Shown here: in pieces, positions 1 to 64,000 of the stretch | Position numbering within the stretch: position 1 is the stretch's first letter | Layout: every line of letters starts with the position of its first letter | Origin: Halobacteriales archaeon QS_4_69_34 | Lineage (GTDB): Archaea; Halobacteriota; Halobacteria; Halobacteriales; Halococcaceae | Reading direction: 5' to 3' | Length of the DNA stretch: 64,000 nt | Assembly: GCA_003021045.1 (NCBI GenBank) | Contig: PXRN01000003.1 | Location: forward strand, 126,001 to 190,000 | Program-made: the position numbers and the translations under genes | Notes under the pieces: generated by a model | Told to the model about the DNA's origin: nothing | Seen by the model: the letters and a program-made list of their open reading frames with translations, nothing else | Databases searched by the model: none

Positions 1-612
1 GCGCTGGTCGGTTTCAGTGTACCGGGCCGCGGTCTCGCGAAAGACCGTCTCGCCGCCGTCGATCCCCTCGCACCCGATCTCGATGGCCGCGTCCGCGCCG
101 GCCCGTATCTCCCGGCGGAGGCTCCGGCTGAACGAGTCCAGCAGGGCGTCCGGCGAGCGGTTCCCGACGTCGAGCCGATACGTGAAAGCCGGCGACACGG
201 AGAGTCCGTTCCACCGGTAGGGACGCGGGTCGCCGTAGGCGGGATGACAGACCGTCCGAAAGAGGGTCCTCGAAGAGCCGACGCCGAACGCATCGAGCAC
301 CCCCTCGGCGAAGCGCCCGTTGACCGCCTCCTGTTTGCGCCGCTTCGGACTCGTCGCCATCACCAGCGGGCCGAGGTTCGGGACGGCCATCCCCGGTGGC
401 GGCGAGGACACCACCCTCACGCCGGGACCGCGCCGCACGAACAGGGGGGCCATCGCCACCAGCTGCTCGCCGCGGTAGCCCCCCACGAGGGCGAGCTCGC
501 CGGGCGCGTGCTCGGCGAGTACGGACAGCGCCGCCGGCGCGTGGAAGGGCTCGAATCCGCTCGACGGCAGCGCGGACGCCCACTCCCCGAGCGACAGCCG
601 CTCGATTCTCAT
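1..612 (-). CDS. FemAB/GNAT-type acyltransferase, 3' part cut by window edge
   Basis: The minus-strand frame opens with ATG at 612 (MRIERLSLGEWAS) and stays open for 204 codons to the window edge, so the C-terminus is missing. It is clearly a paralogue of the protein at 12355-13359: both share the order PLF near residue 60, a 'PPPG...VPNLGP' segment, 'KRRKQEAVNGRF' against 'KRRKAERRHERF', 'RWNG' against 'KWNG', and 'SRSLRREIRAGAD' against 'SSDARSNVRN'. The family (FemAB or BioF2-like acetyltransferase fold) transfers acyl or aminoacyl groups, often in cell-envelope glycan loci. It follows the deacetylase gene after a 261-bp gap, so it may belong to the sugar operon or have its own promoter; I see no convincing TATA box in the gap. 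The substrate is unknown. Confidence 0.8.
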   Translation of the reverse strand, partial: MRIERLSLGEWASALPSSGFEPFHAPAALSVLAEHAPGELALVGGYRGEQLVAMAPLFVRRGPGVRVVSSPPPGMAVPNLGPLVMATSPKRRKQEAVNGRFAEGVLDAFGVGSSRTLFRTVCHPAYGDPRPYRWNGLSVSPAFTYRLDVGNRSPDALLDSFSRSLRREIRAGADAAIEIGCEGIDGGETVFRETAARYTETDQR

Positions 613-873
613 GGCGCTCTCGCGCGACGGTGGCCGGCTTCGGTCATCGATGTCTTCCGTTGCCCGACTACCGGACAAAAGCGTTCCCGTTAGGATCGAG
701 TCCCGCTCGGTTCCGGGCCGCCCGTCCCCACACCGGGACGGCGTGGCGCTGACGGGACGGTGGCGTCGCGTCGACGACGGACGATACGACCGCTGCCCGA
801 CCATCACGCCAGTCGTCGGCCCGCGCCGTCTCCGACCGTTCTCGCGCCGTTGCCGTCCCCCTGTCCGTCGCTC

Positions 874-1839
874 TCAGTAGTCGAGCGCGTCGTACAGTTC
901 GGCGGGCGGGCCGACCCACGCGCCCATGTCGAGCGCGCGCTCGATCAGCCGCCGATAGAGCCCGCGGTAGTCGGGGAACTCGGGCGCGAACAGTCGGGGG
1001 TGCCACAGCACCGTCATGGTCGCGCCGTGTGCGGCCGCCTCGGCGAGCAGGCGCTCGCACTCGTCCCACGCCGCCTCGATCCCGCCCGCCGCACGCACCA
1101 GCGCCACCTCCATGACGGTCAGCGGGAAGACGACGAACCCGTCGTCGAAGGGGCGCAGCGGGTCGTAGCCGTGCCGGAAGCCGTACTCCGTGGCTGATCC
1201 CAGGCTGCTGTCGTAGTCCAGCCCGAGCGCCCGGTGGTGCGCCCAGGTTTCCGGGGCCCGTAGGTTGAGGTAGTGCTGGCGGCCCCCGCGGACCGGGTGC
1301 CCGAGCGCGCGCTCGACGCGCCGCTTCTCTACGCGGAGGCGCTCGCGGTCGTCGGCCGTGTCGTAGGAGCCGTGCAGGCCGACCTCCCAGCCACCGGCGT
1401 CGAGCCGGCGGATCACCTCGGTCATACGGGGCGCGCCGACGTCGTACCGGCCGAGGTGTTCGAGCCACGCGATCGGGCGCAGCCACTCCCGAAGTGGACG
1501 CTCGCCGAGCCGGCGCGCGCTGAGGAAGTAGAACGCCGAGCGCACGCCCAGCTCGGCTTCCAGCGCCATCACCACCTCGAACTGCCAGTAGGGGTTCGTC
1601 CCGGCCCGGAGCGCACGGAGGTGGGCGGGGCGGCGCTCGGCGAGCGCGTAGTAGAGCGCCTGGTAGGTCTTGTGCGGTCGGTCGACGTCGTGGGTGAGAC
1701 AGAGCGCGAACGGGGCCTCTTCGGGCCCGGGAGTCCCGGCGGCCGGCGTCCCGTCGGGTGTCGGTGCGGCGTCCGCCGGCTCCCCGTCCACCGACGTCCG
1801 GCTCGCCGCCCCGTTGCCGCCGCTCGTGGACCCACCCAT
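874..1839 (-). CDS. Polysaccharide deacetylase (NodB-like)
   Basis: This 321-residue protein has a NodB-like metal-dependent deacetylase domain. After a disordered Gly/Ala/Pro/Asp-rich leader of about 42 residues comes the metal-binding motif THDVD (about residues 49-53), followed by GLHGSYD (about 154-160) and the C-terminal motif VLWHPRLF. The family removes N- or O-acetyl groups from polysaccharides or sugar nucleotides. ATG at 1839 lies 2 bp after the stop of the epimerase gene, so translation is probably coupled; longer versions of the frame read through the epimerase gene and are discarded. No signal peptide is visible, suggesting action on a cytoplasmic or lipid-linked precursor. The substrate is inferred only from context, namely an acetamido sugar made by this operon. 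Confidence 0.85.
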   Translation of the reverse strand: MGGSTSGGNGAASRTSVDGEPADAAPTPDGTPAAGTPGPEEAPFALCLTHDVDRPHKTYQALYYALAERRPAHLRALRAGTNPYWQFEVVMALEAELGVRSAFYFLSARRLGERPLREWLRPIAWLEHLGRYDVGAPRMTEVIRRLDAGGWEVGLHGSYDTADDRERLRVEKRRVERALGHPVRGGRQHYLNLRAPETWAHHRALGLDYDSSLGSATEYGFRHGYDPLRPFDDGFVVFPLTVMEVALVRAAGGIEAAWDECERLLAEAAAHGATMTVLWHPRLFAPEFPDYRGLYRRLIERALDMGAWVGPPAELYDALDY

Positions 1840-1841
1840 GC

Positions 1842-2903
1842 TCAGGCGTGGCTCTCGATGGCGTCGGCGATCCGGACGGCCGCGTCGCCGTCGCCGTAGA
1901 GTTCGGGTTTCGGGGGCAGCTCGATCGGCCGGGAGAGTGCGCGCGCGATCGCCGCCCGGTCGGCGCCCACCAGCGTGTTCCAGCCCGCTTCCACGGTCTC
2001 GACCCACTCGGTCTCCTCGCGGAGGGTCACACACGGCGTATCGAGGAAAAAGGCCTCCTTCTGGACGCCGCCGGAGTCGGTGGCGACCCGCTCGGCTCCG
2101 TCGAGCAGCCGGACGAAGTCGAGGTAGCTCGCCGGCGGGACGAGCGTGAGCTGCTCTTCCGCGGTCGTCCGAAGTCCGAACGCGTCGAGGCGTTCGAGCG
2201 TGCGGGGATGGACGGGGAGGACGACCTCGCGGGGGGCCTCGCTCAGTCCCCTCACGATCGCTTCGAGCCGGTCGGGGTCGTCGGTGTTGCCCGCCCGATG
2301 GACGGTGGCGAGGACGTACTCGCCGCTGTTCAGCCCGTGCTCGTGGAGGATCGTCGAGCGGTCGGCCGCGCGCTCGCGCGCCCACCGGATGGCGTCGTAC
2401 ATCACGTCGCCGGTGCGGTGGACGCCCGCGATGCCCTCCCGACCCAGGTTCCGTGCACCCCGCTCGGTCGGCGCGAAGAGGAGATCGGAGACGTGATCGG
2501 TGAGCACGCGGTTTACCTCCTCGGGCATCTCGCGGTTGAAACTTCGGAGACCGGCCTCGACGTGGGCGAGCGTCGCCTCGGTCTTGGCGGCGACCATCGC
2601 GCCGGCGAGCGTCGAGTTCGTATCGCCGTAGACCACGATCACGTCCGGACGCTCCTCGGCGACGAGCTCGCCGAGGCGGACGATCATCGCGCCCGTCTGC
2701 TGGCCGTGGGTGTCCGAGCCGACTCCGAGGTCGTACTCCGGGGCGGGGATGTCGAGTTCGGCGAAGAACACGTCGGACATCCCCTCGCTGTAGTGCTGGC
2801 CGGTGTGGACGAGCACCTCCTCGTGCCGGCCGCGCAGCTCCCGGGAGACGGGAAACGCCTTGACGAACTGCGGGCGCGCGCCGACGACCGAGACGATCTT
2901 CAT
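1842..2903 (-). CDS. wecB: UDP-N-acetylglucosamine 2-epimerase family (WecB/WbpI-like)
   Basis: This 353-residue protein is the normal length for non-hydrolysing UDP-GlcNAc 2-epimerases. It starts MKIVSVVGARPQFVKAFP, and ATG at 2903 is chosen because the family begins here. It carries VYGDTNSTLAGA, the family signature HVEAGLRSFNREMPEEVNR, and SGGVQKEAFFLDTPCVTLREE in the UDP-binding C-terminal half. The classical reaction interconverts UDP-GlcNAc and UDP-ManNAc. Because an oxidoreductase, an aminotransferase and an acetyltransferase sit in the same operon, the actual substrate may instead be UDP-GlcNAc3NAcA, as for WbpI of the WbpABDEI pathway. The enzyme should be cytoplasmic. The family call is firm; the substrate is inference. 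Confidence 0.92.
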   Translation of the reverse strand: MKIVSVVGARPQFVKAFPVSRELRGRHEEVLVHTGQHYSEGMSDVFFAELDIPAPEYDLGVGSDTHGQQTGAMIVRLGELVAEERPDVIVVYGDTNSTLAGAMVAAKTEATLAHVEAGLRSFNREMPEEVNRVLTDHVSDLLFAPTERGARNLGREGIAGVHRTGDVMYDAIRWARERAADRSTILHEHGLNSGEYVLATVHRAGNTDDPDRLEAIVRGLSEAPREVVLPVHPRTLERLDAFGLRTTAEEQLTLVPPASYLDFVRLLDGAERVATDSGGVQKEAFFLDTPCVTLREETEWVETVEAGWNTLVGADRAAIARALSRPIELPPKPELYGDGDAAVRIADAIESHA

Positions 2904-2933
2904 GTGCGTGTACCTATGCACTGCGGCCCGGGC

Positions 2934-4106
2934 TCAAGACGCTTCCCCATCGCCGTCGACCTCCAGGCCCGCGTTCTCCCGGCGGTCGTAGGCCATGCCC
3001 ATCGCGAGGGCCACGCCGCCGACCGCCGCCAGCAGGATCGAAAGCGCGCCCGAGACGAACGCCGAGCCCATCCCGAACAGCGACCACAGCGCGACCAGGC
3101 TCCCGAGCAGCCCCATGCCGAGGCCGACCGCCCCGACCAAATAGAGGATGACCAGCGGGTGGAAGTCCCGGACGAGGTACTTCGCGCTCAACCGCCCCAG
3201 GAAGTTCCGCAGCAGGATCGCCGAGAGGTTCGGCACGAACGACCCGTATCGAATCTCGCTCTGCTCGTCGCCGTAGATGGCCGGGTGGGAGACGTCCGCG
3301 ATCGTCATCTCGCGGGCGTTGAGCGCCGCGAGCACGTCGTTCAGGAAGCCGTAGCCGTCGTAGAGCTTGTTCAGGGAGAGGCGTTCGAGCGCGTCCCGGG
3401 AGATCGCCGTGTAGCCGTTCTGCGGGTCGGTCATCTTCCAGTAGCCGGTCGAGACCTTGGTGAGAAAGGTGAGCAGGGAGTTGCCGAAGAAACGCCAGCG
3501 AGACATCGCCGAGCGGTCGCGGTGGCGCAGCCGGGTTCCTTTCGCGTAGTCGGCCCGGCCGGTCGCCACGGGATCGATGATCCGATCGAGGTAGTCGGGC
3601 GGGTGCTGGCTGTCGGCGTCCATGACGGCGACGACGTCCATCCCGTCGGCGAGTGCGCGCCGGTAGCCGGTCTTGACCGCGCCGCCCCGGCCCCGGTTTC
3701 GCTCGTGGCGGATCGGCACCACCCGCGCGGCGGCGATCGTCCCGGTAGTGCTCGCGGCGTCGGGCAGGTCGGCGCTCGTGACCGCTCCGCTGCTCGCCAC
3801 CGATGCGCCGCGTTCGTCCGCGGAACGTCCGTCCACGCCGGGTCTGTCGCCCGCGCCGGAGCCGTCGACGCCGAACCCGCCGTCGGCGCGCGCGTCGCCG
3901 TGGGTCCCCTCGGACGTCCCCCGGGCGTCGGGCCGGTTTGCCCGGGCGGCGTGACGTTCGATCTCCGCCCACGTCCCGTCGGTCGAGCAGTCGTCGACGA
4001 CGTAGATGCGGTCGACGAAGGCGGGCATCGTGTCGATGACCGCACCGACGAACCCCTCCTCGTCGTGTGCCGGGACGACGACGCCGACGGTCTTGTCCCG
4101 GTACAT
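2934..4106 (-). CDS. GT2 glycosyltransferase with C-terminal membrane segments (DPM1-like)
   Basis: The GT2 fold begins at once (MYRDKTVGVVVPAHDEEGFV), followed by YVVDDCSTDGTW, the donor-site motif MDADSQHPPDYLDRIID and GYGFLNDVLAAL. Two or more hydrophobic helices form the C-terminus, so the enzyme probably sits on the cytoplasmic face of the membrane and acts on a polyprenyl-phosphate acceptor. An insertion of roughly 80 residues rich in Gly, Ser, Asp and Arg interrupts the catalytic domain between about residues 50 and 125, unusual for the family. ATG at 4106 is preferred because relatives start MYRD; a GTG at 4115 would overlap the upstream stop (GTGA) and add three residues. The gene lies 30 bp upstream of wecB in the same operon. 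Confidence 0.87.
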   Translation of the reverse strand: MYRDKTVGVVVPAHDEEGFVGAVIDTMPAFVDRIYVVDDCSTDGTWAEIERHAARANRPDARGTSEGTHGDARADGGFGVDGSGAGDRPGVDGRSADERGASVASSGAVTSADLPDAASTTGTIAAARVVPIRHERNRGRGGAVKTGYRRALADGMDVVAVMDADSQHPPDYLDRIIDPVATGRADYAKGTRLRHRDRSAMSRWRFFGNSLLTFLTKVSTGYWKMTDPQNGYTAISRDALERLSLNKLYDGYGFLNDVLAALNAREMTIADVSHPAIYGDEQSEIRYGSFVPNLSAILLRNFLGRLSAKYLVRDFHPLVILYLVGAVGLGMGLLGSLVALWSLFGMGSAFVSGALSILLAAVGGVALAMGMAYDRRENAGLEVDGDGEAS

Positions 4107-4111
4107 TATCG

Positions 4112-5668
4112 TCACCGACGATCGCTCCCGATCGTATATAGCCTATGGTCGGTTTCCGACAGGTCGAGCACGCCGCGGCCGTCGACCACGATCAGTCCAC
4201 CGCCGCCAGCGTCGACGTCGGCATCCCCGTTCCCGTCGGCATCACCGGCCGGACCGAGCATCCCCCACTCGATGGTCTCGAACTCCTCGTGAGCGGTCAC
4301 GAGGACGGCCGCGTCGAGATCACAGCCGGGGAGATCACCGATCCCGACGGGCTCGGTGCCGAACGCCGCGATCTCTGCGGGCGCGAGCAGCGGATCGGCC
4401 GCGAGCACCGCCGCCCCGGCCCCGTTCAGTTCCTCGATCACCCCTCGGGCCGGCGTCGCGGCCGTCTCTTCGACGCCGGGCCGGTAGGTCAGCCCGAGTA
4501 CGAGGGCCCTCGCCCCGTCGAGTTCGCGGCCTTCCGCGGCGAACTCCTCGCGCAGCTTCGCCACGGCGACGGTGGGCATCGAATCGTTGACCGCGCGCGC
4601 CGTCTCCATGAGGGGCGCGTCGACCCCGAAGCCGTCGATCAAAAACTGGGGATAGTAGGGAATGCAGTGGCCGCCGACGCCGATCCCCGGGTCGTGGATA
4701 TCACAGTATGGCTGGGTGTTCGCCGCCGCGATCGCCCCGCGGACGTCGATTTCGAGTGCGTCCGAAAAGCGCGCGAGCTCGTTGGCGAGCGCGATGTTCA
4801 CGTCGCGGTAGACGCCCTCGAACACCTTGACGGCCTCCGCGGTCGTCGCGTCCGCGACCGCGAGCACGCCCGCCGAGTTGATCTCTTCGTAGACGAGCGT
4901 CGCCGCGCGGGTGCTCTCGGCGTCGATCCCGCCCACGATCTTGGGGTACGCGCCCCGGATGTCCTCGATCGCGCGGCCGCTCGACGTGCGCTCGGGACAG
5001 AACGCGAGCCCGAACTGTCTCCGACTACCGTTCTCACCACTATCACCGCCGCCGAGCCCGCTCCCCTCGGCCAACAGCGGCCCGAGTGCGTCGCGGCAGG
5101 TCCCCGGGGGGACCGTCGATTCGACGACGACGAGGTCGTCCGGGTCGAGCCCGGCGGCCACCGCCTCGCCGACGGCTTCGAGCGCCGAGAGGTCGGCCAC
5201 GCGCGCGGCGGTCAGCCCGACCGGCACGACGACGACGTGGATCGACGCGGCGGCGGCCGCGGCGCGCGCGTCGGTCGTCGCCCGGAGCGCGCCCGAATCG
5301 ACCGTCCGGGCGACGAGTTCGTCGAGGCCGGGCTCGCGGCCGACGTGGCTCTCGCCGCCGTTCACCGCCTCGACCACCGCGGGATCGACGTCGACTCCGG
5401 TCACGTTCCCCGCGACGTCGGCGTAGACCGCCGCGAGCGGAAGTCCCATCTTGCCGAGCCCGTAGACCGCCGTCGGGACGTCGCCGTCGAGAAACGCCGC
5501 GCGCTGGTCTCCGGGGGACGCCCCGCTCCCGTAGAGACCGAAACCGCCGCCGGGATCGGAGCTGCCGGACGCGGGCTCGCCTCCAGAGTCGGAGCCTTCT
5601 GACTCGGAGCCGCGATCCGAGCCCGAACCGTCCGTGCCGTCCGGCCGTCCGCGATCGGAGTGACTCAC
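4112..5668 (-). CDS. wecC: UDP-N-acetyl sugar 6-dehydrogenase (WecC/WbpA-like)
   Basis: This 518-residue member of the UDP-glucose/UDP-ManNAc dehydrogenase family oxidises C6 of a UDP-N-acetylhexosamine to a uronic acid using NAD+. It has a Rossmann motif GLGKMGLPLA after a disordered leader of about 45 residues, the CPERTSSGRA motif, the catalytic Cys in GVGGHCIPYYPQ, and the C-terminal UDP-binding domain (LGLTYRPGVEETAATPA). Two Gly/Asp-rich insertions interrupt it, one before the CPER motif and one near the C-terminus. I take GTG at 5668 as start: it overlaps the TGA of the preceding oxidoreductase gene (GTGA), and upstream residues belong to that gene's shadow. Context suggests either UDP-ManNAc (WecC) or UDP-GlcNAc (WbpA) as substrate. 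Confidence 0.9.
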   Translation of the reverse strand: MSHSDRGRPDGTDGSGSDRGSESEGSDSGGEPASGSSDPGGGFGLYGSGASPGDQRAAFLDGDVPTAVYGLGKMGLPLAAVYADVAGNVTGVDVDPAVVEAVNGGESHVGREPGLDELVARTVDSGALRATTDARAAAAAASIHVVVVPVGLTAARVADLSALEAVGEAVAAGLDPDDLVVVESTVPPGTCRDALGPLLAEGSGLGGGDSGENGSRRQFGLAFCPERTSSGRAIEDIRGAYPKIVGGIDAESTRAATLVYEEINSAGVLAVADATTAEAVKVFEGVYRDVNIALANELARFSDALEIDVRGAIAAANTQPYCDIHDPGIGVGGHCIPYYPQFLIDGFGVDAPLMETARAVNDSMPTVAVAKLREEFAAEGRELDGARALVLGLTYRPGVEETAATPARGVIEELNGAGAAVLAADPLLAPAEIAAFGTEPVGIGDLPGCDLDAAVLVTAHEEFETIEWGMLGPAGDADGNGDADVDAGGGGLIVVDGRGVLDLSETDHRLYTIGSDRR

Positions 5669-6747
5669 TGCGAGTCGACCTCCAGGGCCCGCCGTTCGCC
5701 GGCCGCGAGGTCGGTGATCCAGCGCGCGACTTCGAGCGCGCGCACGCCGTCCTCGCCCGTGACGACGGGCTCGGTCCCCGCAGTGGCGCTCTCGATGAAG
5801 GCGGCGAGCTCCGTGCGCAGCTCCTCGCCGCTCTCGACCATCGGCCGCTCGACGACCTCCTCGTGGCGATACCGCACGCCCCCGTTGCCCTCGACGTACT
5901 CGGGCAGCGACTGTCGGTGGACCTCGACGAGCTGGCTGATGTAATCGACCGTGATCAGGCTCTCCTCGGTCGTGATCGAGAGCTCGCGGATCTTCTTCTG
6001 GGTGACGCGGCTGGCCGTCAGGCTGGCGACCACCCCGTTCGCGAAGCGCAGCTGGGCGTCGATGTAGCGGTTGTCGCGTGCACCGACGGCGTTGACGAGA
6101 TCGATCTCGCTTTCGACCAACGAAAGGAGGACGTCGATGTCGTGGATCATCAGGTCCATCACGGCGTCGTCGCCGATCTCGCGCTCGCGGGGGGCACCGA
6201 GCCGGCGTGCGTCGACCGCGATGACCTCCTGGCCGTCGAGGACGTCCCGGGCCGCCCGCACGGCCGGGTTGAACCGCTCGATGTGGCCCACCTGGAGGAC
6301 GACGCCACGCTCCGCGGCGAGCGCCGTCAGGGCGCGGCCCGCCTCCGGATCGGCGACGAACGGCTTCTCGACGAGGACGTCCACCCCCTGCTCGATACAC
6401 TTCCGGGCGATCCCGTGGTGGTGGGCGGTCGGTACCGCGACCGAGACCACCGCGACGGTTTCCATGAGGGCGTCGATCGACAGCGCGCGGGTGCCGTGTC
6501 TGGCTGCGACCGCCGCCGCGCGGTCGGGATCTGCGTCCGTGACGCCGGCGAGTTCGACACCGGGCAGCTCGGCGTAGACCCGCGCGTGGTGTTGGCCCAT
6601 GCTCCCGACGCCGATCACGCCCGCGGTCACCGGCTCCGTCCGCTCGCGCCCGCTCCCGTCCGCCTTCGCGGGGCCGATCTTCGGCCCCGTCGGCCCCGTT
6701 CCGTCCTCGGGGCTGTATCCGTCGTCCGCGCGTTCGTCGCGGCTCAT
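5665..6747 (-). CDS. Gfo/Idh/MocA-family oxidoreductase (WbpB-like)
   Basis: This 360-residue NAD-dependent oxidoreductase has an N-terminal Rossmann motif AGVIGVGSMGQHHARVY after a disordered leader of about 38 residues, the family motif VEKPFVADPEAG, and a C-terminal Gfo/Idh dimerisation domain (GHIERFNPAV, DLMIHDIDVLL). In WbpB/WlbA-type enzymes this domain oxidises C3 of UDP-GlcNAcA to a 3-keto sugar, the substrate for the next aminotransferase. Here the aminotransferase gene is directly upstream and overlaps by 4 bp (ATGA at 6744-6747), and the 6-dehydrogenase gene overlaps downstream. That arrangement supports the WbpB assignment by context, though the sequence alone only proves the Gfo/Idh family. 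Confidence 0.88.
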   Translation of the reverse strand: MSRDERADDGYSPEDGTGPTGPKIGPAKADGSGRERTEPVTAGVIGVGSMGQHHARVYAELPGVELAGVTDADPDRAAAVAARHGTRALSIDALMETVAVVSVAVPTAHHHGIARKCIEQGVDVLVEKPFVADPEAGRALTALAAERGVVLQVGHIERFNPAVRAARDVLDGQEVIAVDARRLGAPREREIGDDAVMDLMIHDIDVLLSLVESEIDLVNAVGARDNRYIDAQLRFANGVVASLTASRVTQKKIRELSITTEESLITVDYISQLVEVHRQSLPEYVEGNGGVRYRHEEVVERPMVESGEELRTELAAFIESATAGTEPVVTGEDGVRALEVARWITDLAAGERRALEVDSQ

Positions 6748-7832
6748 GCGACCGCCTCCACGCCCGCGCCGACGGCCGCGATCACCCGCTCGACCTCCGT
6801 GGCCGAGAGCCCCGGATGGACCGGCAGAGAGAGCACCTCGCGGGCCGCGCGCTCGGCCTCCGGGGCGTCGGGGTCGTGATCCGCGTAGGGAGGCCGTTCG
6901 TGGATCGGCCGCGGGTAGTACACCTTGCTGCCGACGCCCTCGCGTTCGAGTGCAGCCGCGAGCCGGTCCCGGTCGGGACTCCGGATCGTGTACTGGTGAT
7001 AGACGTGTCTGTGACCTTCGGGCTCGATTGGGGTCTCCACGGCGTCCGCGAGCCCCTCGGTGAGCCGCGCGGCGTTCGCGCGGCGGGCCTCGTTGTATTC
7101 CGGGAGACGCTCCAGCTGAACGCGACCGATCGCCGCGAGGAGGCTCGACAGTCGGAAGTTGTGCCCGACCGAGGCGTGCTCGGCGGCGACCCCACCGGCG
7201 GTGCGGCCGTGATTGACGAAACTCGCCGCACGCTCCGCGATCGTCTCGTCGTCGGTGAGCACCATGCCGCCTTCGCCGGTCGTCATGTTCTTCGTCGGAT
7301 AGAACGAAAAGCAGGCCGCGTCGCCGAACGTCCCGACGCGTTCGCCCTCGAACCCGGCACCGTGAGCCTGTGCGGCGTCCTCGATCAGGAGGAGGTCGTG
7401 CTCGTCGGCGATCTCGCCCAAGTGAGCCATCTCGGCGGGCAGTCCGTAGAGGTGGACGGGCAAGAGCGCGTCCACGTCGCGCTCCCGAACGATCTCCTCG
7501 ACGGCGTGGGGATCGATGGTGTGTGTCTCGGCGTCGACGTCGGCGAACACGGGTTCCGCGCCCGCGAACCGGACAGCGTTCGCGCTGGCGATAAAAGAAA
7601 AGGGCGTCGTCACCACGCGGTCGCCCGCGCCGATCCCGAGCGCTTCGAGGGCGGTGTGGAGCGCGGTCGTCCCGTTGGTGGTGGCGACGCCGTGCTCAAC
7701 GCCGCAAAAGTCGGCGAACTCGGACTCGAACCGTCGTACTTCGGGACCGTCGGCCAGCTGGCCGCTCTCGGCGATCTCGCCCACTGCTTCGAGCTCGCGC
7801 GCGCCGAGTTCGGGCTCGGCGATCGGGATCAT
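6744..7832 (-). CDS. DegT/DnrJ/EryC1/StrS aminotransferase (WbpE-like)
   Basis: This 362-residue PLP-dependent sugar aminotransferase starts MIPIAEPELGARELEAVGE. It has TTNGTTALHTALEALGIG, the motif DAAQAHGA, the PLP lysine in CFSFYPTKNMTTGEGG and the usual C-terminal fold. The family transfers an amino group from glutamate to a keto sugar nucleotide. With the Gfo/Idh enzyme downstream and a left-handed beta-helix acetyltransferase upstream, the likely product is a UDP-3-amino-3-deoxy sugar. ATG at 7832 overlaps the stop of the acetyltransferase (ATGA), and its own stop overlaps the next start, so the four sugar-nucleotide genes are translationally coupled. The longer upstream reading of this frame has no conserved sequence and is discarded. 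Confidence 0.92.
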   Translation of the reverse strand: MIPIAEPELGARELEAVGEIAESGQLADGPEVRRFESEFADFCGVEHGVATTNGTTALHTALEALGIGAGDRVVTTPFSFIASANAVRFAGAEPVFADVDAETHTIDPHAVEEIVRERDVDALLPVHLYGLPAEMAHLGEIADEHDLLLIEDAAQAHGAGFEGERVGTFGDAACFSFYPTKNMTTGEGGMVLTDDETIAERAASFVNHGRTAGGVAAEHASVGHNFRLSSLLAAIGRVQLERLPEYNEARRANAARLTEGLADAVETPIEPEGHRHVYHQYTIRSPDRDRLAAALEREGVGSKVYYPRPIHERPPYADHDPDAPEAERAAREVLSLPVHPGLSATEVERVIAAVGAGVEAVA

Positions 7833-8422
7833 AGCGCGTTCCCTCCCTCGAGCTCCGCGGGCAGTGGCCGGTGGCGGGCCGGCGTGCCGATCGCCAGCGT
7901 CTCCGTGGGGACGTCGTCGGTGACGACCGCGCCGGCGGCGACGAACGCGCCCTCGCCGACGGCGATACCGGGAAGGAGCGTCGCGTTCGCACCAATCGAG
8001 GCGTCGTCTTCGAGCGTCGGTCCCGCGAGGTCGCTCTCGCGCCGAACGGGGTGGGGGTCGTTCGTGCACGTCGCCCGCGGGCCGACGAACACGCGATCGC
8101 CGACGGTGGAGTTCGCGGGCAGGTACGTGCCGGTCTGGAGGCTCACGTGCGAGCCGACGGTACAGGAGCCGTCGAGCACGACCTGAGTGCCAAGGAGGAC
8201 GTCGTCGCCGAGGACGCACTCCTCGCGCACGAGCGCGCCGTGGCCGGTGGCGAAGCCGTCGCCGATCTCGACGCCGGCGTAGACGATCGTGCCCGAGCGG
8301 ATCCGGGCGTCGTCGCCCAGCGTCGTCGGCTCCGCGTCGGGATCGGGGGCGTAGCCGACCGTGGCGTCCGCGTCGATCCGGCAGTTCGCGCCCGTGCGCG
8401 CGCCGGCCGTCGCGGCGCTCAT
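7829..8422 (-). CDS. Left-handed beta-helix N-acetyltransferase (WbpD-like)
   Basis: This 197-residue protein consists almost entirely of hexapeptide-repeat turns (for example ATVGYAPDPDAEP, IRSGTIVYAGVEIG, VFVGPRATCTNDPHPV, ATLLPGIAVGEGAFVAAG), typical of trimeric LbH acyltransferases that use acetyl-CoA. The family includes WbpD, which acetylates the 3-amino group of UDP-GlcNAc(3NH2)A. It is the first gene of the sugar-nucleotide operon. ATG at 8422 is chosen because conserved repeats begin about 15 residues later, while a longer start at 8641 would add some 70 Arg-rich residues unlike any haloarchaeal protein. The family is clear; the acceptor is inferred from its neighbours. Confidence 0.88.
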   Translation of the reverse strand: MSAATAGARTGANCRIDADATVGYAPDPDAEPTTLGDDARIRSGTIVYAGVEIGDGFATGHGALVREECVLGDDVLLGTQVVLDGSCTVGSHVSLQTGTYLPANSTVGDRVFVGPRATCTNDPHPVRRESDLAGPTLEDDASIGANATLLPGIAVGEGAFVAAGAVVTDDVPTETLAIGTPARHRPLPAELEGGNAL

Positions 8423-8745
8423 CCGGCGGGAACACCTCCTGGCGGGCGCGTGCTTCGCCAAGGGACCGAGCGGGAGGCGGTCGACCGTCGGGATACGGCG
8501 GCCGTATCGGACGCGGTATGTCGGTGCCGTCCTGTCATCTGTGTGGAGGGGGTGAGGGCGGATCGGGTGGACGATAGACCGGATCGTGTACCGTCGGTGG
8601 TGTCGTGGGTTTCGACTCTGGCTGATAGACCGCACTCTCACATATAGGAGTTTCCCATCAGGTACGCCGAGTGAGACGTTCGCGGACGGTCGGCGACCGC
8701 GCCGCCGGCGGCGTTACAGTCCGGCGGGAGCCGGGTCACACGGCG
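8423..8745. other. Intergenic region, leader of the sugar-nucleotide operon
   Basis: These 323 bp separate the flippase stop from the acetyltransferase start, both read on the minus strand. I see no credible gene. A TATA-like CTATATGTG lies on the minus strand at about 8638-8646; if it is the promoter, the mRNA would have a leader of some 190 nt. The continuous minus-strand frame through this region is arginine-rich and not convincing as protein. Confidence 0.4.
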
Positions 8746-10398
8746 TCACTCGTGTGTCGTCGACCCGTCGCCGTCCTCGGGAACGTACCGCCGGACGAGC
8801 GGAACGTGGACGCCGAGCCGACCCTCGACGAGATCGATTAGGACCGCGTCCTCGCTCTGGAGCGCCCCCGCGGCCGCGGCGACCGCGACCACGGCGACGC
8901 CGGCACCGACGACGAAGACCGGAAGCGTGAAAATCGAGAGCGAAACCACCCCCGAGAGCGCGAACGCCGGCGGAAGGAGCGCGACCGGCAGCGCGAGGAA
9001 GGCACGGGTCGTCGGGCCCGAGAACGGCTCGATGCCCGAGAGCCACCGGAGGGCGAGGAGCGCGCTCACGTTGAGCGTCACGAAAGAGAGCGCCGAGGCG
9101 GCCGCCGCGCCGATCACGCCGAAACGGGGGATGAGAAGGAGGTTCGCGGCGACGTTGACGAGGGCCGCGACCGTGTTCACCGCGAGGATCGCCCGGGTGT
9201 GGCCAAAGGCCGATAGTGTGTCCTGACAGCGCCCGTTGGCCGCGCTGACGAAAAAGCCGACCGCGAGCACCGCGAGCGCCATCCCCGAGCGGGGGTCGGC
9301 CGTCCCGAAGACGATCGTCACGAGGTCGGTCGGGAACGCGACGAACGTCAAAAACAAGGGAAAGGCGGCGACGAAGATCCACTTCGTCGTCACCGCGTAG
9401 ACTCGGCGAACCTCGTCGCGGTCGTCGCCGGCGTCGAGCCGAGCCGCCAGCGGCATGTACAGAAAGCCGAACACCGAGAGCACGACGGGCAGCCCGGCGG
9501 CGATGGTGTAGCCCTTGTTGTACGCCCCCGCGGGCGCGGTGGAGGGCAACAGCGCGCCGAGCATGATTGTGTCGACCTGAGCGAACAACGCCGAAACCGC
9601 CGCGGCGACCACCAGCGGGGCCGAGAAGGTCAGCAGATCACGGACGTGGGTCCGGAACGGGCCCCGGAGCGCGAGCAGGCGATTCAGCAGGGCGTGGACG
9701 ACCACGAAGGCGACGACGGCGGCGACGAGGTAGGCGTACCCCGCGGCGAGTACGCCCCCGCCGGCGAGCAACAGCGCGACGAGCAGGACGAGCCGGAGAC
9801 CGTTATAAAGGAGGTCGTAGGCGTAGGTCCGATAGCGCGTGTTCTCGTGGCCCCGGACCGCGCCGACGCCGAGCCGGAGGCCGACGAGGAAGGGCAGCGC
9901 GAGGGCAAACAGGGTGAGCAGCCCCGGCGGCGTGGTCGGCTCGAAGAGCAGCCGCCTGAGGCGGTCGCCGGCGAGCAGGAGCGCCGCCGAGAGCAACACC
10001 CCTGTGGCCCCGGCGAGGGCGAGGCCCACCACCCAGAGCCCGCGCACGTCGCGCTCGTCGTCGTAGCGCGAGGCGAACCGGGAGATCCCCTGATCGAGAC
10101 CGAGCAGCGCGAGCGTCGACCCGAGGGTCATCGTCGAGAGGGCGATGTTGACCTCGCCGTAGGCACTCGTCGAGAGCAGCCGCCCGACGACGATCTGTTC
10201 GAGCAGCTTCGAGCCCGATCCGAACAGGCTGCCGACGAGCACGAGGCTCGCGCTCGACACGAGTGCCGAGAGGTCGTCGTCTGTCCCGCCCTCGGCGTCG
10301 TCGGTCGCCGGAGTCGCGTCGTCCACCGACGGGGCGGCGTCCGCGTCCGTCGCCGAGGTGGCGTCGTCGACCGGTGCGGTGGCGTCCTCGCCCGGCAT
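8746..10398 (-). CDS. Polysaccharide flippase (Wzx/MVF superfamily, AglR-like)
   Basis: This 550-residue polytopic protein has about 14 hydrophobic segments starting near residue 50 (SSASLVLVGSLFGSGSKLLE) and the family-typical N-terminal region QIVVGRLLSTSAYGEVNIA. It belongs to the polysaccharide biosynthesis/MVF group that flips lipid-linked oligosaccharides across the membrane. The first 48 residues are an acidic Ala/Thr/Asp low-complexity repeat (copies of DDAT/TDDA) not expected in the family, probably cytoplasmic. The gene lies upstream of the sugar-nucleotide operon on the same strand after a 323-bp gap and diverges from the phosphodiesterase-like gene. It probably moves the lipid-linked glycan made with the adjacent operon's UDP-sugar. 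Confidence 0.88.
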   Translation of the reverse strand: MPGEDATAPVDDATSATDADAAPSVDDATPATDDAEGGTDDDLSALVSSASLVLVGSLFGSGSKLLEQIVVGRLLSTSAYGEVNIALSTMTLGSTLALLGLDQGISRFASRYDDERDVRGLWVVGLALAGATGVLLSAALLLAGDRLRRLLFEPTTPPGLLTLFALALPFLVGLRLGVGAVRGHENTRYRTYAYDLLYNGLRLVLLVALLLAGGGVLAAGYAYLVAAVVAFVVVHALLNRLLALRGPFRTHVRDLLTFSAPLVVAAAVSALFAQVDTIMLGALLPSTAPAGAYNKGYTIAAGLPVVLSVFGFLYMPLAARLDAGDDRDEVRRVYAVTTKWIFVAAFPLFLTFVAFPTDLVTIVFGTADPRSGMALAVLAVGFFVSAANGRCQDTLSAFGHTRAILAVNTVAALVNVAANLLLIPRFGVIGAAAASALSFVTLNVSALLALRWLSGIEPFSGPTTRAFLALPVALLPPAFALSGVVSLSIFTLPVFVVGAGVAVVAVAAAAGALQSEDAVLIDLVEGRLGVHVPLVRRYVPEDGDGSTTHE

Positions 10399-10660
10399 CG
10401 ATCACGCCCTGCCGAGAACGGATGGGATCGCAACCCCGTCGAGCGACGGCTCGGTCGGTGACGCGCTCACGCTCATCCGTGTGGCGCTGTTCGGCGGCGT
10501 TCAAAGGGTGTTTCGCTCTCGGCTTCGTTCACGGAGCCCGGACACCGGCAGTGTGGCGATAGGTCGCACAGCCCACACGGATGACACGACGGCGCGATAC
10601 ACAACGCATAACACCTATCGCGGCGAGCGGTGATACACACATGACGAGCGGTACGAGACG

Positions 10661-12358
10661 ATGAACACGCTCCTCGTGGGGCTCGACGCGGCGTGCCGGC
10701 CGGTGCTCGATCGACTCTCCGGGACCGCCGAGCTACCGGCAATCGATCGACTCCTCACCGAGGGCGCGACCGGCCGGCTACGATCACAGATCCCCCCGTG
10801 GACGGCGAGCGCGTGGCCCTCCCTCTATACCGGAACGAACCCCGGCAAGCACGGCGTCTTCGGCTTCCTCGAGTTCGCGGGCTACGACTGGAACGTCGTC
10901 GACGCCACCCACGTCCGACAGCCCGCCCTCTGGGAGCTGCTCTCCGGCGAGGGCCTGTCGAGCGTCGTCGTCAACGTGCCCGTCACTCACCCCCCACGGG
11001 AGTTCGACGGCGCGCTGATCCCGGGCTACGTCGCCCCCGAGGACCCCGCCTGCCATCCCGAGGGACTCCTCGACGAGGTGCGCGAGGCGATCGGCGAGTA
11101 CCGCGTCTACCCGCGTCACACCGGTGGGCGGGAGACGAGCGAGGCCGAGAAGGTCACGGAGTACCGCGCGACGGCCCGGATGCGCGGCGACGCCTTCAGG
11201 TATCTCGCCGAGCGGTTCGACCCCGAGTTCGGGTTCGTCCAGTTCCAGAGCACCGACACCGTGTTCCACGAATGCCCGGACAGTCTGGACGCCGCCGGTG
11301 CGGTCTACGAGGCCGTCGACGAGCAGGTGGGCGCGATCCTCGACGCTTGTGAGCCAGGGACGGTCGTGCTCGCCAGCGATCACGGGATCGGCGAGTACGG
11401 GGGATACGAGTTCCGCGCGAACGCCTTCCTCCGTGACGCCGGGTTCGTGCGGACGAAGCGAGGCGGCGCAGGCGGGATGCCCTCGTGGGATACGATCCGC
11501 GACGACCGGTTTCTGGACGGGAACGGCAGCGATGGAAGGACCGGCGAGGACCGCGGGGACGGCGGGGACGGCCGAACCGGGGCCGCTCGCCCGCGAACGG
11601 TCCGGAGCGGAGCGTTCGACAGCGAGCGCGCACTCCGGCGGGCGATGGCGCTGGCCGCGCGGGCGGGCGCGACGAGCCAGCGCCTCGAAAGTGTCCTCGA
11701 ACGCCTCGGGCTCGCGGAGTTCGTCGTCAAGCACGTCCCCAAGGGGATGATCCGCGCGGGCACCGAGCGGGTCGACTTCCCCGCCTCGCGGGCGTTCATG
11801 CGCTCGCGCATCGAGTGTGGCGTCCGGCTCAACGTAGCCGGACGCGAGCCGAACGGCGTCGTTTCACCCGAGAGCTACGACGCCGTCCGCGAGGAACTGA
11901 TCGAACTCCTCTCGACCGTGGAGACGCCCGACGGAACGCCCGTCTTCGAGGACGTCGCCCCCCGGGAGGCGTACTTCCACGGCCCCGAGGCCGAGCGCGC
12001 CGTCGACATCGTGGCCGTCCCCGCCGACTTCGATCAGTTCCTCTCGACGCAGCTCCGGGAGTCCGTGTTCGGCCCGCCGACCGAGCCGTGGAACCACAAG
12101 CGCGAGGGGGTCGTCGCCGTCGCCGGCACGGGGAGCGACGCGGAAGCGTCGCTCGCGGGCGCGCACCTCTTCGACGTCGCACCCACGGTGCTGGCGACGT
12201 TCGGCCTCGGGCGCGGTACCCACATGGACGGCGACGTGCTCGCTCCCGTGGAGCCGGCGGGCGAGCGCGAGTATCCCGCCGTGGCGGACCGGGAACGGAC
12301 GACGACCGACGATCGCGCGGTCGAAGCACGCCTCTCCGAGTTGGGGTATCTGGAATGA
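10661..12358 (+). CDS. Type I phosphodiesterase / nucleotide pyrophosphatase-like AP-superfamily enzyme
   Basis: This 565-residue soluble alkaline-phosphatase-superfamily protein has the first metal Asp in LLVGLDAACRPVLDRL, a probable Thr nucleophile in PPWTASAWPSLYTG (ten residues before the Gly of the TG turn, as in nucleotide pyrophosphatases), STDTVFHE, and the DH pair in VVLASDHGIGEYGG. A Gly/Asp/Arg-rich insertion sits near residue 285. The C-terminus ends in VEARLSELGYLE, the tail shared with AP-superfamily proteins of the 25-51 kb island. There is no signal peptide or membrane helix. ATG at 10661 overlaps the stop of a seven-codon upstream reading frame (10641-10664). The next gene overlaps by 4 bp. 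The substrate is unknown; a phosphodiester of a lipid or glycan precursor is plausible. Confidence 0.85.
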   Translation: MNTLLVGLDAACRPVLDRLSGTAELPAIDRLLTEGATGRLRSQIPPWTASAWPSLYTGTNPGKHGVFGFLEFAGYDWNVVDATHVRQPALWELLSGEGLSSVVVNVPVTHPPREFDGALIPGYVAPEDPACHPEGLLDEVREAIGEYRVYPRHTGGRETSEAEKVTEYRATARMRGDAFRYLAERFDPEFGFVQFQSTDTVFHECPDSLDAAGAVYEAVDEQVGAILDACEPGTVVLASDHGIGEYGGYEFRANAFLRDAGFVRTKRGGAGGMPSWDTIRDDRFLDGNGSDGRTGEDRGDGGDGRTGAARPRTVRSGAFDSERALRRAMALAARAGATSQRLESVLERLGLAEFVVKHVPKGMIRAGTERVDFPASRAFMRSRIECGVRLNVAGREPNGVVSPESYDAVREELIELLSTVETPDGTPVFEDVAPREAYFHGPEAERAVDIVAVPADFDQFLSTQLRESVFGPPTEPWNHKREGVVAVAGTGSDAEASLAGAHLFDVAPTVLATFGLGRGTHMDGDVLAPVEPAGEREYPAVADRERTTTDDRAVEARLSELGYLE

Positions 12359-13359
12359 GCGTCGAAATCAGGCGCGCGAGCACACAAGAGCGCGAGCGCT
12401 GGGACGGCTGGGTCGCGCGCTCGCCCCACGCCAACCCGTTCCACCGCTGGGGAGCTCTCGTAGCGCTCGCCGAGCACGCGGACGCGCGACTCTACCCGCT
12501 AGTCGGGTTCAAGGGTCAGGAGCCGGCAGGGCTGTTCCCGCTGTTCGAGACGCGGCGGGCGGGTCTTTCCCTCCTGTTCTCGCCGCCACCCGATCTATTG
12601 GTTCCCTACCTGGGGCCGGCGCTGCTCAACGTCGGGAAGCTCAAGCGTCGCAAAGCCGAGCGCCGCCACGAGCGCTTCGTCGAGGGCTGTCTCGACTGGC
12701 TCGATTCCGAACCGGATCCCCGGTACGTCCACGTCCGCACCGACAGCCGCTACGCGGACCTCCGGCCGCTCAAGTGGAACGGCTTCTCGGTCGAACCGGG
12801 CTACACCTACGTCGTCGACCTCGCGGTGGGGGCGGAGGAGCTACTGGAGCGGTTCAGCAGCGACGCGCGGAGCAACGTCCGCAACACACCCGACAGCGCC
12901 TATACGGTCGAGGAGGGCGGTCGGGCGGCGGTCGACCGGATCGTCGGACAGGTCCGCCGTCGCTACGATGCCCAGGGGAAGTCCTACGGGGTCACCCCCG
13001 CGTTCGTCCGCGACCTCCACGAGCGCCTCCCGGAGGGCGTTCTCCGGGCCCACGTCTGCCGTGTCGACGGCGAGCTCGCCGGCGGGATGGTGACCCTCGA
13101 AGGGGAGGGGACGATCTATCGGTGGCAGGGCGGGGCGAAACACGACGCCGACCTCCCCATCAACGATCTCCTCGACTGGCAGATCATGCGCGACGCGATC
13201 GACCGTGGGATCGAGGCGTACGACCTCGTCGGGGCCGACGCCCGGCGGCTGAACCGGTACAAGGCGAAGTTCGGCCCGGGGCTTCGGTCCTACCATCAGG
13301 CCGAGCGCGCCGGTCCGGCGATGCGCCTCGCACGCGAGATCTACACGCGACTCCGGTGA
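12355..13359 (+). CDS. FemAB/GNAT-type acyltransferase
   Basis: This complete 334-residue protein of the FemAB/BioF2-like group has an N-terminal half ending near KWNGFSVEPGYTYVVDL and a C-terminal half with GGMVTLEGEGTIYRWQGG and YDLVGADARRLNRYKAKFG, the usual end of this domain. The fold transfers acyl or aminoacyl groups to amino groups; in bacteria FemAB adds glycine to cell-wall precursors, while other members modify exopolysaccharide. ATG at 12355 overlaps the stop of the phosphodiesterase-like gene (ATGA), so the two are co-translated. A paralogue lies at 1-612 on the other strand. The acceptor could be the 3-amino or 2-amino sugar made here, but that is only inference. Confidence 0.83.
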   Translation: MSVEIRRASTQERERWDGWVARSPHANPFHRWGALVALAEHADARLYPLVGFKGQEPAGLFPLFETRRAGLSLLFSPPPDLLVPYLGPALLNVGKLKRRKAERRHERFVEGCLDWLDSEPDPRYVHVRTDSRYADLRPLKWNGFSVEPGYTYVVDLAVGAEELLERFSSDARSNVRNTPDSAYTVEEGGRAAVDRIVGQVRRRYDAQGKSYGVTPAFVRDLHERLPEGVLRAHVCRVDGELAGGMVTLEGEGTIYRWQGGAKHDADLPINDLLDWQIMRDAIDRGIEAYDLVGADARRLNRYKAKFGPGLRSYHQAERAGPAMRLAREIYTRLR

Positions 13360-13519
13360 CGCGCCACACGGCTCCGGCGAGCGCTACACGCGGCCCGACT
13401 GACGCGGCTCCGGCGAGTGGACTTCACAGCCCACCCGCGCGGACACGACCGTGCCGGCAGCCACGGCCGCCGGCGCGGCCCCGGCGGTGACGCCCGGACT
13501 AAGACAAGTGCAGTAAACA

Positions 13520-14125
13520 CTACGTCGTCTCTCTACGACTCCGGACGAGCGCGGCGAGCGTCGCGACGCCCGGGCGGCCGTCGCGCAGCCAGAGGGCGAC
13601 CGCACCGAGCAGGACGGCGAGCTCGACGGCGACGTACAGCGCGCCGCGCGGGCCGAGAAGCGCGCCGACATAGCCCTCGAAGTAGTAGGCGGCGTGCGTC
13701 AGGAGGCCCGCGCCCGCGCCGGGGCCGACGATCGGGTCCGAGACGTCGACGCCCGGGCGGGGGACGGCGGGCCAGAGCAGGAACCAGTAGCGGGGGCGGC
13801 TCTCGAACACGAGCGAGGGAACCACGTCGCCGGGGAGGTGTGCGAGGTAGCCGATCCCGAAGGCGATCGCGGGTTCGGGGCGACCGACCCGGCGGGCGAC
13901 GAGGAGGACGACGCCGACCAGCGGGAGGGCGACGAACACCGAGTGGGACAGTACCCCGGCGGGGAGGACGTCGAGCGTCCACGACAGGGGTTTGTCGACG
14001 AGGTCGGGGAACTGCGTGCCGAGGGCGGCCGCGAGCGCCGCGTTCTCGCTCGGAACGCGCCCGCGGGCGCGTGCGCTGGCGGAGTAGAGCAGATAGCCGA
14101 CCGCGAGGTGCTCCCAGGGCCACAT
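13520..14125 (-). CDS. YdjM-like membrane-bound metal-dependent hydrolase family protein
   Basis: This 201-residue membrane protein has five or so hydrophobic helices and conserved His/Asp positions of the YdjM/DUF457 family: HLAVGYLLYS near the N-terminus, GTQFPDLVDKPL, GVLSHSVFVALPL, and GYLAHLPGDVV. The family is annotated as membrane-bound metal-dependent hydrolases, with poorly known function. It lies 9 bp downstream of the DUF1616 gene on the same strand and is probably co-transcribed. A second member occurs at 25762-26343, also beside glycan genes. Family call fairly sure; role unknown. Confidence 0.78.
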   Translation of the reverse strand: MWPWEHLAVGYLLYSASARARGRVPSENAALAAALGTQFPDLVDKPLSWTLDVLPAGVLSHSVFVALPLVGVVLLVARRVGRPEPAIAFGIGYLAHLPGDVVPSLVFESRPRYWFLLWPAVPRPGVDVSDPIVGPGAGAGLLTHAAYYFEGYVGALLGPRGALYVAVELAVLLGAVALWLRDGRPGVATLAALVRSRRETT

Positions 14126-14134
14126 GCGAGCGGC

Positions 14135-15217
14135 TCAGCCGCCCTCGCCCGCGGCGGTGACGTTGAGCGAGAGGTACGCCTCGCGGTAGGCGTTCGAGGG
14201 GAGTGGCACCCGATCGGCCGGAGGCTCGTCCCGGTAGAGGAGATACGCGAGCCGGAGGTCGTCGCCGGCGACGCCCGACGGGAGGCTGAAGTTGTGCCCC
14301 CGTCGCCACGACTCGTTGGCCGCGACGCTCGGGGTGAAGGTGTCGAGCTCGGTGCGGCCGACGACGGTGCCGTTCTCGTTCACCCGTTCGAGTTGGGCGA
14401 CGACGGTGTAGTTGACTCGTCGCTGTTCGTCGTTCTCGACGAGAACGGTGACCTCGCCGCTCCCGCCGGCAGCGAGGTCGGTCGGGTAGTCCGCGAAGGC
14501 CAGCTCGCCCGTCTCGTTGTTGCCCGCGAGGAGGTAGATCCCCGAGGTCGTTGAGCCCGGGTTGGGGACCGCGAGCGCGTAGGTCACGCTGGCGACCGCG
14601 GCGACGATGCTGAAGATCAACACGAGGTTGACGAGCGCGTCGACGGGCGAGCCGACGAGGCTCGCGCGGAAGTCCCTGACCCACGTGCTGATGGGGAGTG
14701 CAAAGCGCTGCTCGCGGGGGAGCCGGAGGCGGCGCACCGTGGCGACCGCGAGAAGGACGAGGACGAACCCGACGAGCAACGAGACGATCGGTGCCGGGTC
14801 GAACGCCCACGGCGAGAGGTCGACCGCCAGTGCGAGCGGCGGGAGCAGAAAGAGGCTCAGGCCGAAGGCGAGCGCCACCCGCTCGCCCCAGCGGACGCCG
14901 CGGCGCTGGATCGAGCGGGCGCTGTCGAACTGTCGGGAGAGCCCCGAGAGCGCGCCGAGCTGGCTCGCGTTCCGGGAGGGGCGGCCGGGGAACAGCGCCG
15001 CCACCAGCGCATATCCCGGCAGGAAAACCAGCAGCGGGACGCCGAGGAGAAAGCGGGCGAGCGAGGGGGCGATCCCGACGGAGACGACGGCGACCCATGC
15101 GGCGACGGCGTAGCCGGCACAGGCGACGAGGTCGCCGGGAAAGCCGCTCGCGAGCGACGCGTCGCTCGCGTAGCGCTCGGCTCTCGCTTCACTGCCGGAA
15201 ATCGGATCGCGGGCCAC
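14135..15217 (-). CDS. DUF1616 family membrane protein
   Basis: This 360-residue protein has four hydrophobic helices in the first 230 residues (for example GVPLLVFLPGYALVAALFP) followed by an extracellular-type beta-rich C-terminal domain (YPTDLAAGGSGEVTVLVEN, NYTVVAQLERVNENG). This is the DUF1616 architecture common in archaea near glycosylation genes; its biochemical role is unknown. The start read here is GTG at 15217, with no ATG upstream in frame. The C-terminal domain is homologous to the shorter protein at 54230-54700, which keeps the same PTDLSPGETGELVGGITN segment. It probably heads a two-gene unit with the YdjM-like protein downstream. Confidence 0.82.
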   Translation of the reverse strand: MARDPISGSEARAERYASDASLASGFPGDLVACAGYAVAAWVAVVSVGIAPSLARFLLGVPLLVFLPGYALVAALFPGRPSRNASQLGALSGLSRQFDSARSIQRRGVRWGERVALAFGLSLFLLPPLALAVDLSPWAFDPAPIVSLLVGFVLVLLAVATVRRLRLPREQRFALPISTWVRDFRASLVGSPVDALVNLVLIFSIVAAVASVTYALAVPNPGSTTSGIYLLAGNNETGELAFADYPTDLAAGGSGEVTVLVENDEQRRVNYTVVAQLERVNENGTVVGRTELDTFTPSVAANESWRRGHNFSLPSGVAGDDLRLAYLLYRDEPPADRVPLPSNAYREAYLSLNVTAAGEGG

Positions 15218-15409
15218 CGGTAGCTCCCGGCTGTAGTCACCGCGCTCGTTTGGTTATCAGCTGCTTACTCCGACGGTCGGCTGCTCGACTGCTCTCCGAC
15301 GGTCGGCTGCTCGTCGCCCCGTCCACTTCCCGTCGTCCCCTCAACCGGTAATTTTTTCGGTCTATCGGGCCGGCAAGCGCAGCCGAGACGTGCGTAGCCC
15401 GCTAGCGGA

Positions 15410-15429
15410 TGCATAGTAAACTATATGCA
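15410..15429. promoter_or_regulatory. Inverted repeat over the TATA region of the winged-helix gene
   Basis: TGCATA and TATGCA flank an 8-bp spacer, with a TATA-like ACTATATG inside and overlapping. The gene starts at 15488, leaving about 30-40 nt of leader. A palindrome at the TATA box upstream of a small winged-helix protein is a typical place for autoregulation; binding is inferred. Confidence 0.4.
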
Positions 15430-15487
15430 CCTGTTGTTCGATTCGACCCGATACGTCGGTCAGACGGGTTGGGGAGCGGAGACCACA

Positions 15488-15769
15488 ATGGAAGACGACT
15501 GGGACATGATAAGCTTCGTGATCCGATCGAAGTACCGCGTCGCGGTTCTGGAACGACTCGTCGAGGGACCGGCGACGCCGTCGCGCATTGCCACCGACAA
15601 GGACATCGCCATCGCACACGTCTCGCGGGCGCTTTCGGGCCTCCGCGGGGACGGCCACGACATGGTCGAGCTGCTCGTCTCGGAGGACCAGAAGAAAGGC
15701 CGCGTCTACGGCATCACCGACACGGGCGAGCGCGTCTGGTACCGCCTCCAGACCGAGGGGATGGTGTAG
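15488..15769 (+). CDS. Small winged-helix DNA-binding protein
   Basis: This 93-residue winged-helix protein starts MEDDWDMISFVIRSKYRVAVLE, with helix-turn-helix SRIATDKDIAIAHVSRALSGL and wing VYGITDTGERVWYRL. It is the size and layout of haloarchaeal ArsR/MarR-like regulators with no ligand domain. ATG at 15488 is preferred over ATG at 15425, because the latter lies inside the inferred promoter palindrome and adds a poorly conserved-looking extension. It stands alone between the DUF1616 gene (divergent) and the lipoprotein gene (same strand, 160 bp downstream). Regulatory targets are unknown; the lipoprotein gene and itself are the nearest candidates. Confidence 0.8.
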   Translation: MEDDWDMISFVIRSKYRVAVLERLVEGPATPSRIATDKDIAIAHVSRALSGLRGDGHDMVELLVSEDQKKGRVYGITDTGERVWYRLQTEGMV

Positions 15770-15898
15770 TCGATCCCTCCTTCCCCGGCGACTGCCGCCG
15801 ACCCGGCCGGTCGACGGCCGGAGTCGTACCCAGCGCGTCGGTCGGCACTCGGTGTCGATCGGCGCCCGACGTCGGCCACACCCGACCGTAAGACGTCA

Positions 15899-15906
15899 GC
15901 TATATG
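15899..15906 (+). promoter_or_regulatory. TATA box of the lipoprotein gene
   Basis: GCTATATG at this position would place the transcription start at about 15926-15931. That coincides with ATG 15931, consistent with a leaderless mRNA beginning at that codon. Confidence 0.45.
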
Positions 15907-15961
15907 CAGCCACGCACGACAGCGCGAGCAATGAGCGTGCGACCCCGAGATTCTCACGTGG

Positions 15962-17014
15962 ATGGTCGTCGTGGCCGGGTGTGGCGGCTCGCCTACGCCG
16001 AGCTGTGCCGAGATCACACCGCTCGGCGACGGCACGCGGCCGGTAACGGCGTTCTACGACTACCGAGTGCTCGATCCCGCGGGGAACTACAGCTCCCACG
16101 GAACCGGACGCCTCCAGGAGCCGACGACGAGCCAGCTGTTCGTCTACGACGGGGCCGACGGACTGAGTCTCGTCTTCCTCCACGGCGAGCGGACGGGCAG
16201 CGTGCAGCCGACCGGCGGCGCGGCGATCACGGCCGACCTCTCCGGGCTGCCGGCCGAGGGCGAGTGGGTCGTCGAAGACGACGACTACCCCGACCGCGAC
16301 GACGTCTTCGACCACGGCAGCACGACGAGTCACGTCGAATGGGTTTCCGTGGGCGGACGGACCGACGGGGCCGCGTTCCGCGGGCTGGCGAGCACGGACT
16401 ACCGCGCGATCACGGTCGACGCGAAGTTCAACGAGGCGTCGAACCGCTATCCCTTCTCGGAGTGGGACGGCCCGGCCGAGGAAAACGAGATCGAGCGCTG
16501 GATCGCCCGCTCGGGATCGGGGGCCCCGACCGAGCTCGCCCTCGACCAGCCGGTCGAGATCGGTCCCGGGACGTGTGAGACGGGGTTCGTCCCGAACACG
16601 CCGGTCGAGACGGCGACCACGACGCCGACCGACGCGCCGGCCGCGACCGACACCCCGACGGCGACCGCAGCCCGAACGGCCACTGCGACGCCGACCGAGA
16701 CGCCTACTGAGACGGCGACACCAACCGAGACGCCGACCGCAACCGAGACGCCAACACCGACGGAGACGCCGACGCCAACCGAAACATCGACCCCAACCGA
16801 GACGTCGATTCCCGGGGAGACGACACCCTCGGACCCGAACAGCCCCGCGACCGACGATAGCGGGTCGGGGACGAACGGTACCGCCACCGCGACGGCGAAC
16901 GGCACCGCCGACCCGCTCAGCGACATCACCGGCGACGGCTTCGGTCTCGGCGTCGCCCTCGCCGCGCTCGCCGTCCTCCTCGGCGTGCTGGCGCTGACCC
17001 GGCGGCGAGGCTGA
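15962..17014 (+). CDS. Secreted Thr/Pro-rich surface lipoprotein with PGF-CTERM-like end; signal peptide frameshifted
   Basis: The open frame from ATG 15962 gives 350 residues: a lipobox-like VVVAGCGGS at the extreme N-terminus, a globular domain of about 200 residues, a stalk of repeated PTET/TPTE units (about residues 215-285), then GFGLGVALAALAVLLGVLAL and RRRG, resembling an archaeosortase PGF-CTERM anchor. Starting at 15962 leaves no charged n-region before the lipobox. ATG 15931, at the right distance from the TATA box, reads MSVRPR in another frame; losing one base near 15946-15949 would join it to ILTWMVVVAGC, a normal lipoprotein signal. The native gene therefore probably starts at 15931, with a one-base frameshift or a sequence error. 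Function unknown. Confidence 0.7.
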   Translation: MVVVAGCGGSPTPSCAEITPLGDGTRPVTAFYDYRVLDPAGNYSSHGTGRLQEPTTSQLFVYDGADGLSLVFLHGERTGSVQPTGGAAITADLSGLPAEGEWVVEDDDYPDRDDVFDHGSTTSHVEWVSVGGRTDGAAFRGLASTDYRAITVDAKFNEASNRYPFSEWDGPAEENEIERWIARSGSGAPTELALDQPVEIGPGTCETGFVPNTPVETATTTPTDAPAATDTPTATAARTATATPTETPTETATPTETPTATETPTPTETPTPTETSTPTETSIPGETTPSDPNSPATDDSGSGTNGTATATANGTADPLSDITGDGFGLGVALAALAVLLGVLALTRRRG

Positions 17015-17075
17015 CCCTCGTAATCGAGGGGCGCGACGCGGACGGAGACGGCGGGCCGAGCGTGCCGTCGCGGTG

Positions 17076-18545
17076 TCAGTCGCTCCGGTCCATCGCGTCC
17101 GCCCGCGGGAACCACGCGAGGTCGTGGCCGGCGATCAGCTCGACGGCGACGGGATCGTCGAGATCGACCCGCGCGGCGTGGTTGTGCATACACTCGACAG
17201 TGCGGGCGTCGGCAGCCGGGGAGCGTCCCGCCGCTCCGCCGCGCTCGCCGGAGAAACGAGCGCTCTCCCCGCCCGCCGGAGGGTCGCCAGCGGCGTCGCC
17301 CGGTAGATCGGAGCGGCTCGGGTCGCCCCGGTGGTCCGGGTCGTCCGCTCGGGCCGAGCCCTCCGACCGGTTCGGATCGCCCGCGCGGTCCGCGCCGCCG
17401 GGCTCGTCGAGCGCCACCCGGTACAGCACCGTGGGCCCGAGATACCGGCGGTAGGCGACGCGGCCGTCGGCCTCCGCGGGCGGAACCCGGGTGAGCGACA
17501 CGTCGTCGGGCCGGACGAGCACGTCGATATCGCTGCCGTCGTACTCCCGGCTGAGCCCGTGGAGTTGCTCGCGCGGGAGCGTCCCGAGCGGGGTCGTGAC
17601 CTTCTCGCCAGCCACCCGGCCGGGGAGGAAGCTCGCGTGGCCGAGAAAGCCAGCGACGAAGCGCGATTCGGGGCGCTGGAAGACGCGCTCGGGTGGGCCG
17701 ACCTGCTCGATCCGTCCCGTCGACATCACCGCCACGCGGTCGGAGATCGAGAACGCCTCCTCCTGGTCGTGGGTCACCGACACCGCGGTGACGCCCGCTT
17801 TGCGGATGATCTCCCGGACCTCCTCGCGCATGGCGACCCGGAGGTCGACGTCGAGATTGGAGAACGGCTCGTCGAGCAGGAGTAGCTCCGGCTGGGGCGC
17901 GAGCGAGCGCGCGAGGGCGACGCGCTGGCGCTGTCCCCCCGAGAGCTCGTCGGGCGGGCTGTCGCGCTGGGCGTCCAGCCCCACGAGATCGAGCAGCTCG
18001 TCGACCCGGGCTTCGCGTGCCTCGCGCTCCCAGTCGTCGAGCCCGAAGGCGACGTTCTCGGCGGCCGTGCGGTGGGGAAACAGCGCGAACTCCTGGAAGA
18101 CGAGGCCGACGTCGCGCTCTTCGGGCGCGAGGAAGTTCCCGTCGCCGGCCACCTCCTCCCCGTCCAGTATCACTCGGCCCGCGTCGGGCCGATCGAGCCC
18201 GGCGATCAGCCGCAGCGTGGTGGTCTTGCCACAGCCGCTCGGGCCCAGCAGGGTGAGGATCTCGCCCTCGCGCACGTCGAGATCGATCCCGTCGAGCACG
18301 GTCTCGGGGCCGTAGCGCTTCGTGATCCCGTCGAGTTCGAGAAGCGGCGGCGCACGCGGCGCCGTCTCCCCGGCTGCCCCGCCGGCCCGCGCGGCCGCCG
18401 GTCGCGCCGGTGGCCCGTCGTGTGGCTGCTCGCGTGCCCGATCCGCCCCGGGGGCGCTCGTCCGTCGTCCGCGGGTGCTCGTTCGTTCCATCGGTCGCGT
18501 ACCGCCCCTCTCGGGCCGACGGGTTGTGAACTCGTCGCTGCTCAC
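17076..18545 (-). CDS. Iron(III)-type ABC transporter ATP-binding protein
   Basis: This ABC ATPase of the FbpC/PotA type has Walker A GPSGCGKTTT, Q-loop VFQEFALFPH, signature LSGGQRQRVALARS, Walker B LLLLDEPFSNLD, H-loop VTHDQEEAF, and a C-terminal TOBE-like domain (DIDVLVRPDDVSL). The TOBE domain is split by an Asp/Gly/Arg/Ser-rich insertion of about 70 residues, and the N-terminus has a long disordered leader. I use GTG at 18545, which overlaps the permease stop (GTGA) and has GGAGGGG just upstream; ATG at 18491 is the alternative. With the permease and binding protein upstream it forms a complete importer that energises ferric iron uptake. Confidence 0.9.
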   Translation of the reverse strand: MSSDEFTTRRPERGGTRPMERTSTRGRRTSAPGADRAREQPHDGPPARPAAARAGGAAGETAPRAPPLLELDGITKRYGPETVLDGIDLDVREGEILTLLGPSGCGKTTTLRLIAGLDRPDAGRVILDGEEVAGDGNFLAPEERDVGLVFQEFALFPHRTAAENVAFGLDDWEREAREARVDELLDLVGLDAQRDSPPDELSGGQRQRVALARSLAPQPELLLLDEPFSNLDVDLRVAMREEVREIIRKAGVTAVSVTHDQEEAFSISDRVAVMSTGRIEQVGPPERVFQRPESRFVAGFLGHASFLPGRVAGEKVTTPLGTLPREQLHGLSREYDGSDIDVLVRPDDVSLTRVPPAEADGRVAYRRYLGPTVLYRVALDEPGGADRAGDPNRSEGSARADDPDHRGDPSRSDLPGDAAGDPPAGGESARFSGERGGAAGRSPAADARTVECMHNHAARVDLDDPVAVELIAGHDLAWFPRADAMDRSD

Positions 18546-20266
18546 CGCCCCTCCCGTGAGAGGACCAGCGCCAGCGAGAGCCCGGAGACGGCCACGAGCG
18601 CGAGCGCCGGAATCGCGGCCCGGCCGTAGTAGCCCGCGCTCTCGGCCCGCCACAGGGTCGTGACGAGCGTCTCGAAGCCGGTCGGACGCAACAGGAGGGT
18701 GGCCGGCAGCTCCTTCATCGTCGTCAGAAAGACCAGCGCCGCGCCCGCGAGCACGCCCGGCGCGATCAGCGGGAGCGTCACGGCGCGGAACGCCCCCGTT
18801 CCGCTCCGTCCGAGCGTGCGCGCGGCCTCGGGGAGCCGCACGTCGATCCCGCCGAGCGCCGCGCGCGAGGAGCCGACCGACTGGGGCAGAAAGCGGACGA
18901 CGTAGGCGAATACGAGGAGGGGCAGCGTCTGATAGAAACCCCCGAGATACCGCGCGCCCAGAAAGACCAGTGCGAGCCCGAGCACGACCCCGGGGACGCC
19001 GTAGCCCACGTAGGTGAGCCGCTCGAACAGTCGCGGGAGCCGGGAGTCGCTCGCAGCGGCACGGACGGCGACCGGGAGCGCGAGGAGGGCGGCGGCGAGC
19101 GCCGCCGCGGCGGCGACGGCCACGGAGTTCAGCGCGGCGGGGGCCAGGTCCGTGAGTGTCCCCGCGATCCCGCTCGCGCCCCCGCTGCCGGTCGCTCCCC
19201 GGAGCAGCCACAGCCCGAGTACGCCTACCGGAACCACGAGTGCGAGCGCCGAGACCCCGGCGGGGAGCGCGACCGCGGGCCAGCGCCACCGGCCGAGAGC
19301 GATCCTGTTCGAGCGCGCGCCGCCGGCCCCGGCCGAGCCGCTGCGGCCGGCCGCGGCCGTGCGCACGCGGGACTCGACGGCGAGAAGCAGGAGGGTGACG
19401 ACGACGAGCTGGAGCGAGAGCAGTGCGGCGAGGTCCCGGCCCCCGAAGGTGGTGAGCTCGACGTAGATCACCCGCGTGAAGACGTCGTAGCGCATGATCG
19501 CCGGGGTACCGAAATCCGAAAGCGTATAGAGGGCGACCAGCAGCGCGCCCGCGGCGACCGCGGGCCGGATGGCGGGCGCGGTCACGCGCCGGAACGCCTC
19601 CGCTCTGCTCCCCCCGAGCGTGCGCGCGGCCTCGGGGAGCCGGGCGTCCATCGTCAGCAGCGAGGCGCGCGTCGAGAGGAACACGTAGGGGTACGTGTAG
19701 AGCGTGAGCACGCCGACGACGCCGGGGAGCCCGTAGATCGCGGGCACCGAGTCGATCCCGAGCGGGGCGAGCAGGGCCTGAAACTCCCCGCGAGGGCCGA
19801 ACGCGGAGACGAACGCGAACGCACCGACGTAGCTCGGGATCACCAGCGGTAGCGAAACCGCGACGGTGAAAAAGCGCCGGAAGGGCAGGTCGGTGCGCGC
19901 GGTCAGGAACGCCAGCGGCACGGCGACGGCAACCGAGAGGCCGGTGACGGCGACGACCATGACGGCGCTGTTGAGGAGCACCCCGACCGTGCGAGGACGA
20001 CTCAGCAGCGAGAACGACTCGCCCGGACCGACCCCGAGCGCCGTGACGACCAGCCAGCCCAGCGGTGCGACGACGAGCACCGCGATCGCCCCCGAGAGGA
20101 GGGTGAGTCCGAGCGAGCGAGCACTATCGGAACGCGAGCGCTCTTCGATCCTCGGTCCGATCCCGGTCTCCGAACGCGAGCCGTCCGCTCCGGCCCCGGC
20201 GTCGGGACGGTCCGTGCTCCCGGTCGGGTGCTCGCCGGTCGCCGGGGTCGGCGTCGGCTCGCTCAT
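18542..20266 (-). CDS. Iron(III)-type ABC transporter permease, fused two-domain
   Basis: This 574-residue permease has about 12 transmembrane helices and two tandem FbpB-like modules. Each module carries an EAA loop: EAFRRVTAPAIRPAVAAG near residue 215 and GAFRAVTLPLIAPGVLAG near residue 500. The duplicated permease architecture is normal for ferric iron importers. The N-terminal 60 residues are disordered and rich in Gly, Ser and Asp. ATG at 20266 lies 10 bp after the stop of the binding-protein gene, and the stop overlaps the start of the ATPase gene, so all three are one operon. It forms the membrane channel for substrate delivered by the lipoprotein. Confidence 0.92.
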   Translation of the reverse strand: MSEPTPTPATGEHPTGSTDRPDAGAGADGSRSETGIGPRIEERSRSDSARSLGLTLLSGAIAVLVVAPLGWLVVTALGVGPGESFSLLSRPRTVGVLLNSAVMVVAVTGLSVAVAVPLAFLTARTDLPFRRFFTVAVSLPLVIPSYVGAFAFVSAFGPRGEFQALLAPLGIDSVPAIYGLPGVVGVLTLYTYPYVFLSTRASLLTMDARLPEAARTLGGSRAEAFRRVTAPAIRPAVAAGALLVALYTLSDFGTPAIMRYDVFTRVIYVELTTFGGRDLAALLSLQLVVVTLLLLAVESRVRTAAAGRSGSAGAGGARSNRIALGRWRWPAVALPAGVSALALVVPVGVLGLWLLRGATGSGGASGIAGTLTDLAPAALNSVAVAAAAALAAALLALPVAVRAAASDSRLPRLFERLTYVGYGVPGVVLGLALVFLGARYLGGFYQTLPLLVFAYVVRFLPQSVGSSRAALGGIDVRLPEAARTLGRSGTGAFRAVTLPLIAPGVLAGAALVFLTTMKELPATLLLRPTGFETLVTTLWRAESAGYYGRAAIPALALVAVSGLSLALVLSREGR

Positions 20267-20276
20267 GCTCCCGCGA

Positions 20277-21521
20277 TTAGAGCACGCCCACCTCGCGCAG
20301 GAGGTCGATCGTCGGTTCGAGGTCCGAGAGCTTCGTGAGGTCGACCTCCGGGGGGGCGAGCTCGTCGATGGCGGGCAACGCTCCGACGGGTTCGACCGCG
20401 GGGACAGTCGGATACTCGAACGTAGCGCGCGCGAAGTAGTCCTGGGCTTCCGCCGAGAGCAGGTGACGGACGAAGTTCGCCGCCATCTCCCCCCGTTCGG
20501 TGGCGCTCACGACGGCCCCGCCGGCGACGTTGAAGACCGCACCGGCGTCGTTCCGCGTGAACGCGACGTCGAGGGGCGCGTCCGAGCGACCGTCGAGCAC
20601 GCGCAGCGGGTAGTAGTGGTTCGTAAAGCCCGCGGAGATCTCGCCGTCGGCGATCGCTTGCGCGACGACGAACTCGTCGGAGTAGCTGGTAATCCCCGAC
20701 TCGACCATCCCGCGAAGCCACTCTCTGGTCCTCCCCTCGCCGTCGAGCACGCGCATCGCCGTGACGAACCCCTGAAAGGAGCTGTAGGTGGGGGCCCAGC
20801 CCATCGCGCCGTCGAAGCGCTCCGCGTCGGGGAAGGCGAAGACGTCCTCGGGGATCGCCCCGCCCTCGAACGCCTCGGTGTTGTAGGGGATCGACCGCGC
20901 GCGCCCGGAGGTGCCGACCCACATCCCCTCATCGGCGCGGAACTCCGAGGGAACCATCTCGAGGACGCCGTCGGGGAGGCGCTGTGTGCGGTTCTCGTCG
21001 GCGAGCAGCCCGAGCGCGCCGGCGTTCACCGAGAAAAAGACGTCCGCGGGGCTGTTCGATCCTTCGTTGACGATCTGGTTGGCGAGCGCGTTCGCGCCGG
21101 CGTAGCGCATCTCCAGATCGAGGTCCGGGTAGCGCTCCTCGATCGTCGCGACGAGTTCGCCGACGAGCGCCTCGCCGCGCCCGGAGTAGACGTTGATCTC
21201 GCCCTCCAGGGGCGGCATCGCGGCCATCGGCGTGCCGCCGGGGGATTCTCGACCCCGTCGTCCGGAGCCGATCTGGCCCGGCTCGCTGCCGGTCGCCCTC
21301 CCGGGACCGTCAGTTTCGTTCCGGGTGGTCGTGGCCCCGTCGGTCCCGCCCGTCGTCCCCTCCCCGGTGCCGTTCGCCGTGGGGCCCCCGTCGGTCGTCC
21401 CGTCGCCGCCGGAGTCCCCGAAACAGCCGGCCAACGCCGCTGTTCCGGCCGTCACACACGCTCCACGCAGGAAGGCCCGCCGGCCCGTGCTCGACTCGGC
21501 CGCCGCGTTCCGTCGAGACAT
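20277..21521 (-). CDS. Iron(III) ABC transporter substrate-binding lipoprotein (Tat-exported)
   Basis: This 414-residue extracellular binding protein has a twin-arginine signal (GRRAFLRGACVTAG) and lipobox ALAGC near residue 34, typical of haloarchaeal lipoproteins. A Gly/Thr/Asp linker of about 65 residues leads to a type II periplasmic-binding fold (INVYSGRGEALVGELVATIE, NEGSNSPADVFFSVNAGALG, GRARSIPYNTEAF). These segments match the FbpA/FutA ferric-binding family. It is the first gene of the transporter operon. Directly upstream lie a TATA box and an iron-box palindrome, so expression is probably repressed by an Idr/DtxR-type regulator when iron is plentiful. Confidence 0.92.
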   Translation of the reverse strand: MSRRNAAAESSTGRRAFLRGACVTAGTAALAGCFGDSGGDGTTDGGPTANGTGEGTTGGTDGATTTRNETDGPGRATGSEPGQIGSGRRGRESPGGTPMAAMPPLEGEINVYSGRGEALVGELVATIEERYPDLDLEMRYAGANALANQIVNEGSNSPADVFFSVNAGALGLLADENRTQRLPDGVLEMVPSEFRADEGMWVGTSGRARSIPYNTEAFEGGAIPEDVFAFPDAERFDGAMGWAPTYSSFQGFVTAMRVLDGEGRTREWLRGMVESGITSYSDEFVVAQAIADGEISAGFTNHYYPLRVLDGRSDAPLDVAFTRNDAGAVFNVAGGAVVSATERGEMAANFVRHLLSAEAQDYFARATFEYPTVPAVEPVGALPAIDELAPPEVDLTKLSDLEPTIDLLREVGVL

Positions 21522-21534
21522 CGTTCGTTCTGAT

Positions 21535-21548
21535 TTAGGCTTACCTAA
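21535..21548. promoter_or_regulatory. DtxR/Idr-type iron box
   Basis: TTAGGCTTACCTAA is a near-perfect palindrome matching the core of DtxR/IdeR iron boxes and the haloarchaeal Idr sites. It lies between the TATA box and the start of the iron-binding lipoprotein gene, where a bound repressor would block transcription. Confidence 0.75.
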
Positions 21549-21552
21549 AACA

Positions 21553-21558
21553 CTTATA
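21553..21558 (-). promoter_or_regulatory. TATA box of the iron transporter operon
   Basis: The minus strand reads TATAAG about 32-37 bases before the ATG at 21521. The predicted transcription start lies only a few bases before the start codon, so the mRNA is probably leaderless or nearly so. Confidence 0.6.
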
Positions 21559-21782
21559 CCTGCCGGTTCCCGCGGCGTCCGGTCGCCCGCGAGCGATCGT
21601 GGAGTGTCGCGGCCGAACGGACCGGAAGGGGGCGGGCGAGGGGCCGGGCGAACGGGGGAGACGGCCGGTCGTCAGCGGTTCACGACGGCAGCGAATCCCG
21701 TCGACGGCGACGCGGCTCCCTCGTCCCGCGCGGACGCTGCCATAGACTTACATACCCTGCCTGCACAGTTCCGGTACCGACC

Positions 21783-22547
21783 ATGACGTGTGCTGACTGC
21801 ATGACGCTCGACGGACAGACCTGCGTCGTGACCGGGGCCTCGCGGGGGATCGGGCGCGCCATCGCCGAGGAGTTCGGCGAGTACGGCGCGAACGTGGTGG
21901 TGAACTACCGCTCTTCGGAGGCGAAAGCCCACGAAGCGGCGGAGTACATCGAGGATGAGACGCCGGGCGCGGCCACCGTGGTGCAGGCCGACGTTTGCGA
22001 CCGCGAGGCGGTCGAATCGATGCACGAGAGCACGACGGAAGCGTTCGGACCGGCCGACGTGCTCGTCAACAACGCCGGCCTCACCGTCGACCGGACGTTC
22101 GCGAACATGAGCCGCGAGGACTGGGATCGGGTGATCGAAGTAAACCTCGGGGGCGTGTACAACTGCACGCACGCCTTCTTCGACGACATCGTCGACGCCG
22201 ACTGCGGTCGGCTGATCAACATCTCCTCGGTGGTGGGCCAGCAGGGCAACTACGGGCAGGCGAACTACGCGACCACCAAGTCGGGCCTGTTCGGCTTCAC
22301 ACGCACGATCGCGCTCGAGCTCGCCCGGACGGGATCGACGGCCAACTGCGTCGCGCCCGGCTTCGTCGAGACCGACATGCTTGACGACGTCTCCGAGGAG
22401 GTCCAGGCGAAGATCGTCGAACGGATCCCCCTCGATCGGTTCGCGGAGGTTGAGGACATCAGCGGAATCGTCCGGTTCGTCGCCGGGCCGGCGTCGAGCT
22501 ACATGACCGGACAGGTCCTCGCGGTCAACGGCGGCATGGAGTGGTGA
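21783..22547 (+). CDS. Short-chain dehydrogenase, 3-oxoacyl-ACP/acetoacetyl-CoA reductase-like
   Basis: This 254-residue classical SDR has the NADP-binding motif [18 protein letters not shown] in [13 protein letters not shown], catalytic Ser in [10 protein letters not shown] and the YxxxK pair in [10 protein letters not shown], ending [14 protein letters not shown] as FabG/PhaB proteins do. In haloarchaea this group includes reductases used for polyhydroxyalkanoate precursors, so acetoacetyl-CoA reduction is as likely as any fatty-acid role. A TATA-like sequence near 21746-21754 supports the ATG at 21783; a second ATG at 21801 (MTLDGQ) is closer to where most relatives start. No operon partner with an obvious related function is adjacent. 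Confidence 0.85.
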
Positions 22548-22728
22548 CGTGGCGGTCGAGGGCGGAGAGACGGGCGAGAGCGGGCCCGAAGGGACGGTGC
22601 GAACACCGGAGCCCGCCGGAGGGAACGGCAGCCGCCGCTGATGGCGTTGAGCACGATTCCACCGGTCGGAGGCCCCCGCCGGACGGGGACGACGCCGGCG
22701 CGACGAGAGAAGCCGGCGGAAGCGACGC

Positions 22729-22734
22729 GGAGGG
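22729..22734 (+). promoter_or_regulatory. Shine-Dalgarno sequence
   Basis: GGAGGG ends 4 bases before ATG 22739. It decides the start of the small protein, because the same frame runs open far upstream without conserved sequence. Confidence 0.6.
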
Positions 22735-22738
22735 AGCC

Positions 22739-23005
22739 ATGGTGAGCGACGTGACGGGAACGGACGGGACCGCCGGCGCGTCCGGGCGGACCGGCCTCGC
22801 CGTCCCGGCGCGCGCGACCGACGAGGAGACCGCCGCCATCGCCGCGGCGATCGGCGCACACCTCCGCGACCGGGCGGCCGCCGAGCCGGATCCCGAGCCG
22901 CTCGTCGACCCCTGGAAGCTCGCCGGGCGCATCGGGAAGCGACGGCTCCCCCGGACGATACGGCGCGGCGAGGAGTGGAAGGCGGCGGCGCGAGCGCGGC
23001 GGTAG
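22739..23005 (+). CDS. Small acyl-CoA carboxylase-associated protein (acc operon protein-like)
   Basis: This 88-residue protein carries [19 protein letters not shown] followed by a short acidic linker and DPWKLAGRI. From memory this arrangement matches the small 'acc operon' subunits found with haloarchaeal acyl-CoA carboxylases, which resemble actinobacterial epsilon subunits. The family normally has an EAAAIAAAI helix, a linker, then a W..AGR motif. Carboxylase genes are not visible here, so this copy is isolated or a stray paralogue. The basic C-terminus ([14 protein letters not shown]) is unusual for a haloarchaeal protein. A good Shine-Dalgarno supports the start. Confidence 0.55.
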
Positions 23006-23552
23006 CTCGTAGCGGGAGCGCGAGGTCGAGGTCGGTTCCAGCGGCATACTGGCGCGAGACGGTCCTCGGGTCATGGTCGATGCCGGATGACGGACGAGGC
23101 AGACAGGACCACCCTTCACAGCGGTCGTGGTGGTACCGTTCGTCCTGCTGGTGCTCGCCGTCGGGCTCGTGGTGCTGTAGCCGCTGTAACCTCTCTTTCC
23201 ACTCTTCGCTCACGCCGGGATCGAGAGCGAGGTGCGGACGGCAGAGGGCGTGGCGTTGACGCACCACGTCGCGTGCCGGTGACCGCCGGCCGGCAGCACG
23301 GTCGGCCGTGGTCGAGGATCGCGGGGCCGGGAGCCGCCCGGACGCTCGCGTCGGGGTGTCGTGGGATCGTCGGCTCTCCGAGTGGGCACGCTCGCCGCCG
23401 TCGGCCGTCGACCCCACCCAGCTCTCGATTACGAGCCCCCACCGCAGCCCGGTCGTCAGCCACAGCCGCCGCCCCACGCGTTCGCTCTGTCCGGCGAGAG
23501 ACCATCGACGGAGGCGATCGTCAGCGGCGGAACCGGACCCCGGAACATCTAT
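23006..23552. other. Intergenic stretch without a convincing gene
   Basis: No conserved protein is visible on either strand. A possible broken micro-gene lies at 23087-23176: MTDEADR followed, after a one-base shift, by PPFTAVVVVPFVLLVLAVG, which looks like a single transmembrane helix ending at a TAG. The rest, up to the arsR operator, has frames rich in Arg and Pro that look like non-coding translations. Confidence 0.35.
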
Positions 23553-23576
23553 ATGAATGGATGTGCATCTATTCAT
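23553..23576. promoter_or_regulatory. ArsR-type operator palindrome
   Basis: ATGAAT...ATG and CAT...ATTCAT form a 24-bp interrupted palindrome with two central bases unpaired and one mismatched pair of positions. It ends 2 bp before the arsR start codon. ArsR repressors bind such AT-rich palindromes, so autoregulation of arsR-arsC is likely. Confidence 0.55.
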
Positions 23577-23578
23577 CC

Positions 23579-23977
23579 ATGGCACAGCGTCCGGAGCGTC
23601 TCGAACGGCTCGTCGCCCAGGAGGGAGACGAGTGCTGTGAAGCGGACGTCCGGGCCCGTATCGACGCCCTCGAAGCGCTCGCCACCGAAATCCCGCCCGA
23701 GTACGCCGCCGACTGCGACGCGCTGGGAGCGCTCGGGAGCACCACCCGATACCGGATCGTCCGCCTCCTCGCCGCCGCCGATCGGGAGCTGTGTGTCTGT
23801 GAGCTCACGCCGGTCGTAAACGTGAGCGACAGCGCGATCAGCCACGCGCTTTCCGACCTCCACGATGCCGGGCTGGTGACCCGCTACAAGGACGGGACCT
23901 GGCGCTACTACGAGTCGACCGAGCGAGCGGTGGCGCTGCTCGACGCGCTCGACGCGACCCGGGGTGGGAAGACGTGA
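23579..23977 (+). CDS. arsR: ArsR-family metalloregulatory repressor
   Basis: This 132-residue winged-helix repressor has the ArsR core: ALGSTTRYRIVRLLAAADRE, the metalloid-sensing motif ELCVCEL, recognition helix VSDSAISHALSDLHDAGLV and wing YKDGTWRYYEST. The two Cys of ELCVCEL are classical As(III)/Sb(III) ligands, and an extra CC pair occurs near residue 19. ATG at 23579 follows the operator palindrome directly. The downstream phosphatase-type arsenate reductase gene overlaps by 4 bp (GTGA), so the pair is co-expressed. It should derepress this operon when arsenite or a similar metalloid enters the cell. Confidence 0.88.
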   Translation: MAQRPERLERLVAQEGDECCEADVRARIDALEALATEIPPEYAADCDALGALGSTTRYRIVRLLAAADRELCVCELTPVVNVSDSAISHALSDLHDAGLVTRYKDGTWRYYESTERAVALLDALDATRGGKT

Positions 23978-24411
23978 GCGCGGACCCACAGTTCCGAGTC
24001 GCGTTCGTCTGCGTTCGAAACGCCGGTCGGAGTCAGATGGCGACGGCGTTCGCCGAACGCGAGCGCGACCGCCGCGGACTCGACGGGGCGGTCGCCATCA
24101 CCACTGGCGGCACCCACCCCGCCGACCGCGTTCACGAGGGCGTGGTCGACGCGATGGACGAGGCGGGCGTCGACCTCTCGGATCGCGCCCCCCGGGCGGT
24201 CACGACCGCGGAGCTCGAGTCCTGCGACGTCGTCGTGACGATGGGCTGTTCGACGCTCGATCTCGACGCCACAATCGACGTTCGCGACTGGGCGCTCGAC
24301 GATCCCGAGGGCGAAGACCACGTCCGCGTCCGCGAGATTCGTAACGATATCGAGGCGCGGGTCGACGCCCTCTTCGAGGAGATCGAGCCGCGGCTCCGGA
24401 GGTCGGCATGA
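23974..24411 (+). CDS. arsC: Low-molecular-weight phosphatase-type arsenate reductase
   Basis: This 145-residue protein has the LMW tyrosine-phosphatase/ArsC fold: the P-loop CVRNAGRS (a CX5R motif) near residue 12, GTHPADRVHEGVVDAMDE, and DWALDDPEGED with the catalytic-type Asp-Pro. With arsR in front it most likely reduces arsenate to arsenite. The P-loop (CVRNAGRS) lacks the second Cys found in some ArsC enzymes, so other family members such as a plain phosphatase remain possible. Translation starts at GTG 23974, overlapping the arsR stop. A broken second copy follows immediately. Confidence 0.82.
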   Translation: MSADPQFRVAFVCVRNAGRSQMATAFAERERDRRGLDGAVAITTGGTHPADRVHEGVVDAMDEAGVDLSDRAPRAVTTAELESCDVVVTMGCSTLDLDATIDVRDWALDDPEGEDHVRVREIRNDIEARVDALFEEIEPRLRRSA

Positions 24412-24450
24412 GGGTCTTCGAGCGGAGGCGGAGACGACGAGTCGACGGCC

Positions 24451-24600
24451 CGAGTCACCTTCATGTGCGTCGAGAACGCCGCCACAGCCGGACGGCGGCC
24501 ATCGCCGAACGGGAACGGGCGGAGCGTGGTCTCGACGAGCGAATCGAGATCCGGTCCGCCGGTACTCGCCCCGCGAACGCGGTCCACGACGTGTGCCGCG
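24451..24600 (+). pseudogene. Truncated, frameshifted second arsC copy
   Basis: The sequence encodes VTFMCVENA in one frame (from 24454) and SRTAAIAERERAERGLDER plus IRSAGTRPANAVHD in another, together collinear with FVCVRNAGRSQMATAFAERERDRRGLD and ITTGGTHPADRVHE of the intact arsC just upstream. At least one frameshift lies near 24478-24490, and homology stops at about 24590. Beyond it the sequence is unrelated and lower in GC. It is probably a decayed tandem duplicate cut by a recombination event. Confidence 0.7.
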
Positions 24601-24720
24601 AGTTCCGAGACATCGCCCTGCTATGTGTCGTCTACAGCATCAACGCTTTGTCACCCAGCGAATCCCAACGCCTTCCAGCGATTCGGTACAGCCGTGGCGG
24701 AGCAGTAACGGTCCCGGGTG

Positions 24721-25221
24721 TCACGCTTCGTCGCCGTGACCTCCGTTAGTGGATGGAGAAAGCCGACTGCTGGTGCTGACGACCAACCCGTACACCAGGA
24801 ATCCAATGAAGGACGCTGGGAACCGTGACCTGTTGCCGACTATCGGCGTACGTCCGGTCACCGAAGTCATATCGAGCCACATTGGAATGATGATTTCCAT
24901 GAAGACAATCCAGAGAACCAGCCCATATATCAATCCAAACGCCGCCCTGCGTTTTTGATTTACGATGTAATTCCCGAGAGGGGAGCGACCGACAATCACC
25001 GCGAAGACGAAGGCCCCGATAACGCTGTGAGTCAAGTGTGCGATCCACCCACGGACGAGGGATCGAGCACCATACAGCGTTCCGATGACGGCCATGTCCT
25101 CCATCCAGAACTGGATGATCAGCCCGAAAAGTATCCCGGCGAACATCCCGATCAGCGCCGTTCTCGTCCAGGCGGAAGCCCTACCCGCCCCGGTGTCCCC
25201 GAGTACTCTTCCGAGCTTCAT
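24721..25221 (-). CDS. Conserved-looking four-helix membrane protein
   Basis: This 166-residue protein has four predicted transmembrane helices, around residues 22-40 (ALIGMFAGILFGLIIQFWM), 66-82, 93-115 (AFGLIYGLVLWIVFMEIIIP) and 138-152. I do not recognise the family. ATG at 25221 is supported by a well-placed TATA box upstream, implying a leaderless transcript. It is convergent with the arsC remnant and divergent from the island, so it is probably expressed on its own. Its codon usage has more A/T than the left part of the window. Confidence 0.7.
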   Translation of the reverse strand: MKLGRVLGDTGAGRASAWTRTALIGMFAGILFGLIIQFWMEDMAVIGTLYGARSLVRGWIAHLTHSVIGAFVFAVIVGRSPLGNYIVNQKRRAAFGLIYGLVLWIVFMEIIIPMWLDMTSVTGRTPIVGNRSRFPASFIGFLVYGLVVSTSSRLSPSTNGGHGDEA

Positions 25222-25248
25222 ACGGTGTGGCGGCTCTTGTTACGAAAG

Positions 25249-25258
25249 TATAAATATT
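25249..25258 (-). promoter_or_regulatory. TATA box of the four-helix membrane protein gene
   Basis: The minus strand reads AATATTTATA about 28-37 bases upstream of the start codon at 25221, the usual spacing for a leaderless haloarchaeal transcript. Confidence 0.55.
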
Positions 25259-25477
25259 GGGATCCATTGAATCGTCGGCTGTAAGGTCATCGTCCGGAAA
25301 GCGGAACTCCGCTACGCGTTTGGCCGGACGGCGTCCAGCACTGGTTCCACTGACGGGCGAGCTCGTTTCGCTCCGGCGTCTCGTCAGGGATGGTCAGCAG
25401 AGGGCATGGAGGCAGTGTTTCTGTCAGAGTATCATGGTCCGAATGATTCAAAAGGACCCAGTGTGAAACCAACGGTA

Positions 25478-25708
25478 ATGGACTCGTACGAGGCGGATCG
25501 AACCATCAAGTTGCCAGAACGAATCGTCGCCCGGGTCGAAGACCGACTGCCTCGAACCGAGTGGGACGAGCCAGAGGAGTATATCACCTACGTGTTGGAG
25601 GAAGTACTGTACCAGGTCGAGAAGGAGACCGAGAACGACGATTTCGAACCGATAGACGAGAGGGAAGTCAAAAGCCGTCTCAAGTCGCTGGGTTATCTGA
25701 ACGAGTAG
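25478..25708 (+). CDS. Small ribbon-helix-helix-like protein with C-terminal LGY tail
   Basis: This 76-residue protein has an N-terminal segment DRTIKLPERIVARVEDRL followed by EEYITYVLEEVLYQVEKE, the beta-strand/helix/helix pattern of small ribbon-helix-helix (CopG-like) proteins. A charged linker leads to VKSRLKSLGYLNE. The end matches the C-terminal tail of six AP-superfamily enzymes in this window, most closely VESRLKSLGYR at 50022. ATG 25478 is chosen as the first Met before the RHH-like part; GTG at 25463 would add five residues. It lies at the head of the glycan island, 53 bp before the YdjM-like gene. It could be a regulator or an adaptor for the tailed enzymes; neither is proven. Confidence 0.72.
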   Translation: MDSYEADRTIKLPERIVARVEDRLPRTEWDEPEEYITYVLEEVLYQVEKETENDDFEPIDEREVKSRLKSLGYLNE

Positions 25709-25761
25709 TCGTCGACTCGTTCAGTATTCCTAGAGTAAGACATTATTTGAATAGAGCGAAC

Positions 25762-26343
25762 ATGGACGCACTGACGCACGTGTTTCTTCCTCTGTTGACG
25801 GCGTATGCTTTTCGACCAGACTCGTTCTCGTTGCAACATTACCTCCCCTTGGGATTGTTTGGCCTCCTCGCCGACCTCGACAAACTGGTTGGACTTCCAG
25901 GACTGCTACACTCGCTCGTCACGCTTGTGCCGATCTGTGTCAGTATGTTGGTGCTAGAACGGTTCCTCCGTGGCGGGCACCACTACAGCATTATTGCATC
26001 AGCATTCACACTTAGTCATCTCCTGCTAGATATCATCGAGGGCGTGACGGTGCCACTCCTGTACCCAGCTGTCACGACGGGCGTCGGGATCTCGTATCCC
26101 ATGGAGCTACTGGTCGGTCCCGGGGCGGGACCGTTCTGGTTCGCCGTCGATGGCCCGCCGGCCGCCCTGGACTTTGGCGGACTCAGGACGGGTCACGCAG
26201 CGAGCGAGGTCACCAGCAACGAGTTCGGGTTCATCAACGGGTACGGCGTAGCGACGACGCTGACTTTCGTTCTCGTGTTCGTCAGTCGGGAATACTTCGC
26301 CATCGATCCGTCTTCGATTGGTGCGGACGGTGATGACGAGTGA
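25762..26343 (+). CDS. YdjM-like membrane-bound metal-dependent hydrolase family protein
   Basis: This 193-residue polytopic protein of the YdjM/DUF457 type starts MDALTHVFLPLLTAYAF and has FGLLADLDKLVGLPGLLHSL and AFTLSHLLLDIIEG. These carry the family's His and Asp positions in membrane-associated loops. Its relative at 13520-14125 shares the same layout. ATG at 25762 follows an AT-rich stretch (TATTTGAA) that may be the promoter of the whole plus-strand operon. Its stop overlaps the GTG start of the first GT4 gene. The function of this family is not established; recurrence beside glycan genes suggests a role in envelope lipid or glycan metabolism. Confidence 0.78.
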   Translation: MDALTHVFLPLLTAYAFRPDSFSLQHYLPLGLFGLLADLDKLVGLPGLLHSLVTLVPICVSMLVLERFLRGGHHYSIIASAFTLSHLLLDIIEGVTVPLLYPAVTTGVGISYPMELLVGPGAGPFWFAVDGPPAALDFGGLRTGHAASEVTSNEFGFINGYGVATTLTFVLVFVSREYFAIDPSSIGADGDDE

Positions 26344-27449
26344 GAATCGCCTTCATTTACGACGCGGTGTGGCCGTGGAAAACCGGCGGGATACAGAAAC
26401 GCGTGTGGGAACTCAGTCGACGTCTCGCCACCGACCACGACGTCCACTGGTACGGGCTCGACTTCTGGGGCGGGCCAGCAGTAATCGAACGCGAAGGCGT
26501 CACACTCCACGGAGTTGGCCCCGCCCAGAACCTGTACGTCGACGGGCGGCGATCGATCACTGAAGCACTGTCGTTCGCGGCCCGACTCGTCCGCCCGCTC
26601 CGTCGTGAATCGTTCGATGTGATCGACTGTCAGGCGTTTCCGTACTTCCCGGTCTTCGCGAGTGGATACGGAGCGCTCGGAAACGGGACCCAGCTCTGTC
26701 TGACGTGGCACGAAGTGTGGGACGATTACTGGTTCGAGTACCTAGGGCGGAAGGGGATTTTCGGAAAGACCGTCGAACGGCTGTGTTCGTACCCGCCCGA
26801 CGTTCATATAGCCGTCTCCGAGCGGACAGGCAGTGACGTCCGGGGTCTCGGTATCGGCGGCGTCGAGGTACTCCCCAACGGGATCACTATGTCCGAGATC
26901 GAATCAGCGCCGCCGGCGGACAGGGAGGTGGATGTACTGTTCGTCGGCCGATTCATCGATGCAAAGAACGTGCCGTTGCTGGTCCGTACGATCGACGAGC
27001 TGCAGTGCTCGATCCCGGACATCGAGTGTGTGTTGGTTGGCGAGGGTCCCGAACGGGAATCGATCGAGCAGCTCGTTGCCGAGCGCGACCTTGAGGAGAG
27101 TATCGATATTCTGCCCTTTCGGGAGTCCTACGAGGCGGTGCTCGGGTTGATGGAGGCAGCGGACGTGTTTGTATCGACGTCCCGTCGTGAAGGGTTCGGC
27201 ATCACGGCGCTTGAAGCGCTTGCCTGTGGCACGCCCGTTGTGACGATCGCCCACCCACATAACGCAGTGCAGGAACTCGTGGACAGTGGTACGGGCGTGG
27301 TCTGTGACCCGACGGTCGATGGACTATGTCGTGGACTGCTGCGGGCGCGTGACGATATCGACGGGTCAGCCTGCATCGCCGCAGCCCGGAAATACGAGTG
27401 GGACCGCATTGCCGAGCGAGCAGAGGCTCTGTACCGACGGGTGGCCTGA
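26340..27449 (+). CDS. GT4 glycosyltransferase
   Basis: This 369-residue GT-B enzyme of family GT4 has N-terminal domain RIAFIYDAVWPWKTGGIQKR (the GG phosphate-binding turn), HEVWDDYWFEYLGRKG, and C-terminal domain VLFVGRFIDAKNVPLLVRTI with the EX7E motif in EGFGITALEALACGTPVV. Such retaining transferases move a sugar from a nucleotide donor to a glycan or polyprenyl-linked acceptor at the cytoplasmic membrane face. The start is GTG 26340, overlapping the preceding stop (GTGA). It is the first of eight GT4 enzymes in the island. Donor and acceptor are unknown. Confidence 0.88.
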   Translation: MRIAFIYDAVWPWKTGGIQKRVWELSRRLATDHDVHWYGLDFWGGPAVIEREGVTLHGVGPAQNLYVDGRRSITEALSFAARLVRPLRRESFDVIDCQAFPYFPVFASGYGALGNGTQLCLTWHEVWDDYWFEYLGRKGIFGKTVERLCSYPPDVHIAVSERTGSDVRGLGIGGVEVLPNGITMSEIESAPPADREVDVLFVGRFIDAKNVPLLVRTIDELQCSIPDIECVLVGEGPERESIEQLVAERDLEESIDILPFRESYEAVLGLMEAADVFVSTSRREGFGITALEALACGTPVVTIAHPHNAVQELVDSGTGVVCDPTVDGLCRGLLRARDDIDGSACIAAARKYEWDRIAERAEALYRRVA

Positions 27450-28696
27450 TGCACGTCGTCCACGTCTACGACGGCCACGAGAAAGCGTACGACGGTCGTG
27501 GTTCCGTTCCGAATGTGGTCTGGAACGTCGCCCGGGAGACGGCTGTCGCGGGCCACGAGGTGACCATCATCGAGCGCCAGTGGGACGGGCTTGGTTCGCA
27601 CGCCATCCATGACGGCGTCCGTTTCGAACGGCTCTCCTTGCGCACTGGCACCGATGAGCCCTGGGCCCGGGTTCCGTACGATCTAGTCGACGATCCGCTC
27701 GATCTATTGCGACTCGTGGGAGACCGGACGAACTTCGCGATCGCGGCACTACGTCGCTTACGGGAGACGGACGCCGACGTGATCCACGTCCATCTCCCGT
27801 TCGCGGCGAACGTCCTCGTGACGATCGCGCCGTGGCTCCGTGACCGGCTGGTATACACGGCACACCTCGGGGAACTCCGTATGGATGCGCTGATGGACGA
27901 AGCGACTACGGGGGACGGTTCCGACGATCTCGACGTACCGTCGATTCTCTCTCGCGTGTCGCCGGACGGATATCTGGCGCGTCGGGCGACCGCGACGACG
28001 GTATTGAACGCGGCTATCGAACGGCAGTTCATCGAACGTGGCGTTCCAGCAGCGAAGCTATCGACGATCCCGAACGGCGTCGACAGCAGCCGATTCGCAC
28101 CGATCGCCGAGACGGAACTGGATCGCGTCCGGTCACGCTACGACCTCGGTGACGGACCTGTAACGCTGTTCGTCGGCACCATCATGCCGCGGAAGGGGAT
28201 CCTCGATCTCGTTCGTGCGTGGGACGGAGCCGACGTCGATGGGACGCTCGTGCTCGCGGGTGAAGCGGATCTCGACGAAGAATACACTGTGTGTGTTCGA
28301 GACGAGGCACGCAAGCGTGGTATCGAGGGCCGAGTACGACTGACCGGGTTCGTCCCCGCCGACGACGTACCGCCGCTGTACTCGCTCGCGGATCTGTTCG
28401 TGCTGCCATCGCTCGAAGAAGGCTTCGGGATGACCGTGTTAGAGGCCATGGCCGCCGGCACGCCGGTCGTTGCGACGCGAGTCGGGGGAGTACCTCGGGT
28501 GATCGATGACGGCGAACAGGGGCTGTTGGTCGAAGCCGGCGAGGTCGGGGCGCTCTCGAAGGCGATCACGTCGCTGCTAGACGACCGCGACCGGAGTCGG
28601 CGAATGGGGCGTCAAGCACAGTGCCGCGCAGAGGAGTATTCGTGGCGTAGCGTGGGAAAAGAGTTTATATCGGTCTACCGTGCGGTGGAACAGTGA
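27449..28696 (+). CDS. GT4 glycosyltransferase
   Basis: This 415-residue GT4 enzyme starts MHVVHVYDGHEKAYDGRGS and has VTLFVGTIMPRKGILDLVRA and the EX7E region EEGFGMTVLEAMAAGTPVV. ATG 27449 overlaps the TGA of the previous gene (TGATG), so translation is coupled; the longer reading through the upstream gene is discarded. The downstream sulfatase-like gene starts with a GTG overlapping this stop. Domain order and length are normal for GT4. The donor sugar cannot be read from the sequence. Confidence 0.9.
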   Translation: MHVVHVYDGHEKAYDGRGSVPNVVWNVARETAVAGHEVTIIERQWDGLGSHAIHDGVRFERLSLRTGTDEPWARVPYDLVDDPLDLLRLVGDRTNFAIAALRRLRETDADVIHVHLPFAANVLVTIAPWLRDRLVYTAHLGELRMDALMDEATTGDGSDDLDVPSILSRVSPDGYLARRATATTVLNAAIERQFIERGVPAAKLSTIPNGVDSSRFAPIAETELDRVRSRYDLGDGPVTLFVGTIMPRKGILDLVRAWDGADVDGTLVLAGEADLDEEYTVCVRDEARKRGIEGRVRLTGFVPADDVPPLYSLADLFVLPSLEEGFGMTVLEAMAAGTPVVATRVGGVPRVIDDGEQGLLVEAGEVGALSKAITSLLDDRDRSRRMGRQAQCRAEEYSWRSVGKEFISVYRAVEQ

Positions 28697-29982
28697 GCCG
28701 GAACGTGGTACTGGTGACGTACGACAGCCTCCGTGCGGACCACTGTGGCTTCATGGGTTACGAGCGGGACACGACGCCCACGCTCGACCGGCTGGCTCAC
28801 GACGGTGTGGTCTTCGAGAACGCGGTCGCGTCGGGCGTGCCCACTATCGCGTCGATGACCGCGGTAATGACCGGGAACTACTCGCTGGCGAGTCCCGAAA
28901 TCGGCTTCGACGAAGCCCAGTGCAAGCAGGTCACCCAGCGACCGACGATCGCGGAGGTAGTATCGGAGGCGGGATATGCGACGGGCGGACTGTCACCGAA
29001 CCCACCCGCCTCGTCGTACTTTGGATTCGACGAGGGGTTCGACTGGTTCGAAGACTTCCTCGCTGCGGATCGTGGTGTGCTGGAACGGGCGTGGAACCGG
29101 GTGTTCGAGCGGTCGATTGCGGGGGGATCGGCGACGAGGTATCTCCGGTTGGCGAGAAACGTCGTGAGACGCGAGGAGGTCCTTCGGCCGTGGGAAGACT
29201 ACTACGACCACATCACGGAGTGGCGCGAGGCCGTCGAGGAACCGTATTTCCTGTGGATATTGGTACTGGAACCACACCATCCGTGGGTCCCGCCGTCGTC
29301 CTCCCAGCGATGGAGCTCGCGGTGGGACAAGTATCGGTCGTTCCGACACTACTGGGAAATGCTGAACAGCGGCTGGGAACCGGAATTCGACGGGACGGTT
29401 CGGGAGCGGATGATCGACCTATACGACGACTCGATCAGGCACGGCGACTCGTTTCTGGAACAGCTGTGGACGGACCTACAGGCGGACGAGCCGGTTTTCA
29501 TCGTACATTCGGACCACGGCGAGGAGTTCAGTGAAAACGGCCGGTACGGACATCAGCCGGATGTGACCGAGGAACTGATCCACGTACCGCTCGTAGTGTG
29601 GGGTCTCGAGGAGTCCTGGCGCGTCGAAACGCCCGTCGGACTGCGGGAACTGGCACCGACGATCGCCGAACTGACTGGCTCGCCGTGTCCCTTCGCCGGG
29701 CGTGATCTCCTCTCGCTGGACGACGACACGCGGCCGTGGGTAGTGTCGAAAGTGTTTGTCGGCGGGAAGCGGCGCGCAGCCGTGCGGACCGCGACCCACG
29801 AGTTCCGCCGCCGGAACGGTCGCACGGAACTGGTGGACGTCACTTCGGGATCGTGTGAATCGATCGGGAACGAGAGTGCGGCGGCGTTCGCAACCGCGCT
29901 CGACCGCCACGTGGCCGCCGAACGGGAGAAAGAGGCCGTCCGATCGGGCGGGGAGAGGCTGATCGTAGAGGGACGCGTATGA
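28693..29982 (+). CDS. Sulfatase-like AP-superfamily hydrolase/transferase with Thr at the nucleophile position
   Basis: This 429-residue cytoplasmic-type protein has the sulfatase-fold start VVLVTYDSLRADHCGFMG (metal Asp), VPTIASMTAVMTG in place of the formylglycine signature, VLEPHHPWV, and FIVHSDHGEEFSENGRYGH with the DH metal pair. The residue ten before the Gly of the TG turn is Thr, as in nucleotide pyrophosphatases and phosphoglycerol or phosphoethanolamine transferases, and no CxPxR motif exists. Phosphoester chemistry is therefore more likely than sulfate ester hydrolysis. It has no signal peptide or membrane helix and lacks the LGY tail. GTG 28693 overlaps the previous stop. Its closest neighbours in sequence are the proteins at 32054 and 34317. 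Confidence 0.85.
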   Translation: MSRNVVLVTYDSLRADHCGFMGYERDTTPTLDRLAHDGVVFENAVASGVPTIASMTAVMTGNYSLASPEIGFDEAQCKQVTQRPTIAEVVSEAGYATGGLSPNPPASSYFGFDEGFDWFEDFLAADRGVLERAWNRVFERSIAGGSATRYLRLARNVVRREEVLRPWEDYYDHITEWREAVEEPYFLWILVLEPHHPWVPPSSSQRWSSRWDKYRSFRHYWEMLNSGWEPEFDGTVRERMIDLYDDSIRHGDSFLEQLWTDLQADEPVFIVHSDHGEEFSENGRYGHQPDVTEELIHVPLVVWGLEESWRVETPVGLRELAPTIAELTGSPCPFAGRDLLSLDDDTRPWVVSKVFVGGKRRAAVRTATHEFRRRNGRTELVDVTSGSCESIGNESAAAFATALDRHVAAEREKEAVRSGGERLIVEGRV

Positions 29983-30061
29983 TCGTGGCCGTGACGCGGT
30001 ACGAATGGCCACCCGAGACATGGGGCAAAGACGGGATCGGATTCGGCGGAGGGCCGAACGT

Positions 30062-30874
30062 ATGAGTTCGGTCCTGTCCCGGATCACCGATAGGATGGCG
30101 CCCAGCACGATCTACTGGGCGTTGAACACCCCCATCGGACAGTATCTGTACAGGCGAGGGTTCACCGACACGCGGACGCGAACCATCGCGTTCGACGAGG
30201 TCGAGTTCCGGATGCAGACACCATCGAACGAACTGTACCTCTGGAACGATTTCGCCGAGAACGGCTGTCATGAACCGATCACGGGCCGGGCGTTCCTGAA
30301 CGTCCTCTACGGATCCGAGTCGGCGACCGTCTGGGACGTCGGTAGCAAATGCGGGTACTTCATGATGGTCGCGGCACAGGCCACGCCACCGTCCGGAATT
30401 CACGTCTTCGAGCCGGTTCGGCCGCATGTCGACGTTATCCGGCGGAACAACGAACGGTACCTCGACGACCGAGCGCGAGTCAACGACACGCCCGTCGGCG
30501 AGCGGGTCGACGCCGGTATGACGACCGGAGATGCCTACGCGGCGCAGTTCGGCCCCCCCGATCTCGTCAAGATCGATGTCGACGGCCCGGAGATCGGCGT
30601 CCTCCGAGGGATGCAACGGACCGTCGAGGAACACGAACCCTATCTACTAGTCGAAGTCCACACTGGCACCGACTGGCAGCACAAACACCGGGAGCTCTGG
30701 GGGCTCCTCCCGGACGACTCCGTGAAACACGCCGTAGGTGAGCACCGAAGCGAACGAGTGGAATGGCAGCCGGTCGGAACAGCCGACGGCTTCGAGGCGA
30801 TGGGACGGCGTCACGACGATTTCCTGCTCCGCTGTTCTCCAGAGGCCGGTGGCGACGGGATCGACCATGGGTGA
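30062..30874 (+). CDS. FkbM-family methyltransferase
   Basis: This 270-residue SAM-dependent methyltransferase of the FkbM type has SAM motif VWDVGSKCGYFMMVAAQ, FEPVRPHVDVIRRNNERY and the FkbM signature LVKIDVDGPEIGVLRGM, followed by LVEVHTG. FkbM enzymes O-methylate sugars or other hydroxyls. ATG 30062 has GGAGGG eight bases upstream and is preferred to ATG 30005, which would add an Arg-rich extension and lacks a ribosome-binding site. It follows a sulfatase-like gene and overlaps the next GT4 gene by 8 bp. It probably methylates a residue of the island's glycan. Confidence 0.85.
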   Translation: MSSVLSRITDRMAPSTIYWALNTPIGQYLYRRGFTDTRTRTIAFDEVEFRMQTPSNELYLWNDFAENGCHEPITGRAFLNVLYGSESATVWDVGSKCGYFMMVAAQATPPSGIHVFEPVRPHVDVIRRNNERYLDDRARVNDTPVGERVDAGMTTGDAYAAQFGPPDLVKIDVDGPEIGVLRGMQRTVEEHEPYLLVEVHTGTDWQHKHRELWGLLPDDSVKHAVGEHRSERVEWQPVGTADGFEAMGRRHDDFLLRCSPEAGGDGIDHG

Positions 30875-32057
30875 GCCAGGGAGCTCTCCACCCCCTGTGT
30901 CCGGGAGCGTCGGCACGGTGAGATCCGTCGGGACGCCGGACGTGTCGGTGTGTCACTTGCTGGGGTCGCTCGGAAGCGGCGGTCGAGAGACCCTCATTCG
31001 AGACCTCATCGTACACAGCGACTCGGCAACGTCGCATACGATCTGCTGTTTCAGAGAGGACGGCGAGCAGGCTGCCCGCTTCGCAGAGCGCGGGGTAGAC
31101 GTCGTCTCGGTCGATGCCAGTTCGAAGCGGGACCTCCGCGCGATCGGTCGTCTCGGTCGCGTGCTCTACCGGCACGACTTCGACGTTCTCCACGCCCACG
31201 GCATGAACGCTCAGGTTCCGGGGCGTATCCTCGCCCGTCTCTGTGGCATCGACAGTATAGTTAGCACACATCACGGGGTGCGGGAGCTGTACCCCGAGCG
31301 GTTGTGTCAGTTCGAGCGCGTGACACGATTGCTCGATACTGCGACCGTCGCGGTCTCCGAAGGCGTCGAACGCTCGTTCGTCGGCGACGGCAACCGGAGT
31401 CAGTGGCGAACGATCCGGAACGGAATCGACGTGGACGGGTTCGATGCAGCGGTCGAGGCCGCCGATGGCCGAGCGAGTCGGCGGGCGCACGGCGTGGGCC
31501 CCGAGGAGACGGTGTTTCTGAACGTCGGACGGTACGTACCACCCAAATCACAGACCGACCTCGTGGACTCCCTACACCGTGTCGTCCAGCAGCGACCGGA
31601 TATCCATCTGTTCATCGTCGGGGGACGAGGGCCGATGGCTCCACGGATTCGTGGTCGCGTTTCCGACCGCGGACTCGATGACAGCGTCAGTGTAACCGGA
31701 CATGTCGACGGCATCCACGACTACTACGCGGCCGCCGACGTGTTCGTCTCTTCGTCGGTCGGTGAGGGATTGCCGATCGTCCAACTCGAGGCGATGGCAG
31801 CCGAACTTCCGGTCGTCGCAACCGACATCCCCGGCGTTCGAGAAGTCGTCGTCGAGGGGGAAACCGGATGGCTCGTCCCGCCAAACGATCCGTCGGCGCT
31901 CGCCGAGGCGATGCTCGCGGTGGCTGCCGAAGACACCCGTAAGGGGTACGGTCGGGCAGGCTACGAACGCGTCCGCGAGGAGTTCCACGTCAGGGACACC
32001 GCCGCGTCGTACGCCTCGCTCTATAGGACGATAGCTACCGAAGGGGGATGGCGATGA
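30867..32057 (+). CDS. GT4 glycosyltransferase
   Basis: This 396-residue GT4 enzyme has SVCHLLGSLGSGGRETLIRD (GG turn), DVLHAHGMNAQVPGRI, STHHGVRELYPER, VFLNVGRYVPPKSQTDLVDS and the EX7E-like EGLPIVQLEAMAAELPVV. The catalytic-region motifs are complete. ATG 30867 overlaps the FkbM stop by 8 bp. The N-terminal 28 residues are Ser/Pro/Gly-rich and probably disordered. The enzyme lies between FkbM and a run of three AP-superfamily genes, within the same coupled operon. Confidence 0.88.
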   Translation: MGEPGSSPPPVSGSVGTVRSVGTPDVSVCHLLGSLGSGGRETLIRDLIVHSDSATSHTICCFREDGEQAARFAERGVDVVSVDASSKRDLRAIGRLGRVLYRHDFDVLHAHGMNAQVPGRILARLCGIDSIVSTHHGVRELYPERLCQFERVTRLLDTATVAVSEGVERSFVGDGNRSQWRTIRNGIDVDGFDAAVEAADGRASRRAHGVGPEETVFLNVGRYVPPKSQTDLVDSLHRVVQQRPDIHLFIVGGRGPMAPRIRGRVSDRGLDDSVSVTGHVDGIHDYYAAADVFVSSSVGEGLPIVQLEAMAAELPVVATDIPGVREVVVEGETGWLVPPNDPSALAEAMLAVAAEDTRKGYGRAGYERVREEFHVRDTAASYASLYRTIATEGGWR

Positions 32058-33364
32058 GCGACGGCCGACCAAACATCGTCCTGGTGACGATAGACAGCCT
32101 ACGAGCGGACTACTGTGGCTACATCGACGACGACAGCACCGCGACGCCAACACTGGACCGGCTGGCTGAGGAGGGACTGGCCTTCGAAACCGCCATTGCG
32201 CCGGGACCGTCCACGCCGGAGTCGATGCCGGCTGTCTTCACCGGGGAGTATCCGGTCGACGGCGACGAGAACACGCTAGCAGCGTGGCGCGACCGGATTC
32301 GCCAGCATATACGGACCCGGGATCCCCTGGCGTCCCGGCTCTCGCGGGCCGGCTACGAGACGGCGGCGTTCACGCCCAATCCGTTCACTTCGCGCCACTT
32401 CGCCTTCGATCAGGGGTTCGATCACTTCCAGGATTTCATGGACGGGTCACGCGATGGGGTGTACGACCGGCTCTTCGAGGGATTCCTACAGGGTGGCTCG
32501 GCGTCATCGTTCGTCCGCGTGCTGGTCAACTTCTGGCGGCGCGAGGAGGTATTCAAGTCGTGGGAGCGGTACTACGACGAGATTCTCGAGTGGATTGCGG
32601 AAGCCGAGGAGCCGTACTTCCTGTGGGTGTTCCTGATGGACGCCCACAGCCCGTATCTCGCGGGTGAAGGGTATCGGAGCCAGTCGCGGTGGAAACAGTT
32701 CCACGCGAACTACCGATTCTGGCGGGAAAGTCACGAAACACCGTTCTCACCCTCGGTCCACGACCGGCTGCTTACCGCTTACGAGGATGCGGTCCGGTAC
32801 TCGGATGGGTTCCTCGCGCGGCTCCGGTCGGACCTCGCAGACGACCCGATCATCGCCGTCCACGGCGACCACGGGGAGGCGTTCGGCGAGCACGGGACGT
32901 ACGGCCACGAGCCATATCTTCGCTCCGAAAACGTCCACGTGCCGCTGGTCGTCGGGAACGTTCCGTCGGGCGCGGTCGCTTCGCCGTACTCGCTGCGGCG
33001 GCTGCCTGAGCTCGTGACCGGCCTCGCGGCAAGAAGAAATGGAGTTCCGGATCCCTGGTACGCCATCTCGAGATCCCATCAAGAGGATCGACTTACCGTT
33101 CGAACCCGCGAGTGGACGTTCCTGCACGACAGCGACGAAGCGATCGTCCACCACCGGAACGGGACGAAGACCTCGAAATCGGACGAGACAGGGACGATGC
33201 GGTCGACGGTAGATACGGCAGGCAGGGGAACACCTGACTCGGACGGGGCGAACACGGAGCGAGACGCGTTGTCGAGCCTCGGTGCAGTCGCCGAGACGTT
33301 CGCGGAATCAATGCGGGAACGCCAGCGGGTCCGCGACGCCGCGGCGTCGGAGGGGGAGCGATGA
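32054..33364 (+). CDS. Sulfatase-like AP-superfamily enzyme with Thr at the nucleophile position
   Basis: This 436-residue protein starts MSDGRPNIVLVTIDSLRADY, with GPSTPESMPAVFTG at the nucleophile loop (Thr in the usual Cys/Ser position), FLMDAHSPYL supplying Asp and His ligands, and IIAVHGDHGEAFGEHGTYGH. It shares a long central segment with the protein at 28693 (WRREEVFKSWERYYDE against VRREEVLRPWEDYYDH), so the two are tandem duplicates. ATG 32054 is preferred over 32048: it overlaps the previous stop (ATGA) and has GGGGGA just upstream. The C-terminal 70 residues are charged and lack the LGY tail. No secretion signal is present. The substrate is unknown. Confidence 0.85.
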   Translation: MSDGRPNIVLVTIDSLRADYCGYIDDDSTATPTLDRLAEEGLAFETAIAPGPSTPESMPAVFTGEYPVDGDENTLAAWRDRIRQHIRTRDPLASRLSRAGYETAAFTPNPFTSRHFAFDQGFDHFQDFMDGSRDGVYDRLFEGFLQGGSASSFVRVLVNFWRREEVFKSWERYYDEILEWIAEAEEPYFLWVFLMDAHSPYLAGEGYRSQSRWKQFHANYRFWRESHETPFSPSVHDRLLTAYEDAVRYSDGFLARLRSDLADDPIIAVHGDHGEAFGEHGTYGHEPYLRSENVHVPLVVGNVPSGAVASPYSLRRLPELVTGLAARRNGVPDPWYAISRSHQEDRLTVRTREWTFLHDSDEAIVHHRNGTKTSKSDETGTMRSTVDTAGRGTPDSDGANTERDALSSLGAVAETFAESMRERQRVRDAAASEGER

Positions 33365-34320
33365 GTCTCCGAGATTGGGTCGGAAACACGACGACGCGGG
33401 TCAGAGAAGACGGCCTCAGCGGTGTCGCCGAAAGTGGCCGACGTCTATACACCGGCTTCTGGCGTGTCGCAGGCTCGCGGCTCCCGCTTGGGACAAACAT
33501 CTACGATCGCGAGTGGGACGTACTGGTGTTGCTCGATGGGTGCCGCGTCGACCTCCTCTCGGAGGTCGCCTCCGGGTATCCGTACCTACTGCCGATCGAC
33601 TCGATCCGATCGGTGGGAAGCTCCTCTCGTGAATGGTTGGCGAAGACGTTCGTCGCGGCACACGCCGACAAAGTCGGACGGACCGTCTACGTGACTGCGA
33701 ACCCGTACTCCGAGGAGATACTCTCCCCTGGCGGCGCCGAGAACAATCGATCCCCGTTCAATCCGGAGAACTGGTCGTCGCTGAACGCGGCGGAGTTCGC
33801 GCGCGTCGAAGAGGTCTGGCAGGACGGCTGGGACGACTCCCTCGGAACGGTGCCACCCAGGCGGATGACCGACCGCGCTATCACGGTTGCGAGAAACGAA
33901 TCGCCGGAGCGGTTGATCGTTCACTACATGCAGCCACACCAACCGTTCATCGAGATGGTTTCCGACGACCAACCGGACTGGATACGTGGCAACTGCTGGA
34001 GCGCGATGCAGCGAGGCGACGTTTCGAGGAACACCGTCTGGGCAGCGTACAGACAGAACTTGCGGCTCGCGATGGAAGAAGTCTCGCTGTTGAGGCGGTC
34101 GATCGACGCCGCCAGACTGGTCGTTTCATCCGATCACGGTAACGCCTTCGGCGAGTGGGGGATCTACGGCCACCCGAACGGGTCCCTCCATCCAGCCGTC
34201 AAGCGCGTCCCGTGGGCGGTAACGAACGCCGCGGACACTGACGAGTACGATCCGGACGTCGAACGCGAGAGCTCCGAAGCGAGCGTCGAAGAACGGCTCG
34301 AAGGACTGGGATACCTATGA
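33361..34320 (+). CDS. AP-superfamily 'QPH' subfamily protein
   Basis: This 319-residue protein has EWDVLVLLDGCRVDLL (first metal Asp), a Ser-rich nucleophile loop SVGSSSREWLAKTF, VHYMQPHQPFIEM, and SSDHGNAFGEWGIYGHPNGS with the DH pair and a later His. It belongs with the proteins at 42058, 45000 and 50022, all carrying Gln in QPH where sulfatase-like relatives have Asp (DPH or DAH). It ends VEERLEGLGYL. ATG 33361 overlaps the preceding stop. No signal peptide or transmembrane helix is visible. The biochemical role of this subfamily is unknown to me; phosphate-ester chemistry on a glycan intermediate is an inference. Confidence 0.78.
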   Translation: MSLRDWVGNTTTRVREDGLSGVAESGRRLYTGFWRVAGSRLPLGTNIYDREWDVLVLLDGCRVDLLSEVASGYPYLLPIDSIRSVGSSSREWLAKTFVAAHADKVGRTVYVTANPYSEEILSPGGAENNRSPFNPENWSSLNAAEFARVEEVWQDGWDDSLGTVPPRRMTDRAITVARNESPERLIVHYMQPHQPFIEMVSDDQPDWIRGNCWSAMQRGDVSRNTVWAAYRQNLRLAMEEVSLLRRSIDAARLVVSSDHGNAFGEWGIYGHPNGSLHPAVKRVPWAVTNAADTDEYDPDVERESSEASVEERLEGLGYL

Positions 34321-35654
34321 AGAGCGTCGAGTCACAGGACGCACGTGAAAACATAATACTACTCACGATAGACAGTCTGCGGGCGGACCACTGTGGATTC
34401 ATGGGGTGTGAGCACGACACGACGCCGACGCTGGACCGTCTGGCTCGCGATGGCGTCGTTTTCGAGAACGCGATCGCTCCGGGCCCGCGGACACCCTCCT
34501 CGATGCCGGTAGCCTTCACCGGACGGTTCGGTCGGCAAGAGGAGGTACCGTGGAGTGACTGGAGGGAACGCTGGGACCGCATCGCCGACCTCCTCCGGCG
34601 ACACCGCACCCTCGCCGAGCGGCTACAGTTCGACGGGTATACAACGATCGGCGTTACGGCGAATCCGTGGACACAGAAGACGGGGTTCGATCTCGGTTTC
34701 GACCGATTCCTCGAACTCCAAGGAGCGGACGTGATCAAGAGCGGTAGCGGGAACGGGCAGACGTTCCGGGTACTGGACTGGCTCTTCGACCGGACGAGAC
34801 TCGGTCGAGAGTACCAGTGGGACCAAGCCCGCGACTGGTTCGTCCAGTGGACGCACTACTACGACCGCATTCTAAAAGCGGTTCGCAAGGTGGAGCAGCC
34901 ATACTTCCTGTGGGTGTTCGCTCTCGACCCGCATCAGCCGTACCTGGCCCCGCGGACACACCGGACGGAGACCTCTGCAGCGTCGATGTACTACGCCAAC
35001 GTTCGGGAACGAGTGGCCGGATCGCTCGACGAACTGTCGTCGCGGACCCGGACGTGGCTGAAGCGTTCGTATCGCGATTCGATCCGTTCCGCCGACAGGC
35101 TCGTCGCTGCGCTAGAAGACGATCTGGCAGCCGGTGATCCCACATTCGTCGTCCATGCCGATCACGGCGAAGCGTTCGGCGAGCACGGGACGTTCGGTCA
35201 CGAGGAACAGGTGTACGAGGAGAACCTCCACGTCCCGTTCGTCGTTTCGGGTGTCGGCAGCCAGACCGTGCGCGACCCGGTGTCGCTCCGCTCGTTGCCG
35301 GCACTACTGGAGCGACTCGGAAGCGGCGAACCGCTCCATCCCGAGGAGTTCACACGGGAGTACGTCACCGCCACGACGGAAGGGATCCACACACGGGCCC
35401 GTACAGTTCGAGGTCAGCGATGGAAATACATCACCGACGGTGTCGGTGGCGAGCTGTACGACCTGAACGCGGATCCGGGGGAGACGGAGAATCTGATCGA
35501 AGGACGACCCGAACTGGCCGAACAGCTACGGCATCTACTCGAGGCGCGTCACGCTCACGACGCCGAGACGGGCGCGATCGTGCAGGCCGTGGATGCCGTC
35601 AACGGGGCTGGTAAGCGACGAACACGGAGGTCGGACGGTCATGCCGGGGGGTGA
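34317..35654 (+). CDS. Sulfatase-like AP-superfamily enzyme with Thr at the nucleophile position
   Basis: This 445-residue protein starts MKSVESQDARENIILLTIDS and has GPRTPSSMPVAFTG (Thr at the nucleophile position), FALDPHQPYLAP, and VVHADHGEAFGEHGTFGHEEQ. Near the C-terminus, GELYDLNADPGETENLIEG is a classical sulfatase-family C-terminal motif. It resembles the proteins at 28693 and 32054 in the N-terminal 120 residues and central region. ATG 34317 overlaps the upstream stop (ATGA). It lacks the LGY tail and has a basic C-terminus (GKRRTRRSDGHAGG). Cytoplasmic location and phosphoester chemistry are inferred from the absent signal peptide and the Thr. Confidence 0.86.
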   Translation: MKSVESQDARENIILLTIDSLRADHCGFMGCEHDTTPTLDRLARDGVVFENAIAPGPRTPSSMPVAFTGRFGRQEEVPWSDWRERWDRIADLLRRHRTLAERLQFDGYTTIGVTANPWTQKTGFDLGFDRFLELQGADVIKSGSGNGQTFRVLDWLFDRTRLGREYQWDQARDWFVQWTHYYDRILKAVRKVEQPYFLWVFALDPHQPYLAPRTHRTETSAASMYYANVRERVAGSLDELSSRTRTWLKRSYRDSIRSADRLVAALEDDLAAGDPTFVVHADHGEAFGEHGTFGHEEQVYEENLHVPFVVSGVGSQTVRDPVSLRSLPALLERLGSGEPLHPEEFTREYVTATTEGIHTRARTVRGQRWKYITDGVGGELYDLNADPGETENLIEGRPELAEQLRHLLEARHAHDAETGAIVQAVDAVNGAGKRRTRRSDGHAGG

Positions 35655-36783
35655 GGTGAGCGGGCTCTGTCTCGCACACGGTGGTGACGTGAGCCAGCCG
35701 AGCGGGGGGACGGATCGAGTTACTGCGCTGGCGGCAGGGCTACAGGAGGACGGCTTCGATGTCTCGCTGGTCGTCCCCGAACCGGACGCGGCGCTTCCGT
35801 CCCGACTGGACGGCGTCGATGTCCATCCGGTCGAGACGAGCCGTCTCGGCGTCTCGAACGCGCTGACGCGAGCCGAGACGGTAGCGAGCATCGGCCGCCG
35901 CGTGGCACGCGAGCGCAGCGCGATACTGCAGTTGGAGCACTCGACGCTCGCGGGCATCGGGACTCTACGGGGGTGTGACGGCTACGTGCTGGACATGCAC
36001 GACATCGGGTTCGCCCGTTTCGACCACGTCGACTCGCCGGCGGCACCGGCGTTGAAATGCGGACTCGCGTGGCTGGAACGGCGAGCAATCGACCGGGCCG
36101 CGCACGTACTGGCGGTCTCGGAGTACATGTGCCGGACGTTACGCGAGGAGTGGGGTGTCGCCGACGATCGAATCACCGTCGTCCCGAACGGGTACTTCCC
36201 GGAGCGCATCGAGGGGTGCGGCGACGGTGAGACGATCCCCGGACGAGTGTGTTTTCTCGGGACGCTCCACCCGAAGGTCGACATCGAGACCCTGGAAATG
36301 ATCGCTCGATCACCGGCCGTGTCGGAACTGGTGATCGTCGGCGACGGAGCACAGCGGAGTCGAGTCGACGAACTGGCGACCGAGGTGGACTCGGTGCGGG
36401 CGACCGGCCGGCTACCGGACACCGAAGCGTTCGAACTCATGGCGAGAGCGAGGGTTCTCGTGAACCCGCAGACGGACTCCGAACTGCAGCGGTCGTCCTC
36501 GCCGGTGAAGCTGTATTACTACGCGGCACTCGGAAAGGCGATGGTGGTCACCGAGGGCCCCTCAGTCGTCGACAAACTCGTTTCGGCCCGGGCCGCCAAG
36601 GGCGTTTCGTCCCGACGGAGTTTCGTCAGCGCAGTCGAAGAGCTCTTGGATTCGCCGGACGCGCGCCGGGAACTCACGCGGAACGCCCGACGGCTGGCGA
36701 AGGAGTTCACTTGGGAGGAACGCACGCGCGATCTGGCGGCCATGTATCGGGAACTCGAGGAGGATCGGGTGTTCGAAGGATGA
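35641..36783 (+). CDS. GT4-like glycosyltransferase
   Basis: This 380-residue GT-B enzyme has QPSGGTDRVTALAAGLQEDG at the N-terminus (GG turn), VLDMHDIGFARFDHVDSP, VLAVSEYMCRTLREEWGV, TVVPNGYFPERIEG, and RVCFLGTLHPKVDIETLEM. The C-terminal catalytic loop (SSSPVKLYYYAALGKAMVV) is more divergent than in the other GT4 enzymes, with no clear EX7E motif. ATG 35641 overlaps the previous gene by 14 bp; an upstream ATG at 35593 would overlap more and adds non-conserved residues. The DUF2206 gene starts within its stop codon. Confidence 0.84.
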   Translation: MPGGEVSGLCLAHGGDVSQPSGGTDRVTALAAGLQEDGFDVSLVVPEPDAALPSRLDGVDVHPVETSRLGVSNALTRAETVASIGRRVARERSAILQLEHSTLAGIGTLRGCDGYVLDMHDIGFARFDHVDSPAAPALKCGLAWLERRAIDRAAHVLAVSEYMCRTLREEWGVADDRITVVPNGYFPERIEGCGDGETIPGRVCFLGTLHPKVDIETLEMIARSPAVSELVIVGDGAQRSRVDELATEVDSVRATGRLPDTEAFELMARARVLVNPQTDSELQRSSSPVKLYYYAALGKAMVVTEGPSVVDKLVSARAAKGVSSRRSFVSAVEELLDSPDARRELTRNARRLAKEFTWEERTRDLAAMYRELEEDRVFEG

Positions 36784-39119
36784 TGGTCGACGGGGACATC
36801 GTCTCGTGTGACGTGACGGACGGTCGGCTGTCGATAGATCGGCGAGCGACCGTCGGGTTGCTGGTCGGTCTCCATCTGCTTGCGACCACGATGGTCGTCC
36901 TGACACACGTATCGGCTGCCGTGCCGCTCGCCGTCACGACGCCACCGATCGTTCTCGCGCTCAGCTTCGTCCCCGGTGCGCTGCTGTTGCTCTCACTGGA
37001 GCGGGCCGCGGACATCGACGCGACGTGGGTCACGTACGCACTCGGGCTAAGCCTGTTGCTGTTGATGCTGCTCGGACTCCTCGTCAACGTGGTACTTCCG
37101 GTCGTCGGCATCGACCGTCCGCTCTCGGTGGCACCACTCGCCGTGTCCATCTCGCTGCTCGTAGCCACGCTTGCGGTCGGAGCGCTCCTCGTCCGGAACG
37201 GCGGCGTCACGGTCGGGCTGCCGTCCCTGCTTGATCCGACGCCACTGACGTTTCTTCTGCTCCCGGCGCTCAGCGCGATCGCCATCTCGATATTCAACCG
37301 AACGGGTGAGAACCTCCCACTGCTCGCGTTGCTCACTGCCGTCGCACTCGTACCCTTCGCCGTGTATCTGTGGGGAGAGGCGCGGTGGCACGCGCTCGGC
37401 ATCTGGACGCTGGCTCTCGCGGTGCTCTATCACGACAGCTTGGACAAGTCGAGTACGTTTTCCGGGAATCCAGTGGTGGTCTACATATGGAACGAGGGGC
37501 GGTGGATACCGGGCACGGAAGTGGGTGGTCGGTTGTCTACCGAGCTACTCCAGCACGGAACGATCTTTCCGATGTATGCACGTCTCACCGACCTGGGCAT
37601 CATGACCCAGATGACCGTCGTGAATCCGCTATTCGTCTCGTTCATCCCCCTTGCACTTTTCATCGCGTTTCGGCAATACGTGGATTCGGATCTGGCATAC
37701 TTGGCGGCATCGCTGCTCGTGGTCGCTCATCCGTTCTACAACCAGTATCCCACCGCGGGACGGGCTGCAACTCCCGTGTTGTTTCTGGCGCTCTTCGCCG
37801 TCGTCCTTACGGATGGAGACATCCACCCGCGTAGTGCCTCGTTTCTGGCCCTGTTCTTTGGGACGGGAATCGTGGTCACCCACTACGGGACGTCGTACTT
37901 CGTCATGGTAGCATTCGTCGGAGCAATGGCGTTGCTCGTGTTGCTGTGGGGACTTACTGACGTGCGCGACGGGGCGCTCCGAGACGGCGTAGAGAGTGTG
38001 AGAGTTCGCTCGAAGCTCGTGTTCGAGCCGATCAAACGTCAAATGAGTGGCGCAGTCTTTTCGTGGTCGCTCGCTACGTTCTACGTCGTCGTGACTTTTT
38101 CCTGGTATTTGTACACGAACGCCGGGCGAGCTTTCGCCCTCTTTCCCCGTCACCTGTCCCGATCGCTCGAACAGTTGTTGAGCGACTCCCCGGAAGTCGG
38201 CCGTACGGGCGCGCGGCTCCAGCGCGATTACGGGTCAGAGGTGATCTACTTCTCGAAGCGGATCTATATGTTTATCGGTGTTCTGATGATCGTCGGGTTC
38301 TCAGTGGCGTACTACCGACGATTTCGGCACGAAAACGAGCACGAGTTCGATGACTCCTTTCTCGCCATCAGCACGGCCATGTTCGCCCTCTTTGGAACCA
38401 CGGTCTTCATTCGGACGTGGGGTGGTGGACGGCCGATGATGATCACCTTCGTCTTCACGGCTGTTTTCGCGGTCTTCGGCGTGCTTTGGCTCGGAAGAGC
38501 TCTGGAGCTGGCCTGCGATATGGATCTGGCTCCGAACATCCCCGTCTCGGGAGAGACGGTAGCGATGTCGATGTTTGCCGTTCTGTTGGCAGTACTGCTC
38601 GTCTTGAACAGCGGCGTCGCAACCGCCGCCGGGCTGGACGCGCGTGCCCCGAGCCAGATCCCAGTGCAGGGTGAGGACTATCAGGAAACAGACCTCTCCA
38701 CCCACGCATGGGTGATCGACAACCGCGAGGACGGCAACGTCTACGGTGATCACATCGCGTTTGGACAGACCGACTGGTTGCTCCCCGCTATTGCCACACG
38801 GACGGGTGGTCCAACCGCATATGGCGGCGAGCGACCCCGCAATAAGCTCGATCAGCTCACACGCCCCGAAGCAGAATCGGGCTATCTACTGCTTCTGGGG
38901 CACAACGAAGAGACCGGGTCGTTCGATCGCTACGCGAGCCGACAACCGATCGATGTCGTTCGACCGGAATATCGAGAGAACGAGGTTTACACGACGGGAC
39001 GAAGCACCGTCTACTACTTCGATACCGACGCGGGCGCTGACTGTCACGAGGACGATCCGAACACGACTCTCAGTTTCGAAACCCCACTTTGCTCGAACGG
39101 AGTGACCTCTAGTGGATGA
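36780..39119 (+). CDS. DUF2206 polytopic membrane protein, polymerase/ligase-like
   Basis: This 779-residue protein has at least 14 hydrophobic helices from about residue 20 to 620, then a soluble C-terminal domain of about 160 residues (TDLSTHAWVIDNREDGNVYG, QTDWLLPAIATRTGGP). It fits the archaeal DUF2206 family. Size, helix number and an extracytoplasmic C-terminal domain resemble GT-C enzymes and Wzy-type polymerases, although no catalytic motif can be assigned. ATG 36780 overlaps the GT4 stop (ATGATG), and longer readings of the frame run through that gene. It sits next to an ABC exporter, suggesting assembly of an exported lipid-linked glycan. Function inferred from context only. Confidence 0.8.
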   Translation: MMVDGDIVSCDVTDGRLSIDRRATVGLLVGLHLLATTMVVLTHVSAAVPLAVTTPPIVLALSFVPGALLLLSLERAADIDATWVTYALGLSLLLLMLLGLLVNVVLPVVGIDRPLSVAPLAVSISLLVATLAVGALLVRNGGVTVGLPSLLDPTPLTFLLLPALSAIAISIFNRTGENLPLLALLTAVALVPFAVYLWGEARWHALGIWTLALAVLYHDSLDKSSTFSGNPVVVYIWNEGRWIPGTEVGGRLSTELLQHGTIFPMYARLTDLGIMTQMTVVNPLFVSFIPLALFIAFRQYVDSDLAYLAASLLVVAHPFYNQYPTAGRAATPVLFLALFAVVLTDGDIHPRSASFLALFFGTGIVVTHYGTSYFVMVAFVGAMALLVLLWGLTDVRDGALRDGVESVRVRSKLVFEPIKRQMSGAVFSWSLATFYVVVTFSWYLYTNAGRAFALFPRHLSRSLEQLLSDSPEVGRTGARLQRDYGSEVIYFSKRIYMFIGVLMIVGFSVAYYRRFRHENEHEFDDSFLAISTAMFALFGTTVFIRTWGGGRPMMITFVFTAVFAVFGVLWLGRALELACDMDLAPNIPVSGETVAMSMFAVLLAVLLVLNSGVATAAGLDARAPSQIPVQGEDYQETDLSTHAWVIDNREDGNVYGDHIAFGQTDWLLPAIATRTGGPTAYGGERPRNKLDQLTRPEAESGYLLLLGHNEETGSFDRYASRQPIDVVRPEYRENEVYTTGRSTVYYFDTDAGADCHEDDPNTTLSFETPLCSNGVTSSG

Positions 39120-40908
39120 GAACACCCTCTCCCGGCGGGAGAAAGGCCGTGCGATCGCCAAAGCTACCGCGTTCAAACCGCTCTATACCGGGTTGATAGC
39201 GATCGTCGGGATCGCCACGGCTGTGCTCGAGGGGATCGGTCTCAGTTTCATCCTTCCGATCGTCGAACTCGTCCGGCAGCCTTCCAATCCGGGGGCCGAC
39301 GCCGACGGTCTCATGCTCGCGTTTGTCAGAGTTTACGAATTCCTTGGCGTTCCCTTCACCATCGGGTCCGTGATCCTCGGCGTCGCGATCGTGATGGTCG
39401 TCCGCTACACGATGGGGTTTCTGAACATCTGGTTGCGCGAAATCCTCCAGCAAGAATACGTTCGACACCTCCAGACGCGAGCCTTCGAGAACGCGCTCAA
39501 TGCACGGGTAGGGTACTTCGATCGCGAAGGGTCCGACAACATCCTCAACGCGATCGTGACGCAGGCCGTCTACGGGGGGCGCGCCATTGCAACCAGCGTA
39601 CAACTCCTCGAGAAACTGTTTCTGGCAACTGTGTTCGGCGTTATCGCGTTCATACTGGCACCACGACTCACCTTGCTAGCCGCCATCATACTTGGCGCGC
39701 TCATCCTCGTCTTCCGGTATGTCATCGAGCCGGGTTATACCGTGGGAGCGCGCGTCGCCCAAGCGAACGAGCGCATCCAGCGGAACGTCCAGGCGGGCAC
39801 CCAGGGCATCCGGGAGATCAAACTCTTCGGCATAACCGACGAGATCTTCGCCAATTTTAACGAGGCACTGGACATATACGTCGACGACTCGATAAAGATC
39901 AGCCGAACTGAAGGAGCGCTCAATCAGTTTTACCAACTGGCTGCTGCACTCGTGTTGTTTCTTTTGATCTATCTGGCGCTCACCGTGGCCTCCCTCACGC
40001 TCGCAGCTCTCGGCCTGTTTCTGTTCACCATGTTCCGGCTGGCCCCGATCCTCAGCACGCTCAACGACCGTCTGTACAAACTCGAGGGACACCTCCCGCA
40101 TCTTATCAGGACACAGCAGTTCATCGAAGAACTCGGCCGACACCGCGAACCAGTCGACGGAGGCGTGACGCCTCCGAAGCAGATCCACCGCATCGCGTTC
40201 GACGAGATTCGATTCGCATACGACGACGAAGCGGTTCTTCACGACGTGTCCTTCGCCATCGAGAGCAGCGAGTTCGTCGCCTTCGTCGGACAATCCGGGG
40301 CGGGAAAATCGACGATCGCGTCGTTGCTGGCCAGGATGTACGAACCCGAGGACGGTACGATCAGGGCCAATGGAACCCGAATAGACGAGTTCGATATCGA
40401 TGCTTGGCGTTCGCGGATCGCATACGTCCGGCAGAACCACTTCGTCTTCGACGACACGTTGCGCTACAACCTCACTCTCGGCAAGCGAGATGCGGACAGA
40501 GCACAGCTCGACCGCGTCTGTGCGATCGCCCGTGTCGACGAGTTCTTCGACGACCTCCCGGACGGATACGACACGAACCTCGGTGAGGACGGCGTTCAGC
40601 TTTCGGGTGGGCAGCGCCAGCGCGTGGCAATCGCTAGAGCGCTGTTGAAGGACGCGGAAATCCTGCTCTTGGACGAAGCAACGAGTGATCTCGACTCGAA
40701 CCTCGAAGAGGAAATCCAGGGGGCGATCGAAAGAATGGATGGCGAGTACATGACGATCGCGATCGCACACCGGCTTTCGACGGTGCAAAACGCCGACCGG
40801 ATATACACCATCGAAGACGGACGGATAACCGAATCCGGAGACCACGACGAACTGCTGGAGAACGACGGCAAGTACTCGGATCTGTACCAACATCAGGTGA
40901 CGGACTGA
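39112..40908 (+). CDS. ABC exporter, lipid-linked oligosaccharide flippase-like (PglK/MsbA type)
   Basis: This 598-residue half-transporter has an N-terminal membrane domain with about six helices (residues 20-310) and a C-terminal ATPase domain: Walker A GQSGAGKSTIASLLARMYEP, signature LSGGQRQRVAIARALLKDA, Walker B ILLLDEATSDLDSN and H-loop IAHRLSTV. The fusion type matches MsbA and PglK, the latter flipping undecaprenyl-linked oligosaccharides. It would act as a homodimer. The start is GTG 39112, overlapping the DUF2206 stop by 8 bp. Placed after DUF2206 and among glycosyltransferases, it is a good candidate for exporting the island's glycan intermediate. Confidence 0.9.
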   Translation: MDENTLSRREKGRAIAKATAFKPLYTGLIAIVGIATAVLEGIGLSFILPIVELVRQPSNPGADADGLMLAFVRVYEFLGVPFTIGSVILGVAIVMVVRYTMGFLNIWLREILQQEYVRHLQTRAFENALNARVGYFDREGSDNILNAIVTQAVYGGRAIATSVQLLEKLFLATVFGVIAFILAPRLTLLAAIILGALILVFRYVIEPGYTVGARVAQANERIQRNVQAGTQGIREIKLFGITDEIFANFNEALDIYVDDSIKISRTEGALNQFYQLAAALVLFLLIYLALTVASLTLAALGLFLFTMFRLAPILSTLNDRLYKLEGHLPHLIRTQQFIEELGRHREPVDGGVTPPKQIHRIAFDEIRFAYDDEAVLHDVSFAIESSEFVAFVGQSGAGKSTIASLLARMYEPEDGTIRANGTRIDEFDIDAWRSRIAYVRQNHFVFDDTLRYNLTLGKRDADRAQLDRVCAIARVDEFFDDLPDGYDTNLGEDGVQLSGGQRQRVAIARALLKDAEILLLDEATSDLDSNLEEEIQGAIERMDGEYMTIAIAHRLSTVQNADRIYTIEDGRITESGDHDELLENDGKYSDLYQHQVTD

Positions 40909-40912
40909 TCGA

Positions 40913-41992
40913 ATGGGTGAGAACGATCCGAGCGTAACCGTCGTCGCTCCCTCGGACGGTGGGGGGATGCTCCACTACTGCTCGCAGCTGGCCAATGCGC
41001 TCTCAAGGAAGGCCGACGTGTCGGCGATCGTCGATGAGGGGGCTGACGAATCGCTGTTCTCCGGTGTCGCGGTCGACACGATGGACTTCCCGGGATCGGT
41101 CTTCGAGTTCGGTCCCGACCTCTTTGCCCTGTGGGCCCGGCTGTATCGGCGGCTCTCCGATGAGTCCGTCGACGTCGTTCACGCGACGGTTCTCAACCCG
41201 CTTCTCGTTCCACCGTTGCTCGCACTCCGGCGGCAGCCACAGCGGACGGTGTTCACCCTCCACGACGTGTCCGATCACCCGGGGGCGGAGAAGTACCACA
41301 ACGAAATCACCCGCCAGCTGCTGGTCCGTGGGGTCGACCGCGTCGTCGTTCACGGCGAGTACAACGCCCGACAGTGCCGGCAGCGATACGGCGTCGACGG
41401 GACGCTCGTGACGATCGATCACGGGGCGTACTCGTTTTTCACCGACTACTGCGACGGGCCGATTCGGTACGACCGGGAGTTGCTGTTCTTCGGCCGATTT
41501 CGGCCGTACAAAGGCATCGAGACGCTGCTGGAGGCGGATCGACTCGTCTCGGACGTCGTCGACGACTATCGCCTGACGATCGCCGGGGACGGTCGGCTGG
41601 ACGTCCCCGAGGACGACCTCGGCGACCACGTGACGATCATCAACGAGTACGTTCCCAACGAGACGGTCTGTGAACTGTTCAGTCGCTGCCGGGCCGTGGT
41701 GCTCCCGTACACCGAAGCGTCGCAGTCGGGTATCGTTCCCATCGCGTACTCGTTTCGAAAGCCGGTGATCACGACGACGGTGGGGGGGCTCCCGGAGGTC
41801 GTCATGGATGGGAGGACTGGACTGTCCGTCAACCCCCAGGATCCTGCGGAGTTGGCGACCGCTTGTACGAAGTTGCTCGAGAACGAGACGACCACGGAAG
41901 AGATGGGCAACAAGGGACACAAATTTAAAAACAATCACATGTCTTGGGAGGGGATCACGGATACGTTGTTGGCTGAGGGTTATAGATCGTAA
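40913..41992 (+). CDS. GT4 glycosyltransferase
   Basis: This 359-residue GT4-type enzyme has VTVVAPSDGGGMLHYCSQLA at the N-terminus, VVHATVLNPLLVPPLLALRR, TLHDVSDHPGAEKYHNE, LLFFGRFRPYKGIETLLEAD, and the catalytic loop PYTEASQSGIVPIAYSFRKP. This loop closely resembles that of the GT4 protein at 51986 (PYSEVAQSGIFNWCVAYGLP), so those two form a subgroup distinct from the EGFG-type enzymes. ATG 40913 lies 4 bp after the ABC exporter stop. The last 25 residues are Lys/Asn-rich compared with the rest. Confidence 0.87.
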   Translation: MGENDPSVTVVAPSDGGGMLHYCSQLANALSRKADVSAIVDEGADESLFSGVAVDTMDFPGSVFEFGPDLFALWARLYRRLSDESVDVVHATVLNPLLVPPLLALRRQPQRTVFTLHDVSDHPGAEKYHNEITRQLLVRGVDRVVVHGEYNARQCRQRYGVDGTLVTIDHGAYSFFTDYCDGPIRYDRELLFFGRFRPYKGIETLLEADRLVSDVVDDYRLTIAGDGRLDVPEDDLGDHVTIINEYVPNETVCELFSRCRAVVLPYTEASQSGIVPIAYSFRKPVITTTVGGLPEVVMDGRTGLSVNPQDPAELATACTKLLENETTTEEMGNKGHKFKNNHMSWEGITDTLLAEGYRS

Positions 41993-42057
41993 ACAGGACT
42001 ACATATACGAACGTCCCCCCGCTAAGTACTTACTATTCCACGGGGAATAGCTATCCG

Positions 42058-43041
42058 ATGAAACCGACGTCGAAAATAAAAGCAGGCATTCGGAATCCCT
42101 CGAAGGTGTTGCCGTATCTCAGGCAGAAAGCCATACAGCCACTTCGCGGAGCCGCAGCAATGAAAGCGACCGCCGGCAATCCCTCTCAGAAAGCATTACT
42201 CGACGACCTCCGGGAGCAGGACTCGTGGCTGTTGATCGTCCTTGACGCATGTCGATATCCGGAATTCAGTGAACTTGCACCCGCAGTATTCGAGGGAGAT
42301 CTGGAGAAAATGACGACGGAAGGCCACGACACGTTCGAGTACGTCCGCTCCTGCTGGCCGGGATCGTATCCGGATGTCACGTATCTCTCGGGTACGCCAG
42401 CGGTGAATTCGGGAACCTTAGAGATCGACGACGAGGCGTTGGCTGAAAAGTACGATGGATTCGTATCGGCCGACCACATCGGCGACATAGTGGACGTCTG
42501 GCAGTCCGGATGGAACGAATCCCTCGGGGTGATTCCACCGTGGAACGTTACGCCCGTTGCCAAAGATTATCTCGATGAGAACCAACTAGTCGTTCATCAC
42601 GTCCAGCCGCATGCCCCATACGTTGGAGTTGAGCGAGAACTAGGTCATCACAACGACGAAAGCGCTACCCCCGGCGATGGCGAACCGATCGATGCCCCCC
42701 TCTGGAGACGAATTAAAAGTGGAGAAATCGCGGAGTCGAGGTTAGCTGAACTCTATCAGTCGAATCTAGAGGCCGTACTGTACGAAGTGGCAAAACTCGT
42801 CGAAGAGGCGCCACACGACACCGTCGTCATCATGGGAGACCACGGCGAGGCACTCGGCGAGTACTGGACGTACGCCCATCCCCGAAAGGACCATCCATAC
42901 GTTCTGACGGCACCCTGGATGGAGGTGACGGGAGTCGAAGCCGACTGGCGGTCGCGGCTCACGGTCCCGGATGTGGACCAGTCGACCGCTACCGAGGACT
43001 CAAGTGTCGCGGCCCGGCTACGCGAACTCGGCTACAAGTGA
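42058..43041 (+). CDS. AP-superfamily 'QPH' subfamily protein
   Basis: This 327-residue protein has SWLLIVLDACRYPEFSEL (metal Asp), a likely nucleophile loop TEGHDTFEYVRSCWPG, VVHHVQPHAPYVGV, VVIMGDHGEALGEYWTYAHP and the C-terminal tail VAARLRELGYK. The N-terminal 55 residues are basic (MKPTSKIKAGIRNPSKV). It is the last plus-strand gene before the convergent minus-strand series. A 65-bp gap separates it from the GT4 gene, with TATA-like ACATATAC near 42001-42008, so it might have its own promoter. It shares the Gln-for-Asp change with the other three members. Confidence 0.78.
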   Translation: MKPTSKIKAGIRNPSKVLPYLRQKAIQPLRGAAAMKATAGNPSQKALLDDLREQDSWLLIVLDACRYPEFSELAPAVFEGDLEKMTTEGHDTFEYVRSCWPGSYPDVTYLSGTPAVNSGTLEIDDEALAEKYDGFVSADHIGDIVDVWQSGWNESLGVIPPWNVTPVAKDYLDENQLVVHHVQPHAPYVGVERELGHHNDESATPGDGEPIDAPLWRRIKSGEIAESRLAELYQSNLEAVLYEVAKLVEEAPHDTVVIMGDHGEALGEYWTYAHPRKDHPYVLTAPWMEVTGVEADWRSRLTVPDVDQSTATEDSSVAARLRELGYK

Positions 43042-43190
43042 CCGCATCGAGGTGTTCGAGGCTAACCGGATCAGGCGCACGGCCGGGCAGGATTCCAGGT
43101 CGTGACCAGGACGAACGGCGTGACACCTGTCAGCCGAGAGCTCGTGCTCGGTGTGAATCTCGTAGGACGACCTGACGAGCATCGCGCGAA

Positions 43191-44099
43191 CTACGGATAC
43201 GGTCCCTTTCCGGTGCAGCCACGGAGCCCATCGACGGCACCCCGCAGCAGGGCGACGATGCTTTCGTACTCTCGAGATGTGAAATACCACTTGGTACGGG
43301 TGAGGATCCCGAGGGCGTACCACGGGTAGAACATATCAGCGACCCTGTCGTCGAACCTGCGTGCGAACCGGATACGATTTCGTGCGAGGTAGTAGGCCGG
43401 GATGGGACCTTTGACAGTCCCCGTGCTTGCACTCACTCGGTGGTGGACGACCGCGTCCGTCACCGTGAGGAGGCGATAGTCCTCGCTCCTGAGTCGTGCA
43501 CAGAAATCGACGTCTTCGTAGTACAAGAAGTAGTCCGTCGGGAGGCCGCCGACTCGCTCGACCAGCGACGCCCGGACGAGAAACGCACAGCACGTGATGT
43601 AGTCATTCGAGACCAGTCTGTCGGTTTCCCCGTCGAACGCTCCCGGTGGATCGTGGGCCGCATTGGCACGGTCCCAGTCGATGAACCCCCGCCAAAACCA
43701 GACGTCGTCGGTCTCGGGATACTCGCGTATCAGTGGGGAGACCCCGGCGACGTCCGGCTTCCGGTCGAGCACCGAACAGAGTTCGGAGAGGACCCCTTTC
43801 TCTGGGAAGAGGACGTCGTTGTTCAGGAGCCAGAGATACTCGATGTCCTCGGCAGTCGCGCGTTCGATACCCGCGTTCATCCCCCCACCGAAGCCGAGGT
43901 TCTCACCGGTGAAACACACCTCGATATCTGGAAACTCCTCGGCGATTCGGTCGCCGGAGCCGTCGGTCGATCCGTTGTCGACGACGACCGTGCGATTCAC
44001 ACCGGGAGTGAGCGACTGAAGGGATTCGAGGCAGGCGCGGGTATCGTCGTAGTTGTTCCAGTTCAAAACAACTGCCACAACCGGAAGAACGTTAGCCAT
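43191..44099 (-). CDS. GT2 glycosyltransferase (rhamnosyltransferase-like)
   Basis: This 302-residue GT2 enzyme starts MANVLPVVAVVLNWNNYDDT and has VVDNGSTDGSGDRI, the GENLGFGGGMNAGIERA loop, the DXD-like WLLNNDVLFPEKG and YFLYYEDVDFCARLRSEDY, all typical of WcaA/RfbN-type rhamnosyltransferases. It is soluble or peripherally membrane-bound. It is convergent with the gene ending at 43041 and 43 bp downstream of the methyltransferase on the same strand. A rhamnosyl-like role is interesting because decayed rml genes lie at 48 kb, but the donor cannot be deduced. Confidence 0.9.
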   Translation of the reverse strand: MANVLPVVAVVLNWNNYDDTRACLESLQSLTPGVNRTVVVDNGSTDGSGDRIAEEFPDIEVCFTGENLGFGGGMNAGIERATAEDIEYLWLLNNDVLFPEKGVLSELCSVLDRKPDVAGVSPLIREYPETDDVWFWRGFIDWDRANAAHDPPGAFDGETDRLVSNDYITCCAFLVRASLVERVGGLPTDYFLYYEDVDFCARLRSEDYRLLTVTDAVVHHRVSASTGTVKGPIPAYYLARNRIRFARRFDDRVADMFYPWYALGILTRTKWYFTSREYESIVALLRGAVDGLRGCTGKGPYP

Positions 44100-44142
44100 C
44101 CGATGTGTATTTCACGGCGAGAAGTCCTATATGACTACCGGT

Positions 44143-44874
44143 TCAGCGCACTGCAGTCAGGACCTTGATGTCCGCTTCTCTGCAGGTTTCCTCGAGCCCC
44201 CGATCGGCCACCGTCCGGTTCGTCACGGTGTATCCACGTTCCTTCAGGAGGGCCGCTACCTCGCTCGAGGGAGCGTCGTACAGGCCGTGGGTTTCGACGG
44301 CGATCACCCGGGGGTCGATCGCCATGTCAGCAAGCACGTCCATTTCGGCACCTTCACAGTCCAGAACCAGCACGTCGCACTCCGGGAGCTCGTTGGGATG
44401 GACGACGTCATCGGTGGCCTCACCCCAGACGTCGACGCCGTGGCCGACGACTGCATTCGTCAGATCGACGCGATCCTCCACACCGTTGAGCGCGAGCGTT
44501 TCAGTACCACGAGCGGTCATCTCCTTCGAGCCCTCGTACACCACCACTGACCCTGCAGCTCCAGTTTCCCGGGCTGCACGAACGGCAGTGACGCCCCATC
44601 CCCCGCCGATCACGACGACGGAGTCACCAGCGTCGACGTGACGTTCGAGGGCGTCGACGATACCCGACTCGTAGTTCGGTCGATCGGCCCGTCGACCCGG
44701 CACGTACCGGTCGAAGAGTTTCGCGCCGCGGACGGTAACACCGTTGTAGTCGACGGCCGTGTACGGAAAACGAGGTCGAAGTAGCCCGAAATACCCGAAG
44801 TGAACCGTTCGACGAAGCAGAAAGCCCATCCCCTCCTCACGATAGATTCTACAGGCCTTCGCGAGCAGAGACAT
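44143..44874 (-). CDS. FkbM-like SAM-dependent methyltransferase
   Basis: This 243-residue methyltransferase has SAM-binding motif VVVIGGGWGVTAVRAARE, VVVYEGSKEMTARGTETLAL and FkbM-like DVLVLDCEGAEMDVLADM, then RVIAVETHGLYDAPSSEV. It is a paralogue of the protein at 51040 (VVIVGAGQGVTTVVAARQ and MMELDCEGAETEIISDL). ATG 44874 begins MSLLAKACRIYREEG. It lies 125 bp downstream of a QPH-subfamily AP gene, the same pairing seen at 50022/51040. It probably methylates a sugar hydroxyl; other acceptors remain possible. Confidence 0.84.
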   Translation of the reverse strand: MSLLAKACRIYREEGMGFLLRRTVHFGYFGLLRPRFPYTAVDYNGVTVRGAKLFDRYVPGRRADRPNYESGIVDALERHVDAGDSVVVIGGGWGVTAVRAARETGAAGSVVVYEGSKEMTARGTETLALNGVEDRVDLTNAVVGHGVDVWGEATDDVVHPNELPECDVLVLDCEGAEMDVLADMAIDPRVIAVETHGLYDAPSSEVAALLKERGYTVTNRTVADRGLEETCREADIKVLTAVR

Positions 44875-44999
44875 ATCCCTTCATCGAGGGCACGGGACAC
44901 AAGCCTTCTGCCTCCCCAGTCGTAGGCGTTTCCGTAGTGCCAGATTTCGAAGGTTTCACTGGTGCTCGCAGGTGGACCTGTGCAAGCCTGGTTTTCAGT

Positions 45000-45998
45000 C
45001 TAACGGGCTTCACTTATGTAACCGAGATGTTCCAGTATATCCTCGGCGTGACGTCCGGAATCGGCGCTGGAATCGAGCTGTGGTGTATAGGAGCGAGAAT
45101 CAGTTGCGTCCGTAGTTACCCATGCAACACGACGGACAGAGGGATGGAGGCTTCCCGCGTGGTGTTCGTAGACAGCATGTTCTCCGAACGCCTCGCCGTG
45201 GTCGGCCGTAATCGCTACCGCATCGGCATCGAGATTGTTCAATAGGGTCTCCACGTCATCCAGGACGAACCGCAACTCGTCGAGGTACGTTTCGAGCACG
45301 GTTCCTCGATCACCGGTTTTCCGCATGTACTCCCAGGGTTCTTTCTCGTGTTCGTAGAGTTCCCGGCCGTCTGTGACGGCGGCAGCCACGTACGGATGAT
45401 GCGGTTGCATGTAGTGTAGAATAACGTTGTCGAAATCATAATTCCTCGAAACGGCTATCCCCCGATCAGTCACGTGGCGTGGAGGAGTATATCCATCCGT
45501 CTGACCACCGGGCCCGCGTTCGTTCGTCACTTCGTGTCTCCAGATGTGTTCTATACGGCCGAATTCACCGGGTGAAACAACGTCCCAGCTACCGTATCGG
45601 GAGAGCCGTTCGATATGTTTGTCCTCGGCATTCATGTCGTCCTCGAAAACTGATTTCGTATGGGGATTGGCGGAGAGATAGGCAGTCGTCGAAAGTGTCT
45701 CGTCGTGTCTTCGGTCAAACGTGTGTGCCATCCACTCCCCCGAGTGCCCGCCGACCGACCAGAGTTCCTCGATCGCGTCCAGAAACGGATATTCGTCCGC
45801 TATGGCCCGTAGAGCGTCTACGCGACAGCTGTCCAGAACGATCAGGACGTCCCAGTCCAGATCCAGGACGTTCGTTCCCACGGGACGCCGCGATGTGTAC
45901 CAAACAACGCTGTTTCGGACCGGTGAGTATCTGGTCTGGACGTATCTAGCAGCGGACCTCGGATTCCGGAGGGCCGATGTTATTCTCCACCAGTCCAT
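45000..45998 (-). CDS. AP-superfamily 'QPH' subfamily protein
   Basis: This 332-residue protein has DWDVLIVLDSCRVDALRAI, a nucleophile loop SVGGHSGEWMAHTF, ILHYMQPHHPYVAA, ITADHGEAFGEHAVYEHHAG and SLHPSVRRVAWVTTD, and ends DILEHLGYISEAR. It is closest to the protein at 33361 (GTNIYDREWDVL against GTNVLDLDWDVL, and GSLHPAVKRVPW against GSLHPSVRRVAW). ATG 45998 (MDWWRITSALRNPRSA) is preferred; the frame continues upstream to a GTG inside a 28-bp direct repeat, without conserved sequence. As in its relatives, Gln replaces the usual metal-ligand Asp. No signal peptide. Confidence 0.78.
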   Translation of the reverse strand: MDWWRITSALRNPRSAARYVQTRYSPVRNSVVWYTSRRPVGTNVLDLDWDVLIVLDSCRVDALRAIADEYPFLDAIEELWSVGGHSGEWMAHTFDRRHDETLSTTAYLSANPHTKSVFEDDMNAEDKHIERLSRYGSWDVVSPGEFGRIEHIWRHEVTNERGPGGQTDGYTPPRHVTDRGIAVSRNYDFDNVILHYMQPHHPYVAAAVTDGRELYEHEKEPWEYMRKTGDRGTVLETYLDELRFVLDDVETLLNNLDADAVAITADHGEAFGEHAVYEHHAGSLHPSVRRVAWVTTDATDSRSYTPQLDSSADSGRHAEDILEHLGYISEAR

Positions 45999-46072
45999 CG
46001 ACTTGTATACCTCTGAAGCGGAACCGTACTTAGTCTGTTCGCCGGCCGTCCACCCTGACTCGGCGTCCACCC

Positions 46073-46100
46073 AACTGACAAAACGTCGTCTACTCCACAC
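46073..46100. repeat. 28-bp direct repeat, copy 1
   Basis: The copy begins AACTGACAAA and ends GTCTACTCCACAC. It matches copy 2 at 46138-46165 at 27 of 28 positions. The repeat period is 65 bp, and the pair lies in the gap between two AP-superfamily genes. Confidence 0.8.
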
Positions 46101-46137
46101 GATGCGCGAACTCGAATATGCCAGGGAGATACAAGGA

Positions 46138-46165
46138 AACTGACAAAGCGTCGTCTACTCCACAC
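46138..46165. repeat. 28-bp direct repeat, copy 2
   Basis: This differs from copy 1 only by G in place of A after AACTGACAAA. It ends 3 bp before the stop codon of the sulfatase-like gene at 46169, so one copy abuts that gene's 3' end and the other lies upstream of the next gene. It looks like a short tandem duplication with a 37-bp spacer. Confidence 0.8.
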
Positions 46166-46168
46166 CGT

Positions 46169-47635
46169 TCACCGATACCCTAGTCGCTCGAGCTGGTCGA
46201 GAACGTCCTCTTCGTCATCGTACTCCACCGCACGACCCTCGTCGTCGAGCACTGGCAGCGTTTCGAGGAGGTTCTCGTAGCTGTCGCGTAGCCGTTCTAC
46301 CACGGCCGGGTGAGCCTCCACGACGTTTCGCTGCTCGTCCGGATCCTGCTCCAGGTCGTACAGTTCGGGGGGCGGGCCATGTACTGTCTCGCAGTAGCGA
46401 CATTCCATCCCGTTCGTCGGGAGAGCCTCGTCCGGGACGTGTCGAATGTACTTCCAATCGTCGGTCCGGACTGCCGTTCGTCGCTGGGTGTACGCCTCCT
46501 CGGCGTAGACCGCCTCGCGTTCGTCCCACCTGCCCTCCTCGAGGAGGGGAAGCAACGACCGGCCGAACGCTCCGAGCGAGGAATCGACGCCCAGGATATC
46601 GGTGATCGTCGGAGCAATGTCAGGGAGCTGGACGAGTTCGTCGTGTCTCGTTCCGCACGTCTCCGGCGTGGTGACGATGAGCGGGACGTGCATGGTCTCG
46701 TCGTAGAGTCCGTGGTGGTCCGCGAAAATATCGTGCTCGTACAGCGACTCACCGTGGTCGCTACAGACGACGAGGGCCGTCTCCTCCCATCGACCGCGCT
46801 CCTGGAGCCGATCCCACAAATAGCCGATTTTCCTGTCAGCCTGGACGACTCCGGCATCGTATCGGGCACAGAGCCTCGAGAGTCCACCCTCGAAATCACG
46901 CGGGGTCAGCCACGGGCGAATCGACGTATCGAGGAATCCGCCGTCGGGAGCGCCGGCCAAGACGGACTCCAGATCTTGATCCGGGTACTCACGTTCGGCG
47001 TGAAGTTCATCGACCAAGTCCTCTGACGGCGTGTAGGGTATGTGCGGGTCGAGAATGCGGAAAAATCCGTAGAAGGGGTCCGCTCCGATTTCGTCCAGCA
47101 ACTGGTCGGTGTACGGCGCTGTGAACTCCTCACCGTAGTCCGGGGCCCCCGACCACGGGAGCAGACCGTGGATGCGGGGTCCGAAGCTTACGCCACTCGG
47201 ACTGATGGACTCTATCGCATCATACATGGTTTGCAAACGAGTCCCCTCGGGGCTGTTTTCGGATCGAAGGACGTCGAACCCGTTCTTGTGCCACCGACCG
47301 ATACCCGGTGCGACGGCGACTGTCCGCCATCCCGCAGCACGCAACTGCCCGGGGACAGTCGGAAGTTGTTCGGCACGGGACTTCTCGGTATTGGTCACCA
47401 GATTAGCATGGTGGTAGACCGACGTCCGGGGATAGTGACCCGTGTGTATCGAGGTGACCGACGCGTCGGTCGCATTACTGGCGGTGGACGCCCGTGAAAA
47501 GACCGCCCCCTCCCGTGCGAGTTCGTCGATGTTAGGAGTCAGTGAGTCATCCGTGGAGCCAGTACATACTCCGACACGATCTGCTCGGAGCGCGTCCACG
47601 ACTACCAGTAACAGATTCCTCACACCATTACTCAT
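46169..47635 (-). CDS. Sulfatase-like AP-superfamily enzyme with LGY tail
   Basis: This 488-residue protein has NLLLVVVDALRADRVGVCTG (metal Asp), NATDASVTSIHTG at the nucleophile loop with Thr in the Cys/Ser position, RILDPHIPYTPSEDL, VVCSDHGESLYEHDIFADHH, and the C-terminal sulfatase motif ELYDLEQDPDEQRNVVEAHP. It ends VLDQLERLGYR. Full sulfatase-fold length and C-terminal subdomain are present, but no CxPxR formylglycine motif. ATG 47635 starts MSNGVRNLLLV. No export signal is visible. It probably acts on phosphate esters or diesters; the substrate is unknown. Confidence 0.87.
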   Translation of the reverse strand: MSNGVRNLLLVVVDALRADRVGVCTGSTDDSLTPNIDELAREGAVFSRASTASNATDASVTSIHTGHYPRTSVYHHANLVTNTEKSRAEQLPTVPGQLRAAGWRTVAVAPGIGRWHKNGFDVLRSENSPEGTRLQTMYDAIESISPSGVSFGPRIHGLLPWSGAPDYGEEFTAPYTDQLLDEIGADPFYGFFRILDPHIPYTPSEDLVDELHAEREYPDQDLESVLAGAPDGGFLDTSIRPWLTPRDFEGGLSRLCARYDAGVVQADRKIGYLWDRLQERGRWEETALVVCSDHGESLYEHDIFADHHGLYDETMHVPLIVTTPETCGTRHDELVQLPDIAPTITDILGVDSSLGAFGRSLLPLLEEGRWDEREAVYAEEAYTQRRTAVRTDDWKYIRHVPDEALPTNGMECRYCETVHGPPPELYDLEQDPDEQRNVVEAHPAVVERLRDSYENLLETLPVLDDEGRAVEYDDEEDVLDQLERLGYR

Positions 47636-48029
47636 CCTTGTGAGTTCGATGTGGGCTTGTGGTTTACCGATTATGGATATGGGGGCGCTATCAAGGGCGA
47701 CTCGTCAAGTGAGGATTTTCGGCCCACGGACGCTGCTCGCCGTCGAAGTAATACCGTACGACATCACTCTTGATGATCCTGAATCGAGTGAATGATCACC
47801 GGGATATGTCCTGGGTAGCTCTGAAATCCCGTTTATGCTCCGAAACGAGAGGACGAGGGGATCTCCGGATGAGAACAGACCCACTGACCAGCAGTGTTGG
47901 AAACCACACATTATAGGTCAACGGGGACGAACGTGGCACTTCGTCGAGATCTTCCACAGGGATTGAGATCTGTATGACAACGAACCAACCAACCACGAGC
48001 TACTACTCCGAGCCTGGCATCACCACACT
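47636..48029. other. Intergenic stretch without a recognisable gene
   Basis: About 390 bp upstream of the sulfatase-like gene. Frames on both strands are short and show nothing I recognise. The base composition is lower in GC than the flanking genes. It may be further eroded remains of the rml cluster that follows. Confidence 0.4.
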
Positions 48030-48640
48030 CGCGGTCAGATCGCCATTTCATCCGCTCGAACGGCCGCAGCAAAGTGGGAATCTACGACGACCGTGTAGAC
48101 TCTCCATACGAGGAGAACCAGTACCTTCCTCATCAGGGGGCACGATCGAAACGATTCGAATTCCGGGTGCGTGCTGGCACGGATTCAACGTCGTTGGTGA
48201 CGAACGGTCATGCTCGTCAACTTCCCGACAAACCCTACGATTGCGAGGATTCGAACGAGGGGCGACTATCCTACGAACCGACGAGATCCCGCTCGACTGG
48301 GCGCAGAGCCGAACGGATGAGGGGACTCATCCTCGCTGGCGGAACCGGCTCTCGGTTGCGATCCAGCACCTATACGGGTCTGAAACAGTGCGTCCCAGTG
48401 GCGAACGGCCCGTTCATCACGAGGTCTTCGAACAACTTCGGCCCGTGCCAGTGTTCGGAGAAACTTGTCCCGAAGTTGACCCGGCGTACCGCCGACGGGG
48501 ACCCATCGACTCCATTGAGGACCGTCATGGACACGACCAGCGATACGCGTGACTGTTCGAAATTAGAATCACCGGGCGGGGACCCATGTGGGCGTTCGAA
48601 GACGCTCGAAAGCGCGGTCGATCGCTATCTGAAAGACTGA
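48030..48640 (+). pseudogene. Mosaic remnant of dTDP-rhamnose genes: rmlC, rmlA start, rmlB end
   Basis: Three decayed genes run in order. About 48030-48322 encodes dTDP-4-dehydrorhamnose 3,5-epimerase pieces in different frames: VGIYDDRVDSPYEENQYL, IRIPGACWHGFNVVGDE, MLVNFPTNP, YDCEDSNEGRLSYEPT and DEIPLDWAQSRTDE. From 48317, MRGLILAGGTGSRLR followed by TGLKQCVPVANGP is the N-terminus of an RmlA-type nucleotidyltransferase, stopping after about 32 codons. From about 48413, RSSNNFGPCQCSEKLVPKL, then IEDRHGHDQRYA and DCSKLESPGG...AVDRYLKD in another frame, are central and C-terminal dTDP-glucose 4,6-dehydratase. Internal deletions and at least four frameshifts make it non-functional. Confidence 0.8.
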
Positions 48641-48715
48641 TTTGGCAACCGTAGTTCCTTCTCAGGAAGACACTCTCGCAAGACGTTCGGAACACGGGCC
48701 CACGAAACGGGTCGC

Positions 48716-49888
48716 TCACCGGGAGTCCAACACCCGCTGTACCTGCTCGCTGATCTCTCGTTGGAAGCGCTTCCGTCCGTATTCCGTATCGATGTCAGGT
48801 AATGCACTCTTCAGTGCGTCAGCGTCTCGCGTGCCGTTCATCATCGCGAGAATCTGTTCGACAGCGGCAGACGGTGAGTCATAAATAAGCGCCGATCGCC
48901 CGTTTATCAGCTCGGTCTGTCCGCCGCCGGGGGCGACGAACGGTATCATCCCGGCGGCGACGAATTCCGCGACGGAGATCCCGAAGTGCTCGTTTTCCTT
49001 TCCGTGCAACCCATACCGATGGGATGCCAGAAGCCCCGTCAGTCGCTCGCGCGAGACGCCCCCCTCGTACTGTACGTACTCGCGGGCGTCGGTCATCGCT
49101 CGAACCTCCGCCACGTATCCCGCCTCGACGTCGCTCTCGGGGCCGACGATGTGGAGGTGAGCCTCTCGGATCTCCTCGTGAACGCCGTCGATGATCTCGA
49201 TGCACTTTTTCGTTCGCTTGTCGGGCGCGACGCGCCCCACCGTCACGAACCCCCGTTCCCGCTCGGACCAGGGCCGTCGTTGGATGTCGTCGGTGAGGAC
49301 CGGCGGCGGGACGACGATCCCCTGTCGATCGTACGTCTCGTCGACGAGGTCCTGTGTCCACGACGAGTTCGTAACGACCAGATCCGACGTGAGCTGCGCT
49401 CCCGAAAACCCCGCCAGCCGGGAGAGCAGATAGTCGAACCCCTCGAATTTCGCCCCCGAGACGCCGTGAGGTTCCGGAGTGTGTCGAAGATTGAATGCAG
49501 GTGAATGTACGTAGACCATCGAACTGTGGCCGAAGTTCGCCTCGTTCCACGTCGAGATCACGATGTCGTACTCACTGCAGTGCCGACGCGCGTACCAGTT
49601 CAACAGCGCAGCATGAAGCCGCGGATACGCACCCGTGTGACCAAAGAAGACGTCGAGAACCCCAGTAGAGATGTCGGCTAAACTTTGAATGTGACCAGGA
49701 GTTCGAATAGTGATAGATCCGTCAACATTTGTTTGAAACTGCCCGTTTGCGGCCTCGATATCGGGTGGCGTCAACGTCAGCAGCGTCACGTCGTGGGCGT
49801 CTTGCAACGCATCCACCATATTGAGACAGACCGATTCCGCACCCGCCAGGGTGTCGAAATCGCGGTGGATGATGAGGATGTCTGCCAT
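48716..49888 (-). CDS. GT4 glycosyltransferase
   Basis: This 390-residue GT4-type enzyme has ILIIHRDFDTLAGAESVCLN, VYVHSPAFNLRHTPEPHG, LVVTNSSWTQDLVDETYD, GFVTVGRVAPDKRTKKCIEI and the catalytic loop HFGISVAEFVAAGMIPFVAP. It resembles archaeal and eukaryotic Alg11-like mannosyltransferases in the GKENEHFGI segment. ATG 49888 starts MADILIIHRDF. It is transcribed leftwards, and the rml remnant lies just beyond its 3' end. Donor and acceptor are unknown. Confidence 0.88.
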   Translation of the reverse strand: MADILIIHRDFDTLAGAESVCLNMVDALQDAHDVTLLTLTPPDIEAANGQFQTNVDGSITIRTPGHIQSLADISTGVLDVFFGHTGAYPRLHAALLNWYARRHCSEYDIVISTWNEANFGHSSMVYVHSPAFNLRHTPEPHGVSGAKFEGFDYLLSRLAGFSGAQLTSDLVVTNSSWTQDLVDETYDRQGIVVPPPVLTDDIQRRPWSERERGFVTVGRVAPDKRTKKCIEIIDGVHEEIREAHLHIVGPESDVEAGYVAEVRAMTDAREYVQYEGGVSRERLTGLLASHRYGLHGKENEHFGISVAEFVAAGMIPFVAPGGGQTELINGRSALIYDSPSAAVEQILAMMNGTRDADALKSALPDIDTEYGRKRFQREISEQVQRVLDSR

Positions 49889-50021
49889 TCGAGTATCAGG
49901 TTGGACGATTACGAGCCATATTAGCGTTCCGTCGATACGGAGATGGTTCCGTTCGCAGTGAGCCCGTTCCCGGAGTTACATCCGTGCTCCGAATGAATCT
50001 CATGTACCTCCTGTGCTCATC

Positions 50022-50951
50022 TCACCGATACCCAAGTGACTTGAGCCGCGATTCTACGGTCTCTTTATCGAGCTTCCGAATGCTATCGTCGGGAACCTCC
50101 GAAAACGTCGTTCTCCGCGAAGAATAGGGGCACTCGTGCCACGGAACGGTGGTCAACGGATCGAGACGGATTCCCCGTTTGTGGAGTATTCCTCGAACCG
50201 GGATGGGATAGAGGCGTTCACCGAAAAGCTCGCCGTGATCCGACGTGATCACCGTTTTTCCGTCCAGATCGTTGATCAGGTCTGTGATGATCTCGTGTAC
50301 GATTGCTAAATTCTCCCGATACGCTTCGTGTACTCGCTTTTCTGTCACGCCATCAACTCGGCCCCGTAAATAGGTCTGTATACCGATGTGGGACCGGTCG
50401 TGACCTACCCCCTCGGGTGGGTTGCCGCTTACCGGAAGCTCGTTTTGCATCGGCCCGATTGGTGGAAGATGTGGCTGCATGAAATGAACCAGCAGCCGTT
50501 TGTTCGGATACTCCGACATCGCTTCGCGGGTTTTCGCCGCCACGACGGATGGCGGAACTGTCCTCAGTTCCTGATCCCAGTACTGTTCGGAATACAACTG
50601 CTCGAACGAGTGAAAACGATCCCCGAAGGGCTCACTGTGCGGATTCGCCGTTACACAGACTGTCTCGAACCATTCGTTCACACCGATGTTTTCTTCGTAC
50701 CACTCCGCTGAGGTACTGGCAAGTGACCGTCGTGGCCGGGTGGTTCCGGGCAAGTGAGAGACCGAGACGAAATCGTCGTATCGGCATGCATCGAGTATCA
50801 ACAGGCTGTCCCAGTCTTCTGCCATCATATTCGTTCCCGATTTGGCGACGAATTTCTGGTGAAATGCAGAGTTTATATCCGTGGAGATTCTGTTGATGCG
50901 TGACAGGCCAAATCGGGGATCTCTCCGTAGTGCTTTTATTCGATCGAGCAT
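50022..50951 (-). CDS. AP-superfamily 'QPH' subfamily protein
   Basis: This 309-residue protein has EDWDSLLILDACRYDDFVSV, nucleophile loop STSAEWYEENIG, VHFMQPHLPPIGP, TVITSDHGELFGERLYPIPV, GILHKRGIRLDPL, and the tail VESRLKSLGYR, nearly identical to VKSRLKSLGYLNE of the small RHH-like protein at 25478. ATG 50951 (MLDRIKALRRDPRFG) is preferred to an upstream start at 50999, which adds poorly placed basic residues. The QPH change (Gln for Asp) is conserved. It lies 88 bp downstream of an FkbM-like methyltransferase gene on the same strand. Confidence 0.78.
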   Translation of the reverse strand: MLDRIKALRRDPRFGLSRINRISTDINSAFHQKFVAKSGTNMMAEDWDSLLILDACRYDDFVSVSHLPGTTRPRRSLASTSAEWYEENIGVNEWFETVCVTANPHSEPFGDRFHSFEQLYSEQYWDQELRTVPPSVVAAKTREAMSEYPNKRLLVHFMQPHLPPIGPMQNELPVSGNPPEGVGHDRSHIGIQTYLRGRVDGVTEKRVHEAYRENLAIVHEIITDLINDLDGKTVITSDHGELFGERLYPIPVRGILHKRGIRLDPLTTVPWHECPYSSRRTTFSEVPDDSIRKLDKETVESRLKSLGYR

Positions 50952-51039
50952 TGTTCTCTGCCGGATTTGGAAAGGAATGGGTTTTCTCTCCTGTGACACC
51001 CATGAACGCCAGTGAATTCTCTCCCGAGATCAGATACAC

Positions 51040-51780
51040 TCACGTTCGATACTCTCTACCGTGTGACTCATCGCTTTGAGTGGCAACCAGAACATATGCG
51101 TCGTGTTCGTTAGCGTACTTTTCTCCCCGTTCGACCGGTATCCGTTCTGTTACCCCGTACCCGTGGTCTTCTAACGCTGTGACAGTTGCTTCAGTCGGTG
51201 CCCCTCGAAACCCGTGTGTTTCGACTACGATGACATGGGGTAGCGTCCCCAGGTCGGATATTATTTCCGTTTCAGCGCCCTCACAATCCAATTCCATCAT
51301 GTCACATTCCGGTAGTTCCCCTGGATCCCTTTCGTCCGCCGTACTCGTGTCCGATCCTTGTGAGGTGACGACATCACCGACGGACGTCTCAACGAGTGTG
51401 ACGCGGTCCTCGACGGCATTCAAGCGAACCGTCCCTTTCGTGAGTTCGATCCACTCCGACCCAGGTTCGTAGGCATGGACGGTACCTCTCCAGGCCTGTC
51501 TCGCCGCAACGACCGTCGTCACGCCTTGTCCCGCACCGACGATCACGACGGTATCCGAAGGGCTGACGTACTGTCTGATTGCCGCCACGTTCGGTCGTTT
51601 GTACGTCGGATGGAGGCCGGAAAACTCGCCTGGCAGATGATCTTCAATGAATGGGTACTTTTTGTCCATCACGACTCCGTTGTACACGCATCGCTTCGTA
51701 CCGGGAATGTATGGTCGCACCACCGAGTAAAACGCCTGTATCGTGGACCGATCACCCGTCATCTCATCAGATCCAGTCAT
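51040..51780 (-). CDS. FkbM-like SAM-dependent methyltransferase
   Basis: This 246-residue methyltransferase has TVVIVGAGQGVTTVVAARQ as SAM motif, VHAYEPGSEWIELTKGTVRL, CDMMELDCEGAETEIISDL and HVIVVETHGFRGAPTEATV. It is a paralogue of 44143-44874, with the same C-terminal layout, and the alignment includes the segment before the SAM site (CVYNGVVMDKKYPFIED against VDYNGVTVRGAKLFDRY). I use ATG 51780; a GTG one codon earlier and an ATG six codons later are alternatives. The likely acceptor is a sugar hydroxyl of the island glycan. Confidence 0.84.
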   Translation of the reverse strand: MTGSDEMTGDRSTIQAFYSVVRPYIPGTKRCVYNGVVMDKKYPFIEDHLPGEFSGLHPTYKRPNVAAIRQYVSPSDTVVIVGAGQGVTTVVAARQAWRGTVHAYEPGSEWIELTKGTVRLNAVEDRVTLVETSVGDVVTSQGSDTSTADERDPGELPECDMMELDCEGAETEIISDLGTLPHVIVVETHGFRGAPTEATVTALEDHGYGVTERIPVERGEKYANEHDAYVLVATQSDESHGREYRT

Positions 51781-51985
51781 CACCCGACGTTATGGACGTT
51801 TTGCCTCTCGGGAGTCGACCAGTGATCGTTCGGTGATCGACTTGTCCCGACGGATCCACACGTGGCGAGTGCCTCCGGGACGTGCCGTGGTACGGGACGG
51901 CCGCGTCCGATCAGGGAACTCGGGAACCCGACGAGCACGATGACTCCAGTACGCACAGTGCGGACGAGCGACTGAAGACACGTAG

Positions 51986-53077
51986 CTACGAGGATCGAAC
52001 CAAACGGCGGTATAGCGCTTCGTGCTGGTCGCCCACCTTCTCGAACTCATTCTCGCGCCTGAACCGTTCGGCCGCCGAGATCAGGTTCTCCCTGTGGGCA
52101 TCGTCGTTCAAAACCTGTCGAATAGCACGTCCTGCCTCGTCAACGCTCTCGAAGATCGCCGGACACCCGTACTCCGAGCGCAGTCGTTCGAAGCGGGGCA
52201 AGCGGCTGGCGACCGTCGGCAGTCCGTACGCGACACACCAGTTGAAGATCCCGCTCTGTGCAACTTCGCTGTACGGCAAGACCGCGACGTCAGTCGCGCT
52301 GAACGCCGCGTGAAACTCACGATCGCTCAGATGACCGGTGAACGTGACGTTCTCCGGGGCGTCTGCCTCGAGCGATTCGAGGTACTCGTCCTCGCTCGGG
52401 TTCCCACCTGCGACGAGAAACTCATGCTCACGGCAGCGTTCGGCGATTTTCAGGAACGTCTCGTACCCTTTCGACGGCCGGAGGTATCCGAACTCGGTGA
52501 TTACGGTGTCGTCGGCATCGAATCCGAACGTCGCTTTCGCCGCCGCCTCAGGGGTCGGCCTTACCTCGTCCTCCTCGACACCGTGAGGAAGGAGTCGATA
52601 GTCGTCGACCGACCCGCTCCGCTGGAACTTCGATCTGCAGTTCTCAGAGAGAAACACCAGCGACGACGCCGTCGAGGCGATCATGCCGTTCGCAACCCGG
52701 ATGTAGGCCCCCTTCAGCCACAGTAACGGCGGGTCCATCCTGTCCACGTTCCACGCTTCGTGGAGCGTAACGGCGACAGGCCGACGCCGCAATCGGGCCA
52801 GAACGAATACGATCGGATAGAAGGCCCACATCAGGAGCCATTTCTTCCCGAAGAACCCGTACTCGTGTTGGATGTGGATGACGTCACTGTCCGTGGTTCC
52901 GACCCGGAACGCAGTTCGAGCATACGAGATAGTTGCAGAGAGGCCCCGTTTCGCTGTATCGAGGACGACTACGTCCTCATCTACGTCCTCGCCGAGATGG
53001 GCCAAGAGCGCCTCTGTGTAGGATCCGATCCCACAGGATCCGTCCATCGGACTCGATACGACCGTTACGGTAATCAT
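51986..53077 (-). CDS. GT4 glycosyltransferase
   Basis: This 363-residue GT4 enzyme starts MITVTVVSSPMDGSCGIGSY and has DVIHIQHEYGFFGKKWLLMW, VTLHEAWNVDRMDPPLLW, LVFLSENCRSKFQRSG, VITEFGYLRPSKGYETFLKI, and the catalytic loop PYSEVAQSGIFNWCVAYGLP. IQHEYGxFG is common in archaeal and bacterial GT4 enzymes acting on polyprenyl-linked sugars. The loop groups it with the protein at 40913. ATG 53077 faces the GT4 gene starting at 53201, so the 123-bp gap holds divergent promoters. Confidence 0.89.
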   Translation of the reverse strand: MITVTVVSSPMDGSCGIGSYTEALLAHLGEDVDEDVVVLDTAKRGLSATISYARTAFRVGTTDSDVIHIQHEYGFFGKKWLLMWAFYPIVFVLARLRRRPVAVTLHEAWNVDRMDPPLLWLKGAYIRVANGMIASTASSLVFLSENCRSKFQRSGSVDDYRLLPHGVEEDEVRPTPEAAAKATFGFDADDTVITEFGYLRPSKGYETFLKIAERCREHEFLVAGGNPSEDEYLESLEADAPENVTFTGHLSDREFHAAFSATDVAVLPYSEVAQSGIFNWCVAYGLPTVASRLPRFERLRSEYGCPAIFESVDEAGRAIRQVLNDDAHRENLISAAERFRRENEFEKVGDQHEALYRRLVRSS

Positions 53078-53165
53078 CGGTAGCAGGTTCGCGTTACACG
53101 TTCACGAGTGTCTCGTGATTCAAAAAATCCTCGGCTGGAAGAAACCGATATCGTATCACGAAAAC

Positions 53166-53171
53166 TATAAT
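53166..53171 (+). promoter_or_regulatory. TATA box of the rightward GT4 gene
   Basis: TATAAT-like sequence (within ACTATAATGG) 30-35 bp before the GTG start at 53201. It predicts a leaderless or very short-leader mRNA and supports that GTG as the true start. Confidence 0.5.
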
Positions 53172-53200
53172 GGTCGTAACGACTTCATACGGCGTAACCA

Positions 53201-54199
53201 GTGGTCCACATCGATTTTCAGACGCTCACGGATGCTCCCGCATCCGAGCATATCTATCTCGAAGCACTCCGAGATGCCCTTCTCGATCAGGCCGTCACCG
53301 AAGCTTCGGATTGGCGGGATGCAGACATCGTCCATCTCTTCGAAGTCAACTGCTATACGATAGCCGCATTGCGAGCATTCCGGTACCCGACACTCGTCCG
53401 GATGCTTCGAACGGATACCCCTGTCGTCGTCTCCACGGACGACCTCTACTTCACTGGGGACCCGGAACTCACCGCCCGACCGAGACTCTATCGATTGAAC
53501 CACCGCACTCAGTCCTGGCTCTTCGACAGAGCGGACGCGATAATCGCCATCTCCGAGAGCGTCCGCGAGAATCTGACGGATCACGTCGATCCCGCCAAGA
53601 TCCACGTCGTCCACCACGGCATCAACGACCGCTACCGTGTAAACGACCCACCTCAGACTACGGACCCGTTCGTCCTCCACGTTAGTCTCGCTTCGAAACG
53701 CAAGAATCCGGAGGCGGTCGTTGAGGCCGCTCGCCGGCTTGACGTACCGTTCGTGGTCGGGGGCAGCGGTTGGGACGAATACTTCCAGAACGTCGAAAAA
53801 ACGGACAACGTCGAGCGACTCGGCTACGTCACCGAAGACGAACTGATCGACTTGTACCACGAGGCGGCGGTGTTTTATTTTCCGACGCTCCACGAGGGCT
53901 TTGGATTACCGGTACTCGAAGCAATGGCAGCCGGCTGTGCAGTCGTCGCCTCGGACGTGTACGCCGTTCCGGAAGTGGCAGGCGACACAGCGGTTCTTCA
54001 CGGCCCGACCGACGTCGACGGACACGTCGAAGCGATCGAACGGCTCCTCGACGATCACGGCCAGCGGTACGAACTCGCCGCCCGGGCTATCGACCGTTCA
54101 CAGCAGTTCTCCTGGAAGAAGACCGCGCATGAAACGACCGAGGTGTATCGGTCGGTGCTCAACGGAGAGACGTCTCGAGTATCGAGCCGAATTCGGTAG
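53201..54199 (+). CDS. GT4 glycosyltransferase
   Basis: This 332-residue GT4 enzyme has an abbreviated N-terminal domain (VHIDFQTLTDAPASEHIYLE, VSTDDLYFTGDPELTARP) and a complete C-terminal domain: AIIAISESVRENLTDHVD, FVLHVSLASKRKNPEAVVEA, VEKTDNVERLGYVTEDELID and EX7E region EGFGLPVLEAMAAGCAVVAS. GTG 53201 is the only start that fits the TATA box; no upstream ATG exists in frame. It is transcribed away from the other GT4 gene. The product should act at the cytoplasmic membrane face on an unknown acceptor. Confidence 0.88.
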   Translation: MVHIDFQTLTDAPASEHIYLEALRDALLDQAVTEASDWRDADIVHLFEVNCYTIAALRAFRYPTLVRMLRTDTPVVVSTDDLYFTGDPELTARPRLYRLNHRTQSWLFDRADAIIAISESVRENLTDHVDPAKIHVVHHGINDRYRVNDPPQTTDPFVLHVSLASKRKNPEAVVEAARRLDVPFVVGGSGWDEYFQNVEKTDNVERLGYVTEDELIDLYHEAAVFYFPTLHEGFGLPVLEAMAAGCAVVASDVYAVPEVAGDTAVLHGPTDVDGHVEAIERLLDDHGQRYELAARAIDRSQQFSWKKTAHETTEVYRSVLNGETSRVSSRIR

Positions 54200-54229
54200 T
54201 CTCAAAGAGGAGACGACGAGGTTAGCGCC

Positions 54230-54700
54230 TCAATTCGACTCACTTACGTCCACCTCCAACTCCAGCGTTCGATACGGCTCATCGTCGAGATTCGGATTCG
54301 CACCAGTATACAGGAGGATATCGAGCTGCTTCACGCCGGTTTCTTCCGGGGTGAATCGAAGCTCACCCTCCCACGTCTCCCCATCTGCCATCTCGACGGT
54401 CCGTTCAGTCACCGACTCGTTGTCGAGCATCAGCACGACGGTGTAGGTCATCGACTGGTGCTCGTTGTTCGTGATGCCTCCAACGAGTTCGCCGGTCTCA
54501 CCGGGTGAAAGGTCCGTCGGATAGTCGCTGGCGTTCCCGTCGGGACCCGAAATATAGAACTCCGTATACGGGTCCGCTTCGGCACCGGGCGTCAAAGAGA
54601 CGTACACCACTCCCGCGAGCGCAACGATCAGCGTAGCTGCGAGTACCCACGTTAGTGCTGTATTGAGCTGTGCGGTGGTTTCTTGACTTATCCCATCCAT
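54230..54700 (-). CDS. DUF1616-like membrane-anchored protein, C-terminal domain only
   Basis: This 156-residue protein has one N-terminal transmembrane helix (ALTWVLAATLIVALAGVVYV) followed by a beta-rich extracellular domain with YPTDLSPGETGELVGGITN, MTYTVVLMLDNESVTERTVE and DGETWEGELRFTPEETGVKQ. This matches the C-terminal half of the DUF1616 protein at 14135-15217, which has four extra helices in front. ATG 54700 starts MDGISQETTAQ. It is divergent from the CPBP protease gene and convergent with the GT4 gene. The role of this domain is unknown; it recurs in archaeal glycan loci. Confidence 0.8.
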   Translation of the reverse strand: MDGISQETTAQLNTALTWVLAATLIVALAGVVYVSLTPGAEADPYTEFYISGPDGNASDYPTDLSPGETGELVGGITNNEHQSMTYTVVLMLDNESVTERTVEMADGETWEGELRFTPEETGVKQLDILLYTGANPNLDDEPYRTLELEVDVSESN

Positions 54701-54766
54701 GTCTACTTTCGATCGGTTCGGTAGTTACTTGAAAGATCACGTCGAACCTTCGGTGGATTCTCTCGT

Positions 54767-55582
54767 ATGTTCCCCGGCGATGTGCTGTTTTCGAACGACG
54801 TCGTCTCTGCGTTACGAAAACGAGCCACGACGTTTCCCTTTTTTGGCATCGTGCTACCGACGGCCGGTATCGTTGCGAGCGAGCTATTTCTCTTCTACGG
54901 GTACACCGATCTCGCTCTCTGGGGCCATGCCCTCACGCTACTCGCTTGCATGGTCGTCCCGCTGTTCCACTCCGAGGATACGAATCCCCTCCGGATGTTC
55001 GCGCTGATCCCCCTTTTTCGGCTCGTAAACCTCGGGATGCCCGTCTTCGTCGAGCTTACCCTCTACTGGTTTCCACTCGTATACGCCCCTGTACTGCCCG
55101 CCCTGTATCTCGTTATCCGGACACAGCCACGGCTGGAGCCAAGGACCAACCTCCGCATGTTCGGCCTGTTGTTGCTCCCGGCGCTCGTTGTGAGCGCAGT
55201 CCTTGGTGAGGTGGAGTGGTTCATCATCACGCCGGAGGCGCTCATCGCCGAGTGGAGCCTCGTGCAGCTCCTGTCGATTACGGTCGTGATGGTCGGGTTC
55301 GTCGGTTTCACCGAAGAAGTGCTGTTCCGCGGTGTCCTCCAAACTGGCTTGAAAGTACATCTCGGTCGATGGGGAGCTATCTTGCTCGTGAGCGCGCTGT
55401 TCGGGATGATGCACGCGGGGTACGGCTCAAGTCCCGAGCTGCTGTTCGCCGGGGGCCTCGGCCTGCTCTACGGAATTATATATGAGTATACCGACAGCAT
55501 CCTACTCGTGAGTGTCATGCACGGCGTGCTCAACGTCTTCCTGTTTGCAGTCGTGCCACTCTCCGGACCAGCCATCCTATAG
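54767..55582 (+). CDS. CPBP-family intramembrane metalloprotease
   Basis: This 271-residue protein has about eight helices and the CPBP (CAAX protease/bacteriocin-processing) motifs: TEEVLFRGVLQTGL (the EExxxR motif), LFGMMHAGYGS (HxxxG-type second motif) and LLVSVMHGVLNVFLF (third motif). The family cleaves or binds substrates within the membrane; archaeal members are rarely characterised. ATG 54767 follows a short divergent gap from the DUF1616-like gene. Placement at the edge of the glycan island may be coincidental. Family call is firm; substrate unknown. Confidence 0.88.
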   Translation: MFPGDVLFSNDVVSALRKRATTFPFFGIVLPTAGIVASELFLFYGYTDLALWGHALTLLACMVVPLFHSEDTNPLRMFALIPLFRLVNLGMPVFVELTLYWFPLVYAPVLPALYLVIRTQPRLEPRTNLRMFGLLLLPALVVSAVLGEVEWFIITPEALIAEWSLVQLLSITVVMVGFVGFTEEVLFRGVLQTGLKVHLGRWGAILLVSALFGMMHAGYGSSPELLFAGGLGLLYGIIYEYTDSILLVSVMHGVLNVFLFAVVPLSGPAIL

Positions 55583-55774
55583 CTGTCCTGTAACTTGCCG
55601 TTTCTACCGGCGGGATCGAGAAAGTCGAGGTCAACCGGCCTGAAGCCTGCGTGCGGCCGCTTCGTTTCTACTGGTGATCCCACAGATCGCTTTGGCTCTG
55701 ACCGAGTCGAGCGGGTCGGACTCACCACGAAAACAGCTAGCTTGACCGTATTCTCGGAAGATGGCCGTTATCCA

Positions 55775-56032
55775 TTATATTCCGATGAGTTGTATGGACT
55801 CGAAGGTGACGATTCCGCCGAACGTGACCGACAGCGGTCCGATCGCGACGAGGAGCATCAGTTGGATGTCCTCAGCGTCGCGCTCAGACGCGTCCAGCAG
55901 ATCGAAGTACGCCAACGAGAGGACCAACACTCCAGCGACGAAGATTCCACCGACGCCGAGACCGACTGGCGTCAGTAGCGATGTCGCTGAGACGCCCGCC
56001 GCACTACTCGAAACGCCCGCTATGGCTCCCAT
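55775..56032 (-). CDS. Small two-helix membrane protein, unknown
   Basis: An 85-residue protein with two hydrophobic helices (GLGVGGIFVAGVLVLSLAYF and MLLVAIGPLSVTFGGIVTF) separated by an acidic loop (DLLDASERDAEDIQ). The composition is that of a haloarchaeal membrane protein, which favours a real gene, but I do not recognise it. It lies between the CPBP protease gene and the GT2 gene. Confidence 0.55.
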   Translation of the reverse strand: MGAIAGVSSSAAGVSATSLLTPVGLGVGGIFVAGVLVLSLAYFDLLDASERDAEDIQLMLLVAIGPLSVTFGGIVTFESIQLIGI

Positions 56033-56131
56033 CTCTTTTCAGGTAAGGACCGTGCTCGGAAATAAGTGTTCATTGCATCCCCATCCCGGGACCCGTTCTT
56101 CTCCTTGACAAACAGTTGTGGTGGACTACAT

Positions 56132-57427
56132 CTACTTGTTCAGGCTAGGTCGCTTCTGGAACGACATCCCAAGGAAGAAGGCCGAAAATATCGTCTGAAT
56201 GCCAATGACAATCGCCGTGAAGGCGACCATGTTGAGGTTCAAGAACGGCAGCACAGTGTAGCTGCTGATGGTCCAGCGGTAGATCATCCCTCCGACGTAC
56301 GCCGCTCCGACACCGAAAAATATCCCACCAGTGAGTATCCCCTGTTCGAGATTGAGGTGTTCGACGATCCATTCAGTCAGCGGATCCTCCGGCGAGCGAA
56401 CCGGATCAGCGGCGACTAAGCTGAACACCGCTAGGTTGGCTACCTGATAACCAACGATCGTCAGCAGGCTGCCGGCAATGATCGTGTGTGTGCCGAAGAC
56501 GAGCCCTGCAAGGCGAGTTCCAGCCAGCGATAGTGCCATCGTCACGGTCCCCAGGAGGACGAACAGTACTCCCGGTGCAGAGAACACGTAGCCGGGCGCA
56601 TTCAGCAGCATGAACTTCACGTGACGCCAGCCGTCGCGGAAACTGTCTAGTGTCTCCTCGCCTTCACGTTCGTGATAGGTTATCGACACCTCCTCGATGT
56701 CGAAGTCGCGGACGCTCGCCACCATGATCATCTCACTTGCGAACTCCATTCCGTCGGTCCGAAGGTCGAGGTCGTCGATCCACTCACGACGGAACGCGCG
56801 GAAGCCGCTGTGAGCGTCGCTAACACCCGCATCGTAGAACGTGTTCAAAAACCGCGTGAGCAGTGGATTCCCGATGTACCGATGGAGCAGTGGCATCGCA
56901 TCGGGTTCGATATTGTCGTTGAGCCGGCTTCCCATCACCATGTCGGCGTTCTCCGACCGCAGCGTCCGAAGCAGCCGTGGGATCTCCTCGAAATCATACG
57001 TCGTATCCGCGTCGGCCATAACGACGTACTCCCCCCGAACGCGTTCGAACGCATACCTGTAGGCGTACCCGTACCCCGGTTGATCCGGTTCAATGACAAT
57101 GGCACCGCGATTTTTGGCGACTTCTGGCGTGCCATCGACCGAGCTATCACTGACGACGATCTCCGCCGGCACGCCCAATGTGGCAACGGCACGCTCTATC
57201 CGATCGATACACTCGCCGATACCTTCCTCCTCGTTCAACGTCGGCATAACGACGCTCAATACCGGAGATACCTCCGATCCTCGTCCGACCAGATAGCCGC
57301 TCCGCGTGTCGCTCGTAGATGTATCATCGCTGTCGACGATCCCGGTTCTACCGGCCTCGTCTTCGACATCTCCATCGAGCCCCTCGTTTAAATCCCCGAG
57401 TGGAGATCCATCAGATATAATTGACAT
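56132..57427 (-). CDS. GT2 glycosyltransferase, dolichyl-phosphate sugar synthase-like, with membrane domain
   Basis: This 431-residue enzyme has an N-terminal disordered region of about 55 residues, a GT2 catalytic domain (VLSVVMPTLNEEEGIGECID, AEIVVSDSSVDGTPEVAKN, VVMADADTTYDFEEIPRLL with the DAD metal motif, DAHSGFRAFRREWIDDL), and four C-terminal transmembrane helices (GVLFVLLGTVTMALSLAG and later). This is the layout of DPM1-like synthases with a membrane anchor, such as AglJ or AglD relatives. ATG 57427 (MSIISDGSP) is preferred; the longer frame starts in non-conserved sequence. It would transfer a sugar to dolichol phosphate. Confidence 0.9.
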   Translation of the reverse strand: MSIISDGSPLGDLNEGLDGDVEDEAGRTGIVDSDDTSTSDTRSGYLVGRGSEVSPVLSVVMPTLNEEEGIGECIDRIERAVATLGVPAEIVVSDSSVDGTPEVAKNRGAIVIEPDQPGYGYAYRYAFERVRGEYVVMADADTTYDFEEIPRLLRTLRSENADMVMGSRLNDNIEPDAMPLLHRYIGNPLLTRFLNTFYDAGVSDAHSGFRAFRREWIDDLDLRTDGMEFASEMIMVASVRDFDIEEVSITYHEREGEETLDSFRDGWRHVKFMLLNAPGYVFSAPGVLFVLLGTVTMALSLAGTRLAGLVFGTHTIIAGSLLTIVGYQVANLAVFSLVAADPVRSPEDPLTEWIVEHLNLEQGILTGGIFFGVGAAYVGGMIYRWTISSYTVLPFLNLNMVAFTAIVIGIQTIFSAFFLGMSFQKRPSLNK

Positions 57428-57823
57428 TTTCAAGATACTTTGGTGCTCTGTATGCGAGCCTAGCCCGGCCGAAAGTTCTGGCGAGTGGTTACAGGGTGGT
57501 ATGGCCCGGGTAACATATATTTTTCGCTCCATCCTTCAGTATATTATAGTAGTCCACACTCTAATATACACTCTAGAGGGCTGTTGTGATTCTCTATCGC
57601 TGTATCGAAACCGACCGGCCGTGTGAGGCCACAGCCCACCTCGTATTCAACGCCTCTGCCGAAGATACGAGAAACGATCATGGTACAACTCCGTCCTTCA
57701 AACGTTGTGAACCGCAAGGCTGGGCCGCCGTTCGGAAACCGAACGAAATCGATCGCGCGGGCAGGTACTGATCGATGAGCGGCCGGCCGCCACTCGCCAA
57801 ATTCGGACCGTTCGGAAGACGAA
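57428..57823. other. Intergenic region between GT2 gene and tRNA, no convincing gene
   Basis: About 400 bp, AT-richer than its surroundings near 57520-57590. Two direct copies of ACACTCT at 57555-57561 and 57567-57573 flank a TATA-like stretch and could be part of the GT2 promoter. A minus-strand frame that continues from the tRNA gene into this region is an artefact of reading through the tRNA. Confidence 0.4.
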
Positions 57824-57898
57824 TGGGCGCTGCAGGATTTGAACCCGCGGCAGCTTGGTCCGAAGCCAAGCACTCTGTCCAAACTGAGCTAAGCGCCC
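57824..57898 (-). tRNA. tRNA-Arg (anticodon UCG)
   Basis: The 75-nt cloverleaf on the minus strand is complete. The acceptor stem GGGCGCT pairs with AGCGCCC plus discriminator A. The D stem is GCTC/GAGT. The anticodon stem CTTGG/CCAAG carries the loop CTTCGGA with anticodon UCG, reading CGA (Arg). There is a short 5-nt variable loop, and the T arm is GCGGG-TTCAAAT-CCTGC. There is no intron and no encoded CCA, normal for haloarchaea. It stands at the boundary between the glycan island and the putative integrated element. Confidence 0.95.
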
Positions 57899-57921
57899 CG
57901 CGTCCGGGCTTACAGGTGAGC

Positions 57922-57937
57922 GCGAGTTAAACCTCGC
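57922..57937. promoter_or_regulatory. tRNA promoter region with small palindrome
   Basis: GCGAG-TTAAAC-CTCGC forms a perfect 5-bp inverted repeat. Its centre reads GTTTAA on the minus strand, 29-34 bp upstream of the tRNA 5' end, the position of an archaeal TATA box. Confidence 0.45.
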
Positions 57938-58191
57938 GGTCGCCGTCCGCCGACCGCCCAGCCTGCCGTATGCGGGTTACAGAGGTGAATCTCGCGCTCG
58001 ATGTAGATCCCTCGGCGGTTCATCGGTCCTCCCTACCGGACTAAGCGTATGTGCCGACATAAAACCCCACGTCCGAAGACCATATCTTACCACGACTCGA
58101 CTAACGGATTCTCGCCATGAGATACCATTCTCCCCCAATAGGTGGTCGTACTGCCCGGACAACGGTAGGTCCCGCCGTACTAACCGCGTTA

Positions 58192-58455
58192 CTACTCGTC
58201 CTCGATAGGGCGCACTACGGTCATAGTGGTTGCGAAGGGTGGTTCATCGGAGGGCTGTTCGTATCCTTCGCCGGCCAATTCCCGAAGGTGCTCCGCGTGT
58301 GCTTCGAGACGGTCGGCAGTCTCGGTCAACGTCTCGCCACCTTCTACACGAACGGGGAGGGCTTCATGTGCCGGCATGGTGCTCGGCTCGTCGGTATCCT
58401 CTCCGCGTCGAGACGGAGTGAACACGCTTCCCGGGTCCCGTTTGTCCTCGGCCAT
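58192..58455 (-). CDS. Small acidic hypothetical protein of the integrated element
   Basis: This 87-residue acidic protein (MAEDKRDPGSVFTPSRRGED at the start) contains a predicted amphipathic helix LTETADRLEAHAEHLRELAG that could form a coiled coil. I do not recognise the family. It lies just past the tRNA on the element side and is read on the same strand as the other small minus-strand genes. Its strongly acidic composition favours a real haloarchaeal protein. Confidence 0.55.
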   Translation of the reverse strand: MAEDKRDPGSVFTPSRRGEDTDEPSTMPAHEALPVRVEGGETLTETADRLEAHAEHLRELAGEGYEQPSDEPPFATTMTVVRPIEDE

Positions 58456-58545
58456 GCAGCCACGTCGAACCGGACCGACGAAAAGCTTGGGTGCCTCTCG
58501 GATCGAAGGCCCGCCAGAAAAAGAAGCTGGTGCGACCGAACCGGT

Positions 58546-58833
58546 CTATTGGTCGGGAACGAGTACGATCCGCGTCTCGCCGTTCTCGCCCATGTCAGGG
58601 TAAATCTCGTCCACCTTCATTCCGAGGTCGCGCACCGTATCCACGAATCGAGTCATGAGAACGTTGTGAGTATCGATCCTCACGTCGCCCGTGAGGGAAT
58701 CGCCGAACACGTCAGAACGGGGCGCGACGCTTTCGATCGCTTCGACCGCTTCGGCCACGTCGAAGCTGCTGCTGTTGTTCTCTGACTGTGCATCGATCGC
58801 AACCGTCTTGTCCGCTTGGGTCTTGCTCGACAT
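58546..58833 (-). CDS. Small hypothetical protein of the integrated element
   Basis: This 95-residue protein starts MSSKTQADKTVAIDAQSENN and has an acidic central helix (DVAEAVEAIESVAPRSDVF) and a beta-rich C-terminal half (TRFVDTVRDLGMKVDEIYPD, ETRIVLVPDQ). The family is not recognised. The start at 58833 is preferred over an upstream ATG at 58866 because the extra residues include a Cys-rich unconserved stretch. Probably belongs to the element beginning near the tRNA. Confidence 0.55.
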   Translation of the reverse strand: MSSKTQADKTVAIDAQSENNSSSFDVAEAVEAIESVAPRSDVFGDSLTGDVRIDTHNVLMTRFVDTVRDLGMKVDEIYPDMGENGETRIVLVPDQ

Positions 58834-59081
58834 TGCCGGATTGTCCCGGCACAGGTAGGGTGTCATCGCACCCTGCCGTTCTCCTCAAACGACTCCCCTG
58901 TGCCTGTTTAGTCCATAGACCCCGGGGATAATAAAGCTACCGTTTTTCGTTCACGACGGACCCGAATCTGGCCGACGACGTAGGATTAGAGGTACATCAG
59001 ACTTTAGGTACGTTGACCCGTGACCGTCTCGGTTTGACCGACTTGCCGGGTCGTCTATTGGGAATGGATGTATAGTTGGGT

Positions 59082-59936
59082 TCATCGTAGTCGGTGTAAA
59101 ATATGTTCTACTTTACGCTGCCAACTGTCTGTATTTTCTGCCATATAGCTCCTTATCTCTGATCGAAAGTAGAATGCAACAATAATAGGGGTTGGAATTA
59201 ACAGCAGGATTCTGTATACTATGGGAAAGTAGCCGTACACGTCCTGATATGCAGTGAAAGGCTCTGTCGTTAGAAGCAATACAATTATCGGAACGAATGT
59301 TTTTTCTATGGTAGTACCGCGGAAAAATCTGCTTTCTCTAAACGCTTTATATACCTCGATCACCAAGTAAAATACAAGTGCGAACGAAACTGGCGCAAGT
59401 ATACCTGCCGTTACTTGCACGGCATATGATACGAATATCAATGTGGCACCATGTTTGCCTAATTGGAAGGTGTCTTTCCGTAATTCATCAAGTTCATACA
59501 GAATTTCGTCGTTATATTTAATCCAATCCACGAGCTGAGTTGATCCTCTGTCTATGAGACTGCTTGAATTGCCGATAGGATCACATTTTGGGGATCTTTC
59601 CGCGGAGATGACGGTCGCTAAACTTGCGATGATCCATCCTACGCCGATTCCAAGAAATATTGATGCATAAGTTGAAAGAATATCAGAACTGACTAAACCC
59701 CAATTGTCAGACAGAATGTTTGTTTGCCATAGCAGACCCTTTTCAGTAATAGTAGAATTATTTTCGGCGAAAGTTGCATTTGTTGCTCGGAAAACCGCAA
59801 ATCCACTCAAAGCAATTACAGTTACGACTGCTACAAAGTAACTTCTGAGTATATTCAGGATATTTTCATAGTCTGCCTTTTGCTGTTCAATAGCCCATTG
59901 AAGTGATTCTATCTCTTGGTCGTTCACACGCTTCAC
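59082..59936 (-). CDS. AT-rich multi-spanning membrane protein, unknown
   Basis: This 284-residue protein starts with a charged helix (MKRVNDQEIESLQWAIEQQK) and has about five hydrophobic segments: near residues 31-48 (SYFVAVVTVIALSGFAVF), 92-112, 160-188, 215-225 and 240-258. I do not recognise it. The gene is strikingly AT-rich (roughly 40% GC by eye against 60-70% around it), and the protein has many Lys, Asn, Ile and Tyr residues, unlike the acidic proteins nearby. This is a sign of recent transfer. Membrane proteins with a short N-terminal coiled coil sometimes act in defence or superinfection exclusion, but nothing specific supports that here. Confidence 0.65.
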   Translation of the reverse strand: MKRVNDQEIESLQWAIEQQKADYENILNILRSYFVAVVTVIALSGFAVFRATNATFAENNSTITEKGLLWQTNILSDNWGLVSSDILSTYASIFLGIGVGWIIASLATVISAERSPKCDPIGNSSSLIDRGSTQLVDWIKYNDEILYELDELRKDTFQLGKHGATLIFVSYAVQVTAGILAPVSFALVFYLVIEVYKAFRESRFFRGTTIEKTFVPIIVLLLTTEPFTAYQDVYGYFPIVYRILLLIPTPIIVAFYFRSEIRSYMAENTDSWQRKVEHILHRLR

Positions 59937-60228
59937 ATTGAATAGTAGCCACTAAAGTGAGTTGCCAGTGAGAGATTTCGTCTACTTAGCGATATTATAC
60001 GGCTACCCATGTGGTAATACCGCCGAACCGATCTTCCGGGGTTCAACCCACCTTTACGGGCCGAAAAGGGTGCTCCGTTAGTCCGGTCGTCGGACATGGC
60101 TGCTACGTCTGCCCGGACGGGCAGGTTTTCGGCGACCGTGCCGGTGGGGGGATCGGCCCCAACAGGACACTTCTTTCGGTCGAAGCCTCGGGGGTAACGC
60201 TTTTCCGTGCAAAGCACATGTAACTGGT

Positions 60229-60537
60229 ATGAAAGTGCAACAACGTACAGTGGATGTTACGGAGCATCGTCGCCCCGAACAGGGTGAGATTCCGGCCCCG
60301 AAGGTGGGCGGGCAACGTTTGACCGAAGCCGAGACCCGGAATCTCCCGGAACAGGAATACCGTGTCGGAGAAATCGCGTATGTCAGGCTCGAATTGGACG
60401 GGGTGAAGCCCTTTGTAGTCGAATCAGCGCGTCTCGGTCGCTATCCCGATTCCGGTGAATTAGGGGTGAGGTACACCCTGAAACGGAGTGGGTTGAAGGA
60501 GCCGATGCACGTGTGGCAGAAGCACCTGCTCGACTGA
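60229..60537 (+). CDS. Small hypothetical protein of the integrated element
   Basis: This 102-residue protein starts MKVQQRTVDVTEHRRPEQGE and has EYRVGEIAYVRLELDGVKPF and VRYTLKRSGLKEPMHVWQKH. It looks like a compact beta-rich protein. The family is unknown to me. It is the only plus-strand gene in this part and diverges from the AT-rich gene. The origin-like repeats begin about 80 bp beyond its stop. A replication or copy-control role would be speculation. Confidence 0.5.
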   Translation: MKVQQRTVDVTEHRRPEQGEIPAPKVGGQRLTEAETRNLPEQEYRVGEIAYVRLELDGVKPFVVESARLGRYPDSGELGVRYTLKRSGLKEPMHVWQKHLLD

Positions 60538-60615
60538 TTTTCTCTCGGACTTTTCCGGTGTTCGATCCGACGGGATAGCCGGTGCTGTCCGATTCGACTG
60601 CCCGTCAGTTCCGCT

Positions 60616-60629
60616 GAACACAGGTGGTG
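60616..60629. repeat. Left arm of 14-bp perfect inverted repeat
   Basis: GAACACAGGTGGTG; the exact reverse complement is at 61067-61080, about 440 bp away. Similarity continues imperfectly inwards for roughly 100 bp on both sides. Confidence 0.75.
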
Positions 60630-60729
60630 TGGTGGTGGAAGGACGGAGGCCGAGGGATTAGACGACGGAGGGACGGGAGTACGACGGACAGGGGACGGAG
60701 GATGGAAAGGAAAAGCTGCGCGGGGTCGG

Positions 60730-60750
60730 CCGGAATAGCTGCTGTTCCGG
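60730..60750. repeat. Hairpin 1: CCGGAA/TTCCGG with loop TAGCTGCTG
   Basis: A perfect 6-bp stem around the 9-nt loop TAGCTGCTG. ATAGCTGCTGT occurs again at 60755-60765 (no stem) and 60799-60809 (with stem). Confidence 0.7.
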
Positions 60751-60793
60751 TAGAATAGCTGCTGTGGTCGTTCAGGCCGAACTACACCTGTCG

Positions 60794-60814
60794 GCCGGAT
60801 AGCTGCTGTTCGGC
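60794..60814. repeat. Hairpin 2: GCCGGA/TTCGGC with the same loop
   Basis: A 6-bp stem with one G-T pair around the identical loop TAGCTGCTG. The stem sequence differs from hairpin 1 while pairing is kept, so the structure is conserved more than the sequence. Confidence 0.65.
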
Positions 60815-60825
60815 AGCACGTGCTG
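60814..60825. repeat. Perfect 12-bp palindrome
   Basis: CAGCACGTGCTG, self-complementary throughout, starting at the last base of hairpin 2. Candidate protein-binding site. Confidence 0.6.
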
Positions 60826-60876
60826 TAGAACAGTATACTATATTGAGGTCGACCACTTCCCCGTTCCGTACGTGCC

Positions 60877-60937
60877 TACTTAAACCGCGACAAAACGCCC
60901 TTAGTAATAGAAAGGGCGATATGACGTGGTTTAAGTA
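60877..60937. repeat. Nested inverted repeat (cruciform-like)
   Basis: The outer arms TACTTAAACC and GGTTTAAGTA pair over 10 bp. The inner arms CGCCCTT and AAGGGCG pair over 7 bp around AGTAATAGA. CCCC-GTA-GGGG follows at once (60939-60949). Confidence 0.7.
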
Positions 60938-61066
60938 CCCCCGTAGGGGACGGGGCATGATCCTACAGCACGTAGCACAGCATCCTCCCTCTTTGCCTCG
61001 GCAGTCTTTTCCATCCGTCCTCGGTGTCCCCCGTCGAGCCATCACCGGCGTCCTCCCCACCACACC

Positions 61067-61080
61067 CACCACCTGTGTTC
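61067..61080. repeat. Right arm of 14-bp perfect inverted repeat
   Basis: CACCACCTGTGTTC, the exact reverse complement of 60616-60629. It lies 40 bp beyond the 3' end of the helicase gene. Confidence 0.75.
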
Positions 61081-61119
61081 CGCGGGACTAACGAGCAGTC
61101 GACTTCGACCGGTCAGCGT

Positions 61120-62934
61120 TCAATCGGACGGGTCCACGACCTTCCACCGTGCCCCCTGTCCGCCAGAACTGTCCCGTTCGACCTCACCGTGCTCGTCAAG
61201 TTCGTTCAGTGCGCGCTCGATCTTTCGCTTCGGCTCATGCGGAATCCGATCCGATATTTCATCCGTTTTCCACCAAGGACTGTCCCGATGTTGGCTCCCG
61301 ACGATGCTCTTGATCTCGGACTGTAGCCGGGGCACGTATTCGACTGTAATCGGCTCCACCGTCGGAACCCACTCCGGCAGCTTCGAGGTCCGAACGAAAA
61401 TGTCGGTACGCTCTCCGTCCCGACCGAACCGCATTACCGCCTGATACACCGCGTCCTCGGTCATGTGACGATATACGTCGTTCCCGAAGCTGTCGGATTC
61501 GTCCCCGACGACCCGATAATCCAGTTCATTCCCCCGGTTTTCGCTCACCTGCTCGATCCTCTTTCCCCGGAGCGCCCCCAGCATCTTGATGTAGCTATCC
61601 CCGAAGTGGGGACTGCCGATAACGACGCCAACACGTTCGTTCCGGAACGAATTGGACCCGCGCATGTTCCCGTACCACTCAGTGTCTTTACAGACGCCGA
61701 GCACGTCGTACTCGGACGGTCTGTATACTCCCTCAATGGCCTTCTTGCCGGTGATGAGGACCGGATTCATGCCCTCGATTTCGCGGACCTTCTCCAGAAT
61801 GTCGGCGTCCATTTTCGGATCGATTATCTCCCGGTTTCCGCCGGACACCGAATACCGTGGATTCTCCGGACTCTTGACGGGTACGATCCTACGGGGGTTC
61901 ACCTCCGTAGCGAACTGCTGCTTTTCGTCCACGGTCAGAACCTCCCGAGTCCGAAGGGACGGGTACACGTGCATCCGCCACAGCTGCTGGCATGGCGTTG
62001 CATCCAGCGCGAGTACGTTGTTCGCGTCCTCAAGGTCCGGCGGAAGGAGTAGATGTACGGTCCCATCGTCCGGTTCGTATGCTCCGGCCCTTCGATCGTC
62101 CGGAAACTCGACGTGTTCGTACCCGTTGCCCAAGTCCCGGCCGAAAAGCAGTGCGTAAGTTATCAGCGGAGCGAGGGCATGCCCTTGTCCGTTAGTATCC
62201 AGCACATGTTGACCGTCCCGCTCCGGCGGATGTTGGTCGAAGTGCAACCGGGCCTTTACCTTCGGTTCAACCGCGTCGGGGTCGTTCCGGGCGTCCATAA
62301 TCTCCCCGTACCCGTCGAAGGGTAGTTCCGGGGTTTCCCGGCAGTAGGTCGTTACGTACCCCGCTACGTCGTCCGCATCGAACCGCGTTCGGAACGTGCT
62401 ACCTGTCCCTTCGTCAAAGACTGGCGTCCTGTTTTGGACGTATCGAGCGTTGTGCGCGTAACTGTAGTGCGCTATCAGGATCGGAACGTCCTCGGGTTCG
62501 TCCGGATGTTTCCGGATGCACGGACAGGTCGTATCGTTTTCTTGACAAGATAGGTTCTCTCCGAGTGCTTTGTGAATCTCGAAGTTGGTCGCACCCTGTT
62601 CTCGAAGGGTGACGATCTTCTTTTCCTCGGGTGTGCTCGCGTTCGACGGGTCCTCCGGTGCTGCCGGACAGTCGCCGTATATGTCGGGCAGGGTATAGAT
62701 TTGGTCGCCGAGGCCCCTGTCCCGACAAGCGTCGGCTACTTCGATCTTGTTCTCATTCCTGCCCACGAGGATCGTCACCGACTCACCCGCTGCTACGGCG
62801 CTTGCACCCACTTCCCGAGTCTTTCCCAAACCGGGAGGGGCTTCGACAATACCCGGCGTATTCGACCGCATGAGGTTATGCAGTTCCGCGGTCAACTTCG
62901 CGCGGTATTCGTCTCGACGTGAGTCCTCCGTCAC
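61120..62934 (-). CDS. Superfamily 2-like helicase with cysteine cluster and C-terminal winged helix
   Basis: This 604-residue protein has Walker A EAPPGLGKT (about residues 31-39), Walker B VFDEG (172-176), and LALDATPCQQLW as a motif III-like segment. Between Walker A and B lie four cysteines at about 89, 130, 137 and 139 (GDCP, SCQENDTTCPC), the place where XPD/Rad3-type helicases hold an iron-sulfur cluster. The C-terminus (KTDEISDRIPHEPKRKIERA) is a winged-helix DNA-binding segment. ATG 62934 overlaps the stop of the primase-polymerase gene (ATGA), so the two are co-expressed. It probably unwinds DNA for replication of the integrated element; helicase activity is inferred from motifs. 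Confidence 0.72.
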   Translation of the reverse strand: MTEDSRRDEYRAKLTAELHNLMRSNTPGIVEAPPGLGKTREVGASAVAAGESVTILVGRNENKIEVADACRDRGLGDQIYTLPDIYGDCPAAPEDPSNASTPEEKKIVTLREQGATNFEIHKALGENLSCQENDTTCPCIRKHPDEPEDVPILIAHYSYAHNARYVQNRTPVFDEGTGSTFRTRFDADDVAGYVTTYCRETPELPFDGYGEIMDARNDPDAVEPKVKARLHFDQHPPERDGQHVLDTNGQGHALAPLITYALLFGRDLGNGYEHVEFPDDRRAGAYEPDDGTVHLLLPPDLEDANNVLALDATPCQQLWRMHVYPSLRTREVLTVDEKQQFATEVNPRRIVPVKSPENPRYSVSGGNREIIDPKMDADILEKVREIEGMNPVLITGKKAIEGVYRPSEYDVLGVCKDTEWYGNMRGSNSFRNERVGVVIGSPHFGDSYIKMLGALRGKRIEQVSENRGNELDYRVVGDESDSFGNDVYRHMTEDAVYQAVMRFGRDGERTDIFVRTSKLPEWVPTVEPITVEYVPRLQSEIKSIVGSQHRDSPWWKTDEISDRIPHEPKRKIERALNELDEHGEVERDSSGGQGARWKVVDPSD

Positions 62935-64000
62935 TCCGACTCACCTCCGTCGTCGCTAACCCAGTCGTGGTCGGGTATATCGAACCGAGTGTCCCGGTCC
63001 TCGGAATCGTCCTTGAAGGTGTCACCGTAACTCGCCCGCCAGTCAGCCTTCCGTACCGCGTTCTCGACTGTACGATCAACATAGTCCGGCCGGTCTATCT
63101 TGTCGTCCGGCCGGAGTGGTCCCCGGTGCGTCCGCAACAGGGTCCTCGTTTGATCGGCGTCGAAGTGGTGGAATCGCAACGAACAAGCGAGTCTGAAATC
63201 GAACCGGGACCAGTCCGGTTTCGGATCGCCGTCCTCGGGTACAATGAACGAGTCGGAGTGGTCGATAACCGACGGGACCTGCTCGGAGAGATAGCTGTCA
63301 AGTCGGCCGTACTCGGCCCGTAGCTCGGACAGGCTGATTCCGAGCGCATTGGTCGGGTCGTTCGGCGCAACAGCCGACAAATCGATCGAAGGGCTGTCCG
63401 GTTCGACAGTAGTGGCCGGAGTAGCAGGTCCCTCGGGTTCCGTCGACTCGCTACGGGTATCCAGAAATTCCGCGCATAGGTCATGCAGCGCGCCGTCGTC
63501 GGGCAGTATGTATTCCGGCGTCCGATCCAATGTGTGACCCGTCACGGTCAGAAATCCGTCCGCGTCGTACACTTCGACCTCGCCGTGCGTGCCTGCCCAC
63601 TCGGGCTTTTCTCCCCGCGTATAGACGTGGATTCCTGTCAACGAGGGGCTAAACTCCCAGTAGCCACCTAACTGCTCAATCCAGTCCCGGGTCCACGGAG
63701 CAATATCCTCCCAGCAGGGACGGTCGTTTCCGTCCCCGGGGTTGTAGTCAACCACGTCGTCGAAGTCGACAACGGTCAGCGGGTCACGGTCCGACAGGAT
63801 AATCCCGATCCCGTCCGGTTGAAGGGAGTCCGTGTATTCCTTCCCGACCTCGGAGAATCGTTTCCCGTTGTCGGGGTCGGTCGCGTCGAACGTATGCCAG
63901 TCCCGCGGGCCCGAGCCGTGGCGTTCTATCGGCAACTTCGCCGGTTTACCGCTGTCGCGTTCGTCGTATCGCCACGTCAGCCAGAAGTCCCGCTTCCACA
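62931..64000 (-). CDS. Primase-polymerase (archaeo-eukaryotic primase type), 5' end beyond window
   Basis: The frame is open to the window edge, and residues such as KRDFWLTWRYDERDSGKPAK before position 63935 look like the normal start region of this family, so the true start lies outside. Visible motifs are LTVVDFDDVVD (the catalytic Asp pair of archaeo-eukaryotic primases), TGIHVYTRGEKPEW (the sxH-like His), EVEVYDADGFLTVTGHTL, and a C-terminal helical part (DRTVENAVRKADWR). This resembles plasmid or viral primase-polymerases such as the NrS-1 type. Coupled to the helicase gene downstream, it forms a replication module for the element. Catalytic assignments are by motif only. Confidence 0.75.
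   Translation of the reverse strand, partial: WKRDFWLTWRYDERDSGKPAKLPIERHGSGPRDWHTFDATDPDNGKRFSEVGKEYTDSLQPDGIGIILSDRDPLTVVDFDDVVDYNPGDGNDRPCWEDIAPWTRDWIEQLGGYWEFSPSLTGIHVYTRGEKPEWAGTHGEVEVYDADGFLTVTGHTLDRTPEYILPDDGALHDLCAEFLDTRSESTEPEGPATPATTVEPDSPSIDLSAVAPNDPTNALGISLSELRAEYGRLDSYLSEQVPSVIDHSDSFIVPEDGDPKPDWSRFDFRLACSLRFHHFDADQTRTLLRTHRGPLRPDDKIDRPDYVDRTVENAVRKADWRASYGDTFKDDSEDRDTRFDIPDHDWVSDDGGESE

Follow-up and report, generated by a model that had tools for sequence, protein, structure and literature searches.

The window analysed here, i.e. the whole stretch of 64,000 nucleotides from Halobacteriales archaeon QS_4_69_34, raises the question of why enzymes with differing bodies, together with a protein of only 76 residues, should end in nearly the same R-L-x-x-L-G-Y tail (here the LGY tail). 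An earlier note, made from the letters alone, had placed this tail on six AP-superfamily enzymes and on the small protein, and had suggested that it could serve in docking or targeting.

The tail and its carriers in the window

All seven tails were found at the genes named, among the open reading frames of the window. The features are as follows, where each tail was read from the sequence, that of 10661 was also seen in a predicted model and that of the small protein in a homologue alignment.

10661..12358, + strand: AP-superfamily enzyme, type I phosphodiesterase, 565 aa, tailed (PF01663, E=2e-28)
12320..12355, + strand: tail of 10661, VEARLSELGYLE
25478..25708, + strand: RHH-like small protein with LGY tail, 76 aa (homologues, AlphaFold, weak PDB matches)
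25667..25705, + strand: tail of the 76-aa protein, VKSRLKSLGYLNE
28693..29982, + strand: sulfatase-family enzyme, tailless, downstream of the small protein (PF00884, E=9e-37)
32048..33364, + strand: sulfatase-family enzyme, tailless (PF00884, E=1.5e-35)
33361..34320, + strand: AP-like enzyme, 319 aa, tailed (PF00884 below cut-off, E=0.003)
34285..34317, + strand: tail of 33361, VEERLEGLGYL
34317..35654, + strand: sulfatase-family enzyme, tailless (PF00884, E=4e-29)
42058..43041, + strand: AP-like enzyme, 327 aa, tailed (PF00884 below cut-off, E=0.015)
43006..43038, + strand: tail of 42058, VAARLRELGYK
45000..46100, - strand: AP-like enzyme, tailed (PF00884 below cut-off, E=0.0003)
45003..45041, - strand: tail of 45000, DILEHLGYISEAR
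46169..47635, - strand: sulfatase-family enzyme, 488 aa, tailed (PF00884, E=4e-35)
46172..46204, - strand: tail of 46169, VLDQLERLGYR
50022..50999, - strand: AP-like enzyme, 325 aa, tailed (PglZ/PF00884 below cut-off)
50025..50057, - strand: tail of 50022, VESRLKSLGYR

The enzymes 10661 and 46169 score above the curated Pfam cut-off (PF01663/PF00884) and are clear members of the AP superfamily; for these two the assignment in the earlier note stands, and for the other four (33361, 42058, 45000 and 50022), which match PF00884 or PglZ below the curated cut-off only, membership is likely rather than proven. The three sulfatase-like paralogues that had been described as lacking the tail (28693, 34317 and 32048, the last given earlier as 32054) do lack it.

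An LxxLGY end closes 7 of the 56 called genes of the window, and shuffling the last 30 residues of these genes produced a mean of 0.013 such ends and a maximum of 1. Among 418 called proteins, a sample made up of neighbourhoods picked around the small protein, 34 tails were counted against 0.15 expected from the internal frequency. A chance origin is excluded by the excess over the shuffles, by the internal frequency and by the backward-read pattern described below. The proteasome HbYX motif (hydrophobic-Tyr-X at the very end of the chain) and a fixed C-terminal signal were also considered and rejected: the LGY tails do not show HbYX, as Gly stands before the Tyr and the number of residues past the Tyr varies.

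Of the 27 homologues closest to 10661 in a sequence search, 26 extend over the tail region, and the tail is kept in full-length homologues down to ∼39% identity. In the predicted model of 10661 the core is mostly at pLDDT >90, residues 544-550 form a linker below 50, and the tail helix (residues 551-560) lies at ∼75. Foldseek finds the core to resemble ENPP and phosphonoacetate hydrolase, and no listed relative of known structure reaches as far along the profile as its tail-bearing end. Burial of the tail in the enzyme core had been named beforehand as a result that would speak against a docking element; the model instead predicts a separate helix outside the core, behind a disordered linker.

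Spread of the tail across genomes and families

We scanned 146 Halobacteria genomes for the DNA pattern R-L-x-x-L-G-Y-x-x-stop, using the same pattern read backwards as the control. The pattern matched 120 of the 146 genomes, at roughly 1-2 matches per genome, and the control gave almost none. Of the haloarchaeal carriers found in this way 72 were scanned, and nearly all of these matched AP-superfamily families (41 Phosphodiest and 38 Sulfatase, with overlap). As these carriers had been selected by the tail itself, PF00884 genes were also taken without such selection from 12 other haloarchaeal genomes, and 39 of 52 ended in the tail. The window's own genome has the tail on 15 of the 19 AP genes found, the tailless ones being 28693, 32048, 34317 and one pyrophosphatase-like gene.

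When genome contigs were scanned, at least 118 stretches came up, belonging to haloarchaea, Myxococcota, Planctomycetota, Acidobacteriota, Thermoplasmatota, Chloroflexota and others. Among the matches listed, 44 carriers were non-haloarchaeal: 31 matched Phosphodiest and 22 Sulfatase, again overlapping, about ten small RHH-like proteins accounted for most of the remainder, and one was an unrelated epimerase in which the Arg is missing. The carrier groups are few, i.e. AP-superfamily enzymes (the large majority), small RHH-like proteins, APS kinase, a CysD-like protein and a DUF2061 protein. A tail exclusive to AP enzymes is ruled out by the last four groups, and the crossing of families noted earlier goes further than the window had indicated, into many bacterial phyla. 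The search could have revealed a ubiquitous tail with no link to AP-superfamily genes, which the earlier note had set as a test of its reading; it came out otherwise, with the tail strongly tied to these genes. One truncated ORF (L174:5029-5700) ends in an LGY tail that comes after a TonB-receptor-like C-terminal stretch. In the open-access literature we found no description of the LGY tail, nor of AP-family sulfotransferases with APS kinase.

The small protein and its tailless neighbours

The 76-residue carrier is a real gene, as its homologues occur in 44 of the 146 Halobacteria genomes and start at about the same Met. The L, L, G and Y of the tail are invariant across 35 homologues, bacterial ones included. 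AlphaFold predicts for the monomer an extended N-terminus, helices at 14-26 and 32-52, a weak linker at 53-60 and a tail helix at 61-71; the models of both the small protein and 10661 place the tail helix beyond the fold, at the end of a flexible linker. The best PDB matches are the RHH proteins NikR and ParD, although these matches are weak (E ∼0.01 by profile, 0.5-4 by fold). The likeness to NikR/CopG/ParD lies in the predicted topology and in these weak sequence and fold matches, whereas the small protein adds the C-terminal LGY helix and has no nickel-binding domain, and DNA binding by it is putative. A truncated sulfatase remnant was rejected as an origin, the protein belonging to an RHH-like family of its own that is conserved across domains.

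Several other small-protein families and neighbours were seen. Directly downstream of the small protein, at 25762-26343 of the window, lies a YdjM/DUF457-type membrane protein (PF04307), and a gene of this type also follows the small protein in loci L031, L032 and L033. A second RHH-LGY class (MTEYTTVSIPK...; L025-L030, L098:1915-2112, L278 near 14467-14493) has conserved neighbours among Halobacteria, with no AP gene within the flanks seen. Thermoplasmata RHH-LGY genes (L164, L168, L177, L181, L197) adjoin purE-like and GMP-synthase PP-loop-like genes rather than AP genes, as judged by sequence resemblance only. A haloarchaeal protein of 67 aa from a different family (L073:1504-1704, L114:2038-2238) ends in an LGY tail as well; its L114 copy matches DUF7553 weakly.

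Of 20 haloarchaeal loci, 17 have an AP gene at most 4 genes from the small protein; 13 AP genes directly adjoin it, and 7 of these are in divergent orientation. Within the same distance 17 of 22 haloarchaeal AP genes are tailless and 5 tailed, compared with 9 tailless and 39 tailed among 48 background AP genes (Fisher p=7e-6, which is not a clean probability as the genomes are related and the tailless genes are maybe one subfamily). The bacterial small protein is found after AP genes without a tail, of the Phosphodiest or another type (L218, L249, L269, L241, L243). The window's 28693 groups in one cluster with the tailless sulfatases that flank the small protein in other genomes, and the neighbours without a tail may be no more than a single sulfatase subfamily that has a C-terminus of its own. 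Such sulfatases next to the small protein (L034, L035, L037, L041, L045 and others) have a C-terminal ERERxRIxxA stretch in common, perhaps another kind of tail or else a surface for binding. A recurrent cluster of Planctomycetota and Acidobacteriota (L218, L249, L269, L241, L196, L233) combines AP genes, RHH-LGY and a membrane protein of 247-314 aa, for which the two copies scanned (L218, L196) gave no Pfam match.

The small protein had been proposed as an adaptor or a competitor of the enzymes. An adaptor acting in trans fits better, because most AP enzymes encoded next to the small protein have no tail; it would supply the tail to enzymes that have none of their own.

Sulfate activation and the proposed role of the tail

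Of the 146 Halobacteria, 8 have a canonical APS kinase and 3 an ATP sulfurylase, these 3 being exactly the genomes with a tailed APS kinase (L354-L356). In these three the APS kinase adjoins the ATP sulfurylase and bears the LGY tail past its native end; the five other-type haloarchaeal APS kinases (L357-L361) have no tail, and the one neighbour of L357 tested is a P-loop sulfotransferase. APS kinases of Chloroflexota (L397), Eisenbacteria (L399), Acidobacteriota (L401) and Armatimonadota (L419) also carry the tail beyond the native end, and alignments with solved APS kinases run no further than residue 179 of the 200 in L399, covering the native part only. The tailed proteins are complete APS kinases above the curated Pfam cut-off (CysC, PF01583), set apart by an extension of ∼25 residues past the native C-terminus that closes with LGY. 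Most of the bacterial APS kinases examined are untailed. RHH-LGY genes adjoin ATP sulfurylase in L258 (by Pfam) and L247 (by resemblance only), and one is near an APS kinase in L244. Bacterial and archaeal operons that bring these genes together with AP genes are:

L426: RHH-LGY/SAT/AP/APSK-LGY/AP
L419: SAT/AP/APSK-LGY/AP/DUF2061-LGY, with DUF2061 as a further carrier
L425: RHH-LGY/APSK-SAT/AP/RHH-LGY
L418: SAT/DHH/AP/APSK/RHH-LGY
L422: APSK/AP/DHH/RHH-LGY

A CysD-like protein is present in 145 of the 146 Halobacteria, and all the homologues examined close with ...LRDLGYM. Among named proteins its best relatives are CysD and 1zun_A, and it falls short of the NCBIfam CysD cut-off (E ∼1e-20, 72-78 bits vs 195); it is a relative of CysD, the ATP sulfurylase small subunit, without being filed as CysD. 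The native C-terminus of bacterial CysD-type proteins is alike, LRRDGYM or LRREGYM (L409, L421), so that the CysD-like carrier may be convergent or ancestral. The tail is found on several enzymes of one pathway, i.e. APS kinase, the CysD-like protein and AP enzymes, where the placing of the AP enzymes in that pathway rests on shared operons. The figure of 45/47 is by itself weak support, because APS kinase is common. The presence of the tail on APS kinase, CysD-like and DUF2061 proteins, together with its bacterial reach, points to activated-sulfate/sulfotransfer chemistry.

What the sequences show is a conserved, separable C-terminal helix, confined to few families and encoded in operons around sulfate activation and AP enzymes. 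We give about an even chance to reading the LGY tail as a docking helix that is portable and belongs to a prokaryotic activated-sulfate/sulfotransfer machinery, acting in cis or in trans. AP-superfamily enzymes, probably glycan sulfotransferases or related transferases, bear the helix behind a flexible linker; elsewhere the same helix is appended to APS kinase or presented by the small RHH-like protein, and in Halobacteria the CysD-like protein ends in it as well. Carriers would dock through the tail to a common partner or to one another, and the sulfate donor would then be made where the AP enzyme consumes it. In the window, the 76-aa protein, probably an RHH dimer, would supply the tail in trans to 28693, 32048 and 34317. 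The earlier proposal of a docking or targeting element crossing families, with the small protein as adaptor, fits these findings; physical docking, a receptor, sulfotransferase activity of the carriers and donor delivery are what we infer from them. Counting against the docking helix are the absence of canonical SAT and APS kinase from most Halobacteria, the many AP carriers seen outside any sulfate-activation cluster, some of which could be phospho-transferases or hydrolases, and the lack of an AP gene in the flanks seen of class B RHH-LGY genes, of most Thermoplasmata ones and of L155 and L204. A wider scheme is more doubtful and only tentatively put forward: a bacterial-archaeal sulfation metabolon in which PAPS-making enzymes and AP sulfotransferases dock through LGY with the help of RHH-like adaptors, and in which many "sulfatases" and "phosphodiesterases" of Planctomycetota, Acidobacteriota, Myxococcota and Halobacteria would be sulfotransferases.

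The RHH-like fold of the small protein and the divergent arrangement of 7 of its 13 adjacent AP genes would also suit a DNA-binding autoregulator of the neighbouring sulfatase-like gene, whose C-terminal helix senses or oligomerises, with the enzyme tails feeding level or occupancy back on transcription. We regard this as unlikely, since bacterial copies sit within operons, downstream of or between enzyme genes, and since the tails on APS kinase and the DUF2061 protein would be left unexplained. Somewhat less likely still is a tail that packs on its own AP catalytic domain as a lid or stabilising helix, with the small protein giving the helix in trans. Most carriers are AP enzymes, the small protein tends to have AP neighbours without a tail and the tail helix of 10661 is predicted at pLDDT ∼75, all of which such packing would account for; however, the linker is disordered and of variable length, and APS kinase, CysD-like and DUF2061 proteins carry the tail without having an AP domain. 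A C-terminal degron or quality-control tag is suggested by the placement of the tail on unrelated proteins, but is very improbable given that its carriers are a few functionally linked families rather than the whole proteome, that the varying number of residues past the Tyr leaves no fixed C-terminal group to be read, and that the Gly before the Tyr departs from proteasomal HbYX. Hardly credible is a common helix-capping sequence that builds up at C-termini through chance or a biophysical preference. A marginal PF08823 peptidoglycan-binding match to a 66-aa protein and similar native ends on several untailed APS kinases can be cited for it; against it stand the strong excess over the shuffles and the backward-read pattern, carriers that are nearly all AP or sulfate-linked, and a tail retained in both distant full-length homologues (∼39% identity) and most unselected PF00884 genes (39/52).

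If the tail does mark proteins that work with activated sulfate, it would provide a sequence handle to tell probable sulfotransferases apart from genuine sulfatases in the AP superfamily, whose annotation cannot be relied on, and would also name their partners, i.e. APS kinase, ATP sulfurylase, the RHH-like adaptor and the DUF2061 protein. A shared plug of this kind would account for many enzymes labelled merely "sulfatase-like". The question of the sulfate donor for archaeal N-glycans would become directly testable, because most Halobacteria are without canonical ATP sulfurylase and APS kinase but their universal CysD-like protein is tailed.

Two further known systems resemble the one proposed here. 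The enzymes of bacterial microcompartments carry encapsulation peptides, i.e. a short terminal helix on a flexible linker that is found on unrelated enzymes of the same pathway. The LGY tail resembles these in being a terminal helix on a flexible linker common to unrelated enzymes, although its sequence differs and no shell-protein genes were noticed near the carriers in an unsystematic inspection. In Halobacterium salinarum the AP-superfamily proteins VNG1056C and VNG1057C are N-glycan sulfotransferases in vivo, as deletion and heterologous expression show N-glycan sulfation (PMC11980604); among relatives of the carriers, sulfate transfer is known for these two only, and it counts in favour of the proposed reading. 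The text of that paper mentions neither LGY nor the sulfate donor, and the likeness of these two proteins to the present carriers is one of family, together with a sulfatase-like annotation and a place in a haloarchaeal N-glycosylation cluster (PMC11980604).

Follow-up and report, generated by a model that had tools for sequence, protein, structure and literature searches.

An inverted duplication of ~565 bp in Halobacteriales archaeon QS_4_69_34 probably serves a haloarchaeal integrative plasmid of 10.3 kb as its replication origin, as judged by our computational analysis of the palindrome and its surroundings. Positions are given within the window, i.e., the whole 64,000-nt stretch of DNA that was analyzed (contig PXRN01000003.1, 126,001 to 190,000). 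We favor the origin because (i) the palindrome begins ~10 bp past the stop codon of a helicase gene, like the pRN1 stem-loop behind orf904; (ii) it shares an element with defined borders and an integrase with genes for a primase and a helicase, carries iteron-like repeats, and is a strong and unique repeat; and (iii) some relatives of the helicase gene are followed by strong 3' hairpins or inverted pairs, and the GC skew of the element has its maximum at 60848.

Anatomy of the inverted duplication

A preliminary description of the region had reported a perfect 14-bp inverted pair at 60616-60629 and 61067-61080, which we find at exactly these positions, with arms that remain similar for about 100 bp inwards. 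The similarity is there but is more extensive: it continues to the centre, where the arms meet at ~60907, and beyond the outer bounds given at the time (60611-61085), so that the 14-bp pair is enclosed in a duplication with the following parts:

60560-61125, no strand: whole inverted duplication, putative origin (arm alignment, top inverted repeat of the window, fold z-scores)
60587-60629, plus strand: outer left arm with the 14-bp GAACACAGGTGGTG (ungapped repeat, 14-mer uniqueness)
61067-61109, minus strand: outer right arm, with the stop codon of the helicase gene ~10 bp from its end (ungapped repeat, 14-mer uniqueness)
60859-60955, no strand: inner hairpin, 97 nt (ungapped repeat, self-comparison)
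60877-60886, minus strand: TATA-like motif GGTTTAAGTA, outward-facing (motif count versus shuffles)
60928-60937, plus strand: TATA-like motif GGTTTAAGTA, outward-facing (motif count versus shuffles)
60728-60743, 60748-60763 and 60792-60807 (span 60728-60809), minus strand: three iteron-like repeats with a AGCAGCTAT core, left arm only (direct-repeat and pattern search)
60829-60846, no strand: short A+T-rich stretch, candidate melting site (sequence, inference)

A gapped alignment of the arms outward from ~60907 gives identity at 173/217 aligned positions and a score of 153.6, compared with a mean of 25.9 (sd 9.6, maximum 50.8) for 300 mononucleotide shuffles. In a scan of centres over the whole 64-kb window the duplication is the strongest inverted repeat, both by local score (70 versus a maximum of 35 among 12,476 centres outside 60400-61300) and by global score (136.6 versus a maximum of 100 among 3,119 centres outside the same interval). 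Without gaps, 60587-60629 pairs with 61067-61109 (43 nt, 84%), 60700-60711 with 61005-61016 (the GATGGAAA motif), and 60859-60902 with 60912-60955. The last pair forms the inner hairpin, with 44-nt arms (80%) and a 9-nt loop, which reaches 72.5 bits in the self-comparison and lies 165-261 nt past the helicase stop. The 14-bp pair occurs once in the 2.57-Mb draft genome (~79% complete, 38 contigs) with one mismatch allowed.

Proceeding outward from ~60907, each side presents GGTTTAAGTA, a common CTACAGCACGT, a common pyrimidine-rich stretch and the outer arm. There are only two copies of GGTTTAAGTA in the window, both in the inner hairpin, and the mean count in 100 shuffles is 0.00; TTTAAGTA is what we take to be the haloarchaeal TATA box. 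The left arm is ~130 nt longer than the right, and the extra DNA holds the three iteron-like repeats, which measure 16-18 nt and are spaced by 20 and 44. Two of these match the pattern exactly and one with 2 mismatches; elsewhere in the window there are two 2-mismatch matches, with 0.57 expected.

Fold prediction, suggested in the preliminary description, bears out the structure, in that single strands lie 10-12 sd below dinucleotide shuffles (z = -12.0 for the RNA fold of 60611-61085; z = -10.5 and -10.0 for the DNA fold of the two strands of 60580-61115). The core, said to be less GC-rich, is so only slightly (0.55 at the centre versus 0.60-0.61 in the flanks) and is not AT-rich overall. The maximum of the element's cumulative GC skew coincides with the palindrome, but the purine-rich and pyrimidine-rich arms partly make this peak. 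Among the 37 arm mismatches, 8 are wobble-compatible on the plus strand and 5 on the minus strand, and 24 are transversions. The mismatch classes are close to those expected from unconstrained divergence, so that they give no sign of selection for pairing.

Several other explanations were set aside. Arms identical at only 173/217 positions speak against an inverted repeat made by the assembly, and the single copy in the draft genome against a mobile repeat. The open frames at 60782-61072 (minus) and 60843-61091 (plus) belong to no Pfam family, which speaks against a coding region, and so does, for a known structured RNA, the Rfam search at the gathering threshold, in which a tRNA-Arg is the sole match in the window and the palindrome has none.

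The integrated element and its replication genes

The palindrome and the genes beside it are part of an element bounded by a direct repeat. The features considered below are:

57860-57949, no strand: left attachment site, comprising the 5' part of tRNA-Arg and upstream DNA (repeated at 68073-68163)
60229-60537, plus strand: orphan open reading frame, 102 aa, beside the left arm (no family)
61120-62934, minus strand: helicase, 604 aa, XPD/DinG-like fold, winged-helix-like C-terminal end (structure model and Foldseek)
62931-64166 (the window ends at 64000), minus strand: prim-pol primase, 411 aa (PHROG, PDB and Pfam matches)

The two copies of the direct repeat (90-91 bp, 97.8%) bound 10.3 kb, and the left copy takes in the 5' part of the tRNA-Arg gene at 57824-57898. 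A tyrosine recombinase is encoded at the right end (L055:3807-5084); it matches a PHROG integrase at 6.9e-23 and NCBIfam tyrosine recombinases at up to 1.3e-13, the latter below the curated cutoffs, and has no match in Pfam. The element thus combines an integrase with duplication of an attachment site at a tRNA gene, as is expected of an integrative plasmid.

The site of insertion is the 5' half of tRNA-Arg (57824-57949; L055:5074-5164), and since the repeated DNA extends upstream of the tRNA, the intact gene seems to owe its 5' part and the region before it to the element. Integration at the 3' end of a tRNA is the usual case. Within the element, a 284-aa protein (59082-59936) with membrane-like segments, as seen by eye, lies in a low-GC stretch (0.40-0.45), has no family match and is likely a recent acquisition. 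Elsewhere in the window, the ARAGORN prediction of a tRNA-Asp (anticodon atc) at 17276-17368 is absent from the Rfam results at the gathering threshold and is probably a false call.

On the minus strand, the primase gene is followed by the helicase gene, with an overlap of four bases, and then by the palindrome. The replication module suspected next to the repeats is therefore real, and consists of a prim-pol primase and an XPD/DinG-like helicase in the 10.3-kb integrated element. The primase matches PHROG DNA primase/helicase (9.9e-24, with the in-window part as query), primases in the PDB (~1e-8) and Pfam RepB_primase_C (5.9e-8, above cutoff). An archaeo-eukaryotic prim-pol domain is present, in a separate gene. 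Relatives of the primase are found in 102 plasmid and 128 phage records, none of which covers 80% of the protein.

The helicase has no match among Pfam, NCBIfam, PHROG or PDB sequences, and its assignment is based on a structure model that draws on 18 sequences and has a mean pLDDT of 84.6. The best Foldseek matches are XPD (2.0e-12) and DinG (1.4e-10), and the first nine have TM-scores of 0.42-0.47, which are query-normalized and modest, at 10-13% identity; XPD and DinG are classified in superfamily 2. The last 65 residues form three helices and two strands (at 536-599 in the model), and the protein has no Pfam match there. From this predicted secondary structure the C-terminal end reads as winged-helix-like, and the fused primase-helicase protein of a related element has a MarR-type match. 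On the other side of the palindrome, the 102-aa frame belongs to no protein family and has no match in 59 other genomes searched.

Relatives of the helicase and of the palindrome

Matches to the helicase are found in 120/392 genomes of the order, its own included, in 16 plasmid records and on four viral contigs in IMG/VR; phage records gave no helicase match, and a single-protein query of viral and genome collections gave no close relatives. Two of the plasmid records are complete and circular, one from Halorientalis litorea (8,896 bp) and one from Halomarina sp. BCD28 (10,819 bp). Both also encode an integrase, and the primase-helicase module is therefore a component of small haloarchaeal plasmids that integrate.

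The DNA of the palindrome has no homologue in plasmid and phage records. Within the order, 24/391 other genomes match over 23-53 bases only (E 2e-5 to 0.009), and many of these matches fall on the purine/pyrimidine-rich arms; 19 of the 24 matching loci were fetched, and no related helicase was found within the 2-3 kb covered. Patterns of the arms and inner hairpin gave no match to viral contigs in one search and two in another, in DNA of 33-35% GC. For a pattern found in at least 120 stretches of viral contigs, none of the 120 listed loci has an inverted partner within 1,500 bases.

To compare structures independently of their sequences, we surveyed the regions 3' of the helicase gene. The 121 loci with a helicase match include 67 that are non-redundant (<80% identity) and have enough 3' sequence, i.e., our element and 66 relatives; the other genes in these loci supplied 566 control 3' regions, one of which (L100) is a relative's own hairpin approached from the opposite gene. 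Thresholds of 30, 35 and 40 bits were fixed before the control comparison and after inspection of the relatives' 3' repeats. An inverted repeat of at least 30 bits follows the helicase in 13/66 relatives versus 63/566 controls (p 0.040); the counts are 6/66 versus 26/566 at 35 bits (p 0.105) and 5/66 versus 12/566 at 40 bits (p 0.024). The whole bit-score distribution is not shifted between the 66 relatives and the 566 controls (p 0.27). The inner hairpin of our element, at 72.5 bits, exceeds all 566 controls (maximum 64.4).

Among the relatives, L090, L094, L100 and L109 have strong single hairpins at most 80 nt from the stop, with unrelated sequences. L067/L088 and L092/L099/L101 have inverted pairs of 19-22 nt, 266-295 nt apart from start to start, with a short palindrome in the spacer; those of L099 and L101, at 31 bits, are not unusual for the locus that carries them (p 0.36 and 0.21, respectively). 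Past the stop of the fused primase-helicase genes in the 9-11 kb records L057-L060, nothing rises above background. By folding, our element scores -6.45, and 11 other loci are no lower than -2.7; in a further 18 loci, five fall below -2.8 (L006, L009, L021, L025 and L027), the lowest at -3.54. A scan of mean folding energy among the relatives gave no outlier comparable to our hairpin.

These results give weak support for recurrence of a strong 3' inverted repeat among the relatives, and the repeat is clearly not universal. Loss of the repeat in related elements, which the preliminary description held would count against an origin, is thus seen in part, among elements whose helicases are 24-35% identical to ours; no closer relative, which would allow a fair judgement, was found. 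The origin proposed there gains from the replication module, the iteron-like repeats and the hairpin, and loses from the lack of a sequence relative and the minority of relatives with a strong repeat.

Further repeats were observed in the surveyed loci. Several short palindromes of 31-51 bits lie upstream of the helicase (L099:7647-9055, L073:8459-9165 and L083:3473-4371), and L101 carries, further downstream, a 28-nt sequence and its perfect inverted copy (8277-8304 and 8642-8669), 365 nt apart. Past the related helicase of plasmid phalar02 of halophilic archaeon DL31 (L114:9701-9952) a 48-nt sequence is repeated directly (94%), and inverted pairs are absent.

Comparison with known replicons

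The accessible part of a study of the Sulfolobus plasmid pRN1 describes a 100-nt stem-loop that begins 54 bp past orf904, a gene for a prim-pol/helicase/winged-helix protein, and is needed for replication (PMC4234260). The stem-loop functions when relocated, its structure is conserved and its sequence is not, and the authors note that there is no direct proof of initiation at this site (PMC4234260). As far as that source goes, the order is the same in our element: prim-pol, helicase, a C-terminal end that is here only winged-helix-like, and then a stem-loop (~100 nt in pRN1, the 97-nt inner hairpin here). Like pRN1-type replicons, it thus has a large stem-loop immediately behind the replication gene. 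Unlike in pRN1, the helicase fold is XPD/DinG-like rather than superfamily 3, primase and helicase are encoded by separate genes, the stem-loop is part of a ~565-bp palindrome with iteron-like repeats, and the host is a haloarchaeon.

In RSF1010, a primase that is a protein of its own acts together with iterons and two stem-loops, ssiA and ssiB, according to the same accessible text (PMC4234260). On that account, our element resembles the RSF1010 (IncQ) oriV in having iteron-like repeats beside two putative start regions of opposite orientation, for which use by the primase is predicted, and in having separate primase and helicase proteins, with a Pfam RepB_primase_C match where RSF1010 has the primase RepB'. 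It differs in that no RepC-like initiator was recognized (no such family was found among the element's scanned frames, and orphans remain), in the XPD/DinG-like fold in place of a RepA-type hexameric helicase, and in arms of ~220 aligned bp rather than short hairpins; the likeness is one of layout. The ssi sites of RSF1010 have an inverted layout. Judged by the modeled helicase, the element lies outside both the pRN1 and the RSF1010 replicon types, and would at most work like them.

Related by helicase are the circular plasmids of Halorientalis litorea (NZ_CP095486, L060; 8.9 kb, 32% identity) and Halomarina sp. BCD28 (NZ_CP100453, L059; 10.8 kb, 34%), which carry integrases but differ in having one long primase-helicase gene and no comparable palindrome past its stop. 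The arCOG07809 elements, as far as described in the accessible part of the source, are likewise small, archaeal and integrated, and pair a prim-pol with a helicase outside SF3; theirs is a superfamily I helicase, a family different by name, and that part of the text mentions no stem-loop (PMC4158269).

Proposed mechanism and alternative explanations

Binding, opening and priming in the following scheme are predicted from the observed anatomy and position of the palindrome and from the protein families beside it. The integrase would excise the element first. The iteron-like repeats would be bound by the winged-helix-like C-terminus of the helicase or by some other protein of the plasmid, and the helicase would open the A+T-rich centre. 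The exposed single strands could then fold into stem-loops, one per orientation, beside each of which the prim-pol primase would start a primer, leading to outward synthesis on both strands. The inverted duplication would thus give each strand its own start site, like ssiA and ssiB of RSF1010, with the structure in the role of the pRN1 stem-loop.

The same anatomy could also arise from a small-RNA gene duplicated in inverted orientation, the outward TATA-like motifs driving two homologous C/U-rich RNAs through the arms as regulators (e.g., of copy number) or primers. The symmetric, outward-facing placement of a motif present only twice in 64 kb and the similarity of the arms outward from it would suit such a divergent pair; however, we consider it unlikely, given that the palindrome contains no Rfam family and, when searched for a terminator-like site (T-run), none of these, that the two arms place the shared outer sequence at distances from the motif that are ~130 nt unequal, and that in 392 genomes of the order the divergent-motif pattern occurs in this genome only (0/391 others). 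The iteron-like repeats are also compatible with a partition or incompatibility (centromere-like) site, at which the repeats and the palindrome would be targets of a plasmid protein that acts in segregation or copy control. The origin would in that case lie upstream of the operon, where there is indeed a lower-GC stretch with short repeats, but a Pfam scan of 11 of the element's open reading frames gave no partition-protein family, orphans remaining, and we regard such a site as very improbable.

Given its location between convergent frames ending at 61120 (minus) and 60537 (plus), the palindrome might instead terminate the rep transcript through strong structure at its 3' end and so separate it from the opposite gene. 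Its size (>500 bp), its 72.5 bits versus an average of ~22 bits for the control 3' regions and the lack of a T-run terminator leave this explanation with even less to recommend it. Least credible is a transposable remnant, of fold-back or MITE-like type, that entered the plasmid: the terminal 43-nt inverted arms are of the expected kind, but the palindrome is single-copy in the draft genome, has no relative in the collections searched (plasmids, phages, genomes of the order and viral contigs), and its arm homology reaches the centre.

The stretch upstream of the operon (~L055:1804-2280, apart from short predicted frames) has a GC content of 0.50, contains short repeats and folds 2.2 sd below shuffles, and could be the origin instead of the palindrome. 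Also upstream of the primase operon, at L055:2134-2192, there is an 18-bp tandem repeat (CGTCTACGTCTG core) with an adjoining inverted copy, a candidate operator or alternative origin.

If the palindrome is the origin, as we propose, a bolder version would make it a new archaeal origin type, in which each half carries an outward promoter and a primase start, and a prim-pol and an XPD/DinG-like helicase, rather than one of superfamily 3 or MCM-type, fire two outward forks, with RNA polymerase activating or priming; this we hold to be decidedly doubtful. Our literature search, which covered few subscription journals, turned up no account of an origin of this kind from haloarchaea, and to our knowledge the start of replication in most archaeal plasmids is not understood. 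With a compact operon and a clear structured candidate origin, the question would become testable in haloarchaeal laboratory hosts. If the palindrome is functional, the pRN1 idea of an origin formed by a stem-loop past the primase gene would reach a further helicase superfamily and a further branch of archaea.
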